Shown: piece after piece, positions 1 through 64,000 of the stretch
Numbering within the stretch: position 1 is the first letter of the stretch
How the letters are laid out: each line of letters starts with the position of its first letter
Source: a virus
Direction: 5' to 3' (one strand)
Length of the DNA stretch: 64,000 bases
Virus record (IMG/VR): IMGVR_UViG_3300042261_001186
Location: 62,001-126,000 of that record
Program-made: the position numbers and the translations under genes
The notes under the pieces: generated by a model
The model's input: the letters and a program-made list of their open reading frames with translations, nothing else
What the model was told of the DNA's origin: nothing
Databases searched by the model: none

Positions 1-123
1 TTTTATTAAATCAATAATATATTGTGTCATTGTAGTATAATTATCTTTTGATTTTTTAGAAATGTAATCATACAATTCTTTATGTATCCGAAAATTGAAT
101 AATATTTTTTTATCTTTTAACAT
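1..123 (-). CDS. Ribbon-helix-helix-like DNA-binding protein (partial)
   Basis: The gene starts with ATG at 123 and runs off the left edge, so only 41 residues are visible. A short basic N-terminus leads into a strand-like LFNFRI, then a helix and a second helix beginning near TTMTQYI. This order fits Arc/CopG ribbon-helix-helix regulators, which pair the strand across a dimer to touch DNA. It lies just downstream of the late sigma gene on the same strand, with a terminator between them. The missing C-terminus leaves the call tentative; any small strand-helix-helix protein could look like this. Confidence 0.45.
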   Translation of the reverse strand, partial: MLKDKKILFNFRIHKELYDYISKKSKDNYTTMTQYIIDLIK

Positions 124-169
124 TTTTCTTTATATTGTCTTTACATTATATATTAAATAAAAAAGGTCA

Positions 170-204
170 AAAATTTCTATTTTGAAATAAATGACCTTTA
201 TTTT
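170..204 (-). terminator. Intrinsic terminator after the sigma gene
   Basis: AAAGGTCA near 172-179 pairs with TGACCTTT at 192-199. On the minus strand the hairpin is followed by a run of T. It would end the transcript of the gp55-like gene. Confidence 0.6.
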
Positions 205-579
205 TCAGTAATTGTGGAAGCCTTCACCATCATTCGATGAATCAAGACTCACTATTACAACTTTTTCTTGGTTAGCTTTCTTTTGATTGATTTCATTATA
301 TCCAGCTGCCATACCTCTTTTAAATACTTCTGAAAAATAAGGTAATGCTAATCTGTATTTTTTCTCATTAAAATTGTACCATTTTTGGAACATGTAAAGG
401 AGTCCAGTTTGAAGACAATCATTTTTGTCATCTGCTGTTTTGTACATATTGTTCTTTTTTCTGATCATGTTTTCACCTATTAAGACAAGCATTCTTTCTG
501 CTTTTTTGGTCAAGGTTCCTTTACCTTTGGATAAAACAATTTCATAAAATAAATCGTCGTCGTTTAAATAATTGGCCAT
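205..579 (-). CDS. T4 gp55-like late-promoter sigma factor
   Basis: This 124-residue protein follows the layout of T4 gp55, the small sigma factor that lets host RNA polymerase read late promoters with only a -10 box. It opens with YLNDDDLFYEIV (gp55 has YVNNKELLQAII), has a middle helix LVLIGENMIRKK, and then W-Y-N-F-N-E-K-K-Y followed by A-L-P-Y-F-S-E-V-F-K-R-G and a basic helix ending NQKKANQEK, matching the NF-DETKY...AYITQACFNAF...KKERK block of gp55. It is shorter than T4 gp55 (about 185) and lacks most of the C-terminal tail that binds the sliding clamp. The repeated TTTAATATATA boxes in the window are plausible targets. Recognition is by eye. Confidence 0.6.
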   Translation of the reverse strand: MANYLNDDDLFYEIVLSKGKGTLTKKAERMLVLIGENMIRKKNNMYKTADDKNDCLQTGLLYMFQKWYNFNEKKYRLALPYFSEVFKRGMAAGYNEINQKKANQEKVVIVSLDSSNDGEGFHNY

Positions 580-613
580 TTCTTAAAAAATTTTTTTTTT
601 TAATTTTTTTAAT

Positions 614-735
614 TAAATTTGTAACTTGGGGAGAAAATGCTCGAAATGCTTGTAGATGCTAGAATCTTCTTGAAATGGCCTTTATTGCTGTAGTTTGTAT
701 TTAATCCTTATAGATAGTGGTCAATGAAAAGTTTA
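614..735 (+). other. Possible small transcript with an 18-codon ORF
   Basis: TAAATTTG at 614-621 fits the Bacteroidetes -7 box TAnnTTTG, but no clear -33 TTTG is seen. Downstream, GGGGAG (628-633) precedes an ATG at 637 that opens 18 codons (MLEMLVDARI...) to a TAG at 691-693. The stretch ends at the hairpin terminator at 735-771. It could be a small RNA, a leader peptide, or nothing; no family is recognised. Confidence 0.25.
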
Positions 736-771
736 AAAAAAAATCCCATATAACCTATATGGGATTTTTTC
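735..771. terminator. Bidirectional terminator
   Basis: AAATCCCATAT (741-751) pairs perfectly with ATATGGGATTT (757-767) around a 5-base loop, with A-runs before and T-runs after. It would end transcripts from both sides, including the gene at 786-1082. Confidence 0.8.
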
Positions 772-785
772 AATTTTACAAATTA

Positions 786-1082
786 TTAAAATCTGATAGA
801 ATCATCTCTGGTATATACACCATCAACATAAAAAAATATTTTTCTTAATTCATCAACATTATATATGTTTTCTATAATAATCAAAACATCTTCTTTAGTT
901 GGAAGATGGTAATTATTTCTATCGTAAAAATAATATAAAATATCATTTAATTTTCCACGATCATCTTTATATAATTGTTTGATTTTATTGGATATTTCAG
1001 TTTTATATTTTTCTATACTCCAATTTAAAGGTTGATTACCAAAAAGTTCATTAAAGTCATTAAATTCAAATAATCTTTTCAT
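786..1082 (-). CDS. Unknown small protein
   Basis: No family is recognised for these 98 residues. The N-terminus MKRLFEFNDFNELFG resembles the F-x-x-F-x-E head-peptide pattern common in this window. The rest is predicted helical and mildly charged (KEDVLIIIENIYNVDELRKIFF), ending DGVYTRDDSIRF. It follows the 429-residue gene on the same strand after 15 bases, so the two are probably cotranscribed. Confidence 0.7.
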   Translation of the reverse strand: MKRLFEFNDFNELFGNQPLNWSIEKYKTEISNKIKQLYKDDRGKLNDILYYFYDRNNYHLPTKEDVLIIIENIYNVDELRKIFFYVDGVYTRDDSIRF

Positions 1083-1097
1083 ATTTCTTATTTTTTT

Positions 1098-2387
1098 TTA
1101 GTTAATCATCGCTTTTTTATATTGTGTTTTTTGATCTCTAGTCTTATTCAATTCTTGATATAAAACATGTCTGTGTGTCAAAAGATTGTCGAAAGACAAT
1201 TTCAAATCTTCATTTCTTTCAATCAATGCTTGATGATTTTTCATTTCATCAATTGCTTCATTAACATCTTTAATGTCAAGTTCAATAGATTTTTCTCTAT
1301 CTTCCAAAGTTTTGATTTGTTTCATTTCTTTTGAAAGTTTGTTTTCATAGAAATGTGTTAAATCATAATCCAAATCTTTCTTAACATCATTGATAAGTTC
1401 GTTAACAGATTCATATTGATAGAATGAACTACCTGTACGAATATCTCTGCTATACAAACACATTTTGTTCTTGTAATTGAAAGCGTAAGATTCCAAATAA
1501 GGATTCAAAATGTTTGTGATTTTCAAAGCTATATCTAATTCAACTAAATTGTTGAGGTTTTCTTTAATTGTATTAAGCAATAAGAAATAATCTCTCTTCA
1601 AGTAAGGAATAATTGGTGAATTGAAAATATTTTCAAGTGATGTTTCAGCATCCAATTTTTCTTCATTAATGAACAAAGATTTATCACTTTTTGTTGAAAG
1701 ACTTAACATAACATTTTCATCAATTTTGAAAGAAATTTTGTTATCTTCAATTGTTGACAATTTCATACATTGTTCCAAAATTCTGATTTCTTTGATTTTA
1801 TCTTCATCTTTGATGTAATCTTCAGCCAAAACTTGTTTAACTTCATTTTCATCGATTAAGAACCATCTATCTGCCAAGTAAGCCATATAACCATCACCAA
1901 CTTTTTCAACTATGGTATAAACTTTTTCACCTTTACCAGAGTTTGACATATTTTGTCTTTCCAATGGGGATCTAGTTAAATTAAAAACAAATTTCTTAAT
2001 TTCAGGAACCCAATCATACATACGGAGTTCATTAAGAATAGATTCCATTCTAGCATCATCATTATCTTTATTGATGATTTCTAAAATTGTGTGTAATGGT
2101 TGTCTGTACAACATACCTTGGTTACCACGTTCTACCCTTTTGTAGAGGTCTTTCAATTCATACACTAAAGGATATGATTTCATTTCAGAATCTAATGATT
2201 CCAAAAATCTTTTAACATCAGTATCATATGTGTACTTGATGAGTTTTTCATTAACAGCTTTGACCAATTCTTTTTCAGAATAATTATCACAATTGACAAT
2301 GAATCCTTCTACCAAACTTGAAATATCAGTTTGATCGAAAGTCAATCTGTTCTTGAAATTGAATAATTCTAATTTAAAGTTTTTCAT
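1098..2387 (-). CDS. Unknown 429-residue protein with coiled-coil C-terminus
   Basis: No family is recognised. The body is mixed alpha/beta, with a strand-rich centre near residues 155-185 (KVYTIVEKVGDGYMAYLADRW). From about residue 345 it turns into long charged helices with heptad-like spacing (KTLEDREKSIELDIKDVNEAIDEM is the centre of this stretch, given here only as a landmark), typical of a coiled coil. There is no signal peptide or membrane segment. A virion or scaffold role would fit its size and neighbours but is not shown. Confidence 0.75.
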   Translation of the reverse strand: MKNFKLELFNFKNRLTFDQTDISSLVEGFIVNCDNYSEKELVKAVNEKLIKYTYDTDVKRFLESLDSEMKSYPLVYELKDLYKRVERGNQGMLYRQPLHTILEIINKDNDDARMESILNELRMYDWVPEIKKFVFNLTRSPLERQNMSNSGKGEKVYTIVEKVGDGYMAYLADRWFLIDENEVKQVLAEDYIKDEDKIKEIRILEQCMKLSTIEDNKISFKIDENVMLSLSTKSDKSLFINEEKLDAETSLENIFNSPIIPYLKRDYFLLLNTIKENLNNLVELDIALKITNILNPYLESYAFNYKNKMCLYSRDIRTGSSFYQYESVNELINDVKKDLDYDLTHFYENKLSKEMKQIKTLEDREKSIELDIKDVNEAIDEMKNHQALIERNEDLKLSFDNLLTHRHVLYQELNKTRDQKTQYKKAMIN

Positions 2388-2404
2388 ATTATTTTTCTTT
2401 TTTT

Positions 2405-2565
2405 TTATTTTATTTTAATCTTTAAGTATTTAATCAATTCATTGTTTTTCCAAAAAGTATATGCATATTCACATGATTTTTTCAATTCGTTTATTGTTAT
2501 TTTAGCTTCATCATTATTCCATTCTTCATTAATTAATGGACTTTAAAATTTTTTAAATGTTTCAT
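2405..2565 (-). pseudogene. Small head-peptide gene with a frameshift
   Basis: The start MKHLKNF is followed after ten codons by a stop in frame. The +1 frame instead stays open for about 45 codons (SPLINEEWNNDEAKI... to KYLKIKIK) and ends just before the next gene. Joining the two at the A5-T4-A3 run near 2545-2555 gives a 53-residue protein with a head-peptide-like start and an INEEWNND segment. The break is either real decay or a single-base error in a homopolymer. Confidence 0.5.
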
Positions 2566-2571
2566 AATGAT

Positions 2572-2736
2572 TTATTTTTTTTTCATATTATTCAAAAAAG
2601 CAGTGTAAGCAATTTTTAGACTTCCAACAGAAACATTATCTATATTTTCTAAGATATATTTCTTATACATTTCCCTAGCCTTTTCAACTTCTTCTTGGTA
2701 TTTTGATGCTTCATTAAATTTTTTTAAATGGTTCAT
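2572..2736 (-). CDS. Short head-peptide protein
   Basis: This 54-residue gene opens MNHLKKFNEASKY, the [L]KxFNE|A pattern that resembles the T4 capsid-targeting peptide and its cut site. The rest is one long charged helix plus a hydrophobic one (VSVGSLKIAYTAFLNN). It sits between two broken genes with the same type of start, forming a tandem trio. Function unknown; possibly packed in the head. Confidence 0.6.
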   Translation of the reverse strand: MNHLKKFNEASKYQEEVEKAREMYKKYILENIDNVSVGSLKIAYTAFLNNMKKK

Positions 2737-2753
2737 AGTTTGTTGTATTTAAT

Positions 2754-2902
2754 TTAATCTTCTTCTTCAAAATCTTCTGGAAATCTTTTTTCCAATATTG
2801 ATCTTAGAAACATTATTTCTTTTTTCAATTCAAGAATAACATCCTATCCAAGGCTGGATTATTGATATTTTCATTAAGACTCAATTTTTTTACGTGTTTC
2901 AT
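2754..2902 (-). pseudogene. Small head-peptide gene with a frameshift
   Basis: The start MKHVKKLSLNENINN reads to a TGA after 25 codons. The reading continues in another frame as VILELKKEIMFLRSILE then KRFPEDFEEED-stop. The shift falls near GGATAGGATG (about 2840-2850). The joined product would be about 48 residues with a head-peptide-like start and an acidic tail. Decay or sequence error cannot be told apart here. Confidence 0.5.
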
Positions 2903-2974
2903 AATTTTATTTATTTTTTTTTGTATGTTTTACATTTTGAAAAAAATAGACATAATACAGTAATATATATTAAC

Positions 2975-3011
2975 CAAAAAAACCCATTTTTTTCTAAAAT
3001 AGGTTTTTTAA
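2975..3011. terminator. Hairpin terminator
   Basis: AAAACC-CATTTT and AAAAT-AGGTTTT flank a short loop and are bordered by A- and T-runs, so the hairpin can end transcripts on either strand. It separates the 3029-3265 gene from the small genes to its left. Confidence 0.6.
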
Positions 3012-3028
3012 GTTCAAATAAATATTTT

Positions 3029-3265
3029 TTAATTCATATAATCATCGATTTCTGATATAGAAATTTCTTCAACATAATCATATTTGGATCTAAGGTCATC
3101 CATTATGTCGTCGATGTCCAATTTGTTATCATAATAATAATCTATGTCGACAGGTTCTTTACCTGTATACAATTCCACTCGCCAATCAAAATCATTGACA
3201 GCTTTGATGACGCATTTCTCTCCCTGTTCCTCAAGGAAAATGTAATAGATGTCTTTAGAACTCAT
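3029..3265 (-). CDS. Unknown acidic protein
   Basis: This 78-residue protein is strongly acidic from residue 38 on (VDIDYYYDNKLDIDDIMDDL). The first part reads as two or three strands (DIYYIFLEEQGEKCVIKAV). No family is recognised. A TATATA box lies about 30 bases upstream of the start (TATATTC near 3290). Confidence 0.65.
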   Translation of the reverse strand: MSSKDIYYIFLEEQGEKCVIKAVNDFDWRVELYTGKEPVDIDYYYDNKLDIDDIMDDLRSKYDYVEEISISEIDDYMN

Positions 3266-3309
3266 GAATATAGGATTTTTTTTTCACCTATATATTCTAA
3301 TTCTTATGT

Positions 3310-3573
3310 CTATTTTGAAAAAACTAACTTAGGGGCTAAGTAGCAAAAGGTAATAACATAATTTTCTTGATCGTTTTTAACACTATATTGGTTAAATTTA
3401 AAATTCTTCCAACATTCAGTACTATTTAAATATCTTATGATATTCATAATAATTCTTGTATTTGGATTTTCTTTGTAATGAATTTTTAGAATTTTACCAT
3501 ATTGGTCATGTTCCGTCTTGATTATGTTATCTGAAATACCTTTGAATTTAGGCAATCCACATTCACAATCCAT
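3310..3573 (-). CDS. Unknown small protein with N-terminal CxC
   Basis: The 87-residue product begins MDCECGLPKF, followed by mixed strands and a helix (NTRIIMNIIRYL), and ends CYLAPKLVFSK. Two close Cys could bind a metal or form a disulfide, but no second pair is close by, so this is weak. It is transcribed with the 3029 and 3627 genes. Confidence 0.6.
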   Translation of the reverse strand: MDCECGLPKFKGISDNIIKTEHDQYGKILKIHYKENPNTRIIMNIIRYLNSTECWKNFKFNQYSVKNDQENYVITFCYLAPKLVFSK

Positions 3574-3626
3574 AAAATGAATTTATTTTTATTTAATAAA
3601 ATTTAGGTAATAATTTAACAATTTGT

Positions 3627-4577
3627 TTAATCTAATTTTTGATATGCTCCACCTGTTGAATTCAAGTGTAATCTTGGATTCCCAGGTATATAATTTCCAG
3701 CATTGCTTCCTAATCGTCCTGTAGTTGGTGTGTAGTAACTAAAAGTATCCAATGAAGGGTATTGTTTGTACATTACAGGTTTTAAGACCGTTGTAACAGA
3801 ACTATAAACAACTTTACCATCATCAACATATGTAGCATCATTCATAACTTGTTTATTCTTATATAACCATTTATGTTGTATAGCATAATCGATAAAAAGT
3901 TTTTTATCTGCATCATTTACCGTATAAATTCTATCCATATAACTTCTACCTGTAGGTTTTCTCAAGTTATGCCAAACCAATGCTCTACCTTTTATTTTTG
4001 TTCCATCATCATTTAATAAAACTAAAAGATTACATACTTCTGGATTTTTACAATAAATATCAAAATAAGGTTGAGCTTTAGCACCTTTCATACAAGAATT
4101 GTTTATGTCACCAGATGATTGGGTTGTATAATGAGAATCTAAATACCAATATCTAATTTCTTCACCAGAAACTAATTTTAAATTTGAGAATGTTTTACTC
4201 ATTTCACCTTTAAAATCATTAACAAATATTTCTATATCTTTTTGTTGGTATTTATCTGGACAAAGTTTATTAACTAATCTACCAACACCAGTTTCTTGTC
4301 TCATTCTTGAAGTAAAATTATCATTGCCTTGTCTGCCTAAAACATCATCTGCATCAGTAGTTATTTTACCAGCTGGCATAAAAGAAATTTTATCTATTTT
4401 ATCTTTAGTATCAAAACAATCTAAATATGATATATCAAATGGTTTACCTTCAAGTGCTAATATTTCATCAGAAATATTAAGATTTAAACTTTTTAAAACC
4501 TTTTTTAATTTAGGTGAAATTATCAAAGGTGCCTCTGCCGCTTCAAATAAAAATTTGTTATAACTATTTATTTTCAT
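3627..4577 (-). CDS. SCMR-family protein, copy 1
   Basis: This is one of six related proteins of about 290-355 residues in the window. The shared order is: head-peptide-like N-terminus (SYNKFLFEA|A), a helical first third, then W-Y-L-D-S, S-C-M-K-G, F-D-I-Y-x-K-N-P, a strand LLVLLNDDG, G-R-A-L-V-W, M-D-R-I-Y, a helix ending H-K-W-L-Y-K, and Y-P-S-L-D-T ... Y-Y-T-P-T-T-G-R-L-G. The strand/G-R-A-x-V-W/D-R-I-Y/helix order is loosely like a GNAT fold, but no acetyl-CoA loop is evident. Function unknown; packaging with the virion is inferred from the N-terminus. Confidence 0.7.
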   Translation of the reverse strand: MKINSYNKFLFEAAEAPLIISPKLKKVLKSLNLNISDEILALEGKPFDISYLDCFDTKDKIDKISFMPAGKITTDADDVLGRQGNDNFTSRMRQETGVGRLVNKLCPDKYQQKDIEIFVNDFKGEMSKTFSNLKLVSGEEIRYWYLDSHYTTQSSGDINNSCMKGAKAQPYFDIYCKNPEVCNLLVLLNDDGTKIKGRALVWHNLRKPTGRSYMDRIYTVNDADKKLFIDYAIQHKWLYKNKQVMNDATYVDDGKVVYSSVTTVLKPVMYKQYPSLDTFSYYTPTTGRLGSNAGNYIPGNPRLHLNSTGGAYQKLD

Positions 4578-4595
4578 TTCATCTTTATTTGTTTT

Positions 4596-4820
4596 TTATT
4601 GCCATTCGATATTTTTGTCTTTATATATTTCTAGTTTTTGTAGTTCTTCAATTATTTTATTTGTGGCATCCCTTATAGATCCTGATAACATATGGGCATT
4701 ACCATCCTCATCTGCATAAACATCAACATATGACAATATTATGTCATATATTTTAAGTCGTAAGTCATGTTCAGGAAAATCCCAATATGGTTCCAATTGT
4801 TCATTAAATTTGTCTATCAT
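4596..4820 (-). CDS. Small acidic protein with IEW tail
   Basis: The 74-residue, mostly helical, acidic protein ends YKDKNIEWQ, one of the [K/D]-x-[D/N]-I-E-W tails found throughout the window. Unlike most of them it is not overlapped by the next start: the 3627-4577 gene begins 18 bases later. Its own ATG overlaps the stop of the 4817-5878 gene by 4 bases (ATGA), so it is translationally coupled to that SCMR paralogue. Confidence 0.7.
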   Translation of the reverse strand: MIDKFNEQLEPYWDFPEHDLRLKIYDIILSYVDVYADEDGNAHMLSGSIRDATNKIIEELQKLEIYKDKNIEWQ

Positions 4821-5878
4821 TTGTTTGTACTTAATCTTTTAAATCCTCCTCCAATTTTTTGCAATTGTAGTCTTTCAAGGGGTTCACCTGTTTTTGGATT
4901 TAATGTTGGTTTACCTCTTGAAGATGATAATCTACCTGTATATGGTGTGTAATAACAAAGAGTATCCAAATAAGGATATTTAGGATATTCTCCAGCGTGT
5001 TTCAATCTGGTTGTTATTGGTTTATCCATTATGACATCTTTAAACCAAAAAGTTGTACAATCTTTTGTTTGATGTGTTTTACAGAACCAGTTTTTTTCTT
5101 TTGCATAATTAATGAAAATATTGACATCAGATTCTTTTGTATAGTAAATTCTATCCAAGAATGTTCCCTTTGTTGGGTTTTCTGGTTTATCAACTACATA
5201 AACATCCATCCAAACTAAAGCTCTACCAACTAATAAATTATCTTTATTTAACATAACAAGCATTTTAACATTATCTGGGTTATTTACATATATGTCAAAA
5301 AAATCTTGTTTTTCAGGTTGTTTCATACATGATTTCATAAGGACTGTTCTTATGTCAGCTTGACCTTCTGGTGGAGCATCTATAACACCTGGATTAGGAT
5401 TAAAATAACTTTTTATATGATAATATTTCCTTATATCTTCACCATCCACCAAAACCATCCTATAGTTTCCTTGATCCAATGCTCCTTTGAAACTATTTCC
5501 AAATTTTTCAAGTTCACTTGTTCCAGCATAATGAGGTAATGTTCTAGCTACAAATCCACCTATTTTAATAGGTTGTCTACCATATTCACCCCAAGCTGGA
5601 CTATCTGGACCAGGACTTACCAAATCTTTTTCACTAAGTCCTACAATTCTATTTAATCTATTAGCTGGTAAGTATGATAGAACATCTACATCTTTTGTTA
5701 AATCAATGTATGAAAATGCAAATTTATCATCTTCACTTTCAGTTAAACTTAGTAATTCTCTTGATATTGGTGAATTTATAGATTTCAAAATTTGAGTCAA
5801 TTTAGGAGAAAAAAACATTTTCACTTCTTTGACGTTTATTTCGTTTTCAAATAAATAATCCTTATAATTTCTAACCAC
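4817..5878 (-). CDS. SCMR-family protein, copy 2
   Basis: This 353-residue paralogue opens MVRNYKDYLFENE. It carries G-E-D-I-R-K-Y-Y, K-S-C-M-K, F-F-D-I-Y-V-N-N-P, a strand MLVMLNKDN, G-R-A-L-V-W, L-D-R-I-Y, a helix, N-W-F-C-K, Y-P-Y-L-D-T and Y-Y-T-P-Y-T-G-R-L-S-S. Compared with copy 1 it has a longer middle between the Y-Y and S-C-M motifs (a Pro-rich VIDAPPEGQ loop). Function unknown. Confidence 0.7.
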   Translation of the reverse strand: MVRNYKDYLFENEINVKEVKMFFSPKLTQILKSINSPISRELLSLTESEDDKFAFSYIDLTKDVDVLSYLPANRLNRIVGLSEKDLVSPGPDSPAWGEYGRQPIKIGGFVARTLPHYAGTSELEKFGNSFKGALDQGNYRMVLVDGEDIRKYYHIKSYFNPNPGVIDAPPEGQADIRTVLMKSCMKQPEKQDFFDIYVNNPDNVKMLVMLNKDNLLVGRALVWMDVYVVDKPENPTKGTFLDRIYYTKESDVNIFINYAKEKNWFCKTHQTKDCTTFWFKDVIMDKPITTRLKHAGEYPKYPYLDTLCYYTPYTGRLSSSRGKPTLNPKTGEPLERLQLQKIGGGFKRLSTNK

Positions 5879-5894
5879 AATTAATAATTATTTT

Positions 5895-6935
5895 TTAGTC
5901 TACTCTTCCATAACTACCATCAGTAGCTTCTAATTTCAATCTTCTTTTCCCAGGAACTGGATTACCAGCATCAGAACCAAGTCTTCCTGTGTCTGGATTG
6001 TAATATTTCATTGTATCCATATAAGGATATCTATTGTATTCTCTAGGTGTTAGAGCTATAGCCATAGATTTTTTGACAACTTGTCCATCTTCTACATATC
6101 CTGGGTCTCTAGCACTTTGTTGATATTTATACAACCAACCTCTTTCCATAGCATATTTCTTGAATAATTCTTCATCAGATTGTTTGATTACATATATTCT
6201 ATCCATGAAAGTTTTGTCTGTTGGTTTTCTTAATCCTATCCAAACAAGAGCTCTTCCTAAGAGTTTTCCATTATTATCTAATAAAACTAATAAATTACAT
6301 TTATCAGGATTTCTAACATATATGTCAAAAAATGGTTGACAATGTGGATGCCTCATACATGAACCACCTAAACCACCACCAGCATTACCTTGTACAGCAT
6401 AACTATTTTCAAGGTAGTATTTTCTAATGTCTTCACCTTTTACTAATTTAAAATTATCAAAAATGAACAATGCTGCAATTTCAGCTTGATAAGCGTTTCC
6501 GAATTTCTGTATTGCCATATCAGTGAAATCATCAAATAATTTAGTAACAAGTTTGTTAACAGCAAATGTTTGTCTACCACTGGCTTTCCAAACTGGTGAA
6601 TCATCAGTTGGTTTTACATTAGCTTCTTCTTGAGTTTGAAAATTCATATTTCTCCAAGCTCTAGCTGCAGGCATAAAAGAAATTTCAGTGCCTTTATTTC
6701 CATCTACAATATCCAAATAAGTAAAATCAAATAATTCATCATCTGATTTAGACAATTGTATAATCCTATTTATGACGGTTTTTGTTTGAAAATCACCTGT
6801 TTTCAACATTTTTGCGAAAATACCTAACAACCTAGATGAAATAAATAATTTCATCAATTTTTTTTCACCTTTTACAAAAGCAGGTTTACCTGACATATCT
6901 GGCTCTAAATCTTCTTTTATATAATTTTTTCTCAT
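5895..6935 (-). CDS. SCMR-family protein, copy 3
   Basis: The 346-residue copy has the clearest family motifs: G-E-D-I-R-K-Y-Y, a Gly-rich turn G-G-G-L-G-G-S-C-M-R, F-F-D-I-Y-V-R-N-P-D-K-C, strand LLVLLDNNGK, L-G-R-A-L-V-W, F-M-D-R-I-Y, R-G-W-L-Y-K and Y-P-Y-M-D-T-M-K-Y-Y. It starts MRKNYIKEDLEPDM, a weaker head-peptide match than its sisters. Spacing to both neighbours is under 30 bases, so copies 1-4 look like one transcript made by tandem duplication. Confidence 0.7.
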   Translation of the reverse strand: MRKNYIKEDLEPDMSGKPAFVKGEKKLMKLFISSRLLGIFAKMLKTGDFQTKTVINRIIQLSKSDDELFDFTYLDIVDGNKGTEISFMPAARAWRNMNFQTQEEANVKPTDDSPVWKASGRQTFAVNKLVTKLFDDFTDMAIQKFGNAYQAEIAALFIFDNFKLVKGEDIRKYYLENSYAVQGNAGGGLGGSCMRHPHCQPFFDIYVRNPDKCNLLVLLDNNGKLLGRALVWIGLRKPTDKTFMDRIYVIKQSDEELFKKYAMERGWLYKYQQSARDPGYVEDGQVVKKSMAIALTPREYNRYPYMDTMKYYNPDTGRLGSDAGNPVPGKRRLKLEATDGSYGRVD

Positions 6936-6960
6936 TTTTTATATATGTTAATTTTTATTT

Positions 6961-7938
6961 TTAATCAATATTTCCATGTCCACCATCTTGATGCCTCAAA
7001 TTATATCTTCTAAATGTCCTTGAAGGGTTGTTTGGGTCCCTTGCTGGATTTCCTGCAGTTGATGATAATCTACCAGTTGCTGGAGTATAATATTGCATTG
7101 TGTCCATATAAGGATATAATGCATGATCAACAGGTTTTACTCTAGTTGTCACAGATGTTGTTTTTCTTTGTCCGTTTAACATAAATGAATCACTTTCTTT
7201 ATATAACCAACCGTTTTCAATAGCATATTTTTTAAATAATGGTGGTATAACAGATTGTTTTCCAGATGCTGGATAAACTCTATCCATTAACCAATAAGGT
7301 TCTTTATCTTCTTTTGTATCACCACTAGGTTTTATTAAATTATTCCAAACTAAACATCTACCATAAGCTCTATCTCCACTTTCATCTAAATATACTAAAA
7401 GTCCGCATTTTTCTGGGTTTTTTGTATAAATATCAAAGAATTTTTGACATTTGTCATATCTCATACATGAACCCATTTCACCATTATATTTTTTCTCATG
7501 ATACCAAATTCTAACATCATCACCTCTCATTAATTGGAATCTTTCATCTCCCTTATCATCTAATTGTGGACGATATCTATCATAGAAAGCATCAATGTCA
7601 ACATTTGTAAATTTACCAGGAAATAATTTATTAATCATTTTTCCCCAGTTTCCACTATTTCTAAGTGATGTAGTCCAATATTCAGCAGGTGTACATCTTT
7701 TAGATCTATCTGTTGATAATGCTGATACACTTTTGCTGTCATCTTTTACAATATCTAACCAAGAAACATCACTCAAACTTTCACCTTCTGATTTCAGTAA
7801 TTCTTTCGCAACTGATGTTGTATCTATTTTTTTGAGAATAGTTTTTAATTTTGGCGAAAAAACAAGAGGACTTGTTTCTCTAACAATTTCTCCCTCATTT
7901 AAGAAACTATCAAAACCTATAATATAGTCTTTTTTCAT
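6961..7938 (-). CDS. SCMR-family protein, copy 4
   Basis: This 325-residue paralogue begins MKKDYIIGFDSFLNEGEIV, with FxxFLNE|G matching the presumed prohead-protease site. Family motifs follow: G-D-D-V-R-I-W-Y, G-S-C-M-R, F-F-D-I-Y-T-K-N-P, G-R-C-L-V-W (Cys replacing Ala), M-D-R-V-Y, N-G-W-L-Y-K, Y-P-Y-M-D-T-M-Q-Y-Y and G-R-L-S-S. Upstream lies a TATAATATATA box about 27 bases from the ATG. It is the first gene of the four-copy run in transcription order. Confidence 0.7.
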   Translation of the reverse strand: MKKDYIIGFDSFLNEGEIVRETSPLVFSPKLKTILKKIDTTSVAKELLKSEGESLSDVSWLDIVKDDSKSVSALSTDRSKRCTPAEYWTTSLRNSGNWGKMINKLFPGKFTNVDIDAFYDRYRPQLDDKGDERFQLMRGDDVRIWYHEKKYNGEMGSCMRYDKCQKFFDIYTKNPEKCGLLVYLDESGDRAYGRCLVWNNLIKPSGDTKEDKEPYWLMDRVYPASGKQSVIPPLFKKYAIENGWLYKESDSFMLNGQRKTTSVTTRVKPVDHALYPYMDTMQYYTPATGRLSSTAGNPARDPNNPSRTFRRYNLRHQDGGHGNID

Positions 7939-8009
7939 AAAATGCTAATTTAGTTTTTTTTATTTATATATTATATTTTTTTTTTCATTTTTTTACTTTT
8001 ATATTGCTT

Positions 8010-9074
8010 TTAAGTAAATATCAAATTGAAATTGATCGTTTGATTGAAATATGTTGAAAAAGTGTATTTTATTATATTGTAATTATATGACCAATCACTA
8101 TCTAGACCAACAGATGTTACAACTTCAGATGATACCCAATCAATAAGATTAAGTTCTGGGTCATTACCTACTATTATTTTTCCATTTGTTCCATAATTTG
8201 TTGGGGTTATGGCTGGATAACCCAAATATAAATATTTTAAAATGGATGTTGGTCTCATTGTAAATGTTTGATTGGCTTTTCCTTTTATTAATTTACCATT
8301 TGTAAGTGATGTAGTTTGTGATGCATTTGTATAAAATTGACCATTTAAAAAAGATGATTGAGTTTGTTGAGGACTATATTGACTTAATATCCACAAATAA
8401 GGGAAATATGCATTTATTGATGTTGATGCTGTTATAGGACCCATACTACAATAATATTTAGCTGTTTCTGTCAAAGTCCAAGAACTTTGTTCATAATCCA
8501 ACGGTTTAAATTCTATTACTGGTGGTGGTTTTCCATTTAAAGTATCATAAGTTAACATATAAGGTTGTGTGTTCCAAGTACTTATAATATTATTATTTCC
8601 TGGATTATAAGGTGGTACACTTGTTTGTATTATGTCTAAATTACTAAAAGAAGTTTCTTCATTTATAGTTGTTTCTCCAGTGACATTGAAACCAGATGGT
8701 TTTGAACCTATTTCAAATTCATTTTGAACTACTCCATCTTTTAATATGTAACATGTTATTGTTGCACCAGATAATTCCCTAATAGGTCCTACATCTTTTA
8801 TCAAAGTTTCATCTGAATCTTTAACCCCAACTTCATTTATTGCATATGCCCTAAATCTATATGTTTTTCCTATTGTTAATCCTGTAACAGTGTCAGTAAA
8901 AATATGTGTTATTGGATTAATTGTACTAACAGGCCATATAGAAGATCCAGCTATATAATATCCAGGTTTTTCTGTACCATTAATATATTCTCTATATGTG
9001 AAACCAAATTCCAAAAGATTTGCATATCCACCATAATCATCCACTTTTCCTGTTACTGTTGTAGTAATTATCAT
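8010..9074 (-). CDS. Fibre/adhesin segment with Ig-like (FN3) start
   Basis: The 354-residue product begins inside an Ig/FN3-type unit: TVTGKVDDYGGYANLLEFGF, then L-T-I-G-K-T-Y-R-F-R-A-Y-A-I-N-E-V-G. The rest is strand-rich, Ser/Thr/Asn-rich and low in charge, typical of fibres. Because the first strand of this unit (L-P-T-V-T-M-I-S-A-T-N-P) ends the neighbouring gene at 9091, the two genes probably descend from one fibre gene. Likely function: host binding at the tail tip. Confidence 0.6.
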   Translation of the reverse strand: MIITTTVTGKVDDYGGYANLLEFGFTYREYINGTEKPGYYIAGSSIWPVSTINPITHIFTDTVTGLTIGKTYRFRAYAINEVGVKDSDETLIKDVGPIRELSGATITCYILKDGVVQNEFEIGSKPSGFNVTGETTINEETSFSNLDIIQTSVPPYNPGNNNIISTWNTQPYMLTYDTLNGKPPPVIEFKPLDYEQSSWTLTETAKYYCSMGPITASTSINAYFPYLWILSQYSPQQTQSSFLNGQFYTNASQTTSLTNGKLIKGKANQTFTMRPTSILKYLYLGYPAITPTNYGTNGKIIVGNDPELNLIDWVSSEVVTSVGLDSDWSYNYNIIKYTFSTYFNQTINFNLIFT

Positions 9075-9090
9075 TTATTTTTAATTTTTT

Positions 9091-11199
9091 TTAAGGATTT
9101 GTTGCACTAATCATAGTCACTGTTGGTAATTTTTTAGTTGTGAAAGTTATAACATTTAGATTTGTTATAGTTTTACCATAACCATATCCAGCTGAATTCA
9201 ATGCATATGCTCTTGAATAATATGTTGTTCCACTTATCAATGAAGTCATATCAACACTAAATAACCCCGTTTGAACAGGTATGGATGCTGAAGAGTCAAC
9301 ACCAACAGTTGGTAATGTATTAGTTGAAGACCAACAATAACCAATATCTGTTATTATACTATTACCATTGTATGTAACATATCCATATCCAACTGCTTTT
9401 ATATTTGTTATAGAACTATCTGGGACAGAATCATTAATTAATATTGGTAGAACAGCTGCAGAAGTAGCAGGAGTTGTAAATGGTTTTGGTGGTGAACCTA
9501 TACCTTCACCTACTGAATTTGTTGCAAAAGCATAATAATTATATGTTGTATTTGCTGATAATGCACCTATAATATTTTGACTAAAAAATGTACCATTACT
9601 AAGTATAGGAAGTGTCATAGGTGGTAATTGAGTATATAAAGGATTTGTTGATAATTTATAATAAAAACCATAACTTAATATTTGTTGACCATTATTGTTT
9701 TCTAAGAAACCATCTAAGGTTGCTGAATCTGAAGTTGTTGTTGCAGTATATGTTAAAACTTTTGGTAATCCAGGAATAATTGTTTGAGATGTTGTGAAAC
9801 TATATAATTCACCATAAGTCATTCCAGTTTTATTAGATACAAATGATTTATAATTATATGTTGTATTTTGAGTTAATCCATTTATTTTAATAGAAAAAGG
9901 ACCCATTGTTCCACCATCTGTAACAATTATGGTTGTAGGGTCTCCTATTGTTGGATTAATTGGAGAACCTGCATAACAAAATCCTCTACTTAATATCATT
10001 CCACCTCCATTATTTGTTACTCTACCATTACCATAAACACTATTTTCTGTGATTGTTGTTGCACTATATGTGACAACTGTTGGTAAATTAACAACATTTG
10101 ATATAGACAATGGTAATAAACTTCCTTCAACTGTATTTACTGACATATAACCATTTTCAAAAACACCATCAAGCCATAGACCATCATAAAAATGACCATT
10201 TTTGAATGTACCATTTATCCATAAACCATTGTACCATTTTCCATTATTCCAGATACAATTTGTATAATATGTAGAACCTATAGTAGAACCAAAAACACCA
10301 CCATACCATTCACCATTATTAAAATTACCTTTATTAAAATGTCCACCATACCATTTCCCACCATTAAAATTTCCTTTAGTCCATTGTGATAAATTATCAT
10401 TTAAGCTTGGATATGTATTTCCACTAGAATCCATGTTTAGGCCAGAATGAAATTCACCATTAGAAAAAGTTCCACCTAACCAATTTGATTTATAGGTTGT
10501 ACCAGTATAAGTCCCAAATCTACTTTTTATATCATTATTTGTTTGATCAAAATATCCAGCATACCAATCACCAACAATAAAATCACCACCATACCAATAA
10601 CCATTGAACCAAGCATATCTTGAAAAAGTACCATTATAGAATTTACCATCACACCAATAAGAATTCTCTATATTACCATTATAAAAGACACCATTAAGCC
10701 AAATAGAATTTTTAAATAATCCATTATGGAATTTGCCATCATAAAAATATGCACAATTTATAGTTTTACTTAAAATAGTATTTTTATCTAAAAATGATGT
10801 GAAAGTAGAATCTCTATCTCCACTAAATGTACCATTATAGAAATCACCTTGATACCATTTACCATTTCTGAATTCTGAATATTTTTTGTCTTCTTCTAAT
10901 ATTACAAATTTTTTTGACATTACCATTACTAAATCAAGTAAATAAGAATAGAATTTACCATTTTTCCAAAACCCATCATGCCATATTCCTGAATACCAAG
11001 TACCATTTTCCCATTCACCACATATCCATTCACCAGAATACCAAACTAATCCATAAGAATCTTCACCTATTATACAATTCTTAACACTAGCATTCAAGAA
11101 CCAATTGTATTTTATTTTCAATTTTTCTATTGTTAAATCATCTGTCAATAAAATATTATTGAGATTTTCTGAAGTATCTGCTATTTTAACTTTAAACAC
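9091..11199 (-). CDS. Tail fibre/adhesin: W-x-x-G repeats plus FN3-like domains
   Basis: In this 702-residue protein residues about 50-345 hold some two dozen repeats of the type W-Y-N-G-x-F-x-N-G-x, a MORN-like pattern of short hairpins. Residues about 360-700 hold three Ig/FN3-type units, each with ATTITENS-like start, G-F-C-Y or G-F-Y-Y or G-Y-C-W, N-T-T-Y-N-Y-K-S-F-V-S-N and a T-T end. Such repeats are common in Bacteroidetes surface proteins and their phages. The N-terminal 45 residues resemble the start of the protein at 19151. Probably a receptor-binding fibre. Confidence 0.65.
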   Translation of the reverse strand: MFKVKIADTSENLNNILLTDDLTIEKLKIKYNWFLNASVKNCIIGEDSYGLVWYSGEWICGEWENGTWYSGIWHDGFWKNGKFYSYLLDLVMVMSKKFVILEEDKKYSEFRNGKWYQGDFYNGTFSGDRDSTFTSFLDKNTILSKTINCAYFYDGKFHNGLFKNSIWLNGVFYNGNIENSYWCDGKFYNGTFSRYAWFNGYWYGGDFIVGDWYAGYFDQTNNDIKSRFGTYTGTTYKSNWLGGTFSNGEFHSGLNMDSSGNTYPSLNDNLSQWTKGNFNGGKWYGGHFNKGNFNNGEWYGGVFGSTIGSTYYTNCIWNNGKWYNGLWINGTFKNGHFYDGLWLDGVFENGYMSVNTVEGSLLPLSISNVVNLPTVVTYSATTITENSVYGNGRVTNNGGGMILSRGFCYAGSPINPTIGDPTTIIVTDGGTMGPFSIKINGLTQNTTYNYKSFVSNKTGMTYGELYSFTTSQTIIPGLPKVLTYTATTTSDSATLDGFLENNNGQQILSYGFYYKLSTNPLYTQLPPMTLPILSNGTFFSQNIIGALSANTTYNYYAFATNSVGEGIGSPPKPFTTPATSAAVLPILINDSVPDSSITNIKAVGYGYVTYNGNSIITDIGYCWSSTNTLPTVGVDSSASIPVQTGLFSVDMTSLISGTTYYSRAYALNSAGYGYGKTITNLNVITFTTKKLPTVTMISATNP

Positions 11200-11219
11200 T
11201 CTTTAAGTATTATTTTTTA

Positions 11220-11900
11220 TTATATATTATAGTTTAACAACCACCTTTTATTTGATGAAATCAAATCATTTCTTGAATATAAAGAATATACTGAAGGTTT
11301 TCCATTATTAACGCCTGATATATTTATTGTACCATCAGTTGTCATAAATGTATCTGCAATAATGAAAACATTATCTATTTCTGAATTAGATAAATAATTA
11401 TTATATAAATTGATATTTTCCAAATAAATAAGTTTTTCTATATTTATAGTTGTTAATAAACTATTTGGAATTGCAAATTCTTTTAAATATTTTAAATTAC
11501 TTATTGATGCTGACATAACACCACCAGTTGTACCAGATGGTGAAACATAAAAACGTTCTATTTTATTTAAATCACCAAATATCCTAATATCAAAAATATC
11601 AGTAGTTGAGTATATGTGTTGATATATAAAAGGTAATGAAATAGTATGTTGTTCTGTTGTACCATCCCCAAAATCAAAAGTGAGACTAGTTGGAAAAGTA
11701 GGTGCAGATAATTCAATCAACAATGTTGAATTACTATAATTAGAATTGAATTGTATATAAAAAGAATCTATTGGTATACCATTATCATTGTCATATTCTG
11801 AAGTTACATTATCATTTAATATAGGTATAGGTATCTTTGTTAATTTATCTATCCCTATATCTAATAACTCTATTGGTTTTAATGTTAATTTAGAATCCAT
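11220..11900 (-). CDS. PKD-like plus leucine-rich-repeat adhesin
   Basis: The 226-residue protein has a PKD-like unit with F-D-F-G-D-G-T-T-E-Q-H and Y-Q-H-I-Y-S-T (residues about 75-105). Two or three leucine-rich turns follow (LKYLKEFAIPNSLLTTINI, then IYLENINLYNNYL). It is transcribed just before the fibre genes and is likely another tail-tip or receptor-binding part. No signal peptide is seen, as expected for a virion protein. Confidence 0.6.
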   Translation of the reverse strand: MDSKLTLKPIELLDIGIDKLTKIPIPILNDNVTSEYDNDNGIPIDSFYIQFNSNYSNSTLLIELSAPTFPTSLTFDFGDGTTEQHTISLPFIYQHIYSTTDIFDIRIFGDLNKIERFYVSPSGTTGGVMSASISNLKYLKEFAIPNSLLTTINIEKLIYLENINLYNNYLSNSEIDNVFIIADTFMTTDGTINISGVNNGKPSVYSLYSRNDLISSNKRWLLNYNI

Positions 11901-11903
11901 GTT

Positions 11904-12242
11904 TTATTTTTTTCTTTTAGATATTTTTGAAATTTTATTATTCAATTCCTCTTTTGTACAATTTTCTAATCCAATTGGTCTTTCTGTTTCATCACAATAC
12001 ATTTGAATATAATCATTATTGAATTCAACTATACTAATATTTAATTCATTTCCTTCAGAATCATATGTTCTGAAATCAAAATTTCTTTGAATATTATTAA
12101 AATCAATATGTTTAATTTCTATATCATTCATACCTTTTAATAAAGTTAAATAATCTTCAATTCCATGAAAATTCCAATTTTCTTCCCCTAAAGGATCAAC
12201 ATCTGAGTAATCTGTTTCAAACAATTTAAATTTAGTTATCAT
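11904..12242 (-). CDS. Head-peptide protein with DPLGEENW motif
   Basis: The 112-residue protein starts MITKFKLFETDYSDVDPLGE and continues E-N-W, so a head-peptide-like start is directly followed by the window-wide D-P-x-G-E-E-x-W motif. The remainder predicts as strands and a basic Lys-rich C-terminal helix (KEELNNKISKISKRKK). It is the first gene of a minus-strand run reading into the fibre genes and diverges from 12292, with TATATATA boxes between them. Confidence 0.7.
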   Translation of the reverse strand: MITKFKLFETDYSDVDPLGEENWNFHGIEDYLTLLKGMNDIEIKHIDFNNIQRNFDFRTYDSEGNELNISIVEFNNDYIQMYCDETERPIGLENCTKEELNNKISKISKRKK

Positions 12243-12291
12243 TTATGAGAATTTTATTTTAATATATATATAAAAATAAAAAAGACAAACT

Positions 12292-12903
12292 ATGAAACTT
12301 TTTGAAGAATTTATACAAGCTGATTATGAGATGGACAGAATTGTCAAACAACTTATTGAAAGAATAAATTATTGGTTTAAAGATGGTTCTTTCTCTTTAA
12401 GTTCATCACCTGTTGATATAACTAAAAGTTCTACACCAAATGCTTCAAAAAGAGCAATCATAACTAATTTTGCAGATGCAGAATTCTATTACCAACTAAT
12501 CATAAAAATATACATAGAAGATTTGGAAAATTGTGATGTTATACTGAAAAAATATGATCCAAATAAAATAGATGAACCAAATGGTGGCGAACCAATATCA
12601 CAAATAGATTTGACAAATGATAAACAAGTAAAAATTAATGAAGTTAAAGAAGATTTTATTATAAAGAAAATATCTGAATTGGATGATAAAAAAGAAAATC
12701 CAGATGAAAATAAAATAGAAACACCTAAAGAAAAAGAAGAAAAACCTGCACAAGGACAACAACCACCAGCTCAAGGTGGAATGCCTCCAGGTTCTATGCC
12801 ACCTCCTGCTCCTGGTGCACAAATGGGTGGAATGCCACCTGCTCAAGGTATGGCTCCTCCAGCACAAATGGGCGGAGCACCTGGTATGCAGACCCAAATG
12901 TAA
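12292..12903 (+). CDS. Protein with Pro/Gly/Met-rich tail
   Basis: The first 130 of 203 residues are folded-looking (MKLFEEFIQADYEMDRIVKQ start, helix-strand mix). After an acidic Lys/Glu linker (about 128-148), the last 55 residues are low-complexity repeats of A-Q-G-G-M-P-P and P-P-A-Q-M-G-G. Such tails are flexible and could be a spacer or a display segment on the virion. It heads a three-gene run ending in the lysin. Family unknown. Confidence 0.65.
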   Translation: MKLFEEFIQADYEMDRIVKQLIERINYWFKDGSFSLSSSPVDITKSSTPNASKRAIITNFADAEFYYQLIIKIYIEDLENCDVILKKYDPNKIDEPNGGEPISQIDLTNDKQVKINEVKEDFIIKKISELDDKKENPDENKIETPKEKEEKPAQGQQPPAQGGMPPGSMPPPAPGAQMGGMPPAQGMAPPAQMGGAPGMQTQM

Positions 12904-12928
12904 TTTATATATAAGATAAAAAACATAA

Positions 12929-13414
12929 ATGGAAATTGTAACATCAAGTAATATGATAAGAAGATTTAGAGGAATAAAAGAATTCCAAATGAATCTTGGA
13001 TTATCCAAAACAACTGAAATAAATAAAGAAGGTACAAAAAGTGGTCAACAGATAATAATAAAGATTAAAGATCCATTTGTTAAAAGATATCTTATGTTAA
13101 CTGGAAATTATTTAGTAAAAAGTGGAAATATAGGTTCTTTGAATTTCTATATGGATAATTCTGTTGGTTATAATAATTTCCTTATATATGATAAGGATAA
13201 AGAATATAAATTTGATTTTAAGGATACTGGAGATATTAGAAGTTATTTATCAGATATATTAGATAAAATACTTAATAATGAATTAACACCAACCAATTTG
13301 GAAATGAATATGGAAGAAGAAATAGAATTCAGATTGGATAAGAATTTACCACAAAGAGAATTTTTGGAAAAACAAAAGGAAATGCAAGAGGAAATGGCAA
13401 GAATGAAAATTTAA
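12929..13414 (+). CDS. Unknown 161-residue protein
   Basis: No family is recognised. The centre is strand-rich (QIIIKIKDPFVKRYLMLTG) and the C-terminus is a charged helix rich in Glu and Met (QREFLEKQKEMQEEMARMKI). It sits between the Pro-rich protein and the amidase with gaps of 25 and 17 bases, so it is likely in the same transcript. Confidence 0.65.
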   Translation: MEIVTSSNMIRRFRGIKEFQMNLGLSKTTEINKEGTKSGQQIIIKIKDPFVKRYLMLTGNYLVKSGNIGSLNFYMDNSVGYNNFLIYDKDKEYKFDFKDTGDIRSYLSDILDKILNNELTPTNLEMNMEEEIEFRLDKNLPQREFLEKQKEMQEEMARMKI

Positions 13415-13431
13415 AAAATAAACAAAAAATT

Positions 13432-14139
13432 ATGGAAAAAATATTATTAGAAGATATAGTTCAAGTAGATTTCCCTGAAAATCAATATTATAGGGAAGAA
13501 ACAAATAAAAAACAAATTGTACTACATCATACCGTTTCTGGTGGAAAAGCTGATGGAACAATAAGTTGGTGGAATCAAGATTCTCAAAAAATAGCAACTC
13601 AATTTATAGTTGATGCTAGTGGTGTTGTATACCAATTATATTCATCTAAATTTTGGGCACATCATTTAGGTATTAAAGCAGATTTTATAAAAAAATATGG
13701 TTTTACAGATTATGGTAACAGAAATACTCTTTTAAATAAAGAATCCATAGGTATAGAAATTTGCAGATGGGGTGGACTTTTAAAAGATTCTAATGGTTAT
13801 CACCCAACATATTGGGATGCTGCTTTGAAAAAAGAAGTTTGTCAAACCAAAATAACAATACCTAATGAAAACGTTCAAGTTTTTGATAAACCTTTTAGAG
13901 GATATTATGCATTTGAAAAATATACACCAGAACAAATTGAATCTGTTGGAAAATTAGTTACTTACTTAGGTGAAAAATGGGGTATTCCACTTGATTACAA
14001 TTCTGATATGTGGGATGTTAATAAAAATTCTTTAGGTAGTGTACCTGGTATTTGGACTCATGTAAGTTATAGAGCTGATAAATCAGATTTAATGCCACAA
14101 CCTGAAATGATTGAAATGTTACAGAATTTAACGGTTTAA
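13432..14139 (+). CDS. N-acetylmuramoyl-L-alanine amidase (lysin)
   Basis: This is an Amidase_2 (PGRP-type) zinc amidase that cuts between muramic acid and the stem peptide of peptidoglycan. Visible motifs are I-V-L-H-H-T-V-S-G-G with the first zinc His (about residue 28), ATQFIVDASGVVYQLYSSKF, and W-A-H-H-L-G with the second His region; later G-I-E-I-C-R-W-G and G-I-W-T-H-V-S-Y, which supplies the third zinc His. At 235 residues it is of ordinary size with no separate wall-binding domain or signal peptide, so it would need a holin or act from the virion. The start follows a 17-base gap. Confidence 0.9.
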   Translation: MEKILLEDIVQVDFPENQYYREETNKKQIVLHHTVSGGKADGTISWWNQDSQKIATQFIVDASGVVYQLYSSKFWAHHLGIKADFIKKYGFTDYGNRNTLLNKESIGIEICRWGGLLKDSNGYHPTYWDAALKKEVCQTKITIPNENVQVFDKPFRGYYAFEKYTPEQIESVGKLVTYLGEKWGIPLDYNSDMWDVNKNSLGSVPGIWTHVSYRADKSDLMPQPEMIEMLQNLTV

Positions 14140-14700
14140 TTTTTCAGTGTATGCTGATAGTTCATCATCTATATTAATCATTAAATCTTTATCATCTCTG
14201 ACGGTGTATTTGTCTATTTCTCTACTATCATATCTGACTACTACCATATATTTTGGTGCTCCAACTTTTCTTCCAACTGGTGGGAATTGCCCAGGGTACA
14301 GCATTTCTATTTCCATATAAGATTTACCAAATGTTATTCCCATAAAATTATCACTGACATAAAGTTCTACTTCAAATTCACATTTTTCTACATAATCTTT
14401 AACATTTTTTAAAAAAAGATCGTTGAATTTATTATCTTCGAAGATAATGTAGTCTTTCTTGTAACCTGCAGGGTTTATCATTTTCATAATAGTTGGTCTA
14501 TTTGTATCATAGAACACAAAAAAACCACCACTTGTATATTTTGTAGTGTATTGTAAGAGACCTATTTCATACATTTTATTGAAGAGACCCCTATCTATAA
14601 ATAATGCCTCACCACTAGGCACACCAATAATATAGATTTTGCTATTATCATTAACAAAATCATAATTTTCCTTTATGTATTTTTTCCTTCTTTTCAACAT
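14128..14700 (-). CDS. Unknown 190-residue protein
   Basis: No family is recognised. The N-terminus is basic (MLKRRKKYIKENYDF), followed by a strand-rich body with IYIIGVPSGEALFIDRGLF and a P-G-Q-F-P-P-V-G-R-K loop. Its 3' end overlaps the lysin gene end by 12 bases in convergent orientation. A TATATTTG box lies only about 2 bases before the ATG, so the message may be leaderless or the true start lies a little further in. Confidence 0.65.
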   Translation of the reverse strand: MLKRRKKYIKENYDFVNDNSKIYIIGVPSGEALFIDRGLFNKMYEIGLLQYTTKYTSGGFFVFYDTNRPTIMKMINPAGYKKDYIIFEDNKFNDLFLKNVKDYVEKCEFEVELYVSDNFMGITFGKSYMEIEMLYPGQFPPVGRKVGAPKYMVVVRYDSREIDKYTVRDDKDLMINIDDELSAYTEKLNR

Positions 14701-14701
14701 G

Positions 14702-14709
14702 CAAATATA
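14702..14709 (-). promoter_or_regulatory. Host-type -7 box
   Basis: TATATTTG on the minus strand matches TAnnTTTG, with A/T-rich sequence rather than a clear TTTG at -33. It would drive the 14128-14700 gene with almost no leader. Confidence 0.35.
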
Positions 14710-14769
14710 TATAAAATTTTTAAAACATAAAAATACAAAACATAATTTCTTTTTTTTCGTATAAGTTTC

Positions 14770-16389
14770 ATGATTTCAATAACAGAAACCCTAGATATCC
14801 ATTTCCCATTAGAATTAAAGCCAAGAACACAGCAAATAGAGATGCTTAACTTGACTAAAGAATCAGTCAATAATGGTAAGAAATTCATTCTTTTAAATGC
14901 ACCAACTGGTTCAGGAAAATCATATTTCACTATGATGTTCATGAACTGGTATAAAAACTTTGTAAATGACACTGCTAAATTTGATATAATAACCAATAGT
15001 AAAATACTTCAACAACAATATAAAGATGATTTTGATTTCATATGTGACCTAAGAGGACAATCTAATTATGATTGTGATAGACACAAAACAAATTGTCATC
15101 TTGGTAAAGAAATGAACAAAGCTTTGAAATTACCACCTTGTGGTAATTGTCCTTATGATTCTGATAAGAAATTTTGGATAGGTGGTGAAATATCCCTTAC
15201 CAATTTCCATCTATTCAATAGTTTTGCTTTCTATGTGCCAGAAATAATGGAAGAAAGACATGCCAATGTCCTAATAGTAGATGAAGCACATTCTTTTGAG
15301 GAAGTTTTCTGTGACTTTATATCAATTAAACTAAGTGCAAGGATATTCAAGAATTATGGAATAGAAGAGAAAAATGTTGATAGATTTGTTGCAAGATTAG
15401 GAAGAATTCAAACAATTAAACAATATATAAATTTTGTAAATGATGAATTTCTACCACATATTAGTAGTCTAAAAGATGAATTTGATATTGCTATAGGTGA
15501 AATGACTAATGATAAAATCAAAGAAACTTATGCTAAATATGTTTCTTATATTGATAGTGCAACAGAGAGATTTGAAAGTTTACTTGATGATTTTGAAAAA
15601 CATGAAGAGAATTGGGTTGTAGATTCTACAAAAGACAAAAATTTAAATATAGAATTAACGGTTCAACCAATATGGGGACATTTATACTTAAATGAAGCTA
15701 TATGGGATAAATATGATCATGTAATATTTATGTCTGGTACTATTTTAGATAAAAAAATGTTTTCTTACTTAAATGGTTTTGATGAAGAATTAACAGATTA
15801 TTATGATTTAAATTCAACTTTCCCAATACTAAATAGACCATTATATTATATACCAACAGGTAAAATGACTTATACTGAAAAAGAAGTTACATTTCAAAAA
15901 CAGATTAAGATAATAAGTAAAATTCTTAAAAAATACGAGAAAGAAAAAGGTATAATTCATACAACCAATTATGAATTATCTAATTGGATAAACAAATCAA
16001 TAAAAGATAAAAGGTTTGTATTCCATGATTCAGAAAATAGGGAAGATCAATTTGAGAAATTTAAAAAGAAAAACAAAGGTATTATGGTTTCCCCATCTAT
16101 GATATCTGGTATATCACTTGATGATGATATGAGTAGATTTCAAATAATGATGAAAGTCCCTTATCCAAATATATCAAGTAATAAAATAAAGGCTAGACAA
16201 ACATCCAATAGAAATTGGTATTCTTGGAGAACTGCAGTAGATGTTATACAGGCTTATGGTAGGTCAATAAGAAGTGATGAAGACTGGGCACATACTTACA
16301 TTTTAGATTCTTCATTTGGTGATTTACTTAAATATAATGGTAATTTGTTCCCTAAATATTTCACTGAAGCAATAAGATTAGTAAAATAA
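14770..16389 (+). CDS. DinG/XPD-type superfamily 2 helicase
   Basis: This 539-residue protein is a 5'-3' DNA helicase-like ATPase. Walker A is A-P-T-G-S-G-K-S (about residues 44-51) and the Walker B box is V-D-E-A-H. Between them lie four Cys in the pattern of an iron-sulfur domain (Y-D-C-D, N-C-H-L-G, P-P-C-G-N-C-P). The C-terminal half has M-S-G-T-I-L-D, then Q-A-Y-G-R-S-I-R-S motif VI. Length and order fit DinG/Rad3 helicases. In phages such enzymes may unwind DNA during replication or repair. It is the only gene between the lysin block and the 16407 gene. Confidence 0.85.
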   Translation: MISITETLDIHFPLELKPRTQQIEMLNLTKESVNNGKKFILLNAPTGSGKSYFTMMFMNWYKNFVNDTAKFDIITNSKILQQQYKDDFDFICDLRGQSNYDCDRHKTNCHLGKEMNKALKLPPCGNCPYDSDKKFWIGGEISLTNFHLFNSFAFYVPEIMEERHANVLIVDEAHSFEEVFCDFISIKLSARIFKNYGIEEKNVDRFVARLGRIQTIKQYINFVNDEFLPHISSLKDEFDIAIGEMTNDKIKETYAKYVSYIDSATERFESLLDDFEKHEENWVVDSTKDKNLNIELTVQPIWGHLYLNEAIWDKYDHVIFMSGTILDKKMFSYLNGFDEELTDYYDLNSTFPILNRPLYYIPTGKMTYTEKEVTFQKQIKIISKILKKYEKEKGIIHTTNYELSNWINKSIKDKRFVFHDSENREDQFEKFKKKNKGIMVSPSMISGISLDDDMSRFQIMMKVPYPNISSNKIKARQTSNRNWYSWRTAVDVIQAYGRSIRSDEDWAHTYILDSSFGDLLKYNGNLFPKYFTEAIRLVK

Positions 16390-16390
16390 T

Positions 16391-16401
16391 TTTTATATAT
16401 A
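16391..16401 (+). promoter_or_regulatory. Late-type promoter box, 5 bases before ATG
   Basis: TTTTATATATA ends 5 bases before the ATG at 16407. This spacing recurs in the window and suggests a gp55-type -10 element with a near-leaderless message. Confidence 0.5.
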
Positions 16402-16406
16402 GTTTT

Positions 16407-16973
16407 ATGAAATCTTATGAAAATTTTGTGAAAGAAGGTATTAAACATTGGTTTAGGAAAAATGATTATGTTTTGAATGGATTTATTGGTGAAACAATAA
16501 ATCTTAGGATAACAGGTACTGATCATACTGAACTCAAGACTATAACTGAAAATCCAACTTATGCTAGATCATTGAAAGATGGATTTTATGGTAATTTTGG
16601 TATTTATTTTCATTTTAATAATGATAATGGATTAAAAATAGATGATGATATAGACCCTTTAGGTGAAGAAAATTGGAATGATGAAGAGATAGAAAATCTT
16701 ATCATCAGAAATGCTCAAACTACAAAGAAAATGGTATATAATTATCCTGGGTCATTTGATTGGGATAACGTACCTTATCACATATCTTTGACTTTTGGAG
16801 ATGAAGATATACCATTACAAACAGATAAAGCTGGTGTAGAATTGATAGGTAGATTGATAAAAGCTATTGCAGATAAAGAGATATGGACAGATGGTGATAG
16901 TAAAGGATTCACTCCATTGTTACACTATTATATCGAGGAATTAGAAAGAGGTGATTCAATTTTTAATATATAA
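16407..16973 (+). CDS. Head-peptide protein with DPLGEENW motif
   Basis: The 188-residue product starts MKSYENFVKEGIKHWF (head-peptide-like, cut site K-E|G). It holds D-I-D-P-L-G-E-E-N-W-N in mid-protein, in a loop between strands at about residues 87-95. The start is set by the TATATATA box 5 bases upstream. The rest is mixed alpha/beta without a recognised family. A small membrane-protein gene follows 17 bases later. Confidence 0.7.
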   Translation: MKSYENFVKEGIKHWFRKNDYVLNGFIGETINLRITGTDHTELKTITENPTYARSLKDGFYGNFGIYFHFNNDNGLKIDDDIDPLGEENWNDEEIENLIIRNAQTTKKMVYNYPGSFDWDNVPYHISLTFGDEDIPLQTDKAGVELIGRLIKAIADKEIWTDGDSKGFTPLLHYYIEELERGDSIFNI

Positions 16974-16990
16974 AAATAAATATAAAAATT

Positions 16991-17173
16991 ATGTGGAACA
17001 AAATTTTAACTTGGTTGAAAGATAATACAGCATCATTTCTCCTATCATTATTGATAGTTGTAGGATTTATATTAATGGTTGCTTTTTTTCCAAAATGGAT
17101 TATCATATTGGTAGCAAGTTTATCTTACTTAATTTTATTTGCTTATAAAGTCTGGAAAGATCAACCTTTTTAA
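16991..17173 (+). CDS. Small two-helix membrane protein
   Basis: These 60 residues hold two hydrophobic spans (SFLLSLLIVVGFILMVAFF and IIILVASLSYLILFAY) with positive ends. It could be a holin or a minor inner-membrane protein. It is not next to the lysin, so a holin role is only a guess. It converges with the glycosyltransferase gene, overlapping its end by 4 bases. Confidence 0.65.
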   Translation: MWNKILTWLKDNTASFLLSLLIVVGFILMVAFFPKWIIILVASLSYLILFAYKVWKDQPF

Positions 17174-18330
17174 AGAGTTATAGTTAAATATTTATTGTTG
17201 TAATCTGCCCAATAAAATCCATGCCCCATACTTAAAATATGATTTTTTATTCTGTGGAATAAATCTCCATTTGTACCATCTTTAAATGTAAATTGTATTG
17301 ATAATTTTTTAAACCTTACTTTTTCAAAAACATTCTTGAAATATTCAAATTGTCCATTATTTGTTATATGTATTACATAGTAATCCATATCATCTGAATA
17401 ATCATTAAAATATATTTTGTGATCAAAATATAATTCAGAAAAACTTTCTTTTTGAGATAATTTCAATATATTTTCAGATATAAAAGATAATTTCTTACTA
17501 GTTCTTTGACTATTTATTTCATGATTTAAAAGTGCCATACTTTCCCAATGAATATTTTGAAATATTCTTTTGAAACTATTTATATCTTTTGTTTTTCTTC
17601 TTTCTCTAATTTCATTATTTATTGCTGCAGTATCAGATAAGAAATTATTAGATTCATCAAGTTTTCTTGTTATAGAATCTTCTCTTGTTATGTACATATA
17701 TAATGCTCTTGGAATATGTAAATATTTACCATATTCTTCCATTTTCATTAAATGCACAAAATCATTAACTATATTTCTTATGTCTATTTTATTATCAGGA
17801 TTGAAATCTACATTAATATTTCTCCATGATCTACAATATCCAAGAATGAAACAATCGCTGAACATATCTTTTTCTATAGATGGATCATTTTTCTCATTTT
17901 CCATCCATCCCCATAAACTTTTATAATTTTCATAATCAAAATAAAGTGAACCACTATAAGAACTTCCTTTGAAATTATTTAATTCTGTTGTTATTAAAAC
18001 AACATCAGGGTATTTATTGAAGAAATAATTAATTACTTCTAGGGATTTTGGTACAAAATAATCATCAGAATCTATGTGTGTTATTGTATCACCTTTTGCA
18101 TATTTATGTGGATTCCAAAAAATTTCTTTTTTACTTTCTTGTTCAATATATCTTATTCTACCATCTCTTTTAGGTAATGATTTCACTAATTCGCTGGATT
18201 CCAAATTAGAACTAAAATCATCTGTTATAACCCATTCCCAATTAGTGAATGTTTGCCCAATGACGCTCTCATATAGTTTTTCAATAAAATGTATTTCTGT
18301 ATTGTAAAAAGTGGTAATAATACTTATCAT
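17170..18330 (-). CDS. GT2-family glycosyltransferase
   Basis: The first 110 of 386 residues are a GT-A fold: MISIITTFYN start, Q-T-F-T-N-W-E-W-V-I-T-D-D (nucleotide-binding strand) and H-I-D-S-D-D-Y-F (the DxD-like metal site, about residue 88). The C-terminal 200 residues are unassigned and may bind the acceptor. Phages use such enzymes to modify their DNA, virion proteins or the host surface; the acceptor cannot be read from the sequence. It is transcribed alone, between convergent 16991 and the Cys-rich pair. Confidence 0.85.
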   Translation of the reverse strand: MISIITTFYNTEIHFIEKLYESVIGQTFTNWEWVITDDFSSNLESSELVKSLPKRDGRIRYIEQESKKEIFWNPHKYAKGDTITHIDSDDYFVPKSLEVINYFFNKYPDVVLITTELNNFKGSSYSGSLYFDYENYKSLWGWMENEKNDPSIEKDMFSDCFILGYCRSWRNINVDFNPDNKIDIRNIVNDFVHLMKMEEYGKYLHIPRALYMYITREDSITRKLDESNNFLSDTAAINNEIRERRKTKDINSFKRIFQNIHWESMALLNHEINSQRTSKKLSFISENILKLSQKESFSELYFDHKIYFNDYSDDMDYYVIHITNNGQFEYFKNVFEKVRFKKLSIQFTFKDGTNGDLFHRIKNHILSMGHGFYWADYNNKYLTITL

Positions 18331-18405
18331 ATAAAAAAATTATTTTTCTTTTATATGATAAAGCTTAATGAAAGATTAATTTATTTTAGACACTCAAGTA
18401 TTTCT

Positions 18406-18759
18406 TCAGAACCATTCTATGTCTTCTTCTTTTATTATTTCTTTTGGACCACCCAATATTCTCAGTAATGCTGCTTCTGGATCTTTGTAGCATATATTGT
18501 CTATCATAACATAACCATTAACATCATTGGCACATGCTTGACAAACAAAGAAAACAGCATATCTCTCCTCGGTTTTTGATATATCTTCTTTTACTTGCTC
18601 AATCCAATTATCCCCTGGTTCATCTTTTTCTATGGAAACTTGCATATTTGCTGAATCATAATATATTAACAAGCAATTGTCTTCACCACACTCATTACAC
18701 CTAGAATCTTTGAAAATCAATCCTTCATTTATGAAACTTGAGTATTTCTTTAGTACCAT
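18406..18759 (-). CDS. Cys-rich head-peptide protein with IEW tail (a)
   Basis: The 117-residue protein starts MVLKKYSSFINEGLIFKD, with F-I-N-E|G fitting the presumed cut site. Then come R-C-N-E-C-G-E-D-N-C and F-F-V-C-Q-A-C-A, two CxxC-type pairs that could hold one zinc. It ends K-E-E-D-I-E-W-F. Its ATG lies inside the last codons of the upstream paralogue (10-base overlap), the same seam as in the large arrays. It is a sister of the next gene. Confidence 0.75.
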   Translation of the reverse strand: MVLKKYSSFINEGLIFKDSRCNECGEDNCLLIYYDSANMQVSIEKDEPGDNWIEQVKEDISKTEERYAVFFVCQACANDVNGYVMIDNICYKDPEAALLRILGGPKEIIKEEDIEWF

Positions 18760-19127
18760 TCTATATTTTCATCTTTTATTATTTCTGGTGGTTCGGACAT
18801 TGCTATTATTTTCTTAAGAGCTTTGTATGAATCTTTATATCTTTTACCATCAATCACAACACTTCCACTTGATTCATCTTCACATTCATTGCAAGCATAA
18901 AAAGTATTGTAATTGTTGTTAGTCTCAATATCATTTTTTATGTCATTTAAGGTGATATTTTTCATAGATTGACCATTTGAATTCAAAATTGTACCATCTG
19001 ATTCTATATCGATCTCACCAAGTTTTGTTGACCTATATATTATTACTATAGTATTATTTTCACCACAAACAGAACATTGAGATTTAAATAATCTACTCTC
19101 ATTCAAAAATTCTAGGAAATTCCTCAT
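18750..19127 (-). CDS. Cys-rich head-peptide protein with IEW tail (b)
   Basis: This 125-residue paralogue of the gene at 18406 has the start MRNFLEFLNESRLFKS, Q-C-S-V-C-G-E-N-N-T, F-Y-A-C-N-E-C-E and tail K-D-E-N-I-E-W-Y. The N-E-S-R-L-F-K-S block after the cut site is also present, as N-E-G-R-L-F-K-S, in the protein at 19151, so this head peptide has moved between unrelated bodies. Likely zinc-binding; function unknown. Confidence 0.75.
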   Translation of the reverse strand: MRNFLEFLNESRLFKSQCSVCGENNTIVIIYRSTKLGEIDIESDGTILNSNGQSMKNITLNDIKNDIETNNNYNTFYACNECEDESSGSVVIDGKRYKDSYKALKKIIAMSEPPEIIKDENIEWY

Positions 19128-19150
19128 AACTTAATTTTCGTCTATATTCA

Positions 19151-19861
19151 TTATCTACCACGGGGACCTACTTTACCTAAATATTTATTAAATCTCCATT
19201 GACGTTTACCAATTTGAACATCATGATTTTGTAAATATTTTAATACCTTTTCAGCAATTTCATCATCTTCTTTTGGTGGATCAGATTTAAATAATCTACC
19301 TTCATTTATAAATGTTGTATAATTCTTAATTACTCTTTCTTCTATTTTCTGAGGTTGGACTTTTTGTACTTGTGGTTCTTCTTCAGGTGATTGTCCTTGA
19401 ATTTTTTGTTCCATACCTCTATTGTTAGGTATTCCTTGAGGTTGGTTTTGTGTTTGTGGAATAACTTTTTGAAGGGTTGTATCAACAACTTCTTTAGATA
19501 AATCAACATCAAATATTTCACCACCCCTTATTTCACCACCTTCTATTTTACCTCCTATGAATCTACCTCCAAAAATAATTCCATTTTTAAATATACCATT
19601 ATACCAAGTACCATTATACCAGACACCACCTTCCCAAGTACCATATTTCCATTGACCATCTCTGAAAACACCATATACCCAAGTACCATTAAAGAAAACA
19701 CCAGCATTAAACACTAATGTGTTTTTAGTTATTTCTAATCTAACATTTTCAACTTCACAATCTAGGAACCAATCAAATTTACATTTAATAAGTATTTCCT
19801 CAATCTTTGCTGTTTCAGTATAGATTTTGTCTTGATATTTCAGTTCTTTATAACGATTCAT
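19151..19861 (-). CDS. W-x-x-G repeat protein with an internal head peptide
   Basis: In this 236-residue protein residues about 20-115 resemble the start of the fibre at 9091, with repeats such as G-T-W-V-Y-G-V-F-R-D-G and W-Y-N-G-T-W-Y-N-G-I-F. A Gln/Pro-rich linker follows (about 125-175). Then comes N-Y-T-T-F-I-N-E-G-R-L-F-K-S, a head-peptide-like block in the middle of the chain rather than at the start, and a basic C-terminus. It looks like a fusion of a fibre-like piece to a packaged protein, or an in-line cleavage site. Confidence 0.7.
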   Translation of the reverse strand: MNRYKELKYQDKIYTETAKIEEILIKCKFDWFLDCEVENVRLEITKNTLVFNAGVFFNGTWVYGVFRDGQWKYGTWEGGVWYNGTWYNGIFKNGIIFGGRFIGGKIEGGEIRGGEIFDVDLSKEVVDTTLQKVIPQTQNQPQGIPNNRGMEQKIQGQSPEEEPQVQKVQPQKIEERVIKNYTTFINEGRLFKSDPPKEDDEIAEKVLKYLQNHDVQIGKRQWRFNKYLGKVGPRGR

Positions 19862-19866
19862 AATCC

Positions 19867-19877
19867 TATATATTAAT
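19867..19877 (-). promoter_or_regulatory. Late-type promoter box
   Basis: On the minus strand ATTAATATATA ends 5 bases before the ATG at 19861. Confidence 0.5.
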
Positions 19878-19888
19878 TTTTTAATTCA

Positions 19889-20767
19889 TTAAATAAATGG
19901 TGCACAAGTATATCTTTTCATTGGTAATCTATTATAACCAACTTTATCTCTAACATTTTCATAATTGGACAGAAAATATTTGTTACCTTCTGTGTAGAAA
20001 TACCTCATAGTATCCATATATGGGTTGAATCTTGGATGACCATAATTTCTTTTCACATAAACTTTGAATATATTATTAGGTGCCCAACCTTGTTTATCAT
20101 CATACATCAACCATTTGTTTTGTCTGGCATAATTAATGAACATTTGCTGAACAGCATAATTAGAATAGTAAATCCTATCCATATAAGTTCTTCCTGCTGG
20201 TTCATCCAATTTCCATACTATGGCCCTACCCAATAGTTTATTATTGTCATCTGTCAATATCAACAAATTTATCTTATCTGGATTTTCTGCATAAATTCTA
20301 AATTTTAATTGTGAGAAAATTCCCCTCATACAAGAACTATGTAATGGTGATCCTCTATCTCTATTTGTGTAATTCCATCCTAGATACCATCTATTTATAG
20401 CTAAACCATCAACTAATCTAAACCTACTATTTTCTTTATATTGTTTATAAAAACCTTTGTACCTATTAACACACATTTCAACATTATGTTCATTAAAAAC
20501 ATCTTTTGGAAAAAAGGTTTCTAGGGAATTTAAAAATCTCCCATATTTTATTTCTTGTCTAGCATTAGGTTTATCAACATGAATATAAGATATTACATCA
20601 TCTCTATCTGTGATTTTAAGGTCATATATCTTTCCAGTTTTACCAGCTAATTTTCTCAATTCATAAATTTTTGAGAAAACATTGTCCCAACTGACTTTAT
20701 CAAAAGTGACTTCATGAAATAGGTCTTCTTTTGGTTTTCTTTCGAATGTTCTTTTTACTTCTTCCAT
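19889..20767 (-). CDS. SCMR-family protein, copy 5
   Basis: This 292-residue paralogue is away from the main cluster. It keeps S-S-C-M-R-G, L-K-F-R-I-Y-A-E-N-P, strand LLILTDDNNK, L-G-R-A-I-V-W, Y-M-D-R-I-Y, N-K-W-L-M-Y and N-P-Y-M-D-T-M-R-Y-F. The usual head peptide is missing: it starts MEEVKRTFERKPKED, so either it is not packaged or uses another signal. The G-R-L-S-S-x-x-G-N end of the other copies is replaced by a different tail (PMKRYTCAPFI). Confidence 0.7.
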   Translation of the reverse strand: MEEVKRTFERKPKEDLFHEVTFDKVSWDNVFSKIYELRKLAGKTGKIYDLKITDRDDVISYIHVDKPNARQEIKYGRFLNSLETFFPKDVFNEHNVEMCVNRYKGFYKQYKENSRFRLVDGLAINRWYLGWNYTNRDRGSPLHSSCMRGIFSQLKFRIYAENPDKINLLILTDDNNKLLGRAIVWKLDEPAGRTYMDRIYYSNYAVQQMFINYARQNKWLMYDDKQGWAPNNIFKVYVKRNYGHPRFNPYMDTMRYFYTEGNKYFLSNYENVRDKVGYNRLPMKRYTCAPFI

Positions 20768-20772
20768 GAAAC

Positions 20773-20783
20773 TATATATTAAA
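20773..20783 (-). promoter_or_regulatory. Late-type promoter box
   Basis: TTTAATATATA on the minus strand, exactly 5 bases before the ATG at 20767. Confidence 0.55.
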
Positions 20784-20838
20784 TAAAAAATTCAAACTTT
20801 ATATTACATATCATATAAAATAAAATAAAATCATATTT

Positions 20839-21798
20839 ATGCTCGAAGGTAAAAGATTTCAAAATAATGAAAATGGTGATATAGTAGAGGTTATAGCAGA
20901 TACTGGAATGTTCTACAACCTAAGTAATGGTTCAAATATTAAAAGAGATATATTTTTTCAAAAATATTCAGAAATGGTAGATCCAACTAGTTTTTTCCAA
21001 AAACAAACGGTTGCAGGTCTTTCAAATTTGGCTGAACAATTCAAAAATTTAGATTCTAGGAATGCTGTAGATGGTGATATGCCACCAACAGTTAGACATA
21101 TATCAGAATCAACAGGTAATTATTCACCACCAACACCTGAACAAGACAGACAAGAAATGATTAGGAGATATAATGAAAATCAAGCTAAAAAAGATTTATC
21201 ACAATATAAAGTATTTGATAATGAAGATGAAGCAGCATCTGATTTTGAGAGAAGACAAAAAGAAATTCAACAAAATCAAATACAACAAAGAAATAAATCT
21301 TTAAGACAACAAAAATTAGAAGAAGAAGAGAGATTTTTAAGGGGAGAACAAAACATTCAAAATGTAGAATATACAGAACCAACACCACAAGAATTTACAC
21401 AACCTGCTTATGTATCTAAAGATGAAGAAGCTTATAGATTTTTCAAATCTTTTAAAAGAGTGTATCCTGTAAAGTTGTCCATAGATTTTGATGAAAAAAT
21501 TGCAGAACCTAATTTTTTAAAAATGATGGTTACTAATATGGAAGCTGATATTATTCAATATTATACAAAAGAAATTATGAATAGAATTCATAATGATCCT
21601 GGTTATTTGGAAACAAAAATATATGAAAAACTTAGGTCTATAGTTTTTGAAGAAGAACAAAAAAAACCTAAAAGAACTATTAAACCTAAAGTTGTTAAAG
21701 AAGAAGTTAAAGTTCCAACTAAAAAACAACCTAAGAAAAGAGTTATACCTTCTGTTCCACCTAAGGATAGAGAGAGATTACAAGAGGGGGTTGAATAA
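20839..21798 (+). CDS. Unknown Gln/Glu-rich protein
   Basis: The first 45 of 319 residues are SH3-like in look (GKRFQNNENGDIVEVIADTG). Residues about 95-190 are a Gln/Glu/Lys-rich helix typical of coiled coils, and the end is Lys/Pro-rich (KPKVVKEEVKVPTKKQPKKR). The pattern fits a scaffold or virion-associated protein. It heads a four-gene run to 22855. Confidence 0.65.
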   Translation: MLEGKRFQNNENGDIVEVIADTGMFYNLSNGSNIKRDIFFQKYSEMVDPTSFFQKQTVAGLSNLAEQFKNLDSRNAVDGDMPPTVRHISESTGNYSPPTPEQDRQEMIRRYNENQAKKDLSQYKVFDNEDEAASDFERRQKEIQQNQIQQRNKSLRQQKLEEEERFLRGEQNIQNVEYTEPTPQEFTQPAYVSKDEEAYRFFKSFKRVYPVKLSIDFDEKIAEPNFLKMMVTNMEADIIQYYTKEIMNRIHNDPGYLETKIYEKLRSIVFEEEQKKPKRTIKPKVVKEEVKVPTKKQPKKRVIPSVPPKDRERLQEGVE

Positions 21799-21816
21799 AA
21801 AATAATATATAAAATT

Positions 21817-22188
21817 ATGATAGATAAATTACTTGAAGACGCCTTTAAAATATTTGGGTGGGAAGTTGAATATTTCATTACAGAACAAAGTAAAGAAGAA
21901 ACATTAGATAATTATAAATTAACAAATATAGTTGATAAGGTATGTATTAAAGTTTTAATTGATGATAATATAAATAATGTAAAAAACTTTAAAATAAAAA
22001 TTTTAAAGAGTACATTTTTAGAAAACAAAAAACCTAGTGTAAATGACATAATTTATATACCAGGTGTCAAAAGACTTTATTATGTTGAAAAAGTATTGGA
22101 TGAAGATGAAAATATGATGTCAGGAGGAATTTGCTTTTTTAATGTTGAATTGTCTCAATATGAAATTAAATTTAAAATAAATGGATAA
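21817..22188 (+). CDS. Unknown 123-residue protein
   Basis: A mixed alpha/beta protein beginning MIDKLLEDAFKIFGWEVEYF, with a strand-rich C-terminal half (DIIYIPGVKRLYYVEKVL). It is preceded by an 18-base gap and overlaps the next start by 8 bases, so it is part of an operon with its neighbours. No family recognised. Confidence 0.65.
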   Translation: MIDKLLEDAFKIFGWEVEYFITEQSKEETLDNYKLTNIVDKVCIKVLIDDNINNVKNFKIKILKSTFLENKKPSVNDIIYIPGVKRLYYVEKVLDEDENMMSGGICFFNVELSQYEIKFKING

Positions 22189-22531
22189 AAAATTTATAGA
22201 ACAAGCTAAGAACATTAGAAGAGAATACATTAAAAGTGTTAATGACATATTGTCTTGTGAGGATAAAATAAATTATTATAAAACTAAATTATCTGAAGTT
22301 CAACTTAATATGCAAAGTACTAGTAAAGATGATATACGTATTAAAATGATGGATATAGAGAAAAATATAAAAGTTATTGAAAATCTAATGAATCCTCATA
22401 CAAATAAAGTAAAATCTCTTGAAAAAGAAGCTGATATTTTGTTTGAAAATATAATGGAAAGACATCCAAATTATACTAAGGAAGATATTCAAAATGAACT
22501 TATTCCACACCTAAAAGAAATCAAATTTTAA
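22181..22531 (+). CDS. Unknown coiled-coil protein
   Basis: Nearly the whole 116-residue chain is charged helix with heptad-like hydrophobics (INYYKTKLSEVQLNMQ; MDIEKNIKVIENLM). It overlaps the upstream gene by 8 bases, and the next gene starts immediately after its stop (TAAATGG), suggesting coupled translation. Possible scaffold or assembly factor; not identified. Confidence 0.65.
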   Translation: MDKKFIEQAKNIRREYIKSVNDILSCEDKINYYKTKLSEVQLNMQSTSKDDIRIKMMDIEKNIKVIENLMNPHTNKVKSLEKEADILFENIMERHPNYTKEDIQNELIPHLKEIKF

Positions 22532-22855
22532 ATGGAAGAATTAGACTTAACCTCTTATGATGATTTGATGAAATCATATCACCTTGTAAGAAAAATATAT
22601 GAAATTCATAATAAATTCAAAGATTTGGAAGATGATCCAATAGAATATAAATCTATTAATGTTAATTTAGATTTACTTGATATAATAATGGAAGTAAATT
22701 TTGTATTTTCACCAAAAATTGGTATATTGAGTAAGATTGATAAAGTAACAAAAGTGGGTGTATTACTTAATATTGAGGTTTTCTTGGAACCAGGTTTAGA
22801 GAATAAAGTAGTTTTTAATGGAAGAGAAAACTATGAATTAATAGTTAAAATATAA
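22532..22855 (+). CDS. Unknown 107-residue protein
   Basis: An N-terminal helix (SYDDLMKSYHLVRKIYEIHN) is followed by strands (LDIIMEVNFVFSPKIG; VGVLLNIEVFLEPG). The start codon directly abuts the preceding stop. No family recognised. It is the last gene before a host-type promoter that starts a new unit. Confidence 0.65.
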   Translation: MEELDLTSYDDLMKSYHLVRKIYEIHNKFKDLEDDPIEYKSINVNLDLLDIIMEVNFVFSPKIGILSKIDKVTKVGVLLNIEVFLEPGLENKVVFNGRENYELIVKI

Positions 22856-22886
22856 TTTTTTATATCAATAATTATGTTTATATTTG
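22856..22886 (+). promoter_or_regulatory. Bacteroidetes-type promoter
   Basis: TATATTTG (22879-22886) fits the -7 box TAnnTTTG. TTTT at 22856-22859 lies at the right place for the -33 box, with 19 bases between. It would start the operon from 22910. Confidence 0.55.
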
Positions 22887-22909
22887 TATAATAAATAAAA
22901 TTTTTCAAA

Positions 22910-23248
22910 ATGGCAACATTGTTCAGACCAGTTGGGTTAAAAGAACTTCTTCTGATAAAAAATTCTGGCTGGACAAAATTTCCACCTAGATTACCAGAAC
23001 AGCCAATATTTTATCCTGTCTTAAATGAAGAATATGCTACACAAATAACTAAAGATTGGAATGTTAAATCAACTGGTTTTGGATTTGTCACAAAATTCAA
23101 TATTGATGATGAATATTTTAATACTTTTGAAATACACAATGTTGGGGCAAAAATTCATAATGAACTTTGGGTTCCAGCTAGACAACTTAATGAATTTAAT
23201 AAACATATAATAGGAAAAATAGAAATCACTAAATCTTTTAAAAAATGA
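22910..23248 (+). CDS. Homologue of small bacterial 'ADP-ribosylation/crystallin J1' proteins
   Basis: The 112 residues match from memory a bacterial family with the pattern RPVGLKEL...GWxxFPPRLPEQPIF, then Y-P-V-L-N-E-E-Y-A-x-Q-I-x-x-D-W-N, G-F-V-T-x-F and E-L-W-V-P-A-x-x-L-x-E-F-N-x-H-I-x-G. The family is often auto-labelled 'ADP-ribosylation/crystallin J1', but its real activity is not established. The close match in a phage implies recent gain from a host. It is coupled to the HD hydrolase gene by a 4-base overlap. Confidence 0.65.
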   Translation: MATLFRPVGLKELLLIKNSGWTKFPPRLPEQPIFYPVLNEEYATQITKDWNVKSTGFGFVTKFNIDDEYFNTFEIHNVGAKIHNELWVPARQLNEFNKHIIGKIEITKSFKK

Positions 23249-23787
23249 AATTCTTCGATAGATTTATTTTAGCACCTTATATAATGAAGGCTACATCCCT
23301 TATAGGTGTTCATCGTAGATGTGGTGGAAATCAATTCAGACACCAATTTGCAACACTTGGAATTTTATTGGACTATAAATATTTTGATGATAGTGTCTTA
23401 CTCAAGGCTTCACTCATTCACGATTTACTTGAAGATTGGGGTGATGAACAAATTGAAGCAATAAGAAACCTTGATGAAGATGGATACCAAGTTATTGAAT
23501 TGGTTAAAGAAGTCACCAAGAGTAAAGATGAACCTAAAGAAGTGTATCTTAAAAGAATACTTGATAGTGGTTCAGATAGAGCTAAAATCCTTAAATGTGC
23601 AGACAGAATAAGTAATTTAACAGACTTACATTTAGATACACACACATCAGGAAAAATAGCATTATATTTAGATAATACTGAAAAATTTATTATTCCAATG
23701 GCATTAGCTGTATCTAATATAGATTTTGTGAAAGAACTTGCAGATTTAATTATAGAAAGAAGATTATTAATTGAAACCAAAAAATAA
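23245..23787 (+). CDS. HD-domain hydrolase, SpoT-like
   Basis: This 180-residue protein has the metal-binding HD pattern: H-R-R-C-G-G-N-Q-F-R-H, then A-S-L-I-H-D-L-L-E-D (the HDxxED signature of SpoT/Mesh1 hydrolases), and K-C-A-D-R-I-S-N-L-T-D-L. Such enzymes split 3'-phosphates from (p)ppGpp or related nucleotides. A phage could use one to blunt the starvation alarm or to change nucleotide pools; the substrate is not certain. It starts 4 bases inside the previous gene. Confidence 0.7.
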   Translation: MKFFDRFILAPYIMKATSLIGVHRRCGGNQFRHQFATLGILLDYKYFDDSVLLKASLIHDLLEDWGDEQIEAIRNLDEDGYQVIELVKEVTKSKDEPKEVYLKRILDSGSDRAKILKCADRISNLTDLHLDTHTSGKIALYLDNTEKFIIPMALAVSNIDFVKELADLIIERRLLIETKK

Positions 23788-23793
23788 ATAGAT

Positions 23794-24012
23794 ATGAAAA
23801 ACAAATATTTTGAAAATTGGACACCTAATGTTATAAATAGAAATTATAATGAAATGTATGTATCATATTTGAAAAGTAAAATAAATAATTATCCTGAAAT
23901 TAAATTAAAATATGATAATATTGATTTAGATTCAATGAATAAAGATGATATTAGTATTGAAGCCAAGAAAATAGATGAAATGATAACTGAAATTAAAAAT
24001 AAAAACAAATGA
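23794..24012 (+). CDS. Unknown 72-residue protein
   Basis: Asn/Lys/Asp-rich, mostly helical (NRNYNEMYVSYLKSKINNYP), ending in a Lys-rich helix. Its stop overlaps the YqeY start by 4 bases. No family recognised. Confidence 0.6.
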   Translation: MKNKYFENWTPNVINRNYNEMYVSYLKSKINNYPEIKLKYDNIDLDSMNKDDISIEAKKIDEMITEIKNKNK

Positions 24013-24458
24013 TTGAAAACACAATTAACACAGACATCAAGAATGCAATGATGGAAAAAAATGCAATGAGACTAGAAGCTCTCAGAACCATCAAAACAGC
24101 AATTCAATTAGAAAAAGCTAAAGAAGGAACTGAATTGACTGATGAACAAGTTATTAAAATTATACAAAAACTAGTCAGTCAAAGAACAGAATCAGCAGTT
24201 CAATATGCAAGTGCTGACAGAGTAGACTTAGTTGAACATGAATTGGATTTGGTTACGGTTTTCAAACTTTACTTACCAGAACAAATGTCTGAAGCTGAAA
24301 TCAATGCTAAAGTAAAGGAAATCATTACTAATGTTGGAGCAACATCTGTAAGGGATATGGGTAAAGTTATGTCTATTGTAAATAAAGATTTGGCTGGAAA
24401 AGTAGATGCTAAAGCAGTAGGACAATTAGTAAAACAATTATTAACCTTAAAAACTTAA
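24009..24458 (+). CDS. YqeY/GatB-domain protein
   Basis: This 149-residue protein follows the YqeY family end to end: a helical N-domain with R-L-E-A-L-R-T-I-K-T-A-I, T-D-E-Q-V-I-K-I-I-Q-K-L, then the tail domain with Y-L-P-E-Q-M-S-E-A-E-I, M-G-K-V-M and A-V-G-Q-L-V-K-Q-L. The tail resembles the tRNA-binding end of the amidotransferase subunit GatB, but the free-standing protein's job is unclear. It looks host-derived. Nearby tmRNA makes a translation-related role tempting but unproven. Confidence 0.85.
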   Translation: MIENTINTDIKNAMMEKNAMRLEALRTIKTAIQLEKAKEGTELTDEQVIKIIQKLVSQRTESAVQYASADRVDLVEHELDLVTVFKLYLPEQMSEAEINAKVKEIITNVGATSVRDMGKVMSIVNKDLAGKVDAKAVGQLVKQLLTLKT

Positions 24459-24462
24459 AATT

Positions 24463-24690
24463 ATGATTTTATTTATTGCAGAAGTAATATTGACCATTTT
24501 TGCATGGAGAAATGGTTGGAAATGGTTGGCTTTGATACCAATGGGTGTTATTTTCTTAATTGGTATGATTATTGGTTCTAGTGTGGCTATGTCAGGTGGG
24601 TCAATGGACAATTTAGGAGGTCTCTTTATGTTCGATCTTATGGCTATTGTGGTTTTGATCATTATGGTATGTAAGAAAAGAAAAATTTGA
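24463..24690 (+). CDS. Small membrane protein
   Basis: These 75 residues hold three hydrophobic spans (MILFIAEVILTIFAW; WLALIPMGVIFLIGMIIG; LMAIVVLIIMVC) with a Gly/Ser/Met loop and a basic end KKRKI. It follows YqeY by 4 bases and likely sits in the inner membrane. Function unknown. Confidence 0.65.
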   Translation: MILFIAEVILTIFAWRNGWKWLALIPMGVIFLIGMIIGSSVAMSGGSMDNLGGLFMFDLMAIVVLIIMVCKKRKI

Positions 24691-24716
24691 TAATTCAAAA
24701 AATTGTTGTATCTTTG
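24686..24716 (+). promoter_or_regulatory. Bacteroidetes-type promoter
   Basis: TTTG (24686-24689) and TATCTTTG (24709-24716) with 19 bases between are a near-ideal -33/-7 pair. It drives the 51-residue gene at 24730 and perhaps the RNA cluster behind it. Confidence 0.75.
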
Positions 24717-24729
24717 TTAAAATTATAAA

Positions 24730-24885
24730 ATGAAAAATATAAAACTTTTATTGGCTGGATTAGTGATAGGATTTGTGGTTTCTGAAGCTGTCGTTCAATA
24801 TAAAAAAATGAAAAATGAAAAAGAAATTGAAGACAAGGAAATCAGTGAATTACTCAAGTTGAAAAGAAAATACCCTAAAGTTTAA
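24730..24885 (+). CDS. Small membrane-anchored protein
   Basis: A 51-residue gene: MKNIKLLLAGLVIGFVVSEA forms one N-terminal membrane segment, then a charged helix (KKMKNEKEIEDKEISELL) and a basic end. It has a strong host-type promoter about 14 bases upstream. It resembles short single-span proteins of bacteria; function unknown. Confidence 0.6.
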   Translation: MKNIKLLLAGLVIGFVVSEAVVQYKKMKNEKEIEDKEISELLKLKRKYPKV

Positions 24886-24932
24886 ACTTTTTGGAAATAT
24901 GTGACTATTAAGAGATAATATATAGTAATATA

Positions 24933-25110
24933 TTGTTCTTTGAAAATATTTAAAAATTGTGAAAACGAAAGAACCCAAGACCCCATCGCATAGGGGAGAA
25001 CGCAACCTTAGGAAAAACCGAATGGTGTCGGTAGTCAGAAATGACGAAACTTAAGCAGGCGGATTGAAATGAAGATCCTTAATATTATGTGCGAACTTTT
25101 TTTAAATATT
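24933..25110 (+). ncRNA. Structured RNA A, upstream of tmRNA
   Basis: No ORF covers this stretch and it is far less AT-rich than its surroundings. Visible hairpins are CCCC-N8-GGGG near 24977-24992, ACCGA-N6-TCGGT, GTCA-GAAA-TGAC and GGAT...ATCC. It begins with TTGTTCTTTGAAAATAT, repeated just before the tmRNA, then TGAAAACGA. Later comes CTTAGGAAAAA. The same leader, TGAAAACGA and CTTAGGA blocks recur in the RNA at 35.8 kb, so this is one member of a two-copy RNA family. No known RNA class was recognised. Confidence 0.6.
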
Positions 25111-25115
25111 TTTAA

Positions 25116-25132
25116 TTGTTCTTTGAAAATAT
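25116..25132 (+). promoter_or_regulatory. boxA-like leader repeat before tmRNA
   Basis: TTGTTCTTTGAAAATAT is an exact second copy of 24933-24949 and ends right at the first base of the tmRNA. TGTTCTTTGA resembles the antitermination boxA seen in Bacteroidetes rRNA leaders (from memory). Confidence 0.45.
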
Positions 25133-25531
25133 GGGCTCGTATGGCTTAGACAGCGATGCGAAATAATGAATAAGCAAGTATCGTACTTTCTGTGATACGA
25201 TTAATAAATTGGCAGGAGACAAATAAATGCAAAAACATCAAAAATAGTGTCTGAAGATATGATGAGTATCTTCACTAGCGTGACAGGAAAGGTTTCTGAA
25301 ACCTTTTACGCGAAAGAAAGCGCCGAATTGGCCTTGGCATAACAGGAAAAAATCAGATACTCTGAATATTGGAGAGTTTTAACAGAGGATAAACTAAATT
25401 AAATAATTGATGAATTGACAATTTTTCAGAATACAAATTGTATATGAGTTGATACAGAAATTATCAAATAAACTTGTAGAAATTTTTTAAAATCATTGTT
25501 GGAAGCGGGTTCGAATCCCGCCGAGTCCACA
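25133..25531 (+). ncRNA. ssrA: Transfer-messenger RNA
   Basis: This tmRNA frees stalled ribosomes and tags the unfinished protein for breakdown. The acceptor stem is GGGCTCG (25133-25139) with CGAGTCC (25522-25528); its third pair is G-U, the mark read by alanyl-tRNA synthetase. The T-arm GCGGG-TTCGAAT-CCCGC (25505-25521) is perfect. The 5' side has the short D-like loop (TGGCTTAGACAGCGATGCG). A tag frame at 25310-25342 ends in L-A-L-A-stop. Hairpins before the tag could be the first pseudoknot. The CCA end is not encoded in full. About 399 bases, one piece, not permuted. Confidence 0.9.
25310..25342 (+). other. tmRNA tag reading frame
   Basis: From a GCG resume codon the frame reads A-K-E-S-A-E-L-A-L-A then TAA. 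The small hydrophobic end (LALA) is the kind of degron read by ClpXP. Whether GCG is the exact resume codon is inferred from the length and the stop. Confidence 0.7.
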
Positions 25532-25539
25532 AAAGGAAT

Positions 25540-25636
25540 GACAATTCTGGTTGTGATGTACACATAGATCAGTCAAATCATTCGCGTTTTAAAACGAAAC
25601 CGTGAACATAGCCAAGATAAGGAACGGATAAAATTT
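25540..25636 (+). ncRNA. Possible third structured RNA
   Basis: Between the tmRNA end and a terminator lie about 100 bases with no ORF and a GC level above the local norm. They include TTCGCGTTTTAAAACGAA, which can fold back on itself. It may be the processed 3' trailer of the tmRNA transcript or a separate RNA. No class recognised. Confidence 0.35.
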
Positions 25637-25663
25637 AACCAATCATTTTGATTGGTTTTTTTA
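25637..25663 (+). terminator. Terminator of the RNA cluster
   Basis: AACCAATCA (25637-25645) pairs with TGATTGGTT (25649-25657), followed by seven T. It would end the transcript that holds the tmRNA. Confidence 0.8.
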
Positions 25664-25752
25664 TTTGGAAACATTTAATTAAATTTGCAATGTAGAATTA
25701 AAAACAAGGATGTATATTTTCAAGAAATTATTCTTAACAACTACATTACCAT

Positions 25753-25794
25753 ATGCAAATTCAATATAAAGATGAAAATATAGAATGGGTTTAA
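25753..25794 (+). CDS. Tail-only mini-gene 1 (13 codons)
   Basis: The frame reads M-Q-I-Q-Y-K-D-E-N-I-E-W-V-stop, that is, almost nothing but the IEW tail of the neighbouring genes. The next gene starts 3 bases after its stop. It may be the scar of a deletion between two tail repeats, kept because the tail DNA supplies the next gene's ribosome site, or a real short peptide. Confidence 0.4.
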   Translation: MQIQYKDENIEWV

Positions 25795-25797
25795 ATT

Positions 25798-26094
25798 ATG
25801 TTCAAGAATATTTTAATAACTTTTTTAAAAGATAAGTACCCTAATTTTGATTTCATAATTTTCCCTTGGTCAAAGGATGATATGGATATCATAGAAAAAA
25901 AAGGACTTGGTAGAATGGATCCAAGGTACACAATTAATATGTATTTGGAGCATGCTAGTCAGGTTTATGCTCGTTCATCTAGAGAACAACAGACTGAAAT
26001 TTTGACACTGGCTGTGAATAGAGTGGATAAATTCATAAAAATGAAATGTAAAATAATTGAAGAATATAAAGATGAAAACATAGAATGGGTATAA
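25798..26094 (+). CDS. IEW-tail family protein
   Basis: The 98-residue protein has the array-family order: N-terminal helix, K-Y-P-N-F-D-F-I-I, a turn, strand, then helix (REQQTEILTLAVNRVDKFIK) and the tail Y-K-D-E-N-I-E-W-V. It lies between two tail-only mini-genes. Function unknown; paralogous in shape to the genes at 37-43 kb. Confidence 0.7.
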   Translation: MFKNILITFLKDKYPNFDFIIFPWSKDDMDIIEKKGLGRMDPRYTINMYLEHASQVYARSSREQQTEILTLAVNRVDKFIKMKCKIIEEYKDENIEWV

Positions 26095-26097
26095 ATT

Positions 26098-26145
26098 ATG
26101 TTTAAAGACGATGAATACAAGGATGAAAATATAGAATGGGTATGA
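26098..26145 (+). CDS. Tail-only mini-gene 2 (15 codons)
   Basis: The frame M-F-K-D-D-E-Y-K-D-E-N-I-E-W-V-stop is again only a start plus the IEW tail. Its last 10 bases (ATGGGTATGA) hold the start of the 26136 gene, so it preserves the coupling seam exactly. See mini-gene 1 for readings. Confidence 0.4.
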   Translation: MFKDDEYKDENIEWV

Positions 26146-26447
26146 AAGAGGAATTCCTTAAAAAACTGAAAGAAAAATATGGGTTTGAAAAAATCTCACT
26201 TGATGGTAATGACTTAGTTATAAACAAGAACCCTAAAGCATTGAATGACATTAAAATATGGGTGGATTTGGATTTTGCTAAATATATGATGGAATTGACT
26301 GGTTCCAGCATGGAAATGGAAATAAAATGTCAAATGATACATGTTGATTGGGAACTCAAAAGGATGGATTATTTTTCAGAAAATCCTAAAAGTTGGTGGG
26401 TTGACAAAAAAGATATTTATGAAGATGAAAACATAGAATGGGTATGA
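26136..26447 (+). CDS. IEW-tail family protein
   Basis: This 103-residue protein begins MGMKEEFLKKLKEKYGFEKI; the second Met (26142, ATGA) may be the real start. It has the helix-strand-strand-helix order and ends Y-E-D-E-N-I-E-W-V. It overlaps mini-gene 2 and the next truncated gene by 10 bases at either end. Confidence 0.7.
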   Translation: MGMKEEFLKKLKEKYGFEKISLDGNDLVINKNPKALNDIKIWVDLDFAKYMMELTGSSMEMEIKCQMIHVDWELKRMDYFSENPKSWWVDKKDIYEDENIEWV

Positions 26448-26524
26448 AAATAGCGGATTATTTGTATAAAAAATACTCAAACATCAGTTTCTATATCGTA
26501 GGAAACCGCCACATAAAAGAGTAG
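26438..26524 (+). pseudogene. Truncated IEW-family gene
   Basis: MGMKIADYLYKKYSNISFYI matches the first helix and strand of the family. After 28 codons a TAG ends it with no tail. It looks like the 5' remnant left at the end of this short array. Confidence 0.45.
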
Positions 26525-26548
26525 GAATAAAAAATAAATTTAAATTAT

Positions 26549-27364
26549 ATGGCAAAAAAGAGTGGAAAAGATTTCCAAAGAGAAGTCTTAAATGACCCTG
26601 AATGGGTAAAAGAACATGGTGATGTTGATAAATTTGAGGATATAGATTCGAAAGTTAATACCGAATATTCCTCTAAAAGAAAAGAAAAAACATCACTTAT
26701 AAACAAAAATAGATCTGGTAAATATCAATATGATTCTAGGTCAGCATTAAAAGGTGATACATTAATGTATAAAGGAAAAAAGAAAATAGTTTCTGAATAT
26801 AAAAATTATGATAGTGTAAGAAGCTTATTTAAACCACCTTCCATTTATGATATGAGTAAGTTTATGAAAACTAATGACTCAAACATTAGATATGCATCTG
26901 AACAAAAATTAGATTTTATATCTAATGATACTAAAAATTATTATGATAATTTTTTCAATCAAATCTTCAATGGTCCTAAAATTCACACATTAGAAACAAC
27001 TAATGAACCTATTCCAATTGGTTTTCTGGATTATGATTCTTTTTTAGAATTAATATGTTCTATTGAATTAGGGTTTGCATATAAAGAATTTGGTGTTGAA
27101 AAAATGAAAAATTTTGTTTGTTTGGACAATACAAATAAAAAATATATGAAAGATCTTGATTTAACAAAAGTCATAAACAAAGGTGATATAGTTAAATTAA
27201 GTATTTGGATTGATCCAACAACTAGATATTCTTACCTAATTTACACTTGTAATGATGAACCTATTTACATTCTTTCACAAAGAAAAAATGTTGCAAAAGC
27301 AAATTGTGCCTTTATTCCAAATTCTAAATTTGTAGTAAATGAAAAATCTAGAAAATCCATCTAA
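26549..27364 (+). CDS. Unknown 271-residue protein
   Basis: The N-terminal third is Lys/Ser-rich and polar (KEKTSLINKNRSGKYQYDSR). The C-terminal half is strand-rich (IVKLSIWIDPTTRYSYLIYT). No family recognised. It has no head peptide, DP motif or IEW tail, unlike its neighbours. A strong terminator follows directly. Confidence 0.65.
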   Translation: MAKKSGKDFQREVLNDPEWVKEHGDVDKFEDIDSKVNTEYSSKRKEKTSLINKNRSGKYQYDSRSALKGDTLMYKGKKKIVSEYKNYDSVRSLFKPPSIYDMSKFMKTNDSNIRYASEQKLDFISNDTKNYYDNFFNQIFNGPKIHTLETTNEPIPIGFLDYDSFLELICSIELGFAYKEFGVEKMKNFVCLDNTNKKYMKDLDLTKVINKGDIVKLSIWIDPTTRYSYLIYTCNDEPIYILSQRKNVAKANCAFIPNSKFVVNEKSRKSI

Positions 27365-27366
27365 AC

Positions 27367-27397
27367 AAAAAACCCCCTTAATTGGGGGTTTTTTTAT
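27367..27397. terminator. Bidirectional terminator
   Basis: AACCCCC and GGGGGTT pair around TTAATT, flanked by A- and T-runs. It serves the convergent genes at 26549 and 27394. Confidence 0.85.
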
Positions 27398-28494
27398 TTC
27401 ACCAAATTCTTGAATATCGCTTCTAAAACATTAACAACTATTGAATTTCCTGCCAATTTTATTAATGCACTATCACTCATAGTCCCTTCAACTTTATTAA
27501 AATCACTATCTGTGAACCCCATTAATTTCCAACATTCTCTTGGTATAAGTTGTCTTACTTCACCATTTTCATAAACCTTTATTCTAGATAATGCACCAGT
27601 TGCAGTTATAGTTGGAGATATACTATCAGTATGATAAACCTTATTTTCACTTGCAAAATTTGTATAACCAACTAAATCAAATCCTCTTATACCATTCTTA
27701 GTTTTTTTAGTTTCTATTACACTTGGATAATATTTCTTAAAATCAAAATAATATTTCTTATCAACATTTTTAGACATAATATCACCAATAGTTAAATTAG
27801 TTAATTCATTTTGTTCTGGAATAATATATTCTTGATCATCTATTATAGAAACCATATAAGCTCTTTCTCTATTCTGTGGTATATCAAAATAAGAAGCTTT
27901 CAATTTGAAATCATAATTCCTATATCCTAATTTTGTGAGATTCTCTTTCCAAGTTTCAAATCCTGTTTTGTGTTTATCACTCATTATTGATGCGACATTT
28001 TCCATTAATAAATATTTTGGTAATCTATTTTCAACTTTTAATTCATTAAGTAGTCTATCTACTTGCCACAATAAAGAACTTGATTTACCTTCAAATAAAC
28101 CTCTACCACTTCCTTGGTTACTTAAATCCTGACATGGAAATGAATATGTTAATAAATCATGGTCTGGCATATCAGTTGATTTGAAATCTAATATGGAACC
28201 AAGATTGTTTATGTTTTTATTAGAGACATAAAGTTTCTTTGCTTTTTCAAAATTCATTTTATCAGTATTTGTAGGTGTTTTAGTATCTAAAGAAAATGTA
28301 AATTTTTTAAGATAATCATATATTTCTTCTTTTGAATCTGTAGTTTCTTCATATGAATGATGGACAAGGTTATATGACATTATGGCATTGACATCCCATT
28401 CTGATACTGCAACTACTTCAAAGTCAGCTTTTATATTTTTAAGTGCTTTGTGTTGAGAACCAATACCAGCAAATAATTCAATTACTTTTATCAT
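27394..28494 (-). CDS. C5-cytosine DNA methyltransferase
   Basis: This 366-residue enzyme moves a methyl from S-adenosylmethionine to C5 of cytosine. Motif I is E-L-F-A-G-I-G-S (about residues 6-13), motif IV F-P-C-Q-D-L-S with catalytic Cys near 121, motif VI M-E-N-V near 164-167, motif VIII Q-N-R-E-R-A-Y near 207-213, motif X G-N-S-I-V near the end. The long gap between motifs I and IV holds an extra helical insert. The target site cannot be read. It probably protects phage DNA from restriction. A Vsr-like nuclease at 48.4 kb may be a functional partner. Confidence 0.9.
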   Translation of the reverse strand: MIKVIELFAGIGSQHKALKNIKADFEVVAVSEWDVNAIMSYNLVHHSYEETTDSKEEIYDYLKKFTFSLDTKTPTNTDKMNFEKAKKLYVSNKNINNLGSILDFKSTDMPDHDLLTYSFPCQDLSNQGSGRGLFEGKSSSLLWQVDRLLNELKVENRLPKYLLMENVASIMSDKHKTGFETWKENLTKLGYRNYDFKLKASYFDIPQNRERAYMVSIIDDQEYIIPEQNELTNLTIGDIMSKNVDKKYYFDFKKYYPSVIETKKTKNGIRGFDLVGYTNFASENKVYHTDSISPTITATGALSRIKVYENGEVRQLIPRECWKLMGFTDSDFNKVEGTMSDSALIKLAGNSIVVNVLEAIFKNLVK

Positions 28495-28535
28495 AAAATA
28501 TTTTTTATTTTATATAAATAATTTCAAGAGGAAAG

Positions 28536-28546
28536 TTTAATATATA
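28536..28546 (+). promoter_or_regulatory. Late-type promoter box
   Basis: TTTAATATATA ends exactly 5 bases before the ATG at 28552. Confidence 0.55.
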
Positions 28547-28551
28547 GTGAT

Positions 28552-28818
28552 ATGATTAAACTATTTGAGGAATTTAATAAAAAGAAAGAAATAGACCCTT
28601 CAGATGCTTCTAAATGGAAAGTTGGAGATACAATTATTTGTACAAACAAAGGTAGAGGTAAAAGATTAGAAATAGGAAAAGAATATAAGATATTTGACAT
28701 AACTAAACCTTCTGGACAAGCAGTAATGATAAAAGGAGATTATACTTATTATAGTACAAAATATTTTATTAAGAAATTCAAAGATAAAATAAAAGAAGAA
28801 GACATAGAATGGTTCTAA
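28552..28818 (+). CDS. SH3-like small protein with IEW tail
   Basis: The 88-residue protein opens MIKLFEEFNKKKEIDPSDAS, a head-peptide-like start plus a worn form of the DP motif (D-P-S-D-A-S-K-W). The body is one SH3-like unit of the polyprotein type: K-V-G-D-T-I-I-C-T-N, G-K-E-Y-K-I-F, A-V-M-I-K-G-D-Y. It ends K-E-E-D-I-E-W-F, and the next gene starts inside this tail. Confidence 0.7.
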   Translation: MIKLFEEFNKKKEIDPSDASKWKVGDTIICTNKGRGKRLEIGKEYKIFDITKPSGQAVMIKGDYTYYSTKYFIKKFKDKIKEEDIEWF

Positions 28819-29348
28819 ATTATAAAAAATATAATGAATCTATTTACGAAGATTTTAAAATTGGTGATAGAGTCATCACGAAAGATTTATGGAAATTTAG
28901 TAATAAGTATGCAACTATTGTAAGGATAGATCATGGTGGTGATAAATATTGTATAGAATTTGATGAATTTATTGATGGACATAGTTGTTCAGGTAAGGGG
29001 AAAAAAGGACATTGTACTAATGCAAGTATTAAAAATTTAATTAAAATTGAAAAAGAAGAACCTATAAAAGAAGAAGATATAGAATGGTTTGAATCACTTA
29101 AACCAATGAATGAAAGTTTTGAGATAGGTGACATAGTGGTTTGCTTGGAGACAAAGAATGACAATAAAGGTAGGTTGAATTTCTTGGAAGGTAAAGAATA
29201 TCAATTGTTAAGGGGAATGGGAGACAAATATTTGTTTATTCAAGGGGAACAGAGAAACCTTGAATTATTTAGAAAAGATACTATACACAAATATTTTAAA
29301 AAAGTTGATATAAGTAATATAAAAGAAGAAGATATAGAATGGTTCTAA
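28809..29348 (+). CDS. Two-module SH3-like protein with inner and terminal IEW motifs
   Basis: The 179-residue chain holds two SH3-like units (F-K-I-G-D-R-V-I-T and F-E-I-G-D-I-V-V-C). The first ends K-E-E-D-I-E-W-F-E-S and runs straight on into a head-peptide-like K-P-M-N-E|S, then the second unit ends K-E-E-D-I-E-W-F-stop. It looks like two adjacent array genes fused where the overlap seam used to be, showing how the polyproteins nearby could arise. Confidence 0.75.
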   Translation: MVLNYKKYNESIYEDFKIGDRVITKDLWKFSNKYATIVRIDHGGDKYCIEFDEFIDGHSCSGKGKKGHCTNASIKNLIKIEKEEPIKEEDIEWFESLKPMNESFEIGDIVVCLETKNDNKGRLNFLEGKEYQLLRGMGDKYLFIQGEQRNLELFRKDTIHKYFKKVDISNIKEEDIEWF

Positions 29349-29692
29349 ATTATAAACAATTTAATGAAGGTAGATTTAATCCTTTTAGAAAAAAAATAAA
29401 TAATTTTATACCAAAACCACCAAAGTTTGTTAAACATTCAGATATAGATCCATATGGGGAAGAAGATTGGAATGATGGTAAATATCAAATGGGTGAAGAT
29501 CTTGTTGCTGTTAGAAATTTATATTATACCAAAGATGATGCCCCATTAATAACTAAAAACAAAGTATATAAAATCATAGATAAATTTGTGGAATATGAAC
29601 ATATAAGATATACTTTTATAAGTGATAAGGGGATAGAACACACATTGACAGAGGATTCAATGAAATTGAATTTTAAAAAGATACCACTTTAA
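29339..29692 (+). CDS. Head-peptide protein with DPYGEEDW motif
   Basis: This 117-residue product starts MVLNYKQFNEGRF (N-E|G), then a Pro-rich stretch, then D-I-D-P-Y-G-E-E-D-W-N-D near residue 40, followed by a strand-rich unit. Its start lies inside the IEW tail of the gene before (10-base overlap). The two motif types thus coexist in one coupled operon. Its end overlaps the convergent 29673 gene by 20 bases. Confidence 0.7.
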   Translation: MVLNYKQFNEGRFNPFRKKINNFIPKPPKFVKHSDIDPYGEEDWNDGKYQMGEDLVAVRNLYYTKDDAPLITKNKVYKIIDKFVEYEHIRYTFISDKGIEHTLTEDSMKLNFKKIPL

Positions 29693-30002
29693 AGTCTTTC
29701 CTATATATTTTGGCATATTTATTAGGAAAATCATATTTAGATTTTATCACAATATAATCATCTTTTATTTCTACAACATTAACAATATAAAGTCTTTCTT
29801 TTTCCATAGTAGAGGTTCCTTCAATTTTATCATATAAATTTCCAGTATCATCATTCCAGACTGGTGAATAAAAAATTAATTTTATATCATTAAGTGGTAC
29901 TATTTCATTTTCTCCTCTAACGACAACATCATCATCCCAATTTTCTTCATCAAATGGGTCATTCTCATTATATTGTTCAAATGTTTTAATCTTTGATTTC
30001 AT
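29673..30002 (-). CDS. Head-peptide protein with DPFDEENW motif
   Basis: A 109-residue protein: MKSKIKTFEQYNENDPFDEE then N-W-D-D-D, so head peptide and DP motif are fused at the N-terminus (N-E|N-D-P). The rest is a strand-rich SH3-like unit (ERLYIVNVVEIKDDYIVIKS). It is the last unit of the minus-strand polyprotein run and its start overlaps the previous module by 17 bases. Confidence 0.7.
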   Translation of the reverse strand: MKSKIKTFEQYNENDPFDEENWDDDVVVRGENEIVPLNDIKLIFYSPVWNDDTGNLYDKIEGTSTMEKERLYIVNVVEIKDDYIVIKSKYDFPNKYAKIYRKDFKVVSF

Positions 30003-30288
30003 ATTGATTGTCTTTTAGTTTAAAATAAAAGTTATTAGCTTTGAATATTGTATATTTTCCAGGTTCTGTGTAATTTACAATTTCATGGTTTGTTTTTTCA
30101 TATTTTTTAATTACTTCAGCATTCAAATATTCTAAATAATAAATTTTAGTGTATTCAATATGACGACTTCTTTCACAATCATCTATAGTTTTATAAAATT
30201 CAATATTAACAAGTCCTTTTACATATACATGTTTTGGATTATCATCCCAATTCTCTTCATCATAAGGATCTAATTCATTGTATACAGA
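29986..30288 (-). pseudogene. Polyprotein module cut off by an in-frame TAA
   Basis: Directly after the TAA that ends the 30289-31134 gene, the same frame stays open for 100 codons: S-V-Y-N-E-L-D-P-Y-D-E-E-N-W-D-D, then a strand-rich module ending Y-E-I-K-D. There is no start codon near its beginning. It is therefore the former C-terminal module of that polyprotein, now separated by one nonsense codon, or expressed by readthrough. Confidence 0.55.
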
Positions 30289-31134
30289 TTAATTTAAACC
30301 AAATTCTCCTTTAAGAAACATAATTCCATTTCTATAATAACTATTTCTATTTGGATTTTTATCAAAAAATTCCTCTGCATCATTTCTAATAATTTCTATT
30401 ATTTCTTCTTTAGTTAACCAATGTCCTTTCCAAGCATATTGAGGTTTAATTTTAGGCCAAGATTCTTCTCCCCAATTCTCTTCATTATATGGGTCTATTT
30501 CATTGGATTCATTAACTATTCTATCAAAATGAATATCAAAATCATATTTAGCAAAAACATATTTATATGGGTGTCCTTGTACAATTCCTATCATAACAAT
30601 ATATTGATTATCTTCTTTGAAAATTTCATAATCTCTGTTACTGTGGAATATCCAATGTAAACCATTAGTAGTATGAACATCTCTTTTACAATGAGCATAA
30701 TGTTTTTTGTCTTCATCCCAATTCTCTTCATCATAAGGATCTATTTCATTATGTGTACTTTCAATGAAAAGTTCAGGATTTTCCATATATTTACCATTTT
30801 TAAGGTCATTAAAAGAGTTTTTGAGATATATCCTATTTAAGGAATAGTAGATTTCATGAATGAAATCCTGTTTTTGGTTCGGTGTCAATCCAATTGTATC
30901 AGACAATGAATCTAGGTAATGCTTTGTTTTTATGTAAACTTCAGTTTTATCGATTGTAGTCATGTATTCTTCTTGAAGATCGAATAGACCTTTTATTTCA
31001 TCATCATTCAAACCTATTCTCCTAAGCCAATTTACTAATCTTTCTTTATATCGTCTTGGTTCATATTGACTTTCCCTCCAATTTTCTTCATTGTAAGGAT
31101 CTATTTCATTGAAATCTTCAAATAGTTTAATCAT
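30289..31134 (-). CDS. Polyprotein with three DP motifs
   Basis: The 281-residue chain starts MIKLFEDFNEIDPYNEENW (head peptide fused to motif 1). A helical module (W-L-R-R-I-G-L-N-D-D-E-I-K-G-L-F) ends F-I-E-S-T-H-N-E-I-D-P-Y-D-E-E-N-W (motif 2). A strand module ends I-V-N-E-S-N-E-I-D-P-Y-N-E-E-N-W (motif 3), then a short end. The helical module is also found in the 835-residue neighbour (W-L-R-K-I-G-L-D-E-D-E-I-K-D-L-F), so modules are shared. Function unknown. Confidence 0.7.
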   Translation of the reverse strand: MIKLFEDFNEIDPYNEENWRESQYEPRRYKERLVNWLRRIGLNDDEIKGLFDLQEEYMTTIDKTEVYIKTKHYLDSLSDTIGLTPNQKQDFIHEIYYSLNRIYLKNSFNDLKNGKYMENPELFIESTHNEIDPYDEENWDEDKKHYAHCKRDVHTTNGLHWIFHSNRDYEIFKEDNQYIVMIGIVQGHPYKYVFAKYDFDIHFDRIVNESNEIDPYNEENWGEESWPKIKPQYAWKGHWLTKEEIIEIIRNDAEEFFDKNPNRNSYYRNGIMFLKGEFGLN

Positions 31135-31367
31135 TTCTTTATAAAATACTTTTTAGTCTCCTCATCACTGAAAAGTAATTCTTTACCCCTATCATTAAAA
31201 ACAGAATTAAAATGTTGTTTAGTATATTGAGCAGGAACTATTCTATCTATCATATAAGTATTACCTTTTGTAAAATTAAAATAAAACTCTTTAGCAATTA
31301 GTAAATCACCTTCATTATAAGTTTCATCACCCCATTCTTCTTCATTGAAAGGGTCTACTTCACTAAT
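31131..31367 (-). pseudogene. Out-of-frame polyprotein module
   Basis: Just past the end of the 835-residue polyprotein the +1 frame opens with I-S-E-V-D-P-F-N-E-E-E-W-G-D and runs 78 codons to a TGA that overlaps the next ATG (ATGA). No start codon precedes the motif. It is most simply the missing last module of the polyprotein, put out of frame by a one-base change, or reached by frameshifting. Confidence 0.55.
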
Positions 31368-33870
31368 TCACATTTGGTTTCATATAATTTAATGTCTTAT
31401 CCAATTTTTCTTTATCTAAATATTTTTCTATTTCTTCTTCGGTGGCTCTCCTGTGCCATCTATCATCATAGTTTGTTTGGCAAGTTGGTACTTTTCCTTT
31501 GTTTGGAGACCTTTTGTCAACTTCCCATATGTACCTTCTGCTAGCAACACCATTGTAGTGCATATGTAGGACAACATGAATCATAGGTTTACATTGGCCA
31601 AAACCGACTATGAAAGGGGAATACATAATGTAAAAAAATTCTTCATCATCATCCCAATCATCTTCACCATATGGGTCAACTTCACTATATACTGATTCTT
31701 TGAACATTTCTGGTTTATCTATATATCTTCCACCTTTTAAATACAACCAATGATTGTTTACATAAAGTCTATATAAACTTCCAAAAATATCTGTTAAAAA
31801 TTGTAATCTAGGATTACCATCAGTTAATATTGAACCATATAAATCTAATTTATCTGCTAATGTATCAACATATTTCCTGAACCTATCATATGCTATGTCA
31901 TATGGACTATTTTCTTTATTATAATAAAGTTCATATTCTTTAAAAAGATCTTTTATTTCATCTTCATCAAGTCCTATTTTTCTTAACCAATCTATGACTT
32001 TTTCATCTTTTCCTTTAGGTATATAATTATATTTCCAATTTTCTTCTTCAAATGGGTCAACATCACTATGATTTTCATTTATTCTTTTTGTGAAACGTGG
32101 ATCAGTGTACCCACCATCATACCAATAATGATCTTTATTTTTTATTTTTATCATTAATACGCCTTCGTCATTCACATACTTGTTTTCTATTTCATAGATA
32201 TCTTTATTATTGAAATAACTATTAGGTGTTGCTAACCATTTAACTTTGTCACCTATTTTAAAATTATCATAATCTATGTCATCCCAATCTTCTTCATTAT
32301 AAGGATCTACTTCTTCTTTGTTTTCATTTATAACATTTAAAATTGTGAATGAACTAATAGGTATTTCATAAAATTCCATTTCTCCTGCTGTTTTAAATTT
32401 ATCAAAAGTGAATTCAATATAATCTCCTTTTTGTTCAGTTATATTAATAATATATTTTTGATTTCTGTTTAAATGTAGATAATTGCCACCATGATAATAT
32501 ACATAAAAATCCTGGTCTTGATTATTCCAGTTGTATCTATAGGCAGGTGTTTCTTGATCTTTCAACATTAAAATTTCACATTCTCCAATAGGTATTTCAA
32601 CATCATTCCAATCTTCTTCACTATATGGGTCTACATCTAAATGACTTTCATTTATTATTTTGGTAAAATAATTACCTATATTACCATAATGGAAAATTAC
32701 TCTAGCATTAGCATCATTCCTCACATAAAGATAATGATCTGGATGTAGTTTACTAAGTTCAATTACTTCATATGTCTTACCTACATAAAAATGTAACCCT
32801 CCTATTTGTCTGATACATTTCAATTTGTCACCGACTTTGTATGTTGGTCCATATTCCCAGTTATCAACATCATCTATTTTTTTACCTAAAACCCACCATT
32901 TATCATTACTTTCATTGAGTTTTTTGATAAATAATTCAGGATGCCAACCTCTGTCAATATCAAATTTATTATTTTTCTTAACTGGTTCTACATTAATATA
33001 ATATGTTTTAAATCCATGTGGTTTATAAACATCAAGTACAACATAATCATATCCTTTTTGTAAATATTTTGGTCCCATATTATGTCCATCAATACAAGTG
33101 ACTATATCACCTATATCAAAAGGACCTTTTTCTTCTATTTCATTCCAATCTTCTTCACTAAATGAATCGACATCCAAATGTGATTCATTGAGTTTCTTTT
33201 TTTGTAATTTGAAATCGAATTCAACAAGTTCCCACTTTTCAATCCACCTACCTTGACTGATAAAGTATTTTATAGTTTTGTAATATTCTGGGTCCCTTAT
33301 TTCCTTTATTTCCCCCATATATACACCATCCCAATCATAAATTATATCTCCTATGTTTATTTCAGTATCTATATTTATTTCAGATATTTCTTCATTTCCA
33401 TCCCAATTATCCTCACCTAATGGATCAATATCCAAATGTGATTCAAGTAAATCTTCAATCCAATCTTCTTCACCATATGGATCATTTTCACTTATTACTG
33501 AAGTTGGTTTTATCAATATGTCATCTAAATTCAAAAACCTTTCACGTATGGTTCCATATCTACTTTTGTAATTTATTCTTATGGGGTATTTAATTAAATG
33601 TGTTGACCCTACTTCTTTATCTTTAGTTTTTTCAAAAGAAATTGGAATTATTTTTTCATCAACAAAAAGTCTTATGTTATGTCTGTCCACAGGGTGTTCT
33701 TTACCATAAAAATGAACTTCTTCTAATGTAAAATTTTCATTTAAATAATATATGACTTTATCCAAATCTCCAAACTTATCATAAATGTCCATTATCTTGA
33801 CTTTCATAACTCGTTCTTTGTCAAAATCAAAACTTAATTGAGTTTCATATGTTTTGAAACGTTTAATCAT
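31363..33870 (-). CDS. 835-residue polyprotein with seven DP motifs
   Basis: After a head-peptide-like start (MIKRFKTYETQ) and a 115-residue first domain, modules of 80-120 residues follow. DP motifs lie near residues 130, 149, 235, 414, 522, 604 and 732, most preceded by L-N-E-S-H, I-N-E-S-H, I-N-E-N or S-E. Several modules are SH3-like: I-G-D-I-V-T-C, G-x-x-Y-x-V, W-x-x-x-x-F-I-K-K-L-N-E. Each L/I-N-E|S/N junction resembles the head-peptide cut site, so the chain could be cleaved into separate small proteins. No enzyme motif is seen. Confidence 0.75.
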   Translation of the reverse strand: MIKRFKTYETQLSFDFDKERVMKVKIMDIYDKFGDLDKVIYYLNENFTLEEVHFYGKEHPVDRHNIRLFVDEKIIPISFEKTKDKEVGSTHLIKYPIRINYKSRYGTIRERFLNLDDILIKPTSVISENDPYGEEDWIEDLLESHLDIDPLGEDNWDGNEEISEINIDTEINIGDIIYDWDGVYMGEIKEIRDPEYYKTIKYFISQGRWIEKWELVEFDFKLQKKKLNESHLDVDSFSEEDWNEIEEKGPFDIGDIVTCIDGHNMGPKYLQKGYDYVVLDVYKPHGFKTYYINVEPVKKNNKFDIDRGWHPELFIKKLNESNDKWWVLGKKIDDVDNWEYGPTYKVGDKLKCIRQIGGLHFYVGKTYEVIELSKLHPDHYLYVRNDANARVIFHYGNIGNYFTKIINESHLDVDPYSEEDWNDVEIPIGECEILMLKDQETPAYRYNWNNQDQDFYVYYHGGNYLHLNRNQKYIINITEQKGDYIEFTFDKFKTAGEMEFYEIPISSFTILNVINENKEEVDPYNEEDWDDIDYDNFKIGDKVKWLATPNSYFNNKDIYEIENKYVNDEGVLMIKIKNKDHYWYDGGYTDPRFTKRINENHSDVDPFEEENWKYNYIPKGKDEKVIDWLRKIGLDEDEIKDLFKEYELYYNKENSPYDIAYDRFRKYVDTLADKLDLYGSILTDGNPRLQFLTDIFGSLYRLYVNNHWLYLKGGRYIDKPEMFKESVYSEVDPYGEDDWDDDEEFFYIMYSPFIVGFGQCKPMIHVVLHMHYNGVASRRYIWEVDKRSPNKGKVPTCQTNYDDRWHRRATEEEIEKYLDKEKLDKTLNYMKPNVN

Positions 33871-33875
33871 AAACC

Positions 33876-33886
33876 TATATATTAAA
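33876..33886 (-). promoter_or_regulatory. Late-type promoter box
   Basis: TTTAATATATA on the minus strand, 5 bases before the ATG at 33870 of the large polyprotein. Confidence 0.55.
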
Positions 33887-33946
33887 TTTTTTAAAGAACT
33901 TTTTTAATTTTATATATACATATAATAAAAAATAATCAATTTAATT

Positions 33947-34240
33947 ATGTATATCTGGAACGACATTATATCACGCGATAAGCATTCTAAAATATTTGAA
34001 GTGGACATAAATCAATATAATCCTAATGATCCTGATTTCCCAAATAGACATTTTGTTGGATTTAAAAATGGTATAGTTAAAATGACAGAAGAAGAAATAG
34101 TTGAAAGAATAAAAAATGGGGAAACCTTCTATACACTTGATAAAAGTGCTAAGGTTTTAATTTATGATGAAAAACATATTATTTCTAAAAAAGATAAAAA
34201 ATTGGATAATAATATAAATAGATTACCATTAATGGATTAA
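33947..34240 (+). CDS. Unknown 97-residue protein
   Basis: It starts MYIWNDIISRDKHSKIFEVD, with a middle helix T-E-E-E-I-V-E-R-I-K and strands around it, ending in a Lys/Asn-rich tail. It is the only plus-strand gene between two minus-strand polyproteins, and its stop touches the end of the 34241 gene. No family recognised. Confidence 0.6.
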   Translation: MYIWNDIISRDKHSKIFEVDINQYNPNDPDFPNRHFVGFKNGIVKMTEEEIVERIKNGETFYTLDKSAKVLIYDEKHIISKKDKKLDNNINRLPLMD

Positions 34241-34519
34241 TCACAATTTATTGGTATTTTCTTTTATAATTTTTTTAACTACATCCAATTGTTTCTGATA
34301 ATCATTTTCATCAAAAAACCATTCATCATCAAACCCAAATTTCTTATTCAAAATATTATTTATAGAATCTATATCTAATGTTAAATTACCATCTCTATCT
34401 ATATAGTTTTTATATTTTAGGAAAGAAAATACTCTGAACAATTCTGAAAAAGAATCAACATAATCTAAATCTCTAACATTAAAGAGATCTTCTAGTAAAA
34501 ATAATTTTAAATGTTTCAT
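34241..34519 (-). CDS. Small acidic protein with head-peptide-like start
   Basis: The 92-residue protein starts MKHLKLFLLEDLFN, with LFLLE|D resembling the cut site. It is largely helical and acidic with an aromatic cluster (FGFDDEWFFDENDY). It follows the 394-residue polyprotein by 14 bases on the same strand. Function unknown. Confidence 0.65.
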   Translation of the reverse strand: MKHLKLFLLEDLFNVRDLDYVDSFSELFRVFSFLKYKNYIDRDGNLTLDIDSINNILNKKFGFDDEWFFDENDYQKQLDVVKKIIKENTNKL

Positions 34520-34533
34520 ATATTTTCTTTTTT

Positions 34534-35718
34534 TTAGTCTTCCAAATTATCTTCTCCCAATGGATCTATATCTGAATGTTCAAATCCAAAAGGTTCATAA
34601 GACAAACAATTATCATGTCTACTGAATCCAGTCATTTTACCATAATCCCCCAATGCTTTACAAGAATACATTGGACTACTTCCCCTAAGGAATTTATGTG
34701 GACTATTGTCATATGTTGTTATGTCTGTTATTTTCCACAAGGTGTTTCTATAATTGTCTTTGGCTTTGCTGTCATCTTCAATTATTCCACTATCATAAGC
34801 ATTCCTACCTTTGAAATATACTACATCCCCAATCTTGAATTTAGGTATTGGAAATTCAGCACTTTCATTTGTTTTCTTTAAAAAGACACCATCTAAAGTT
34901 TCTTGATAAAAACCATTATATTTAGGACTATCATCATCCCAATTCTCTTCACCTAAAGGATCTACATCTATATGATTTTCATTTAATTTTTTCTTAGCAA
35001 ATCTTTCCTTTGCCCAAAATTTGTCAATACCTCTAATTTTCAGAAATTCATGTCCTAATCCAAATTTTTCAGTGTCCACAACCTCATAATCTTTACCAGT
35101 TTTCAACAAATTTTCTGTTCCCCTCGGTACATTGGATTCATAATCATTTACACAAGTCACAATGTCACCAATTTCTATATTACTTAAATCATAATCATTC
35201 CAATCTTCTTCTTCAAAAGGATCAATTTCTGTGTGACTTTCATTCAATTGTTTCCTAATAAACCTATTATTGTTCCAATATCTATTCAAACAACCATCTA
35301 TATCTAATATGACATGTTTACCATCTAGGTGAACTTCTAATACTTCATAATCATCACCATGATATAGTATATCATCAGAACCTGCACTATTTATACAGGT
35401 CAATATATCACCTCTTCTGAATGGATTGTCATCATCCCAATTTTCTTCACCAAGTGGATCTACTTCATTATGATTTTCATTCAATATTTTTTTGAATCTA
35501 GATGGGTCCCAATAACCATCATCACCTTTGATTTTTATTGTTGGTTCACCTATAAAAATAACTATATCATCTACTATATATTGTTGATTTTTAAATAATC
35601 TTATTCCGTCATAAGTACCTCTAACACAAATAACAGAATCACCAACTTCTATTTCATCCCAATTTTCTTCATTATATGGATCTATTTCTGAGTGAAAATT
35701 TTCAAAAGATTTTATCAT
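34534..35718 (-). CDS. 394-residue SH3-repeat polyprotein with five DP motifs
   Basis: Start MIKSFENFHSEIDPYNEENW, then four SH3-like units, each reading G-D-x-V-x-C, a G-K/N-x-Y-x-V strand, an I-K/D strand, W-x-x-x-R-F and then K-x-L-N-E-[N/S]-H. Every unit is separated by D-P-L-G-E-E-N-W or D-P-F-E-E-E-D-W. The chain ends D-I-D-P-L-G-E-D-N-L-E-D, so motif copies cap both ends. The unit after the fourth motif differs (VYFKGRNAYDSGIIEDDSKA). Beads on a string, cut or uncut, is the natural picture. Confidence 0.75.
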   Translation of the reverse strand: MIKSFENFHSEIDPYNEENWDEIEVGDSVICVRGTYDGIRLFKNQQYIVDDIVIFIGEPTIKIKGDDGYWDPSRFKKILNENHNEVDPLGEENWDDDNPFRRGDILTCINSAGSDDILYHGDDYEVLEVHLDGKHVILDIDGCLNRYWNNNRFIRKQLNESHTEIDPFEEEDWNDYDLSNIEIGDIVTCVNDYESNVPRGTENLLKTGKDYEVVDTEKFGLGHEFLKIRGIDKFWAKERFAKKKLNENHIDVDPLGEENWDDDSPKYNGFYQETLDGVFLKKTNESAEFPIPKFKIGDVVYFKGRNAYDSGIIEDDSKAKDNYRNTLWKITDITTYDNSPHKFLRGSSPMYSCKALGDYGKMTGFSRHDNCLSYEPFGFEHSDIDPLGEDNLED

Positions 35719-35723
35719 AAACC

Positions 35724-35734
35724 TATATATTAAA
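35724..35734 (-). promoter_or_regulatory. Late-type promoter box
   Basis: TTTAATATATA on the minus strand, 5 bases before the ATG at 35718. Confidence 0.55.
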
Positions 35735-35776
35735 TATTATTTTGGAAAAATGAGATTAAAAATAAATAATATATAA

Positions 35777-35808
35777 TTTGGTAGATATAAATATTTGTTG
35801 TATATTTG
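35777..35808 (+). promoter_or_regulatory. Bacteroidetes-type promoter for RNA D
   Basis: TTTG (35777-35780), 20 bases, then TATATTTG (35801-35808). This is a full -33/-7 pair; transcription should begin near 35812-35816. The stretch TTGTTGTAT-TTTGT is shared with the promoter at 24.7 kb. Confidence 0.8.
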
Positions 35809-35814
35809 TATTGA

Positions 35815-36048
35815 AATGTGTTCTTAAAAATATTGAAGATTTAAATTGACTGAAAACGACAAGCTTGGAAACAAGTGATGACACTGAACTTAGGAGAAAA
35901 CTGCGGTCTTGTACGGTTTTTTGTGATTAACCGGTGGTCAAGAGGTTCCTGGAATTGCCTTAACTGCCAGCGTTAGTAGTAAAACGAAAACTTACTATAT
36001 GGGAAAATTTTTCCTTGTTACAGCGGAAACTCACAAACTGGCTGTAAC
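35815..36048 (+). ncRNA. Structured RNA D, relative of RNA A
   Basis: About 234 bases with no ORF, a perfect promoter in front and a strong terminator at the end. It shares with RNA A a leader (TGTTCTTAAAAATATT here), then TGAAAACGA, a GNRA-type hairpin (CTTG-GAAA-CAAG), and CTTAGGAGAAAA. Further hairpins use TAGTA...TACTA and GGAAAA-TTTTTCC. It is longer than RNA A after the CTTAGGA block. A regulatory or packaging RNA is possible; no known class was recognised. Confidence 0.7.
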
Positions 36049-36054
36049 TTTTTT
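36017..36054 (+). terminator. Terminator of RNA D
   Basis: GTTACAGC (36017-36024) pairs with GCTGTAAC (36041-36048), followed by six T. The loop of 16 bases is long for a terminator, so it may also be a functional RNA stem. Confidence 0.75.
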
Positions 36055-36640
36055 ATTTTACCAAAGGACCATTTGGATGTAATTTCACTTCTCTATCTAC
36101 AGACCCATCTATGTAAGTTTTACCTTTCATTTGAGTTTGCATTGTTATGTTATAAGTTTTTGGATTCACTTTTTCAAATATGACTATAACCGTGTAAAGT
36201 GAAGCATCTTTTGATTTTATCATAACTCTACTCTGATTTCTTATTTGATTTGTGTCTATCATAAAAGTTATGTGATTTATATTATTGTAAATTATATTAA
36301 TTCCTTCAAATGGTCCAGGAGTGAGATATCTATCTGCTTCATATTCTTTTCTTAGGAATTTAACATACCAATGTTGTGTTGTATATAAATCATAATTGAT
36401 AGATCTTATTTGTCCAGTTTTTTCATTTTTATAACTTCCAATAAAAGGATTTATCTCATCTAACTTTTTTTCAACAATATTTTCAATTTCCCTTAGTTTC
36501 ATTTTATTTTCACTTGAAATAATAGTATCTTTATTATAATATTTAAAGTCAAATTGCTCTAAAATATAATCCCAATAAGGTCCATTTATAACCTGAATTA
36601 TGACATTATTTTTAATAAAACTATTGTATTCTAGTAACAT
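36053..36640 (-). CDS. Unknown 195-residue protein
   Basis: Start MLLEYNSFIKNNV is like a head peptide without the final Glu. The body has a W-Y-V-K-F-L-R-K-E-Y segment and a strand-rich second half (GINIIYNNINHITFMIDT). A TTTAATATATA box lies about 20 bases upstream on the same strand. No family recognised. Confidence 0.65.
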   Translation of the reverse strand: MLLEYNSFIKNNVIIQVINGPYWDYILEQFDFKYYNKDTIISSENKMKLREIENIVEKKLDEINPFIGSYKNEKTGQIRSINYDLYTTQHWYVKFLRKEYEADRYLTPGPFEGINIIYNNINHITFMIDTNQIRNQSRVMIKSKDASLYTVIVIFEKVNPKTYNITMQTQMKGKTYIDGSVDREVKLHPNGPLVK

Positions 36641-36673
36641 TGAAAATAATTTGTTTTTGTTATATATTAAATT

Positions 36674-36702
36674 TTTTAATCAACATTTATCGATTATCTT
36701 TG
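36674..36702 (+). promoter_or_regulatory. Bacteroidetes-type promoter
   Basis: TATCTTTG at 36695-36702 with T-rich sequence at the -33 position. It sits 18 bases before the ATG at 36721 and starts the long plus-strand array. Confidence 0.6.
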
Positions 36703-36720
36703 TATATAATTATAAAAACT

Positions 36721-36879
36721 ATGTTAAAAGTAGAAGGACATTTTCTAAATATTTTTGCAAATGAATTCTCTTTAGGAGTGTATACTTTGAATGGAGAAGA
36801 TGAAACTGGGTACTTTAGATCTATTAACATAGGATTTATAATATTTGAATTAAACATTTTTAATTACCCTGAATTATGA
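36721..36879 (+). CDS. Small protein at the head of the array
   Basis: The 52-residue protein (MLKVEGHFLNIFANEFSLGV...) is mostly strands. The promoter at 36695-36702 rules out upstream Met codons, fixing this start. Its stop overlaps the next ATG by 4 bases (ATGA). Function unknown. Confidence 0.6.
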   Translation: MLKVEGHFLNIFANEFSLGVYTLNGEDETGYFRSINIGFIIFELNIFNYPEL

Positions 36880-37265
36880 CAAAAGAAGAATTAGATGAAA
36901 AAATCAATGAACTTAAACGTTCACATTATGAATTGATAAGTTCAATCGAAGAAGATATCAAACTCGAAGAAGAACTTTGGGAAGATACTGATATTAGTGA
37001 TAAATTGGACATATGTCCTAAACAAATGAGACAAATGAGAAATCATTATGTTCCACTCTCAGATATGTATCCTGATATAAAAATTATAAATATACCACCT
37101 GACAATGGTGGACAACCTTCTAAAGATGATTTTGTAAAAAAAATTATGCTTCAACTTTATACTGAAAGAATGCAGTTAAAGAAAAAAATTGAAGAAGGTG
37201 AAAGAATCCTAAAATACAACAACGAATTACTTAAGAACTCTGATCCAAATGGTGATTGGGATTAA
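36876..37265 (+). CDS. Unknown coiled-coil protein
   Basis: The 129 residues have an N-terminal helix (EELDEKINELKRSHYELISS), a central C-P-K-Q-M-R-Q-M and Pro-rich loop, and a C-terminal helix (LYTERMQLKKKIEEGERILK). Two helices bracketing a loop suggest an antiparallel hairpin. It comes just before the IEW-tail array but lacks the tail, ending D-P-N-G-D-W-D, a possible worn DP motif. Confidence 0.65.
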   Translation: MTKEELDEKINELKRSHYELISSIEEDIKLEEELWEDTDISDKLDICPKQMRQMRNHYVPLSDMYPDIKIINIPPDNGGQPSKDDFVKKIMLQLYTERMQLKKKIEEGERILKYNNELLKNSDPNGDWD

Positions 37266-37277
37266 TATTTAAAATTA

Positions 37278-37580
37278 ATGGAACTCAGTAGTTATCAGAT
37301 AAAAGCTATTTTAAGACACATACCAGGTATTTTACATGTATTGTATTTGGGGAATAATAAATATGTTTTCAATTACAAAAAAGAAAATGGTACAAGTTAT
37401 CAAACTAGAATGATTATTCAAAAAAAACAATATGTACCAATTCATCTTAGACATTTGAGTATGGAATCTCTTTTTTTTGTAAAAACAGAAATTGAAAGAA
37501 GTGTTAGAAAACATATAGAGATGCGTAATATTTTTGGAAGAAAAGAAGAGTATAAAGAGGAGAACATAGAATGGATGTAG
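37278..37580 (+). CDS. IEW-array protein 1
   Basis: The 100-residue protein opens the tightest part of the array. Order: helix (SYQIKAILRHIPGIL), strands (HVLYLGNNKYVFNYK), strand, helix (FFVKTEIERSVRKHIEM), tail E-Y-K-E-E-N-I-E-W-M-TAG. Bases GAGGAG in the tail codons are the ribosome site of the next gene, whose ATG lies in the Glu-Trp codons. Confidence 0.75.
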   Translation: MELSSYQIKAILRHIPGILHVLYLGNNKYVFNYKKENGTSYQTRMIIQKKQYVPIHLRHLSMESLFFVKTEIERSVRKHIEMRNIFGRKEEYKEENIEWM

Positions 37581-37822
37581 GTATTTACAAACCAAAAGAT
37601 ATGTATTATGGATTGGATTCTGTTAAAATAAAAAAAGTAGTTTATTTTTTAAGAGATCAACATGATTGGACCAATAGGAAATTCAAGACTTATGAAGATT
37701 GTTTGGAATTCAAAACACATTTCAGTAGTGATGTGTGGGATGAATTTGTTAAATATTTAGAGAAATATCAAAACATAACTATTATAGAGAAAATCAAAGA
37801 GGAGGATATAGAATGGCTTTGA
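37571..37822 (+). CDS. IEW-array protein 2
   Basis: The 83-residue product starts MDVGIYKPKDMYYGLDSVKI and carries a W-T-N-R-K-F-K-T-Y-E-D-C block. The last helix is unusual in the family (SSDVWDEFVKYLEKYQNITI). Tail E-K-I-K-E-E-D-I-E-W-L. Overlap with both neighbours is 10 bases. Confidence 0.75.
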   Translation: MDVGIYKPKDMYYGLDSVKIKKVVYFLRDQHDWTNRKFKTYEDCLEFKTHFSSDVWDEFVKYLEKYQNITIIEKIKEEDIEWL

Positions 37823-38091
37823 TATTGGAAAACATAGCGATTATTTCGAAATATTTGAAAAGTGCCAAAGTGAATTACACTGGTAACAACATGTATTCAA
37901 TTATCATTCGCGATTTGTATGTCAATGTTTTGATAGATGAACACTTATATGATTTGGAATTAATGACGATGGTCAGGTTTGCGTTCAAAGAAAAATATGG
38001 AGTTGATATTTTGAAGACAACACTTGAACATAATTTGAAACGTTTGAATGATAAAGAAACTTATAAAGAGGAGGATATAGAGTGGTTATGA
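37813..38091 (+). CDS. IEW-array protein 3
   Basis: A 92-residue copy: helix (NIAIISKYLKSAKV), strands N-Y-T-G-N-N-M-Y-S-I-I-I-R-D, then a helix with F-K-E-K-Y-G-V-D-I, and tail Y-K-E-E-D-I-E-W-L. The Y-x-G-x-N-x-Y-S-I pair of strands is shared with array proteins 1 and 8, evidence of common descent. Confidence 0.75.
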   Translation: MALILENIAIISKYLKSAKVNYTGNNMYSIIIRDLYVNVLIDEHLYDLELMTMVRFAFKEKYGVDILKTTLEHNLKRLNDKETYKEEDIEWL

Positions 38092-38360
38092 GACAAACTA
38101 CAGTTTTGATACAAAATAAATTACCGAATGGGTTCAAAGTTGATTACCAACTAGGTGGGTCTCAATTGATTGTTTATACACCAAATTGGAAATCTGTAAC
38201 AATTAGATTGAGTTCCTTAGAAATAAGACATGCGCACAGGTTGATAGATTCTATTGTCAGAAGAATAGAGTCAAAATTCAAATACAAACACAACATTTAT
38301 CTTAATGTGGAACCTAGGTACATTGAAACATATAAAGAGGAGAATATAGAATGGATATAA
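38082..38360 (+). CDS. IEW-array protein 4
   Basis: The 92-residue protein starts MVMRQTTVLIQNKLPNGFKV. The second Met overlaps the upstream stop as ATGA and may be the used start. Then strands (Q-L-I-V-Y-T-P, S-V-T-I-R-L), helix and tail Y-K-E-E-N-I-E-W-I. Its L-P-N-G-[F/Y] start is shared with the broken copy that follows, its closest sister. Confidence 0.75.
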   Translation: MVMRQTTVLIQNKLPNGFKVDYQLGGSQLIVYTPNWKSVTIRLSSLEIRHAHRLIDSIVRRIESKFKYKHNIYLNVEPRYIETYKEENIEWI

Positions 38361-38698
38361 GTCCTAGAAGAGCATGTGAATTGATAAAGGACAAGCTTCC
38401 TAATGGATATGAAATCAGTTATAAAATATAACCAGGATGGAGAGGCTGAGGAGAAGCTGGATTTTGGATTACTTCCTTATCAGGAAGTGGGGTTTTCTCT
38501 ATTGTTACCAATGATAAAAAATCAATTAAAGTATCAGTTTATTATCATGAAATAATGCAATTGGAAAGCAATTATATATTGGAAAGTGTTATCAATAGAA
38601 TTAAAAAGAATTTTGAAATAAAATATGAAACTTTAGCTCCAACATGGCTCCATGAAAATCTTGAAAATTACAAAGAGGAGGACATAGAATGGTTATGA
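38351..38698 (+). pseudogene. IEW-array gene 5, broken by two stops
   Basis: From ATG at 38351 one frame runs to the tail N-Y-K-E-E-D-I-E-W-L at 38698, but TAA (38429-38431) and TGA (38447-38449) interrupt it. Relative to array protein 4 there is an extra stretch of about 60 bases around the stops (P-G-W-R-G-stop-G-E-A-G-F-W), with ACTTCC...GGAAGT fold-back. The seams at both ends are intact, so the operon coupling survives in DNA even though this product is lost. An insertion event is the likely cause. Confidence 0.65.
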
Positions 38699-38958
38699 CA
38701 AAAGATGTTCTAGAAAAAGTTAAATCTTTACATGGAATAAATTATATTTTTCATGATGGAATGTGTAGATTGGAATATAATGGATATATGGTTCAGTTCA
38801 AACTCTATAAAAGTTATTCTAGTACTATTAAAATAATTGGATTAATAAAGAAACATTTTTATCAAAAACATAGATTACATTTCAATATGAGAGATGTTGC
38901 AGAATTATTTAAAAATGGTATAGAACATTATAAAGAGGAGAACATAGAATGGCTATGA
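38689..38958 (+). CDS. IEW-array protein 6
   Basis: The 89-residue copy has the family order: helix (VLEKVKSLHGINYIF), strands (C-R-L-E-Y-N-G-Y-M-V-Q-F-K-L), helix (IGLIKKHFYQKHRL) and tail Y-K-E-E-N-I-E-W-L. The upstream gene is broken, so ribosomes would have to load directly at GAGGAG here rather than by coupling, or the seam is enough alone. Confidence 0.75.
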   Translation: MVMTKDVLEKVKSLHGINYIFHDGMCRLEYNGYMVQFKLYKSYSSTIKIIGLIKKHFYQKHRLHFNMRDVAELFKNGIEHYKEENIEWL

Positions 38959-39206
38959 CAAAAAATCAGATTGCTGATATGATAGAAGATTCTTTTGAAG
39001 GGACATTGGTGAGGTTCTTATCAGATAATGTCATAAAACTCCATTATGATCTTAAATGGGGTAATCGAAAAAAAAGGACTATTGTGATAGGTATAGATTC
39101 TTCTTTTAAATATGAAAGTAAAGAAAAACTTTTGGTTAGGATAGAGAAAATTTTGGAAGAATATAAAGAAGAAAAATATGATGAATCAAACATAGAATGG
39201 TTATGA
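38949..39206 (+). CDS. IEW-array protein 7
   Basis: The 85-residue copy starts MAMTKNQIADMIEDSFEGTL, has basic strands (KWGNRKKRTIVIGI) and a C-terminal helix, and ends K-Y-D-E-S-N-I-E-W-L. Here the tail has drifted (K-E-E to D-E-S), yet the 10-base overlap with the next gene is kept. Confidence 0.75.
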   Translation: MAMTKNQIADMIEDSFEGTLVRFLSDNVIKLHYDLKWGNRKKRTIVIGIDSSFKYESKEKLLVRIEKILEEYKEEKYDESNIEWL

Positions 39207-39460
39207 TGGATCAATTGGAAGTATTAGAACAAATAGATAAAATGCATGGAATAGAATCAGTTAATTACATTGGTTTAAATACATATTCTATACATATCAA
39301 AGACAACAGAAAAATTTCAATAAAAATAAATCATGAAAAAATAAGTTTGACTCATATGGATTTACTTAAAGAATCTATATACCGTGATTTTAGGATGAAA
39401 TATGGTATCAATTTACACAACATAGAAAAATATGATGATTCAAATATAGAATGGTTATGA
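39197..39460 (+). CDS. IEW-array protein 8
   Basis: The 87-residue copy is typical of the family: helix (LEVLEQIDKMHGIESV), N-Y-I-G-L-N-T-Y-S-I-H-I-K-D, K-I-S-I-K-I, helix, F-R-M-K-Y-G-I-N-L, tail Y-D-D-S-N-I-E-W-L. M-H-G-I and K-Y-G-I/V are shared with proteins 3 and 6. Confidence 0.75.
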   Translation: MVMMDQLEVLEQIDKMHGIESVNYIGLNTYSIHIKDNRKISIKINHEKISLTHMDLLKESIYRDFRMKYGINLHNIEKYDDSNIEWL

Positions 39461-39780
39461 AAAGAGAATATTTAAAATACGTGAAAAACGCTGGTGAAAT
39501 TATACGTAGGAATTTCAACATACCAGAACTTGACAAACCTTTGAATAGATTAAATGAAATGTATAATCAAAGTGGTGGTCAAATTTACAATGAAAATAAG
39601 GTAAAGCTGGATCCTTTGGGAGAAGAAGATTGGGGAGATGAAAATGAAGAAAACAACATAGACATAAATGAAGTAGAAACTATAGCCAAATACTTTGAAT
39701 ATGTAATTGAAAATAGAATGAAAGATATGAAAAAAAATGTGGTTTTGAAAGAAGCCATAGAAAATAGATTTGACTTATGA
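39451..39780 (+). CDS. Array-end protein with DPLGEEDW motif
   Basis: The last of the strict 10-base-overlap chain, 109 residues, helical. It has no IEW tail but carries K-L-D-P-L-G-E-E-D-W-G-D near residue 50, so a DP-motif protein follows IEW-motif proteins in the same coupled chain. Its stop overlaps the possible upstream start of the next gene. Confidence 0.75.
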   Translation: MVMKREYLKYVKNAGEIIRRNFNIPELDKPLNRLNEMYNQSGGQIYNENKVKLDPLGEEDWGDENEENNIDINEVETIAKYFEYVIENRMKDMKKNVVLKEAIENRFDL

Positions 39781-39824
39781 TAATTATACCTAGATTATTA
39801 GCATTTACATTTAAAAAACACAAA

Positions 39825-40034
39825 ATGGAACCTAAGAAAGCATTAAATAATTATGCTAAATATTCAAGTATTGCAATACAAATGATAGTAATTATATTAC
39901 TTGGTGCATTTGGTGGGATAAAACTAGATCAATGGTTAAATACATCACCAATATTTACGGTTATTATTTTACTATTATCTGTTGTATTATCTATGTATTT
40001 AGTAACAAAAGATTTATTGAAATTCAAAAGTTAA
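39825..40034 (+). CDS. AtpZ/AtpI-like membrane protein
   Basis: These 69 residues (MEPKKALNNYAKYSSIAIQM...) match the AtpZ/AtpI family found beside F-type ATP synthase genes: N-Y-A-K-Y-S-S-I, a first span (IAIQMIVIILLGAFGGIKL), D-Q-W-L-N-T, and a second span (FTVIILLLSVVLSMYLV) ending K-D-L-L-K. AtpI/AtpZ help assembly of the c-ring and ion supply. This start is preferred over an ATG at 39777 because family members are about 70 residues. A host-derived gene; purpose in the phage unknown. Confidence 0.75.
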   Translation: MEPKKALNNYAKYSSIAIQMIVIILLGAFGGIKLDQWLNTSPIFTVIILLLSVVLSMYLVTKDLLKFKS

Positions 40035-40040
40035 TATATA
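40030..40040 (+). promoter_or_regulatory. Late-type promoter box
   Basis: GTTAATATATA, 5 bases before the ATG at 40046; it overlaps the stop of the AtpZ-like gene. Confidence 0.5.
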
Positions 40041-40045
40041 CTTCT

Positions 40046-40597
40046 ATGAATATAGAAAAAGTTAAGGAAGATGCATTCAAGGCACATTCTGATATCAATC
40101 ATTTATATGATGGTAATAAACCATATAGTTTTCATTTAAATATGGTTGCTTTGAATGGAATATCTTTTAAGAAATTAATACCAAATAAAGATTGGTTGAA
40201 TGTTCTTGCTGCTATTTATCATCATGATACACTTGAAGATACTGCTATGACTTATGATGAAATAGTATCTACAACAAATGATATTGTTGGTGAAATAGTA
40301 TTTGCTTTAACTAATACTTTTGGTAGGGGTAATGATAAGTATTATGAAGGTATGAAAAAAGTTGAATATGCAACTTTTGTTAAATTGGCAGATAGAATAG
40401 CTAATGTTCAATATAGTCTTGATCAAGCAAGAAAGACAGGTAATGACAGAAAATTAAAGATGTATAAGAAAGAGAATGAACATTTCAAACAAATGTTATA
40501 CACATCTGAATATGAATCTATGTGGAATTACTTGGATTACTTGTTTACAATGGAATTCACTGAGTTTTTAACTTTAGATGGTGATAAGTTATGGTAA
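40046..40597 (+). CDS. HDxxED hydrolase, Mesh1/SpoT-like
   Basis: The promoter box fixes the ATG at 40046 (183 residues). Signature residues: F-H-L-N-M-V (first His), A-I-Y-H-H-D-T-L-E-D-T (HDxxED), E-Y-A-T-F-V-K-L-A-D-R-I-A-N (last Asp). This is the (p)ppGpp-hydrolase layout, also used by Mesh1. No synthetase domain is present. It is the second such enzyme in the window (other at 23245) and the two are only distantly alike. Likely to damp host alarm signals; substrate not proven. Confidence 0.8.
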   Translation: MNIEKVKEDAFKAHSDINHLYDGNKPYSFHLNMVALNGISFKKLIPNKDWLNVLAAIYHHDTLEDTAMTYDEIVSTTNDIVGEIVFALTNTFGRGNDKYYEGMKKVEYATFVKLADRIANVQYSLDQARKTGNDRKLKMYKKENEHFKQMLYTSEYESMWNYLDYLFTMEFTEFLTLDGDKLW

Positions 40598-40896
40598 CAC
40601 TTATTGTTCTTTCTTTTTTTTATATATTATTCACTGGATTCTATTTCTATATGATGTATACAGAAAATGATTTCAGTGAATTCAAATGGCTTTTGTTAAC
40701 ACCATTGAATTTGATGTTTACTCTTTTTTTCATAGCAATGTTCATTAAAGAGAAAATAGATGATAGGAAGAATAACAGAATAAGAAAACATATAGAAAAA
40801 TTGAAAATTATCGATAGGGAAGAAAAAATAAAATCAGGGTTATTGAAAACCAATCCACTTGATCCTTATTTTGAAGAAAATTGGGATGAAAATTAA
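40591..40896 (+). CDS. Two-span membrane protein with DPYFEENW end
   Basis: The 101-residue protein has two hydrophobic spans (LIVLSFFYILFTGFYFYM; WLLLTPLNLMFTLFFIAMFI), then a basic cytoplasmic-type helix (KIDDRKNNRIRKHIEKLKII), and ends N-P-L-D-P-Y-F-E-E-N-W-D-E-N. The DP motif on a membrane protein shows the motif is not limited to soluble packaged proteins. It overlaps the hydrolase gene by 7 bases. Confidence 0.7.
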   Translation: MVTLIVLSFFYILFTGFYFYMMYTENDFSEFKWLLLTPLNLMFTLFFIAMFIKEKIDDRKNNRIRKHIEKLKIIDREEKIKSGLLKTNPLDPYFEENWDEN

Positions 40897-40907
40897 AACT
40901 AAAAAAT

Positions 40908-41138
40908 ATGAGAACGGTAGAATTTAAAGCAGAAGTTTGGGTATCTATAGATGTAGAAGATGATGAAATGACTAATGAAGAAATAATACAATCATTGGAA
41001 GATGGTGTTTATGTTGCTGATTTGTTACATATAGGTGATCCTATTGTTCAAGAAGGTGATGTCATGCAATCTATTTTATTAAAATCTGATAGTCTTATAA
41101 GAGAAGATGATGATATAGTCTGGCAATATAATAAATAA
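40908..41138 (+). CDS. Unknown acidic protein
   Basis: 76 residues, very acidic (DVEDDEMTNEEIIQSLEDGV), with strands at both ends. M-R-T-V-E-F-K-A-E-V-W-V-S-I-D at the start is ferredoxin-like in pattern only. No family recognised. Confidence 0.6.
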   Translation: MRTVEFKAEVWVSIDVEDDEMTNEEIIQSLEDGVYVADLLHIGDPIVQEGDVMQSILLKSDSLIREDDDIVWQYNK

Positions 41139-41154
41139 AAATTCATAAACATTT

Positions 41155-41165
41155 TTTAATATATA
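41155..41165 (+). promoter_or_regulatory. Late-type promoter box
   Basis: TTTAATATATA ends 5 bases before the ATG at 41171, which selects that codon over the ATG at 41165. Confidence 0.55.
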
Positions 41166-41170
41166 TGGTT

Positions 41171-41662
41171 ATGAAAAATTTCAGTAATTTTTTAAATGAA
41201 GATTTTATGGATGTGAATGATCATCTATTTATGGGTTATTATCAAGGTATGACTTATGAAAATGCATTCGAGGAATTATTAAATGCTGTTAATATTGATG
41301 ATTCAGGTAATTACAACACCATAAAAAGTGGTGCTAGATTAGCTTTTGCATTCACTGAGAAAAAAGGTTCTGATAAATCAGCTTTTGTTATAAAACATAG
41401 TTCAAGTTATTATGTATTTGAAAATTATTGTGGTAGTAAAAGAACCTTTAAAACCATAGATACTAGTCAACCTATGGAAAAATTATCTGTTTTAAGAAGT
41501 GTATTAGTATCTTTTTATGATGATAATGATTTAGTATCTTCTGAAAAGAATAATAAAATGGTTAAGAAATTTGATAGATTTTTTGGTATAAAAAGTTATA
41601 TAAGAAAATTTGATCCAATTGTGGATCCATATGGAGAAGAGAATTGGGAAGAAGATGATTAA
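41171..41662 (+). CDS. Head-peptide protein ending DPYGEENW
   Basis: With the start set by the promoter box the protein has 163 residues and begins MKNFSNFLNEDFMD, a good head peptide. The middle is alpha/beta (SGARLAFAFTEKKGSDKSAF). It ends F-D-P-I-V-D-P-Y-G-E-E-N-W-E-E-D-D. Thus head peptide at one end and DP motif at the other. The stop overlaps the convergent 41659 gene by 4 bases. Confidence 0.75.
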   Translation: MKNFSNFLNEDFMDVNDHLFMGYYQGMTYENAFEELLNAVNIDDSGNYNTIKSGARLAFAFTEKKGSDKSAFVIKHSSSYYVFENYCGSKRTFKTIDTSQPMEKLSVLRSVLVSFYDDNDLVSSEKNNKMVKKFDRFFGIKSYIRKFDPIVDPYGEENWEEDD

Positions 41663-41871
41663 TTAGCCCAGTCTTCCTCACCATAAGGGTCTAATTTACT
41701 GATTATTCTTTTTGGTTCAAAATTTATTTTTTTACCTGCCATTCTCAATCCTAATATAATTCCACTTAAAAAACTATATGTCGCATCCAATCCTTCTGTA
41801 TTATAACCACAAGTAAAACACATCTGATCATTTTCAACTTTAACTTCTATTTTACCATTTTCAAGAAACAC
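41659..41871 (-). CDS. Small protein ending DPYGEEDW (GTG start or frameshift)
   Basis: 70 residues from a GTG: M-F-L-E-N-G-K-I-E-V, C-F-T-C-G-Y, a hydrophobic helix (YSFLSGIILGLRMAG), end S-K-L-D-P-Y-G-E-E-D-W-A-N. The 37-codon gene just upstream overlaps it by 11 bases and ends in a different frame, so the two may be one 108-residue protein joined by a frameshift, with head peptide at the front and DP motif at the back. Confidence 0.55.
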   Translation of the reverse strand: MFLENGKIEVKVENDQMCFTCGYNTEGLDATYSFLSGIILGLRMAGKKINFEPKRIISKLDPYGEEDWAN

Positions 41872-41974
41872 CTAGTTTTGGGTAATGTTCCCAAATCGCT
41901 TTACATACTCTTTTAAGATCATCTACTGATGCAGATTCATTTAATTTTTGATATTTTTCATATTTTAGTATCAT
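41861..41974 (-). CDS. Short head-peptide ORF
   Basis: 37 codons: MILKYEKYQKLNESASVDDL... with L-N-E|S at the cut site, then a helix (KRVCKAIWEHYPKL). Either a complete short protein or the N-terminal part of the 41659 gene. Confidence 0.5.
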   Translation of the reverse strand: MILKYEKYQKLNESASVDDLKRVCKAIWEHYPKLGVS

Positions 41975-42010
41975 ATTGATATATTATTTTTTATTTTTGG
42001 TTTTTTTTCT

Positions 42011-42018
42011 TACATTTG
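42011..42018 (+). promoter_or_regulatory. Host-type -7 box
   Basis: TACATTTG matches TAnnTTTG; the -33 region is T-rich without a clear TTTG at the ideal distance. It precedes the ATG at 42036 by 17 bases and argues against the in-frame start at 41976. Confidence 0.5.
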
Positions 42019-42035
42019 TAAAAATTGCAATAATT

Positions 42036-42344
42036 ATGACAGATAGAGAAAAAATAGAGGTATTTTTAGCTTATGTTAGGAATAAATTATTGGATAAATA
42101 TCCTAATATAGTAATTAATACAATAATTTTTGAAGATGAAATTACATATGGTTTTACTTTTTTTGATATTGAAAATAAAAGAATGATGGGTCAAAATTAT
42201 GTAGGTCTACATTGGTTATCTTCTCATTGGGATTCTTTAGTAAATCATATGGAAAGGACATTAAATGTTCATTTTTTCAAACCAAAAACAAAACAAGTTT
42301 TCTGTGAAGTTGATCCATTTGGAGAGGAGGAATGGGAATGTTAA
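42036..42344 (+). CDS. Array protein ending DPFGEEEW
   Basis: The 102-residue protein (MTDREKIEVFLAYVRNKLL...) has the helix, K-Y-P-N-I-V-I-N-T strand and second-helix order of the IEW family but ends F-C-E-V-D-P-F-G-E-E-E-W-E-C. So the same fold can carry either tail. The codons for G-E-E-E-W (GGAGAGGAGGAATGG) also provide the ribosome site and ATG of the next gene, an overlap of 13 bases. Confidence 0.75.
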   Translation: MTDREKIEVFLAYVRNKLLDKYPNIVINTIIFEDEITYGFTFFDIENKRMMGQNYVGLHWLSSHWDSLVNHMERTLNVHFFKPKTKQVFCEVDPFGEEEWEC

Positions 42345-42607
42345 CAAAACCTCAAGACATAAAGGATAAATTACAAGGTAATTATCCAAATATTTATTTT
42401 ACATATGATGATATCATGCCAAGTATTACCTGTTGTAAAATTGAAAATACTGAAAAACCAAAAGTACAAAAATTTAAATTGAGACACACTAATAATACTT
42501 ATGATCTTGAATTGTATTATGCCCTTATCGTTAATTACTTGATAGATATAAATTACATTAAAAAATCTGTTCAAGAATATAAAGAGGAGGACATAGAATG
42601 GTTATGA
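42332..42607 (+). CDS. IEW-array protein
   Basis: The 91-residue copy: MGMLTKPQDIKDKLQGNYPN, strands I-Y-F-T-Y-D-D, C-C-K-I-E, V-Q-K-F-K-L, helix (LELYYALIVNYLIDI), tail Y-K-E-E-D-I-E-W-L. It starts within a DPFGEEEW tail and ends with an IEW tail, linking both seam types in one chain. Confidence 0.75.
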   Translation: MGMLTKPQDIKDKLQGNYPNIYFTYDDIMPSITCCKIENTEKPKVQKFKLRHTNNTYDLELYYALIVNYLIDINYIKKSVQEYKEEDIEWL

Positions 42608-43158
42608 GAATCCTCATATTAATTTTATCTTTTCTGTCATTATATACATATGGTCAGAAAAGAATTTTTGTGTTTGGTGACTCACATGTCTTTAGTGGAA
42701 TAGGTCTTTATTTAGGTGAGGATTTGAAAAAACAAAATAATATTTATGAATATTATGGTGTTAGTGGTTCTAGTTTTACCAATAATTTTATGGGTAAGAA
42801 AAAAGAATTACTAAACAGAATAAACAAATTCAAACCAGATATTATTATTTGTTTTATGGGAACTAATGAAATGTACTATAATAAAAGTGGTTATAGTAAT
42901 TTATTAAATAGTGTTAATTTATTTTTAAAGGATATAGATAAGAAGAAACTTATCATAGTTAGTTTACCTTATTATGAATATAAAAGTGCTAAAAATGTAT
43001 CTGAGGGATTAAAAACATTTTCTAAAAAAAATAATATAAAATACATTGATATTTTTAATAAAAAATATTCAGAATTAAACTTATTAAGTGATAAATATCA
43101 TTTCAATCAACAAGGATATAAAAATATATCAGAACATATAAATACTTTATTAAAATGA
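42598..43158 (+). CDS. SGNH/GDSL-type hydrolase with signal peptide
   Basis: Of 186 residues, the first 20 (MVMRILILILSFLSLYTYGQ, or from the Met at 42604) form a signal peptide. Block I is F-V-F-G-D-S-H (nucleophile Ser), block III F-M-G-T-N-E-M, block V D-K-Y-H-F-N (Asp/His). This is the lipase/acyl-esterase fold that removes acyl groups from sugars or lipids. Export suggests action on host envelope or capsule, or preventing superinfection. It is embedded in the array: its start lies in an IEW tail and its stop overlaps the next ATG by 4 bases. Confidence 0.8.
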   Translation: MVMRILILILSFLSLYTYGQKRIFVFGDSHVFSGIGLYLGEDLKKQNNIYEYYGVSGSSFTNNFMGKKKELLNRINKFKPDIIICFMGTNEMYYNKSGYSNLLNSVNLFLKDIDKKKLIIVSLPYYEYKSAKNVSEGLKTFSKKNNIKYIDIFNKKYSELNLLSDKYHFNQQGYKNISEHINTLLK

Positions 43159-43493
43159 CATTAACAGAATTTAGAGATAAACATAGATGTGGACCAGCTT
43201 TCATTATTTATTACCTAGATAGAGATGGTAATCGTGGGGATATGAATCTAAAAACAAGGACAATGATGCTGAGTGAAGGTAACATCAGACACAATCAAGA
43301 TATAATAAGACATATTAGTGAAGATCAAAATTTTGAGCGTTTCTGTGGTGACACTGCAACTGATATATTACTTATTAATGGAGTGATGGATAATCCAGTA
43401 CAATTACCAATTGGGGTTAGACTTAAACCAGTATTTCCTTCTATTGCAGTATTATCAAATGAATATGATGACAAAAACATAGAATGGGTATGA
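43155..43493 (+). CDS. IEW-tail protein, second family (a)
   Basis: 112 residues: M-T-L-T-E-F-R-D-K-H at the start, I-I-Y-Y-L-D-R strand, a helix with F-E-R-F-C-G-D-T-A, then a Pro-rich stretch and tail E-Y-D-D-K-N-I-E-W-V. It belongs with the next two genes (M-T-x-x-[E/V]-F start, Y-Y/Y-R strand, F-x-R-[W/F] near the end of the body). Confidence 0.7.
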   Translation: MTLTEFRDKHRCGPAFIIYYLDRDGNRGDMNLKTRTMMLSEGNIRHNQDIIRHISEDQNFERFCGDTATDILLINGVMDNPVQLPIGVRLKPVFPSIAVLSNEYDDKNIEWV

Positions 43494-43786
43494 CAATAGA
43501 TGTGTTTCGATATAAATATAGTGGTAAACCAATTCCAGCTACAACTATTTCTATTTATTATGAAGTTTATTCCACTGGACCTGGTGGGACTACTGAAGAT
43601 GAAAGATCTTTCAAGTTAACTTACAATGATCTTAGTGAAAAACTGAATGAAACTAAAGAGTATTTAAAGTATATTGAAAACAGTCGACATTTTGTCAGAT
43701 GGAAAACACCTACAAGAGTAATGGACATCCATTCTTTGAAAATTGAAAGAGAAATATATGAAGAAGAAAATATAGAATGGGTATGA
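43484..43786 (+). CDS. IEW-tail protein, second family (b)
   Basis: 100 residues: MGMTIDVFRYKYSGK, I-S-I-Y-Y-E-V-Y-S, a helix with Y-L-K-Y-I-E-N, H-F-V-R-W-K-T-P-T-R-V-M-D-I-H-S-L, tail Y-E-E-E-N-I-E-W-V. The R-W-x-T-x-x-x-V-x-D-I-x-S-L block is shared with copy (c). Overlaps both neighbours by 10 bases. Confidence 0.7.
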   Translation: MGMTIDVFRYKYSGKPIPATTISIYYEVYSTGPGGTTEDERSFKLTYNDLSEKLNETKEYLKYIENSRHFVRWKTPTRVMDIHSLKIEREIYEEENIEWV

Positions 43787-44064
43787 CATTAGGAGAATTC
43801 AAATCAATATATTCTTTGGGAGAGTACATCCATATAGTTTATAGGGAATATAATAATCTTTATCATTATGAAGAAATGAGGACCATAAGAATACCTGTTG
43901 TTGATTTGGATGTCAATCTTAATTATTGGAAAGCAGATTTGAAATATGTTGAGAAAAGAGCATCTTTCAGAAGATGGGAAACCCATAAAACTGTAAATGA
44001 CATATATAGTTTGACTAAAGATAGTTTGGAAATTTACAATGAAGAAAATATAGAATGGGTATAA
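43777..44064 (+). CDS. IEW-tail protein, second family (c)
   Basis: 95 residues: MGMTLGEFKSIYSLGEYIHI, a strand pair, L-K-Y-V-E-K-R-A-S-F-R-R-W-E-T-H-K-T-V-N-D-I-Y-S-L, tail Y-N-E-E-N-I-E-W-V-TAA. No gene starts in its tail: a new promoter and gene follow, so this is the end of this coupled chain. Confidence 0.7.
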   Translation: MGMTLGEFKSIYSLGEYIHIVYREYNNLYHYEEMRTIRIPVVDLDVNLNYWKADLKYVEKRASFRRWETHKTVNDIYSLTKDSLEIYNEENIEWV

Positions 44065-44069
44065 ATTAT

Positions 44070-44100
44070 TTTTTTTATAATAAAAAATGTATTATATTTG
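44070..44100 (+). promoter_or_regulatory. Bacteroidetes-type promoter
   Basis: TATATTTG at 44093-44100, T-run at 44070-44073 at the -33 distance, and ATG 19 bases downstream at 44119. Confidence 0.55.
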
Positions 44101-44118
44101 TATAAATAAAGTTGTGTT

Positions 44119-44319
44119 ATGGATGAAAAAGGTGGAATAATAGTTAAATCTAGAACGGTGAAACATAGATTGGAAATACCATTTGGTATGACGGTTCATT
44201 ATGTTTATTTAGCCAGTAATTTCATAGATCTTAATGATTCTGAATATAAAAAAGAAAAAGAAGGTAAAAGAATATTTAATGAAGTAGACCCATTTGGGGA
44301 AGAAAATTGGGAGGTTTAA
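44119..44319 (+). CDS. Small protein ending DPFGEENW
   Basis: 66 residues with strands (GGIIVKSRTVKHRLEIPFGM) and a Lys/Glu helix, ending R-I-F-N-E-V-D-P-F-G-E-E-N-W-E-V. It starts the DP-tail part of the array. GGGAGG in the tail codons lies 7 bases before the next ATG (44321). Confidence 0.7.
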   Translation: MDEKGGIIVKSRTVKHRLEIPFGMTVHYVYLASNFIDLNDSEYKKEKEGKRIFNEVDPFGEENWEV

Positions 44320-44320
44320 T

Positions 44321-44719
44321 ATGGCACTCAAATATTTGATAGTAAATAGAAGTAGAGTAAGAAATGTAAGGGGAGAATATATCCTTTATAGGTATACTCT
44401 TCAGAATTACAACAATAAATTAATTAGGTATCATGAGAAAGTTGTTGATCATGATTCATCTAGTTATTTGATTAAACATATTGTTATAACTCAAACATAT
44501 GTAAATAGATTCCAAGGACATATAGACAAAATGGCAAAAATAAAATTTTGGACACCTTGGACATTAAAAAAATATGAAAATGAAATAATAAATTTCACAT
44601 ATTTCGGTCAACTTCAAGAAGTATTAAACATGTTTAAATATTTGGATTATAATGAAGTAAAAGGGCAAAAATTCATACCGGAACTTGACCCATTCGGTGA
44701 AGAAAATTGGGAGGGATAA
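44321..44719 (+). CDS. Array protein ending DPFGEENW
   Basis: 132 residues: basic strands at the start (MALKYLIVNRSRVRNVRGEY), helix (ITQTYVNRFQGHIDKMAKI), K-F-W-T-P-W-T-L-K-K-Y-E-N-E, then Q-K-F-I-P-E-L-D-P-F-G-E-E-N-W-E-G. The W-T-x-x-x-L/Y-K-K/F-Y-E block recurs in the gene at 45082, so these two are relatives. The GGGAGG of the tail lies just before the next ATG. Confidence 0.7.
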   Translation: MALKYLIVNRSRVRNVRGEYILYRYTLQNYNNKLIRYHEKVVDHDSSSYLIKHIVITQTYVNRFQGHIDKMAKIKFWTPWTLKKYENEIINFTYFGQLQEVLNMFKYLDYNEVKGQKFIPELDPFGEENWEG

Positions 44720-44723
44720 AATT

Positions 44724-45098
44724 ATGATGAGACTTAACTTAGAAATGCGACAGAAAATAGGACAACTGCAAGCTGTCTTAAATGATTTGAAAGATTTGCA
44801 AAGCAAATTGGAAGAAAATGTAATTCATTACAAGATTAAAAATATTGAATATGATCAGGTTAATGAACTTATAAATAAAAATATAGAAATTTTAGAAATT
44901 GAAATAAATTTCTTTAGTAATTGTTCATATAAGTATAGTAAAAAAATAGATGATAGAATATCTATGTTTAACCATACTAAAAATGGATTACTTGAAAATT
45001 ATAATTATATGTTTTATATGGAACCTAAAGGTCAAAACATAACTGATGAAGATCCTTTTGGTGAAGAAAATTGGGATTCAGATGATGATAATATTTAA
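44724..45098 (+). CDS. Coiled-coil array protein ending DPFGEENW
   Basis: 124 residues; almost entirely helical with heptads (KIGQLQAVLNDLKDLQSKLE; VNELINKNIEILEIEI). Ends N-I-T-D-E-D-P-F-G-E-E-N-W-D-S-D-D-D-N-I. The start at 44724 is preferred to upstream non-ATG options because GGGAGG lies 10 bases before it. It overlaps the next gene by 17 bases. Confidence 0.7.
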   Translation: MMRLNLEMRQKIGQLQAVLNDLKDLQSKLEENVIHYKIKNIEYDQVNELINKNIEILEIEINFFSNCSYKYSKKIDDRISMFNHTKNGLLENYNYMFYMEPKGQNITDEDPFGEENWDSDDDNI

Positions 45099-45549
45099 CA
45101 TAATACTTGGTAGTGTAATTCTTATTGTTTTTGTTTCTCTTATTTCTCTTTATTTATATTTTAATATGAAAGATAATAAATTTAAGAAATATATAAAATA
45201 TTTTTTTAGAGAAGAAAGATATGTGAATAGTTTGAAACGTACTTTTACTTTAATTAATGAAGATTTAAAAGAAATTGAATTCAAATTAGTAAATGTTCGT
45301 TATGATAAAGATATTATTGTAAAAGTATGGAATTTAGAATTCAGTATAGCTAGGACTCTTAAAGAATTTAATGATGTTGATTTTTGGACTAAAGGAAAAT
45401 ATTATAAGTTTTATGAAAAATTCAAAAAATATGAAAGAGAATTAATAGTAATACGAAAATTAAATGATATTTTAAATGATAACACTCCAAGAGGTCAAAG
45501 ATTTATACCTATTGATCCATTTGGAGAAGAAATTTGGGAAGATGATTAA
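45082..45549 (+). CDS. Membrane-anchored array protein ending DPFGEEIW
   Basis: 155 residues starting M-M-I-I-F-N-I-I-L-G, one membrane span to about residue 24 (VILIVFVSLISLYLYF), then long charged helices with D-V-D-F-W-T-K-G-K-Y-Y-K-F-Y-E-K-F-K-K, and end R-F-I-P-I-D-P-F-G-E-E-I-W-E-D-D. Its ATGATG start sits inside the D-D-D codons of the previous tail. Confidence 0.7.
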   Translation: MMIIFNIILGSVILIVFVSLISLYLYFNMKDNKFKKYIKYFFREERYVNSLKRTFTLINEDLKEIEFKLVNVRYDKDIIVKVWNLEFSIARTLKEFNDVDFWTKGKYYKFYEKFKKYERELIVIRKLNDILNDNTPRGQRFIPIDPFGEEIWEDD

Positions 45550-45807
45550 ACAAATTCTGAATACTCTGAAAATTATGGCATACACTTATCTGCCAGCATA
45601 TGTTGTCATATCTGTGTTTTTTGAGATTATGGGTTGGCCAATAAGTGTATGGTGGTCTAGCGCAATAAGGTTTTTGTAGCATATTCTTTTTACCTTTGGA
45701 TAAATCATATTGTTGAAAAAAAGAAAAAAAGAAAAGAATTAATGAAAGTTGAAGGTCGAAGAATTAGTTCAATAAATCCACTTGGAGAAGAAAATTGGGA
45801 TAAATAA
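45542..45807 (+). pseudogene. Membrane protein gene with a -1 frameshift, ending NPLGEENW
   Basis: From ATG at 45542 (overlapping the previous stop) the frame M-I-K-Q-I-L-N-T-L-K-I-M-A-Y ... S-A-I-R-F-L ends at TAG 45677-45679. At the T5 run just before it, the -1 frame continues as V-A-Y-S-F-Y-L-W-I-N-H-I-V-E-K, a Lys-rich helix, and I-N-P-L-G-E-E-N-W-D-K to 45807. The joined 88-residue product has two membrane segments and the expected tail. The slip site (G-TTTTT-G) could be programmed, a mutation, or a sequence error. Confidence 0.6.
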
Positions 45808-45814
45808 AATAAAT

Positions 45815-46456
45815 ATGAAAGAGAAAATTAAAATATGTGTAATATCTGATACTCATGGTGAACATGGTGAACTTGTTATTCCACCATGTGATATCATTGT
45901 ACATTGTGGTGATAGTACCTCACTTGGTAAAGAACATAGTGTTAGGGAATTTCTTAAATGGTTTACTGAACTTGAACAATGTAAAAACAAAATTTTCATT
46001 GCAGGTAATCATGATTTCTTTTTTGAAAGGAAGGGTGAATATGCTAGGGGATTGGTGCCAGAAAACATCATTTATCTTGAAGATAAAATGGTTGAAGTTG
46101 AAGGTATAAAATTTTATGGAACTCCTGTTACTCCAGTATTCCATAATTGGGCTTTTAATAAAACTGAAGAACAATTAAAAGATTATTGGAGGGATGTTCC
46201 TGAAGGAATTGATGTTTTGGTCACTCATGGACCACCTTTAGGGATATTGGATGTATCCCCTTGGACAAAGAAGAATTGTGGTTCTACAACCTTGAAAGAG
46301 GAAATCTTTGGAAGAATCAAACCAAAGTATCATTGTTTTGGACATATCCATGATTGTTATGGTATGGAAGAAGTAGATGGTGTAACATTTATTAATGCAT
46401 CAAGTTTGAATGAACAATATGAAGTAGCAAATGAACCTATACTAATAGAAATATAA
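45815..46456 (+). CDS. Calcineurin-type metallophosphoesterase
   Basis: The 213-residue enzyme has every family motif: I-S-D-T-H-G (DxH), H-C-G-D-S (GDx), A-G-N-H-D-F-F (GNHD), V-T-H-G-P-P and F-G-H-I-H (GHxH). Two metal ions at these residues would hydrolyse phosphate esters. It resembles short bacterial phosphoesterases of the YfcE/MPPED type. No tail motif is present, unlike its neighbours. The start at 45815 is 7 bases after the preceding motif ORF. Confidence 0.85.
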   Translation: MKEKIKICVISDTHGEHGELVIPPCDIIVHCGDSTSLGKEHSVREFLKWFTELEQCKNKIFIAGNHDFFFERKGEYARGLVPENIIYLEDKMVEVEGIKFYGTPVTPVFHNWAFNKTEEQLKDYWRDVPEGIDVLVTHGPPLGILDVSPWTKKNCGSTTLKEEIFGRIKPKYHCFGHIHDCYGMEEVDGVTFINASSLNEQYEVANEPILIEI

Positions 46457-46457
46457 A

Positions 46458-46634
46458 ATGGAACGAAAAAATTTAGAAAAATTGACAAAGAGGGAACTGA
46501 TCGATTTGATGATGGAACACTATGATTGTCTGAAAAGAGTTGCTAAACGACATAAAGATGATTATGATAAAGGAAATTCTGATATGAATGATTGGAATTT
46601 TACTTATTATGCTGGAAAAAATTTCTGTGAATGA
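46458..46634 (+). CDS. Small helical protein, probably frameshifted
   Basis: 58 codons (MERKNLEKLTKRELIDLMME... to A-G-K-N-F-C-E). At the A6 run near 46616-46621 another frame continues as I-S-V-N-E-H-I-L-V-G-K-K-Y-P-D-A-N-R-F-R to TAA at 46728, overlapping the next gene's ATG in the same style as elsewhere in the array. A single-base change in the A-run would restore about 90 codons. Confidence 0.55.
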   Translation: MERKNLEKLTKRELIDLMMEHYDCLKRVAKRHKDDYDKGNSDMNDWNFTYYAGKNFCE

Positions 46635-46714
46635 ACACATCCTGGTCGGAAAGAAATATCCCGATGCAAATAGGTTTAGGAATACTTGTGAAGTGAAAAC
46701 TTTAAATAGACAAC

Positions 46715-46972
46715 ATGAAAAGAGTTAAAGAAATAGTCCTTGATTTCAACACCAAAATGCACTTGTTTTTCCCACAAGTAACTAAAACATATATTGGTGG
46801 TAGGAAATTATTGGTGGAAAATTTATATTTCTCTAATGATGATGATGAATGGGTATCTATAAACAAAAAAGGTGAATTATTTACTTTAGAAGAAGCTAAG
46901 GAATTTCTAAATAATATAGATAAATATTTAGGGAGTAAAAAAGACATAACAATAATATATCATGAATTGTAA
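46715..46972 (+). CDS. Unknown 85-residue array protein
   Basis: MKRVKEIVLDFNTKMHLFFP, then basic-hydrophobic strands (Y-I-G-G-R-K-L-L-V-E-N-L-Y-F) and a helix ending I-D-K-Y-L-G. It overlaps the next gene by 11 bases. It has neither tail motif. Helix-strand-strand-helix like the IEW family. Confidence 0.6.
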   Translation: MKRVKEIVLDFNTKMHLFFPQVTKTYIGGRKLLVENLYFSNDDDEWVSINKKGELFTLEEAKEFLNNIDKYLGSKKDITIIYHEL

Positions 46973-47195
46973 AGTAACTAGGGAACAAGTAGAGGATTTA
47001 AAGAATTTTCATATGGGTATAGATGTAGTTCAAGCTCTTGAAGCACAATTGATTAAGGAGTTAACTGAAAATATTTCAGAAAATATAAGAGTTAGGATTC
47101 AAACCATAAGAAGTTATGATTATCCTGAGTTAAAGAAATACAAACAAGTGTTTAATGAAGTAGATCCTTATGGAGAAGAAATGTGGGAGGAATAA
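46962..47195 (+). CDS. Array protein ending DPYGEEMW
   Basis: 77 residues, two helices (TREQVEDLKNFHMGIDVVQA; LIKELTENISENIRVRIQTI) and end K-Y-K-Q-V-F-N-E-V-D-P-Y-G-E-E-M-W-E-E. The K-Y-K-Q-V-F-[N/S]-E-V-D-P block is the same as in the GC-rich gene at 47436, although codon choice differs. GGGAGGA sits 8 bases before the next ATG. Confidence 0.7.
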   Translation: MNCKVTREQVEDLKNFHMGIDVVQALEAQLIKELTENISENIRVRIQTIRSYDYPELKKYKQVFNEVDPYGEEMWEE

Positions 47196-47197
47196 TT

Positions 47198-47434
47198 ATG
47201 AAAAATGTTATGATAGTGGAAAACGTAAATCCGACCGGCGAAATCGTATTGAAAGGGACGTTCGTGACTTTCTCAATTAAGAATTCCGGTAGGTTCTATG
47301 ATGTTGAGATGTATAAATCCGCGTTGGCCGAGATATTGGCCAGAAAAGCCGAAAACGAGGAAAAGAAAAAACAGGCTTTCTGCCAGGTGTTCAGCGATGT
47401 GGACCCATACGGGGAAGAAGAATGGGAGGCTTGA
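47198..47434 (+). CDS. Array protein ending DPYGEEEW; start of GC-rich island
   Basis: 78 residues (MKNVMIVENVNPTGEIVLKG..., helix LAEILARKAENEEKKKQ, end V-F-S-D-V-D-P-Y-G-E-E-E-W-E-A). The first 15 codons are AT-rich like upstream; from about 47215 codons become GC-rich (CCGACCGGC, GCGTTGGCC). The base shift inside one gene marks the left edge of an imported or differently evolved block. Confidence 0.7.
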   Translation: MKNVMIVENVNPTGEIVLKGTFVTFSIKNSGRFYDVEMYKSALAEILARKAENEEKKKQAFCQVFSDVDPYGEEEWEA

Positions 47435-47435
47435 C

Positions 47436-47921
47436 ATGGCATTGGTTAAAATGACGAACGCGACGCAGGAATTCAAGGACAACCTGACGGCGCAAGCGAG
47501 GTACCTCGAAATAGAAAACACTTACTTAGGCAGCGTGAATAGGGATTGCTGGGTATGGACTGGCAGGTGCTTCGCGCAGACTCTGAAAGGCAAAAACTTG
47601 AATTTGGATGGACACCGCGATTTCGGATGGATGAATTTCAAGGGATTCTCAAGAATAGACGGGTGCCCGGTTTTCTTAGTGCCTGAGAATTTCGCTGCAG
47701 GGGATAGATATGCTAGGATGATAGAAGTGTTCGGATTGATGACTTTGAACGCGGACGGAACGGCGAAGCATTATCAAAAAAACGATTTGCGGTTCCAATT
47801 GATAGAGCCTGTTTTTGAGGTGAGATATGCGCCCGGATACAAGCCTCTCCCTATGAAAAAATACAAGCAAGTCTTCAGCGAAGTCGATCCTTTCGGCGAA
47901 GAGAACTGGGAGGAGGATTGA
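47436..47921 (+). CDS. Array protein ending DPFGEENW (GC-rich)
   Basis: 161 residues: helix (T-Q-E-F-K-D-N-L-T-A-Q-A-R-Y-L), C-W-V-W-T-G-R-C-F-A-Q-T-L, F-G-W-M-N-F-K-G-F, strand-rich end and K-Y-K-Q-V-F-S-E-V-D-P-F-G-E-E-N-W-E-E-D. Unlike most array genes it has several Trp and Cys. The start lies one base after the previous stop, with GGGAGG just before it. No family recognised. Confidence 0.7.
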   Translation: MALVKMTNATQEFKDNLTAQARYLEIENTYLGSVNRDCWVWTGRCFAQTLKGKNLNLDGHRDFGWMNFKGFSRIDGCPVFLVPENFAAGDRYARMIEVFGLMTLNADGTAKHYQKNDLRFQLIEPVFEVRYAPGYKPLPMKKYKQVFSEVDPFGEENWEED

Positions 47922-48144
47922 TAGACGACAGGGAATACGTGAAAAGGCTGAAGTTTTTCAGGGAGCTGAAAATGACAAAGACAAATGGGCATCTTTCAGC
48001 GACGCAGAAAGGGGCCTGCTTTTGGAAAAAATGAGGGAAGTCTCCGATTATTCCGCGAATTTCAGGAAAAACAGAAAATTTAAAAAACTGCAAAAATATA
48101 AAGAAATAGACCCTTACGGGGAAGAAAACTGGGAGGACGATTGA
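47918..48144 (+). pseudogene. Frameshifted array gene ending DPYGEENW (GC-rich)
   Basis: A TTG at 47918 overlaps the previous stop (TTGA) and opens I-D-D-R-E-Y-V-K-R-L-K-F-F-R-E-L-K. After this, a neighbouring frame gives N-D-K-D-K-W-A-S-F-S-D-A-E-R-G-L, a helix, K-Y-K-E-I-D-P-Y-G-E-E-N-W-E-D-D. One missing A in the AAAA run near 47970 would join them into a 76-residue protein. Deletion or read error are both possible. The tail still abuts the next ATG at 48146. Confidence 0.6.
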
Positions 48145-48145
48145 T

Positions 48146-48379
48146 ATGGGCGGGAGCTTAAGGATTACGACTAAATTCAACAAATATGCGATCGCGGAAT
48201 CAAAAGGCATAGACATGCTGAAAATAATAGAAGACGATTTGATAAGGCAGATGAAAAACTTAGGTTATCACAAATACGAAGTGATTAGGCACGATGATTC
48301 TATCGTCGTTCAATCCTGCACCGGAACAAGGATTTTTTCAGAAGTCGATCCTTTGGGCGAAGAAATATGGGAGGACTGA
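48146..48379 (+). CDS. Array protein ending DPLGEEIW (GC-rich)
   Basis: 77 residues: basic start (MGGSLRITTKFNKYAIAESK), helix (DMLKIIEDDLIRQMKNLGYH), strand pair, end R-I-F-S-E-V-D-P-L-G-E-E-I-W-E-D. The C-terminal GGGAGGA and TGATGG link it to the Vsr gene, whose ATG overlaps this stop by one base. Confidence 0.7.
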   Translation: MGGSLRITTKFNKYAIAESKGIDMLKIIEDDLIRQMKNLGYHKYEVIRHDDSIVVQSCTGTRIFSEVDPLGEEIWED

Positions 48380-48834
48380 TGGCCAAATACGAATTCGAGA
48401 CCACCGACGCGAGAAGGGAAATCATGAAAAAAATAAAAGCCAAGGACACGAAAACGGAAGTGGCTTTCAGGAAAGAATTGTGGAGGCTCGGAATAAGGGG
48501 GTACAGGAAAAACAGCAAGAAAGTCTTCGGAAAGCCGGATCTGTCTTTTTCGAAGAAAAAAATAGCGGTTTTCATAGACGGGGAATTCTGGCACGGATTG
48601 GAATTTGAAAAGACGGCGAAGATAAAATCGAACGCCTCTTATTGGTTGCCCAAAATAGAAAGGAACATCCAACGGGACAAAGAGGTTAACGAAAGATTGA
48701 AAGAAGAAGGTTGGACGGTCTTGAGGTTTCCGGAAAAGAAGAAAACCAAAAAAGACATTATCTCGGCGGCGAACAAAGTGATCGAGGCGCTGGGACAAAA
48801 AATAAAAGACGCAGATGGGATTGTTAAATGTTGA
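48379..48834 (+). CDS. Vsr-like mismatch endonuclease
   Basis: The 151-residue protein follows the very-short-patch repair nuclease plan: T-T-D-A-R-R-E-I-M-K-K-I-K-A-K-D-T at the start, E-V-A-F-R-K-E-L-W-R-L-G, G-K-P-D-L-S-F (catalytic Asp), A-V-F-I-D-G-E-F-W-H-G, Y-W-L-P-K-I-E-R-N-I-Q-R-D, G-W-T-V-L-R-F. Vsr nicks at T:G mismatches made by deamination of 5-methylcytosine. The zinc Cys/His set of E. coli Vsr is not obvious, so a role as a restriction-type nuclease is also possible. The ATG at 48379 (GGGAGGA before it) is chosen over 48367. Confidence 0.75.
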   Translation: MAKYEFETTDARREIMKKIKAKDTKTEVAFRKELWRLGIRGYRKNSKKVFGKPDLSFSKKKIAVFIDGEFWHGLEFEKTAKIKSNASYWLPKIERNIQRDKEVNERLKEEGWTVLRFPEKKKTKKDIISAANKVIEALGQKIKDADGIVKC

Positions 48835-48868
48835 AAAAAAAGAGGAAGATTAATCTTCCTCTTTTTTT
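48834..48868. terminator. Bidirectional terminator at the island's right edge
   Basis: GAGGAAGATT and AATCTTCCTC (48842-48861) form a perfect palindrome with A7 before and T7 after. It ends both the long plus-strand array and the minus-strand DHFR operon, and overlaps the last codons of the DUF1289 gene. Confidence 0.85.
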
Positions 48869-49005
48869 ATTCTATCCAATACATTTTGTTTTTCTTCATT
48901 AGTATATTTATTCCATTTGGATATTTCTTCTTTTGTTCGTTTACAACCTATGCATACACCTTCTTCTAAAATGCATATATGTTGACAGGGACTTTTAACT
49001 TCCAT
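48850..49005 (-). CDS. DUF1289-family protein
   Basis: 51 residues: K-S-P-C-Q-H-I-C-I-L-E-E-G-V-C-I-G-C-K-R-T-K-E-E-I-S-K-W, then a helix with T-N-E-E-K-Q-N-V-L-D-R-I. The C-x3-C-x6-C-x2-C layout with G-C-x-R-T-x-E-E-I-x-x-W is the DUF1289 signature; the Cys probably bind a metal. Function of the family is unknown. The ATG lies within the last codons of the gene before it (11-base overlap). Too short to be found by length alone. Confidence 0.8.
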   Translation of the reverse strand: MEVKSPCQHICILEEGVCIGCKRTKEEISKWNKYTNEEKQNVLDRIKKEED

Positions 49006-49234
49006 TTTTATTATCTGGTATTTCTATTATTTTTGGTTTATCTGGTATTTCTGGATTATCTGGCATTAATGGAATTTCTTCTACATCAGGTTTTTGTGGT
49101 AATATTTCTACACTTGAAAATGTAAAAAATTTTCTAGTTAATTTAGCAGGTATAGGTTTTCCTTCTTCATAAAGAGTGTTTATTTCCTTGTGTTTCTTAA
49201 TAAGTTTCTTTAATGCTTTTATATTTATTTTCAT
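48995..49234 (-). CDS. Small protein with Pro-rich acidic end
   Basis: 79 residues: basic helix (MKINIKALKKLIKKHKEINT), a short strand, then E-I-P-x-x-P-D-N-P-E-I-P-D-K-P repeats. The second half is likely unstructured. It overlaps the DUF1289 start and lies in the DHFR operon. Confidence 0.65.
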   Translation of the reverse strand: MKINIKALKKLIKKHKEINTLYEEGKPIPAKLTRKFFTFSSVEILPQKPDVEEIPLMPDNPEIPDKPKIIEIPDNKNGS

Positions 49235-49244
49235 TTAGTTTTTA

Positions 49245-49622
49245 TTATTTTTTAGACAATTTAGCCTTATATCCAAAATCAAATGGGGAACCTTCTTGCC
49301 ATTCTTGTGTTTGTCCATTATAAACTCTGGGTATTTCATTCATCATCAATGAATCTTTAAATAAATCACAATCTACACCAACATTAGAATTCAAATCTAA
49401 TGTATGTTCTTCATCACATAATTCAAGATTCATTTTTAGAACTTTGATTTCTTCTTCCAATATCCTCTGACTACTGGCAAATTTTTCTAAAATTGCAGGA
49501 GATTGTTGAAAAGATATAGTTTTTTCAACTAACCCATTCAATATTTTTATTTCTCTCTCTTTCTTAGCGATTTCTTCAGAAATACTAAGTGATACTTCTT
49601 CGTAATTAATTCGGTCTTTCAT
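49245..49622 (-). CDS. Unknown coiled-coil protein
   Basis: 125 residues; residues 10-65 are charged helix (SEEIAKKEREIKILNGLVEK), followed by a loop with V-D-C-D-L-F and an F-D-F-G-Y-K end. Its start overlaps the DHFR stop by 17 bases, suggesting coupled translation. No family recognised. Confidence 0.65.
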   Translation of the reverse strand: MKDRINYEEVSLSISEEIAKKEREIKILNGLVEKTISFQQSPAILEKFASSQRILEEEIKVLKMNLELCDEEHTLDLNSNVGVDCDLFKDSLMMNEIPRVYNGQTQEWQEGSPFDFGYKAKLSKK

Positions 49623-50121
49623 AGATTTCGTATGTATAATTATATTCGTTTTTTTCGTCTTTTTTATGTTCTTCCTTGAATGTTATTCTCCAATCATCAT
49701 CATTGATATAAGGAAAATAAGTATCTCCTTCAATATTACAATCTATCCTAGTTATATACATCTTATTTGCATAAGGCATAAATTGTTTATAAATAGAACC
49801 TCCACCAATAATGAAGATTTCATCTTTTAATTCACCCATTTCATTATTAATGAAATTAGCATCTTCTATAGCATCTTTGATACTATTAACTACAACACAT
49901 CCTCTGATATTCTTATCTTTTTCATCACTGATAACTATGTTGTACCTATTGGGTAAAGCAGACCCTATGGAATCAAATGTTTTCTGACCCATTATAACAA
50001 TATGTTGAGTGGTCAACTCTTTGAATCTTTTTAAGTCAGCTGATTGTTTCCATAGGAGGGTGTTATTCCCTCCTATGCAACCATTGTTTGATATTGAAAC
50101 TATTATACTTATGTCTTTCAT
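49606..50121 (-). CDS. Dihydrofolate reductase
   Basis: This 171-residue enzyme reduces dihydrofolate with NADPH for thymidylate and purine synthesis. All landmarks are present: I-V-S-I-S-N-N-G-C-I-G, L-L-W-K-Q-S-A-D-L-K-R-F-K-E-L-T (acidic substrate residue in the helix), I-V-I-M-G-Q-K-T-F-D-S-I-G, L-P-N-R-Y-N-I-V-I-S, I-F-I-I-G-G-G-S-I-Y (NADPH loop), G-D-T-Y-F-P and Y-T-Y-E-I-Y-E-R. T4-like phages often carry it next to thymidylate synthase, but no such gene is in this window. Catalytic acid replaced by Gln/Ala context near residue 26 deserves checking. Confidence 0.9.
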   Translation of the reverse strand: MKDISIIVSISNNGCIGGNNTLLWKQSADLKRFKELTTQHIVIMGQKTFDSIGSALPNRYNIVISDEKDKNIRGCVVVNSIKDAIEDANFINNEMGELKDEIFIIGGGSIYKQFMPYANKMYITRIDCNIEGDTYFPYINDDDWRITFKEEHKKDEKNEYNYTYEIYERPN

Positions 50122-50405
50122 GATAATGATTTATATAAATTTAGAATTTTTGTGTCATAATGTTTGTCTATTTCCCTAGAATCAAAAAGGAATTCAGCAG
50201 TGTTCAGTGCTAATTTCATATCAGCAATTCTTTCACACATTGTGTTGTAAGATTCAGAGTATTTGGTGTAATCTTCTTTGAAATCAATGTTTTTATGTTC
50301 TTGTATTGTTACAGATAATTTTAAGCAGTTATCTAAAATTTGTTCCAGCATCATAGCTTCACCAAATTTCATTACTAAGTCTTGGGTTAAATCTTTGTTG
50401 TTCAT
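50118..50405 (-). CDS. Unknown 95-residue helical protein
   Basis: Helical throughout: KFGEAMMLEQILDNCLKLSV, then Y-N-T-M-C-E-R-I-A-D-M-K. Start MNNKDLTQDLVM. First gene after the host-type promoter and coupled to DHFR by a 4-base overlap. Helical layout recalls MazG-type folds, but no E-E-x-x-E/E-x-x-D motif is visible. Confidence 0.65.
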   Translation of the reverse strand: MNNKDLTQDLVMKFGEAMMLEQILDNCLKLSVTIQEHKNIDFKEDYTKYSESYNTMCERIADMKLALNTAEFLFDSREIDKHYDTKILNLYKSLS

Positions 50406-50456
50406 AATTTTTTAGTTTTAAATTAGTTTGTTAATTTTCTTTAAAATTATATGTTA

Positions 50457-50487
50457 CAAAGATAACATAGTTTTAAAAATATAAAAA
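50457..50487 (-). promoter_or_regulatory. Bacteroidetes-type promoter of the DHFR operon
   Basis: On the minus strand TATCTTTG (50457-50464) with a T-rich -33 region 19-20 bases upstream. ATG of the first gene is about 52 bases downstream. Confidence 0.6.
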
Positions 50488-50493
50488 ATTTTA

Positions 50494-50524
50494 TTTAATA
50501 TATAGTTTTATAAAATTATATATA
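50494..50524 (+). promoter_or_regulatory. Tandem late-type boxes
   Basis: TTTAATATATA (50494-50504) and AATTATATATA (50514-50524). The second lies 7 bases before the ATG at 50532, not the usual 5. After each box, the codon at the 5-base spacing is ATA. Confidence 0.4.
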
Positions 50525-50531
50525 GGGTTAT

Positions 50532-50984
50532 ATGAATAATTTGAAAACATACAATAGTTACTTGAATGAAGGTAGGTTAATGGCTCAAAAAGAATATGAT
50601 GAAGTGTTGATAAAGATAATGAATAATATGAAAAAGTTTGTGAATGTTGCTAAAATTGAAGTAACTAAAACTAGTACAGCTAGGTATGATAAGATAAATT
50701 ATTATTATGAATATAACAAAAGTGATTATAAAGAAAGAGCACATATGGATGTTGATCCCTTAGGTGAAGATGATTGGGATGATGACAATGTTAAAAATAG
50801 GACATTGAATTTGAGAGCAAAATATGAAGAAGATGTTGGGTTTTTTCATAAAATAAAAGAATATGATTTTTGGATAAACAATGAAAAGCTTCAAATATCA
50901 ACCTATCTTATCAAGGATTTTATAAACTTATTGAAAAAGGCTAAATCAGATAGTATTAAAAAAAAATTTTTAGAAGATGTATAA
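50532..50984 (+). CDS. Head-peptide/DP-loop family, member 1
   Basis: 150 residues: MNNLKTYNSYLNEGRLM (L-N-E|G), helix (YDEVLIKIMNNMKKFVN), strands, then D-V-D-P-L-G-E-D-D-W-D-D in a loop near residue 75, a strand pair (F-W-I-N-N-E-K-L-Q-I-S) and a closing helix. First of six consecutive paralogues to 53197. The next start overlaps by 8 bases. Confidence 0.75.
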   Translation: MNNLKTYNSYLNEGRLMAQKEYDEVLIKIMNNMKKFVNVAKIEVTKTSTARYDKINYYYEYNKSDYKERAHMDVDPLGEDDWDDDNVKNRTLNLRAKYEEDVGFFHKIKEYDFWINNEKLQISTYLIKDFINLLKKAKSDSIKKKFLEDV

Positions 50985-51540
50985 ATTAAAAACATATGAA
51001 GAATACCAATTAAATGAAGCTAAGTACTTCAATAAACAAATGTATGATCCATTAATCACTAAAATTTGTGACATACTAGAAACAGGTGTCAGGTTGGATA
51101 GGTTAAGGGTGAATAAAGATAGTCAGGGACTCCTGGGCATGAGAGTGTATAATAGAGTTTGTAATGATCATTATCAATATACATACATAAAAAATGATTA
51201 CATTAAAAGGAATCACACAGAAAATGATCCTTATGGTGAAGATGAGGAATTGAATCCTGCAGAAACACTTGTCATAATAGCTAGAAAAGTCACCACTAGA
51301 ATTTGGAAAAGAAAACTTCAGGAGTTTGTGAAATACCCTAGTTATAAGATGAGTATAAATGGTTATGATATCAGAGTTTCAAATTACTTAGTTAAAAGGT
51401 TTATATATATAATGGAGAATGCCAAGAAGATAAAGGAGAGAGAAGATAAGAATTATCAAAAACAAAGAGAAATTGAAGCAAAAATAAGAAGAGAACAAGA
51501 AGACCTTGAAAAAAGGGATAAATGGATGAGTTCAATATGA
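50977..51540 (+). CDS. Head-peptide/DP-loop family, member 2
   Basis: 187 residues: MYKLKTYEEYQLNEAKYF (L-N-E|A), helix (PLITKICDILETGV), strands, E-N-D-P-Y-G-E-D-E-E near residue 84 where the Trp is lost, strands with M-S-I-N-G-Y-D-I-R-V-S, helix, and a long Arg/Glu/Gln helix at the end. The loss of Trp makes this a natural variant for testing the motif. Confidence 0.75.
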   Translation: MYKLKTYEEYQLNEAKYFNKQMYDPLITKICDILETGVRLDRLRVNKDSQGLLGMRVYNRVCNDHYQYTYIKNDYIKRNHTENDPYGEDEELNPAETLVIIARKVTTRIWKRKLQEFVKYPSYKMSINGYDIRVSNYLVKRFIYIMENAKKIKEREDKNYQKQREIEAKIRREQEDLEKRDKWMSSI

Positions 51541-51941
51541 AAAACTTGATAACATATAAACAATACCTCAATGAAGGTTGGTTCAGTGGTAAACATGATG
51601 GTATAGGCAGGAAAATATATCAATATGTCTTTGATAGAGATGATATAGAATATGTTTATAGTGGAGGTGGTGATTATTACACTTTTTATTTAAAACCTAC
51701 TGCTATACAAAACCCAGAGGCTGATCCTTTAGGTGAAGATGATTGGAATGAAAATATAGATAATCATCCTATACGAATTTATGTAAGTGGTGAATATAAA
51801 TTGAGATTAGATGGTGAAAACATAGATGTTTCTTCAGGTATAGTTAAAAAAATATACAAAGAACTCAAAAATAAAGCTAAAAAAATAGCAGACAAGAAAC
51901 TACAAGATAAAATAGATAGAGCAGAAAAATTATTAAGATAA
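51537..51941 (+). CDS. Head-peptide/DP-loop family, member 3
   Basis: 134 residues from the ATG that overlaps the previous stop (ATGA): MKNLITYKQYLNEGWFSGKH. Then I-Y-Q-Y-V-F-D-R-D-D-I-E-Y, Y-Y-T-F-Y-L-K-P, E-A-D-P-L-G-E-D-D-W-N-E, Y-K-L-R-L-D-G-E-N-I-D-V-S and a Lys-rich helix. N-E-G-W-F-S after the cut site is shared with member 4. Confidence 0.75.
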   Translation: MKNLITYKQYLNEGWFSGKHDGIGRKIYQYVFDRDDIEYVYSGGGDYYTFYLKPTAIQNPEADPLGEDDWNENIDNHPIRIYVSGEYKLRLDGENIDVSSGIVKKIYKELKNKAKKIADKKLQDKIDRAEKLLR

Positions 51942-51955
51942 AAAAAAATATTAAT

Positions 51956-52378
51956 ATGAATAATCTAAAGACATATGAAGAAATGGGTTGGTTTTCTAAA
52001 AAACCAAAATTTCTTGTAAAACCAGATGATGATGTTGCAACTAAACTTTTAGATTTTATAGTTAAACATTGTGATGAAATAGATTTACGAAATGATGCTG
52101 GTGATTACAGAATAAAAGTTTTCAGTATAAAACAAAAATCAGAGAATCCAGCAGATGATCCTTTAGGTGAAGATGATTGGGATGAAGAATCAACGGTAAT
52201 TGTAAAATTAGACTCTAGATATGAAAGATTGACTATTGATGATCAACTTCTAGATGTTTCTGTAGACCTTAAACTTAAAATTAATGATGCTTTAGATAAC
52301 ATATTAACATTGAGAGCGAACAAGATAAAACAGGCTAAGATAGACAAAATGCATAATCTTTTAAAAAAATTTGACTAA
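51956..52378 (+). CDS. Head-peptide/DP-loop family, member 4
   Basis: 140 residues: MNNLKTYEEMGWFSKKPKF (here the L-N-E is reduced to E-E-M|G), helix (ATKLLDFIVKHCDEIDL), strands, A-D-D-P-L-G-E-D-D-W-D-E, L-T-I-D-D-Q-L-L-D-V-S, helix, and I-K-Q-A-K-I-D-K-M. K-H-C-D-E-I-D-L is shared with members 5 and 6, so 4-6 are recent duplicates. Confidence 0.75.
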   Translation: MNNLKTYEEMGWFSKKPKFLVKPDDDVATKLLDFIVKHCDEIDLRNDAGDYRIKVFSIKQKSENPADDPLGEDDWDEESTVIVKLDSRYERLTIDDQLLDVSVDLKLKINDALDNILTLRANKIKQAKIDKMHNLLKKFD

Positions 52379-52791
52379 TGATGAAAAATTTGAAAACATA
52401 TGATGAATTATATGAAGGTTGATTTAAGTCAACTCCGAAACCAGATGATGCTGCAGCTGAAAGGCTCCTACAATACATAGTAAATCATTGTGATGAAATA
52501 GATTTGATATCAACACATGGTGGATATCATTACAATTTTGACATAAAAGAGAAAATACATAATGAAGAAGATCAATTAGGTGAAGAAGATTGGGGAGAAG
52601 TTATTCCAGTACATTTTGAAGGTGATAGATGGCTTTCTATTGATGGAGAAACATTGGATTTGTCTAAGAAAATGGGTTGGAAAATAAAAGATGCTTTGAA
52701 AAATCTAGATATATTGAAAAAAAACAAGATAAAACAGAGCAAGATAGATAGGATGGATAATTTAATAAAAAAATTAAATAAACATGAATAA
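52378..52791 (+). pseudogene. Head-peptide/DP-loop family, member 5, with Trp-to-stop change
   Basis: From ATG 52378/52381: M-K-N-L-K-T-Y-D-E-L-Y-E-G, then TGA (52420-52422) exactly where sisters have TGG for G-W-F, then F-K-S-T-P-K-P-D-D and an open frame to 52791 with V-N-H-C-D-E-I-D-L, N-E-E-D-Q-L-G-E-E-D-W-G and I-K-Q-S-K-I-D-R-M. A single G-to-A change explains it. The rest shows no decay, so the mutation is recent, suppressed, or an error. Reinitiation at a later ATG would make a product without head peptide. Confidence 0.65.
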
Positions 52792-53197
52792 TTTAAAGAC
52801 ATATGATGAATTAAATGAAGAACTGTTTTTCAAGAAAAAGAAGAAGGAAGATGATGTATTCGGTCAAAAATTGTTGGATTTCATAGTGAATCATTGTGAT
52901 GATATAGATTTGAAAAAACAAGGACGTTATTACACTTTCATCTTAAGAGCTGACAACAGAAATGAAAATGATCCATTGGGTGAGGAAGATTATGATACTG
53001 ATGTCAAAATAGTATATTGGGATTCAGATAGCACTTTTCATGACACCTTGGAAATTGATGGAGATGAAATAGATTTGTCAAGAGATATGAGGCATAAAAT
53101 ATTAAAAGCCCTTAAAAACCTTGATCAATTGAAGAAAAACAAGATCAAGAGAGGCAAGATGGAGAAAACAGAGAATTTATTGAAAAAATTCGATTAA
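52784..53197 (+). CDS. Head-peptide/DP-loop family, member 6
   Basis: 137 residues: MNNLKTYDELNEELFFKKKK (L-N-E|E), F-I-V-N-H-C-D-D-I-D-L, Y-Y-T-F-I-L-R-A, N-E-N-D-P-L-G-E-E-D-Y-D (Trp replaced by Tyr), L-E-I-D-G-D-E-I-D-L-S, helix, K-R-G-K-M-E-K-T. Starts 8 bases inside the previous gene. Confidence 0.75.
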   Translation: MNNLKTYDELNEELFFKKKKKEDDVFGQKLLDFIVNHCDDIDLKKQGRYYTFILRADNRNENDPLGEEDYDTDVKIVYWDSDSTFHDTLEIDGDEIDLSRDMRHKILKALKNLDQLKKNKIKRGKMEKTENLLKKFD

Positions 53198-53233
53198 TTA
53201 TATTTAATATATACTAAAAAATAATAAAAAATT

Positions 53234-53620
53234 ATGGCAAAAGAAACCTTACACAATATGATCAAGTTCAGCGAATTCGATCATCTACAACCGGTTCAGA
53301 AACCTACAAAGAAAACCGAAATAGGTGGATTTGCAGTATTGGAAAAAATGTCTATAAAAGACCTTCTTAAAATAGCTAAGAATAAAACCGGTCAATCAAA
53401 GAAAGAATTAAAGAAACTTTCTCCTAAAAAATTGAAGAAACTTGTTCTTAAAGATATGCCTAAAAAAGGTGAAGAAAAAGAACCAGAAGAAAAAGAAACT
53501 TCTGAAGGTTTACTTTATGAGAAGAAAAAAGCTTCTGCTAAACAAAAAGCTGCAAGAGCTAATTTTATGGCTATGATAGGTAAAAAGAAGAAATGTAAAC
53601 CTTGTGATGATGAGGAATAA
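53234..53620 (+). CDS. Lys-rich protein
   Basis: 128 residues: I-K-F-S-E-F-D-H-L near the start is head-peptide-like. The middle is S-I-K-D-L-L-K-I-A-K-N-K-T and K-K-L-S-P-K-K-L-K-K-L, strongly basic; the end has K-K-K-C-K-P-C-D-D-E-E. A DNA-binding or condensing head protein would fit the charge, but no family is recognised. A TTTAATATATA box lies about 20 bases upstream. Confidence 0.65.
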   Translation: MAKETLHNMIKFSEFDHLQPVQKPTKKTEIGGFAVLEKMSIKDLLKIAKNKTGQSKKELKKLSPKKLKKLVLKDMPKKGEEKEPEEKETSEGLLYEKKKASAKQKAARANFMAMIGKKKKCKPCDDEE

Positions 53621-53649
53621 TTTAAATATAAAAAATAAAATATAAAAAC

Positions 53650-53976
53650 ATGGAAAAATTCACAAAGAAACTCAATACATTTGATACCCGTAAATATACG
53701 GATAAAACAAAAAATGAGATTTATTCTTTAATAAAAGAAAATATGACCGTTAGAATTGATGGAAACATTGGTTATATTGATGGTAATGCTGATATCTCCT
53801 TGAATGGGATTGAAGACTTAACAGATGTTTTGTATAACTATGTACAACAAGAAAAAGCTAAACAAGAAGTTCTTACTTTGGAAAAAGTTAAATTGAACTT
53901 TGCTTTAGGTAAAGCTTTCAACATCAAAGAAGTTAATGAGCACATCGAAATGATTAATGAAAAATTAAATAGCTAA
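53650..53976 (+). CDS. Unknown 108-residue protein
   Basis: Start MEKFTKKLNTFDTRKYTDKT; a strand hairpin V-R-I-D-G-N-I-G-Y-I-D-G-N-A; then helices (LTDVLYNYVQQEKAKQEVLT). The I-D-G-N repeat is a simple beta turn. It lies 2 bases before the next gene. No family recognised. Confidence 0.65.
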   Translation: MEKFTKKLNTFDTRKYTDKTKNEIYSLIKENMTVRIDGNIGYIDGNADISLNGIEDLTDVLYNYVQQEKAKQEVLTLEKVKLNFALGKAFNIKEVNEHIEMINEKLNS

Positions 53977-53978
53977 CA

Positions 53979-54647
53979 ATGAATAATTTGAAATTGTTTG
54001 AACAATGGGTTTCTCAAAATGAAGGACTCAGCTCTTCGATAAGTGTCGATAAGTTGAATCGTTATTTAAATGATCCTAAATTTGTTAATCCAATTATGAA
54101 ATCTTTCAATTCACTTGGTGGTAGATATAAAAAAATATTATTTGATTTTGCTAAGAAAGAAACTCTTGATCTTCCAAAAATAACTAGAATTATTAAAAAA
54201 TTCAATTTGATTGAAAGATTGAAAAGTAAAAAAGGAGATTTGAATGACAAAATAGATCAAGTTACTTCAGATGTAAATAGTACAAATGAAGAATTTTTTA
54301 TTGAAGCTTTTTTTATATTTATTTGTGTTGTAGTAACAGCATTACTTTTAGGTGGTGGAATAACTTTGATAATCATTAATAATGATGATGGTTTTTTAAT
54401 AGGTATTGGTATATTTTTAATATGTCTTTGGATTCTATTAAGTGGTGTTTTTTATGAAATAAATAAACAATCATTTTCAAATTCAAAAGAAAAAGAAAAA
54501 ACTGAAATAGTAACAAAAAATACTGACAATATGGCAATAGATAGTGATACTACAATTGTTAAACAAGTTAAAACAGATGATGGTAAATTAATAAATTTAG
54601 TTATAATAAAAAAAGGCAACACTTACCTTGTTGAAGAAGTAAAATAA
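53979..54647 (+). CDS. Head-peptide protein with two membrane spans
   Basis: 222 residues: MNNLKLFEQWVSQNEGLSSS (Q-N-E|G), helical domain, two spans (FFIFICVVVTALLLGGGITL and FLIGIGIFLICLWILLSGVF), then a polar tail with V-K-Q-V-K-T-D-D-G-K-L-I-N-L-V-I-I-K-K-G. A packaged, cleavable membrane protein could be injected to act in the host membrane, for example in DNA entry or superinfection exclusion. Function not shown. Confidence 0.7.
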   Translation: MNNLKLFEQWVSQNEGLSSSISVDKLNRYLNDPKFVNPIMKSFNSLGGRYKKILFDFAKKETLDLPKITRIIKKFNLIERLKSKKGDLNDKIDQVTSDVNSTNEEFFIEAFFIFICVVVTALLLGGGITLIIINNDDGFLIGIGIFLICLWILLSGVFYEINKQSFSNSKEKEKTEIVTKNTDNMAIDSDTTIVKQVKTDDGKLINLVIIKKGNTYLVEEVK

Positions 54648-54655
54648 TAAATATT

Positions 54656-55174
54656 ATGAATAATCTTAAAACATTTGAACAATTTGTATTTGAAGGATCT
54701 GGTGATGCTTGTGCTGGTGTCATGAAAAAGAAAAAGAAACCAATTAAAAAAACTTCTCTAAAACCTAATAAATGGATGAAATGGGAAGATGTGAAAGAAG
54801 ATTTTGATTTTTTCAACAGACCTAAAATGGAAAATACCATACATAATATTTTCAAAAAAATCAAAGATGAATTCAAAACTGAATTTACAGTTAATAAATT
54901 GACTACTGGATATGAAGCAGGAGAATCAAGATTAAAATACTATGAATACATAATGCAAGGTGGAGATAGAATATCTGTTAGTGAAGGTGGTGGTGAATAT
55001 CATAGAAATCCAGTTTTATACTTAAATAACAAGAATGTTTCTGAAGATGTAAGTAAAAATACAATAAAAATCATTTATAATTTCTTTGATGATAAATATA
55101 ATAATATTGAAAGAAATCCTATCAATATAATAAAAAGAATAAGAAGAGGAGATACAATAAAATCTATGGAATAA
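54656..55174 (+). CDS. Head-peptide protein
   Basis: 172 residues: MNNLKTFEQFVFEGSGDACA (F-E|G), a basic run K-K-K-K-K-P-I-K-K, then helix-strand (TIHNIFKKIKDEFKTEFTVN), a Gly/Ser turn and closing helix. Ends in a basic R-I-R-R-G-D. A terminator follows at once. No family recognised. Confidence 0.7.
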   Translation: MNNLKTFEQFVFEGSGDACAGVMKKKKKPIKKTSLKPNKWMKWEDVKEDFDFFNRPKMENTIHNIFKKIKDEFKTEFTVNKLTTGYEAGESRLKYYEYIMQGGDRISVSEGGGEYHRNPVLYLNNKNVSEDVSKNTIKIIYNFFDDKYNNIERNPINIIKRIRRGDTIKSME

Positions 55175-55201
55175 AAAAAACCACCTTAAAGGTGGTTTTT
55201 T
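55173..55201. terminator. Bidirectional terminator
   Basis: AAACCACC and GGTGGTTT pair around TTAAA with A-run and T-run borders. It separates the convergent genes at 54656 and 55205. Confidence 0.85.
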
Positions 55202-55204
55202 CAT

Positions 55205-55906
55205 TTAATCTTTATCTTCCGCTGTAGTTAAGAATGCTCCTATAAATACTACTAATCTTTTATCTATATTTCCAGAAATTGTAATATCATATTCTGGAGT
55301 TAAAGAAATTATTTTCTTCCTTGCAAATACAACTATATTTCCATTTGTGTCATATATTTCAACCGTTTTAGTGAACAAATTCAATTTTTTTGACTTTGCA
55401 ATAACCCTTCCAGTTGCATCCTTTATAGAATAAATATTATATACAGATACCAAGGATTCCAACACCTCTTGTTCCAATGAACCTATCAATGTACCCCTAG
55501 CATCTGATATCTTTATAACAGTGTATAAATTTAAAGGTTTTTGATGTGCCTTTGCTATCAAATTACCATTTGCATCTAAATATTCAAAAGTTTTACCTAT
55601 TGACAAAATTTTCTCATCTATTTTACCTAAATCATTTCCATTAGCATCCTTAATATCCATTACTGTTCCTATCGATATTATTTCCTTTGTTAAAGTAAAT
55701 TTATTTGGTAATTCTGCAGATTTAGAAGTTGGACTCCATGATGATTCTGTGTCAGGTCCAGACCAATTTATGTTTTTAAGAATGCCTTTATTTCCAAGAG
55801 TAATTGCCCCTGCAGCTATACCTAAACCAACTAATCCAGCAGCTAAAGTTTTTTTACCTAACTCTTCATTAAGACTATATTCTTCATATGATTTTAGTTT
55901 ATTCAT
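55205..55906 (-). CDS. LURP-one/scramblase-like repeat protein with head peptide
   Basis: 233 residues from the ATG that overlaps the previous stop: MNKLKSYEEYSLNEELGKKT (L-N-E|E), then a hydrophobic stretch (LAAGLVGLGIAAGAITLG) and a body of repeated hairpins: I-K-D-A-N-G-N-D-L-G-K-I, Y-L-D-A-N-G-N-L-I-A-K-A, I-S-D-A-R-G-T-L-I-G, I-K-D-A-T-G-R-V-I-A-K-S, I-Y-D-T-N-G-N-I-V-V-F-A. This x-x-D-x-x-G-x-x-[I/V]-[A/G] series is typical of Tubby-like LURP-one/scramblase domains. Membrane binding is plausible. Confidence 0.65.
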   Translation of the reverse strand: MNKLKSYEEYSLNEELGKKTLAAGLVGLGIAAGAITLGNKGILKNINWSGPDTESSWSPTSKSAELPNKFTLTKEIISIGTVMDIKDANGNDLGKIDEKILSIGKTFEYLDANGNLIAKAHQKPLNLYTVIKISDARGTLIGSLEQEVLESLVSVYNIYSIKDATGRVIAKSKKLNLFTKTVEIYDTNGNIVVFARKKIISLTPEYDITISGNIDKRLVVFIGAFLTTAEDKD

Positions 55907-56801
55907 TTCCATATATTTCATTTTGCATTGCTTCCATAGCCATAACTACAGCAGCAAAAGTTCCTTCTATAACATAACCATAAAGACTTTCCACACCTAC
56001 TTCTTCATCATAGAAATCATTATCTGCCAATATCTGATCTACATCATTTTGGTATTTCAAATAAAAATCAAAAATGTCAGCATCTTCAATAAAACCTTCA
56101 AGTACTTCTTCTGAATCCTCATTAACATAACTATCTATGAAATCCTGTACTTTTGTAATATCACCATCTAATTGTTTATCTAATAACTCTAATATACCTC
56201 TTTTAAGAGATGTATAAGTGTTGGATACCTTATCCCTTAACTCATCAGTGATAGCTTCATTAACAGAAGGATTGACCTGTTTAAATGACTTCAGGCCTTC
56301 ATTTGAATTCATTATTTCAATGAGACTTTTTCTTAAATCCATAGTTTTGAAAGTCTTTTTAGGTTTTTCTTCACCATCATTCCAATCTTCTTCACCAAAA
56401 GGATCTCTTTCATCATAAACTCTTTGAGATTGTGATATAAGACCATTGAATGATTTGACTTTTTCATCCATTTGTTTAATATTAACCATAATCTCATAAT
56501 TCTTTATTATGTCATATAAATTCTCTATATCTTCATAAACACTATCTATTATTTGATCATTACCTTCTTGATCAGTAACTTTCTTTTTTACTGCATTAAT
56601 AGTGTAGTTTTTCTTACCTTCTCTATTAAAATTCAATTTGAAACCAGTTTTGGTTTCTTTAAAAGAATCAAAATAATCACTTTTTATAACATCATGGTTA
56701 TAAACATAATCACATACTTCCTTAGCTAGACTAAGTAGATCACCAAATGAATGATGATTAGTATAATGTTGTTCGAAAAATTTTGAAAAATTTAGTGTCA
56801 T
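55899..56801 (-). CDS. 300-residue head-peptide protein with DPFGEEDW motif
   Basis: Start MTLNFSKFFEQHYTNHH. Strand-helix domain to about residue 125, then E-R-D-P-F-G-E-E-D-W-N-D-G-E-E near 132, a Lys-rich linker, S-N-E-G-L-K-S-F and S-V-N-E-A (both possible cut sites) and a helical acidic C-domain. The last helix is Ala/Met-rich (GTFAAVVMAMEAMQNEIY). Two N-E|[G/A] sites near residues 167 and 181 could split the protein in two. Confidence 0.7.
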   Translation of the reverse strand: MTLNFSKFFEQHYTNHHSFGDLLSLAKEVCDYVYNHDVIKSDYFDSFKETKTGFKLNFNREGKKNYTINAVKKKVTDQEGNDQIIDSVYEDIENLYDIIKNYEIMVNIKQMDEKVKSFNGLISQSQRVYDERDPFGEEDWNDGEEKPKKTFKTMDLRKSLIEIMNSNEGLKSFKQVNPSVNEAITDELRDKVSNTYTSLKRGILELLDKQLDGDITKVQDFIDSYVNEDSEEVLEGFIEDADIFDFYLKYQNDVDQILADNDFYDEEVGVESLYGYVIEGTFAAVVMAMEAMQNEIYGNE

Positions 56802-56806
56802 ACAAC

Positions 56807-56817
56807 TATATATTATA
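56807..56817 (-). promoter_or_regulatory. Late-type promoter box
   Basis: TATAATATATA on the minus strand, 5 bases before the ATG at 56801. Confidence 0.5.
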
Positions 56818-56831
56818 TTTTAATATTCATT

Positions 56832-57857
56832 TTATTTAAACACTGAAGCTTTTGTATCCCATCTTGTATATAATTCACAATCACTTCTTAATATTAAATA
56901 TCTAATTTCACCAACAGAGTGTTCTGCCATACAATCGCGATCAACCACAATAGATAAATTACCTAATTGGAATTTAGGATAACTAGTATTCATACTTTTA
57001 CCATTTTCCATACAATACATTTCTATATCATCTACAAATTTATCAGATACTTTATTTCCTTTTATCCATCTACTTATTTCATTATCATCTTTACCAGACC
57101 ATAAAACTCTAAATGTTGCTTGATCAATACCTAATTCATGTAGTCTATTAACTATATCTTCTGGTGAATGTTTTTCATAACCTGATACTAAATTAAGTGA
57201 TAATCTAAGTAAAAATCCTTTTGATTTTATTCTATGACACAAATCTAACATATTAAACCTAACATTTTTATGCATTTGTATTATACTTGCATTTACATCA
57301 TCATCAAATATATCTGATACTGAAAGTGATATAAGGTAAACACCTACTTCATTTTTTAAAAAATCAAGATTAGCATCATTAAGCATAACACCAGATGTTT
57401 GTATTTCTAATTTAAAAGGATTTTCTAATCTCCTATTAAATTCTCCTATCATTCTAAGAAATGGTTTGTTTTGTATAGGTTCACCTGTACCTGTGAGAAT
57501 TGCATAAGTACAACCCATTTTACTAACTCTTTCAAATTTTTTGAAATATTCTTCTTTGAACATTTCTTCTTTAGAAAGATCTGAATATTCGTCTTTTAAT
57601 TGAGATATTTTAGAAACACAGAATTTACATGAATTAACACAACCATGAGTTGGAACTAATATTGACATGGATCTTACATCAACATTATATCTAGGGGCTT
57701 CTCTAACACCAACTCTATTTTTAGCTCTACGCATAGGTTGTTCTTCCATTTCTACACCTTCAGATATATTCCTAACTTTTATCATATTAAGATAATTATC
57801 TAGACAATAAGGACATATGGTGTTTTTATTAACATATTCATTATATTTATAAATCAT
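56832..57857 (-). CDS. Radical SAM enzyme
   Basis: 341 residues. C73-x3-C77-x2-C80 (G-C-V-N-S-C-K-F-C) is the iron-sulfur motif that splits S-adenosylmethionine into a radical. G-T-G-E-P follows near residue 124 as the SAM-binding GGE-type motif, then strands and helices of a partial TIM barrel (L-E-I-Q-T-S-G, Y-L-I-S-L-S-V-S). The N-terminus carries I-C-P-Y-C and the C-terminus has single Cys residues that may bind an extra cluster. Substrate unknown; RNA/base modification or peptide modification are options. Ungrouped with any clear partner gene. Confidence 0.85.
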   Translation of the reverse strand: MIYKYNEYVNKNTICPYCLDNYLNMIKVRNISEGVEMEEQPMRRAKNRVGVREAPRYNVDVRSMSILVPTHGCVNSCKFCVSKISQLKDEYSDLSKEEMFKEEYFKKFERVSKMGCTYAILTGTGEPIQNKPFLRMIGEFNRRLENPFKLEIQTSGVMLNDANLDFLKNEVGVYLISLSVSDIFDDDVNASIIQMHKNVRFNMLDLCHRIKSKGFLLRLSLNLVSGYEKHSPEDIVNRLHELGIDQATFRVLWSGKDDNEISRWIKGNKVSDKFVDDIEMYCMENGKSMNTSYPKFQLGNLSIVVDRDCMAEHSVGEIRYLILRSDCELYTRWDTKASVFK

Positions 57858-57911
57858 GAAATAATGTTTTTTTATTTTTATATATATATATTAAAAAATA
57901 TTTCTATTAAA

Positions 57912-58427
57912 ATGAATAACTTAAAAAACTATGATGAGTACCTAAATGAAGGAAAGTTTAAAAATCTTGCATTAGCTGCAGGATTAGCTACAACTATGGG
58001 TTTAGCAAGTTGTTGTGGTGGTGGGGATCATTTGGCTTATGATGTCACCAAAAATCAACCTATAGAGATGTCAGATAGGGAAAATACAACTATATATGGA
58101 AAAATACTAAGTATAAGAGATGAACACATATCTAAATATACCCATTATGCAGTTGTTTTGATAAAAGGTAAAGATGGAATAACTTACAAAGTTGTTCTTG
58201 ATGATGCTAGGAAATTTTGGGGCTGGAATGAATGGCCATTAAAAAAAGGTGATGCTGTAGCCATAGTTGTGTTGAATGGTGCTGGTTACATAAAATTCTC
58301 AGATAAAAAAGGTAAAGAAGGTGAATATTTTCCTTTATTAACAGATGTTTGGGGTTGTGTTGAAAATGATGCTGAGAAACAATACCAAGAATTACCAAAA
58401 GAAACAAAAACCAAAGACCAATGGTAA
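57912..58427 (+). CDS. Head-peptide protein with lipobox-like signal
   Basis: 171 residues: MNNLKNYDEYLNEGKFKNLA, so L-N-E|G, directly followed by a basic and hydrophobic segment (FKNLALAAGLATTMGLAS) and C-C-G-G-G, which reads like a lipoprotein signal with lipobox G-L-A-S|C. The body is strand-rich (T-I-Y-G-K-I-L-S-I, A-V-V-L-I-K-G-K). One reading: the head protease removes the first 13 residues in the virion, exposing an export signal after injection. The ATG at 57912 is preferred as the head peptide begins there. Confidence 0.65.
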   Translation: MNNLKNYDEYLNEGKFKNLALAAGLATTMGLASCCGGGDHLAYDVTKNQPIEMSDRENTTIYGKILSIRDEHISKYTHYAVVLIKGKDGITYKVVLDDARKFWGWNEWPLKKGDAVAIVVLNGAGYIKFSDKKGKEGEYFPLLTDVWGCVENDAEKQYQELPKETKTKDQW

Positions 58428-58428
58428 T

Positions 58429-60114
58429 TTAAAAATCATCTGGATCATCGAATACATCATCAGCATTAAACATAATACCTAAATCTGGTGTATCGTCTTC
58501 AACCTCTTCTTTTTTAGGTTGTTTTAATTTGAAATCAAATAAAGAACCAAGTACAGACATTCTTTTATTTACCATAGGTAAATCAAGTGCTTTCAAAAAA
58601 CCATTACAAATACTTAAAACGGTTTTATCAAATTGTGCATCATAATCAAATTGTACACCTTCTTTTTCTGTTATCTCATTTGGGTGCATACCTCTAACAT
58701 ATCCAAATACATTATTCTTGTCATGTTTACAATAATAATATTTTATCTTACCACCTCTAATAATATCATATTTTGTTTTGTATTCAGAATTTTTATTAAG
58801 TATGTAATTATAAAGACCTGCAGCTTTTATAGAGAAATGTGCACCCTTAATTGTTTCTAACCCTGTTGTATCATTCATTATTTTTTCATTATAATTAGTA
58901 CAACTTGTTTGACTAGAAATATTGTCATAATCTTCCAAATCAAATTCTTTTCTAATTTGTTTAATGATTTTGAGAATGTCTTTAATATTCAAATCATCTG
59001 CATTAGCAAATAGATATTTTATAAATTCCCAAATACCACCACTTTGGTCTTTACCTCTAACAAAATTAGGTGTTTCACTTCTAACAATTTTAATACCAGT
59101 TGGTGAGAAATATGTTAAATCATCAAAGAAAATACCTTCTTCCCATGCAACATTCTTCAAGTAGTTTTTCTTTTCAAAGAATAATATGGATTTACTTATG
59201 GTTTCAAGTTCAAAGTCTTGTATGTTCTTAACCCCATATCTTTTAGCATATACATCTAAGAAATCTTTATGAAGTTTTTTCATTGCAACTTTATCAAAAT
59301 GTAATATAAATTCCAATTCATTACCTTCATAATTTAAAGATTCCATTAATGGTTTATAAGAAAAGTAATAAGAGTCTGTATCACAATATTTAGTAACACT
59401 ATTATTACCTGCATAGAATACAACACCAGTATCTAAATCTTTTACCCATTTTGGATTAGTATCAAGTTGTTGAATATTATCTGTATCAAATAATTTATAT
59501 TCATACATTAATTCATAATCACCAACAATTCCTTCAATTTTCTTTAGTTTACTAATAGAAATTTTCCTTGAAAGTAATATATCTCCTTGTTCATGTGTAT
59601 TAAAATGTGGATATGGTCTGTCTACTTTAACATAATTTTTATTAAGGAAATAGTATTTACCATCTTTATTTGATTTTGCAATATATTCTGTTCCAAGTAA
59701 TTTATGTAATTCTGTGTCAAGGTGCCATTTATTATAGAAATAATCTTCTGATGTAACAACCATATATCTAATTAAATCTCTACCCATACCAGTAATTGCA
59801 TTAGCAATTTTGGAATTGGATAATACAAAATATTTATTAGCAAATGCACCATAGGTTGCATTCAGAATAGTTTTATAAGCAAGTTGAAGTGCTTTGTTAT
59901 AAGAGTATGCTGCTGTTTTCTCAGTGATTTTCTTTTTTATCCCAATGATGTTATTGAGTTTTTCAACTATTAGGGTTGGGTATTCTGATCCTGGTTTTAA
60001 TTCAAGTGCTTTAAGATAAAGTGACAATGCATCATCATAGTCTTTTATCTTACAAAGTTCATCTGCTTTCTTGACTGATTCATTATATGTTCTATTTATT
60101 AAAGCTATTTCCAT
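58429..60114 (-). CDS. Family B DNA polymerase, C-terminal part (gp43-like)
   Basis: 561 residues cover only palm/fingers from motif B onward and the thumb. Motif B: K-T-I-L-N-A-T-Y-G-A-F-A-N-K (about 81-94). Motif C: Y-C-D-T-D-S-Y-Y (245-248). K-K-N-Y-L motif near 313. End: L-G-S-L-F-D-F, like the T4 gp43 C-terminus, then an acidic tail that could hold a clamp-binding peptide. Exonuclease and motif A (DxxSLYPS) are missing and no such gene is adjacent. Residues 15-55 look like a TPR hairpin; an extra block of about 100 residues lies between motifs B and C. A split polymerase is likely. Confidence 0.8.
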   Translation of the reverse strand: MEIALINRTYNESVKKADELCKIKDYDDALSLYLKALELKPGSEYPTLIVEKLNNIIGIKKKITEKTAAYSYNKALQLAYKTILNATYGAFANKYFVLSNSKIANAITGMGRDLIRYMVVTSEDYFYNKWHLDTELHKLLGTEYIAKSNKDGKYYFLNKNYVKVDRPYPHFNTHEQGDILLSRKISISKLKKIEGIVGDYELMYEYKLFDTDNIQQLDTNPKWVKDLDTGVVFYAGNNSVTKYCDTDSYYFSYKPLMESLNYEGNELEFILHFDKVAMKKLHKDFLDVYAKRYGVKNIQDFELETISKSILFFEKKNYLKNVAWEEGIFFDDLTYFSPTGIKIVRSETPNFVRGKDQSGGIWEFIKYLFANADDLNIKDILKIIKQIRKEFDLEDYDNISSQTSCTNYNEKIMNDTTGLETIKGAHFSIKAAGLYNYILNKNSEYKTKYDIIRGGKIKYYYCKHDKNNVFGYVRGMHPNEITEKEGVQFDYDAQFDKTVLSICNGFLKALDLPMVNKRMSVLGSLFDFKLKQPKKEEVEDDTPDLGIMFNADDVFDDPDDF

Positions 60115-60166
60115 GTGGAATATATAATCTTTTTTTTAGGAATTGTTTGAAAAAACGAATTTTAAA

Positions 60167-60178
60167 TTTAAATATATA
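60167..60178 (+). promoter_or_regulatory. Late-type promoter box
   Basis: TTTAAATATATA ends 5 bases before the ATG at 60184, selecting that codon over the ATG at 60178. Confidence 0.5.
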
Positions 60179-60183
60179 TGTGC

Positions 60184-61206
60184 ATGAGATATGTAAAAAC
60201 ATTTGAAGAGTTTGATATTCTAAACCTATTCAAAGGAAAAGAAAAAGTTGTGGCAACTGCATTAAATTATGATAATGACACTATTTATCTGTCTAATAAT
60301 TTAATAAACACATTGAAAAATGTTGGGAATAATAACATATGTAGTTTGTTTTTCACACTTAAAATGATAGAAGAAGACAAATTGATTCCTAATCATGCCA
60401 ATTATTTGGATGTTGATGGTAAAGGAAATGTTTCTTATTTAGATGGTAAATATCTTCTTGAAGAAACTGAATTTAATCCTGAAGGATTTACAAATCCTAA
60501 AAGACAAAATATTAAGGTTACAAAGGTATTCACTAAAATATTGAAGCCAGAGTATTTACCAACTGATCAAAGAGATATAGAATCTTTCATAAATAGTTGG
60601 AAAGGTATATTTGAAAATGAATTAAGAGTTGAAGAATTTACTGGTGAAGATATATTGAGAGCATATAATTATAAAAATGAAATGCCATCTAGTTATGGTT
60701 CTTGTGCTGTATTCACAAAAGGTAGTAGTCATGTGAAAAAAGAAATGTTTGATATTTTAACAAAGAACCCAGAAACTTTTTCAGCATTTGTTGTTTTCAG
60801 AGGAGACAAAATTATAGCCAGACAAATAGGTATTAAAGGTATACAAACTAAAACACATGGTGAATTGAAAGAAGGTGAATATTACAAAATTCTTAACAAT
60901 TATTATGGTGAAGGTGGTACTAAATCTAAAGCTGGAATGATGATTTTGAAATATGCAAAAAATTGTGGTTATAAGTACATAAATTATGGTAATCTATATG
61001 AAATAGATTCAGATTATAAGAAAATGGCCAGTAAGGATTCTATATTTAGGGTACATGCTAACACTAGACAAAAATCAACATACCCAGCATTTGATGGTTG
61101 TTATGTCAATTTTCACACTAATGAAATAGCAACAAGAATTCCAAAAGAGAATGGTAATGGTAAATGGCAAGGGATGTATCATGCAAGATGTCCAGTTTTT
61201 CTATAA
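60184..61206 (+). CDS. SCMR-family protein, copy 6 (divergent)
   Basis: 340 residues: MRYVKTFEEFDIL head-peptide-like start; G-E-D-I-L-R-A-Y-N, Y-G-S-C-A-V-F (Met-Arg replaced by Ala-Val), F-D-I-L-T-K-N-P, strand AFVVFRGDKI, I-A-R-Q-I-G-I, a helix with M-M-I-L-K-Y-A-K-N-C-G-Y-K-Y, Y-P-A-F-D-G-C-Y-V-N-F. The order is the same as in the others, but the G-R-A-L-V-W and D-R-I-Y motifs are lost. If the family is enzymatic this copy may be inactive or changed in specificity. Confidence 0.65.
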   Translation: MRYVKTFEEFDILNLFKGKEKVVATALNYDNDTIYLSNNLINTLKNVGNNNICSLFFTLKMIEEDKLIPNHANYLDVDGKGNVSYLDGKYLLEETEFNPEGFTNPKRQNIKVTKVFTKILKPEYLPTDQRDIESFINSWKGIFENELRVEEFTGEDILRAYNYKNEMPSSYGSCAVFTKGSSHVKKEMFDILTKNPETFSAFVVFRGDKIIARQIGIKGIQTKTHGELKEGEYYKILNNYYGEGGTKSKAGMMILKYAKNCGYKYINYGNLYEIDSDYKKMASKDSIFRVHANTRQKSTYPAFDGCYVNFHTNEIATRIPKENGNGKWQGMYHARCPVFL

Positions 61207-61259
61207 ATAAAATTTAATCCATATTAGGTTTTTAATATATAAGTAAAAATAATTTTGAA

Positions 61260-61838
61260 ATGAGCCCGCACGAACACGAGATATATGACAGATTAAAACA
61301 TATTGTTGAGTTATATAGGAAAAAAGGTCTTTCTTCAATAGAAATAAGACAGCATTTTTTAAAACCAAAAAATTTCAATGGTAAGTTAATACATAATATG
61401 AGGGATTTAAAACATATTTATGATGAACAACATTACCCTTTAGATTTTGAGACAACCGTTTATAATTGTTTATTTTATAGAGTATTGATGGATAGGATAT
61501 ATTATGAGAAAGACAATCCACAAGCTCAAGATGAATCTGTTGTTAAGAATTTTAGAGATTATTTGAATGAATCAAACAAGAAACTGATAAAGGAAGCAAA
61601 GAAAATGAATATGGATGATTTAGAAAAAATGAGGATGGATAACATCTCTACAAGGCAATTAACATCAATAATTGCAAATTATGAATTTAAGGCATCTAAG
61701 GCAGATGCTAAAACAGCCAAGAATTACAAAGAGATGGCTAAAGTTTATAAAGAAGAATTGGAAAAAAGACAAGGGGAATTACATAAAAAAATGATGTCTA
61801 AAATAGATAGTGAGGGACGATGGATAAAATCGCCTTGA
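61260..61838 (+). CDS. Unknown protein with a head peptide in mid-chain
   Basis: 192 residues. Residues 1-92 form a helical domain (EHEIYDRLKHIVELYRKKGL; F-N-G-K-L-I-H-N-M-R-D-L). Then V-V-K-N-F-R-D-Y-L-N-E|S-N-K-K near 95-108, an exact head-peptide pattern inside the chain, followed by helices (MDDLEKMRMDNISTRQLTSI; KASKADAKTAKNYKEMAKVY). Either an in-line cut site or a fusion of two genes. No family recognised. Confidence 0.7.
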   Translation: MSPHEHEIYDRLKHIVELYRKKGLSSIEIRQHFLKPKNFNGKLIHNMRDLKHIYDEQHYPLDFETTVYNCLFYRVLMDRIYYEKDNPQAQDESVVKNFRDYLNESNKKLIKEAKKMNMDDLEKMRMDNISTRQLTSIIANYEFKASKADAKTAKNYKEMAKVYKEELEKRQGELHKKMMSKIDSEGRWIKSP

Positions 61839-61859
61839 AGGTCATTGAAAACAATGATT

Positions 61860-61892
61860 AAAGAGATCAGAAAACTAGTTTTTTGATCTTTT
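61860..61892. terminator. Terminator
   Basis: AGATCA and TGATCT enclose AAAACTAGTTTT, itself able to fold, followed by T6. It closes the 61260 gene and possibly the convergent 61897 gene. Confidence 0.65.
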
Positions 61893-61896
61893 TTAT

Positions 61897-62166
61897 TTAT
61901 ATCTCAAATTTTTCAAATAAATCTTTAACAGGTGGGAGTACAGTGAATATCTTCATTAATAAATCTTCTAAATGTTCATATTCATATATTGTTGTAATAT
62001 TTAATAATTCTGTAAGTTTTTCATCTGTGGTTAAAACGTATTTAGATTTTGAATTGAACCAGAATATCATTTGATATATTTTATCATCTATGTTAAGTGA
62101 TAATAACACTGCAACTCCGTTTTTAACTTTACCAATGTAGTCGACTATAGATATACTAACTTCCAT
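61897..62166 (-). CDS. Unknown 89-residue protein
   Basis: From ATG at 62166: MEVSISIVDYIGKVKNGVAV, strands (L-L-S-L-N-I-D-D-K-I-Y-Q-M-I-F-W-F), helix (LEDLLMKIFTVLPPVKDL). This start is preferred over one 24 codons upstream because the extra segment is Phe/Tyr/Lys-rich and overlaps the promoter region shared with 62221. No family recognised. Confidence 0.6.
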   Translation of the reverse strand: MEVSISIVDYIGKVKNGVAVLLSLNIDDKIYQMIFWFNSKSKYVLTTDEKLTELLNITTIYEYEHLEDLLMKIFTVLPPVKDLFEKFEI

Positions 62167-62220
62167 ATTTAAACAAGTAATTTTTAATATATATAGAAAA
62201 TAAAATGTTCGTTTTTTACA

Positions 62221-62562
62221 ATGATTAATAAATTCCATATGTTTGAAAATAAAAGAAGAGACATAGATCCTTATGATGAAGAAATTTGGGATGATGTAGA
62301 TTATGAGATGATGTTTGTAAAGTTCCTAATTCAAAATAAATTGGTGAATAAATATGTACCAAATTTATTGACATCTAAATTAGTCAAAGTAGAGACAGTA
62401 AAAGAATTTATGGATCAATTCCCACCAGAAAGATGGGTAAGAAACGCTTTTCGTTGGACAGACACTTCTCAAGATTTTATGTTTTGGAATAATATAGATA
62501 TAATGTGGAATCAAATATTGGTCAATCACAATTATGATTTTGAAGAACATGCATATGAATAA
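62221..62562 (+). CDS. Head-peptide protein with DPYDEEIW motif
   Basis: 113 residues: MINKFHMFENKRRDIDPYDE, then E-I-W-D-D, so head-peptide-like start and DP motif adjoin. The rest is helical with several Trp (R-W-V-R-N-A-F-R-W, F-W-N-N-I-D-I-M-W). It lies just before the baseplate-like gene. Function unknown. Confidence 0.7.
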   Translation: MINKFHMFENKRRDIDPYDEEIWDDVDYEMMFVKFLIQNKLVNKYVPNLLTSKLVKVETVKEFMDQFPPERWVRNAFRWTDTSQDFMFWNNIDIMWNQILVNHNYDFEEHAYE

Positions 62563-62579
62563 TAAAATAATATAATTAT

Positions 62580-62948
62580 ATGGTACTAGATTTTAAAGAT
62601 TTATACATAAAATATGATGGGCACCCTAGGTTTCATTCTGAAAGAATAGTTGAGGATGATGTCTTAGAAGTTATTGTCCAGAAATTGGAAATGGTTCTTT
62701 TTACTATGAAAGGAGATTTATATGGTGGACAAAATTTAGGTACTAATTTAGAATATTATTTATGGGAAACCAAATTACCAGTTGGTGATATTAAAAATGT
62801 AGTTGTAGAACAAATAGATAATTATATACCTGAACTTAATGAAATAGGGTATGATTTTACAGTTAATTTGTATGAAGGAACTTATAGAGATATATTATAT
62901 TTGAATTTTGTTATTAAAGGTTATAATTTCGAAATGTTATTAAAATAA
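62580..62948 (+). CDS. gp25-like baseplate wedge protein
   Basis: 122 residues with the pattern of T4 gp25/phage lysozyme-like wedge proteins: N-terminal helix V-I-V-Q-K-L-E-M-V-L-F-T, then M-K-G-D-L-Y-G-G-Q-N-L-G-T-N-L-E-Y-Y-L (the xxxKGxxxxxPxxGxxL block), V-V-V-E-Q-I-D-N-Y-I-P-E-L and a strand pair D-F-T-V-N-L ... L-Y-L-N-F-V-I-K-G. The family sheathes the tail tube/baseplate junction and is not a lysozyme. Recognised by eye; W-acidic neighbours are not adjacent here. Confidence 0.6.
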   Translation: MVLDFKDLYIKYDGHPRFHSERIVEDDVLEVIVQKLEMVLFTMKGDLYGGQNLGTNLEYYLWETKLPVGDIKNVVVEQIDNYIPELNEIGYDFTVNLYEGTYRDILYLNFVIKGYNFEMLLK

Positions 62949-62959
62949 TTTAATATATA
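62949..62959 (+). promoter_or_regulatory. Late-type promoter box
   Basis: TTTAATATATA, exactly 5 bases before the ATG at 62965; it overlaps the end of the gp25-like gene region. Confidence 0.55.
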
Positions 62960-62964
62960 TCTTT

Positions 62965-63405
62965 ATGAATAATTTAAAATCTAGAGATCAATATATAGTT
63001 GAGATGCAAATAATAAGGAAAGAAGTTCAAAAAGAACCTGAAGAAAATTTCACTCAAAAAGAAAAAAGAACCTTGGAAAATTGTGAGGGTATGAATTTTG
63101 ATGTCATACATAGAAATAAAGCAGTTTTCCAATATGGTAAATATAAAATTTCTATTTATAAAAGAAAAGTAGATGATTTTTTCTATAGAGTTAGGAATAC
63201 ATCTAATGCATTCAACAAAGTCATGATGGAAGGTATTGGTAAAGACCTTAATACTTGTCTTTTTGATATAGATAGTTATATGTTCGATCTTATTAAAGAA
63301 GATAAAGCCAGAGCTAAAGAAGCTGCTGAACAAGCTAAATTAGATAAATTAAACCCACCTCAAGTCTTTGGTGGTAAATCATTTGGTGGAAAATTTAATT
63401 ATTGA
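62965..63405 (+). CDS. Head-peptide-like protein
   Basis: 146 residues: MNNLKSRDQYIVEMQII (the V-E|M pair is a weak cut site), charged helix (RKEVQKEPEENFTQKEKRTL), strand pair (A-V-F-Q-Y-G-K-Y-K-I-S-I-Y-K-R), helix, and a Gly/Phe/Lys end (V-F-G-G-K-S-F-G-G-K-F-N-Y). No family recognised. The start is fixed by the late box. Confidence 0.65.
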   Translation: MNNLKSRDQYIVEMQIIRKEVQKEPEENFTQKEKRTLENCEGMNFDVIHRNKAVFQYGKYKISIYKRKVDDFFYRVRNTSNAFNKVMMEGIGKDLNTCLFDIDSYMFDLIKEDKARAKEAAEQAKLDKLNPPQVFGGKSFGGKFNY

Positions 63406-63482
63406 AAATAATATACCTTATGATGTTTTAAAAGATTCTTGACTTAGGAGTAGAACTTTTTTTAAATTAAATATTTTTATAT

Positions 63483-64000
63483 ATGAAATTAGAAGATTTT
63501 ATAAAAATAGTGGAACCATACTCTATGACTAGTAGAGATAGGATAAGAGAATTGTTTTTTTCTTTAGAATACATCAGAATAAATGACATAAAAGGGGACT
63601 TAGTTGAATGTGGTGTTTGGAAAGGTGGAAATATATTGGGTATATTGGAATATTTGGAATTTTATAAAATGTATAATTTTAATGTATGGTTATATGATAC
63701 ATTCAAAGGAATGACAGAACCAGAAGGAGTTGATGTTGATTTTCAAGGAGTCAAAGCTGATGAATGGAAAGAAACCTGTTATTCATCTTTAGAAGAGGTT
63801 AAAGGAAACCTATCTAAATCATATTTCAAATCAGAAAATATTAAATATGTTGTTGGAGATGTTGAATATACACTGGATGTAAAAGAAAATTTACCAGAAA
63901 AAATATCATTGTTGAGATTAGATACAGATTGGTATAAATCCACAAAGAAAGAATTAGAAGTGTTATATCCTTTTCTGAATAAAAATGGAATATTGATAGT
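63483..64000 (+). CDS. TylF/MycF-type methyltransferase (partial)
   Basis: 172 residues are seen before the right edge. G-D-L-V-E-C-G-V-W-K-G-G-N is the SAM-binding start, W-L-Y-D-T-F-K-G-M-T follows as the next strand/acidic residue, then L-R-L-D-T-D-W-Y-K-S-T and a G-I-L-I-V strand at the cut. This is the macrocin O-methyltransferase (TylF) family, which methylates sugars; the two Asp near D-T-D are the usual metal ligands. With the GT2 gene it hints at glycan decoration. The C-terminal end is outside the window. Confidence 0.8.
   Translation, partial: MKLEDFIKIVEPYSMTSRDRIRELFFSLEYIRINDIKGDLVECGVWKGGNILGILEYLEFYKMYNFNVWLYDTFKGMTEPEGVDVDFQGVKADEWKETCYSSLEEVKGNLSKSYFKSENIKYVVGDVEYTLDVKENLPEKISLLRLDTDWYKSTKKELEVLYPFLNKNGILI

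Follow-up and report, generated by a model that had tools for sequence, protein, structure and literature searches.

The locus analysed here is a block of five genes with foreign codons that closes an array of small genes, many of which end in a tail (or tag) of the form DP[YFL]GEE.W. It lies in a 64,000-nucleotide window, positions 62001-126000 of IMG/VR virus record G000 (130,397 bases), part of a very AT-rich giant-phage genome. This record and most of its relatives are fragments, and the island is known from one assembly, G000. The features are collected in Table 1.

Table 1. Features of the island, its flanks and the resident methylase (window coordinates unless another record is named).
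Feature	Position	Strand	Description	Basis
Foreign-codon island	47213-48817		Block of foreign codon usage; third-position GC about 0.54	GC segmentation, best codon log-odds segment, leave-one-out codon test
P1	47198-47434	+	78 aa, tail SDVDPYGEEEWEA; resembles N-terminal segment of prohead protease	HMM
P2	47436-47921	+	161 aa, major-capsid-protein fragment, tail SEVDPFGEENWEED	MCP HMM, homologues, tree
P4	47918-48144	+	Tail KEIDPYGEENWEDD; TTG start overlapping P2 stop	Frameshifted near 47970
P5	48146-48379	+	77 aa, tail SEVDPLGEEIWED	Possible distant relative of 46962 gene
Vsr-type endonuclease	48379-48834	+	151 aa, no DP tail	PF03852, TIGR00632, foreign codons
Intrinsic terminator closing the array	48835-48868		Perfect 17+17 nt palindrome with T run	-18.1 kcal/mol, z -5.2
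Native neighbour (46962 gene)	46962-47195	+	AT-rich, MCP fragment, tail NEVDPYGEEMWEE	MCP HMM E 8.3e-9, tail masked
Native part of the same array	44119-45549	+	Four DP-tailed genes (44119, about 44321, about 44732, about 45067)	Sequence
C5-cytosine DNA methylase	27394-28494 (G000:89400-90491)	-	Native codons	PF00145 E 2.6e-54

The composition change at the island is real and sharp. Maximum-likelihood segmentation gave a GC content of 0.446 in 47231-48796 against 0.272 elsewhere in the window (log-likelihood gain 105), and the GC-richest 1600-base stretch outside the island reached 0.321. Third-position GC was about 0.53 in the island, 0.136 in native genes and 0.20 in the capsid gene; a preference for GCG, ACG and CCG was present in the island and absent from the capsid gene, and raised third-position GC was not found in the other GC-rich genome stretches (26-31 kb). 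The codon shift sets in within the first codons of the 47198 gene, and native usage resumes where the last gene of the block stops, at 48834. In a leave-one-out test, each of the five island genes, Vsr included, fitted a codon table derived from its four companions better than the native one, by 34 to 105 log units, and none of the 125 native genes preferred the island table. The block is foreign in composition, uniform across its length, and forms one unit.

These results bear out the preliminary description, made from the letters of the window, in placing an abrupt change of base composition and codon choice inside the 47198 gene and its reversal at 48834. Its statement that the four DP tails of the island are spelled with GTC, TTC, GGC, GAG and AAC was partly right: the four tails exist (P1, P2, P4 and P5), the spelling is exact for the P2 tail only, and the other three mix codons, with Glu mostly still GAA. 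The five proteins that it counted correspond to five genes, with the corrections that the fifth, Vsr, carries no tail and that P4 is split by a frameshift yet is one gene.

At the left edge, the island adjoins the tail repeat of the native 46962 gene (47157-47190), and the tail DNA of this neighbour and of the island genes is about 75% identical over 28-44 nt. Within the tag array, a metallophosphoesterase gene (PF00149, window 45815-46456, + strand) has no DP tail. Upstream, at window 42332-44064 (+ strand), neighbouring genes end not in the DP tail but in another one that they share, (E/D)xxNIEWV or EEDIEWL; two of the genes, 43484 and 43777, are paralogues.

With its tail masked, P1 matched an HMM of 11 protease relatives modestly, at E values of 2e-4 to 3e-4, and the next-best open reading frame of the window scored 0.016. 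The match covers only positions 20-66 of 811, so that P1 does not contain a complete prohead protease S77 domain. P2, with its tail masked, matched an HMM of 11 gp23-like major capsid proteins (MCPs) at E 4.6e-10, which establishes homology; it covers just about 80-190 of some 600 residues and is not a full-length capsid protein. The parent MCP of this genome is itself gp23-like (PF07068, E 3.5e-26), and P2 aligns with residues about 143-230 of this parent; it differs from T4 gp23 in lacking the rest of the protein, in an internal deletion found family-wide and in ending in the tag. Judged by these alignments, P2 is a derived fragment of the major capsid protein and not an MCP. An AlphaFold model of P2 (pLDDT 71, moderate confidence) had no Foldseek fold match in PDB or BFVD.

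P4 begins in one frame as LIDDREYVKRLKFFRELK and carries on in another as NDKDKWASFSDAERG. Both segments are homologous to LR756501 552104-552427 (E 8.6e-11) and to genes of two IMG/VR contigs, G005 and G002. Since these relatives have a single intact gene that aligns with both parts, P4 is read as one gene. The frameshift adjoins an A run and may reflect decay or a sequencing error. An HMM search for a parent protein of P4 found none. P5 matched no segment HMM and had no clear relative, and is listed as an orphan; its residues 20-77 are 36% identical to the product of the 46962 gene, in part due to the tail. An assignment of P5 as a capsid fragment, made by eye, was unsupported in the HMM search.

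The fifth gene encodes a protein that matches the Vsr very-short-patch endonuclease family over its full length as a single domain, above both curated cutoffs (TIGR00632, 6.2e-38, 129.7 bits against 97.85; PF03852, 1.7e-24, 85.9 bits against 27). In a collection with one genome per species, its closest relatives are bacterial, mostly Bacteroidota, and about 50-60% identical, and no Vsr was found in any of the 21 other records searched, LR756501 included. The same genome encodes a C5-cytosine methylase, a gene not found in LR756501, and the Vsr endonuclease would probably repair T:G mismatches left by this resident methylase. It differs from known Vsr systems in being phage-borne, in lying inside a foreign-codon block and in not adjoining the methylase gene.

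The tag system extends well beyond this genome, as the preliminary description had predicted for other phages. LR756501 (735 kb) carries 59 exact tag sites under one strict pattern and 103 under a relaxed pattern, and about 20 IMG/VR contigs also carry the tag; among 50,697 phage records in INPHARED, tag-peptide matches occurred only in LR756501 and its twin LR756503. A full-text literature search, limited in extent, found no paper naming DPYGEE or DPFGEE. LR756501 resembles the present genome in its DPYGEE.W tags, in its arrays with P2 and P4, and in the identity of its MCP (83%), protease (79%) and portal (88%); it differs in a GC content of 0.322, in having only DPY tags, and in lacking both Vsr and the C5-methylase. 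The third residue of the tag is Y in all 103 LR756501 sites, whereas the island has Y2/L1/F1 and this genome Y20/L16/F10. Phages larger than 634 kb, all of the Mahaphage clade, have predicted hosts in the Bacteroidetes (PMC7162821).

Homologues of P2 were found in LR756501, G005, G017 and G010. In LR756501 and G005, P2 and P4 are adjacent and stand last in the array, matching the island apart from P5 and Vsr, and in G010 P2 likewise stands last. No second copy of P2 or P4 was found within the window. The island thus occupies the usual 3' end of the array with foreign DNA, and it more probably took the place of a native end than inserted at random. According to the preliminary description, recent import would be unlikely if close relatives carried the same island and no other phage had similar genes; this is not the situation found, as the relatives' P2 and P4 are AT-rich in spelling and come without Vsr.

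The tail has a role in DNA as well as in protein. The protein motif DP[YFL]GEE.W is conserved and its codons are variable, and the string TGG-GAG-G in the tail DNA supplies the next gene with a Shine-Dalgarno sequence. The Glu after Trp was GAG in 28 of 54 terminal tags versus 6 of 56 internal tags, and a Shine-Dalgarno-like string was present in 28 of the 69 tails that have an ATG nearby versus 2 of the 54 that have none (p = 1e-6). GAG after Trp is thus not confined to the island: it is also seen in native tails that precede a start codon, because TGGGAGG acts there as a Shine-Dalgarno sequence. Joins at tails would keep both the reading frame and the translation signal, and so may account for the seamless fit of the block into the array. 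In the island the tag is kept as protein with different DNA, which argues for selection on the peptide.

Once the tails had been masked, matches to head and tail proteins were found for several array genes. Among the tagged genes of LR756501 and the IMG/VR relatives, matches reached 4e-21 and 5e-23 for the MCP, 1.6e-30 for the protease and 6e-22 for the portal, the last with its pieces in shuffled order; a further match, at 5e-15, was to a probable tail sheath, so called by sequence resemblance and without a Pfam hit. Among the small proteins of LR756501, 7 of 73 with a tag and 10 of 790 without one match any of the four parents (Fisher p = 2e-4). In the tree the P2 genes group together (support 99/99), separate from every MCP, and a single origin of the fragment, predating the divergence of the donor from these phages, is therefore the simplest account. 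For nine array genes, comparison of LR756501 with G005 gave a dN/dS of 0.06-0.28; these genes are under purifying selection, as maintained proteins and not debris. Island P2 is 34% identical to its LR756501 counterpart, against 83% for the MCP of the same genomes. By these comparisons, the phage's own genes for the capsid and the head protease are the source of some tagged genes, which are conserved pieces of them.

Codon usage points to the origin of the block. AGR (AGA/AGG) makes up 0.91 of Arg codons and ATA 0.61 of Ile codons in the island. Tagged phages range over 0.86-0.93 for AGR (83% in one shorter stretch) and 0.40-0.56 for ATA; in ten sampled bacterial contigs that carry Vsr, AGR makes up 0.25-0.73 and ATA 0.08-0.49. 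Since the island shares this bias, and its tags vary among Y, F and L as in this genome, it probably came from a phage of the same sublineage with a higher GC content. When tag patterns that accepted every codon were run against IMG/VR, INPHARED and 395 cellular genomes of the phylum of G021, a Prolixibacteraceae MAG, no GC-rich genome proved to carry recurrent tags; in the last set no tag was found. Recurrent tags occurred only in contigs of GC 0.19-0.36. Five GC-rich contigs (L191/L209, L201/L216 and L229) matched the tag once each, and these matches were judged chance, about a dozen chance matches being expected for the looser pattern by our own estimate. The import from a related GC-richer phage that the preliminary description proposed thus has partial support: it agrees with the foreign, uniform composition of the block as a unit and with the tailed P2 and P4 of relatives at the same array end. 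The search that it recommended, of GC-rich phages for the tails, returned no donor lineage of matching composition.

We think it fairly probable that the island, as the 3' terminus of a DP-tail array, arrived in a single block from a GC-richer, unsampled member of the same phage sublineage, and that the tag docks small proteins for head assembly. The left seam would lie at the tail-encoding repeat and the right seam at the terminator. Recombination would have run through the 28-44 nt tail repeats. DP[YFL]GEE.W would serve as a docking motif that takes small proteins, pieces of MCP, protease, portal and sheath among them, to the head-assembly pathway, either the interior or the assembly core. 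T4 has capsid-targeting sequences and internal proteins, and many proteins with an internal tag likewise begin with KxFxxF/Y..E-like N-termini; the tag differs in being a separate 8-residue motif, often C-terminal. Such capsid-targeting-like N-termini were present in 23 of 48 internal-motif proteins versus 161 of 892 others (p = 5e-6). The proteins with a terminal tag showed no excess (7 of 40), which weakens the head-assembly reading. The presence of head-protein fragments among untagged small proteins as well (the 10 of 790 noted above, beside 7 of 73 tagged) also counts against this explanation, and the frameshift in P4 means that the block may be decaying. Further points against it are that the scans yielded no GC-rich donor, that P5 lacks a clear relative and that the P2 model matched no known fold.

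For the role of the tag, we favour head assembly and place a decoy function second. The tagged capsid, protease, portal and sheath fragments could be decoys or poisons that compete with rival phages' full-length proteins at assembly, or that occupy host immune sensors of late phage proteins, the island then being an exchanged arms-race module. We regard this as rather unlikely. It would account for the derivation of fragments from MCP, protease/scaffold, portal and sheath, for the movement of the block between genomes, and for a divergence far beyond that of the parents (P2 34%, MCP 83%) that nevertheless goes with purifying selection in close relatives; most tagged proteins, however, have no recognisable parent, and the tag is also internal to large proteins with capsid-targeting-like N-termini. 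The possibility that the island is a metagenomic assembly chimera, with the contig of a GC-richer relative joined at conserved tail repeats, is improbable. The left edge does lie at such a repeat, about 75% identical between native neighbour and island, and P4 is frameshifted, but a chimera needs two independent misjoins, the right edge has no tail repeat, assemblers are rarely misled by 28-44 nt repeats at 75% identity, and the block sits at the array end where relatives hold P2 and P4.

A bacterial origin of the entire block, beyond Vsr alone, with tails that arose after arrival, seems very improbable: the bacterial relatives of Vsr invite it, yet the tails themselves are in foreign codons, the orthologues of P2 and P4 are phage genes, the Arg and Ile codon bias is phage-like and unlike that of most sampled bacteria, and the tag is absent from the 395 genomes of G021's bacterial phylum. 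We give hardly any credence to a native island whose codons reflect selection for high expression. Capsid genes here are above average in GC, as that reading would have it, but the third-position GC of the capsid gene, at 0.20 against about 0.53 in the island, refutes it, and the capsid gene also lacks the GCG/ACG/CCG preference.

The island is a natural codon-shuffled control for the tag, and it suggests that the tag system functions across phage genomes that differ in base composition. Block exchange among phages is ordinary; the exchanged content here is unusual, consisting of genes for capsid and protease pieces that each carry the same 8-residue tag, and the tag also provides the ribosome-binding site of the following gene. 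A broader proposal is offered tentatively, and may well prove wrong: Mahaphage-type giant phages would run a tag system with the motif on up to a tenth of their proteins, in which rearranged parts of their own head and tail proteins make up arrays of small tagged genes; these arrays would be kept under selection, traded among phages as blocks, and act as assembly competitors or immune decoys.

Several related genes were observed outside the array. Proteins encoded at window 50532-53197 and 55899-56801 carry an internal DPLGEDDW/DPFGEEDW motif, and many have capsid-targeting-like N-termini, MNNLKTY- or similar. At G000 55710-58181 (- strand), a prohead protease is fused to a long scaffold-like run of YxEYxAE-type repeats, and a tagged LR756501 protein (619760-620383) bears repeats of the same type. 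LR756501 also encodes two untagged small MCP fragments, L085 and L063 (276342-276932 and 542326-542892; E about 1e-22 and 3e-26), and an apparent mosaic of 456 aa (497197-498567, - strand) that combines a DNA-polymerase-like stretch, recognised by eye, with a DP tag, a stretch resembling the sheath N-terminus and an MCP stretch.
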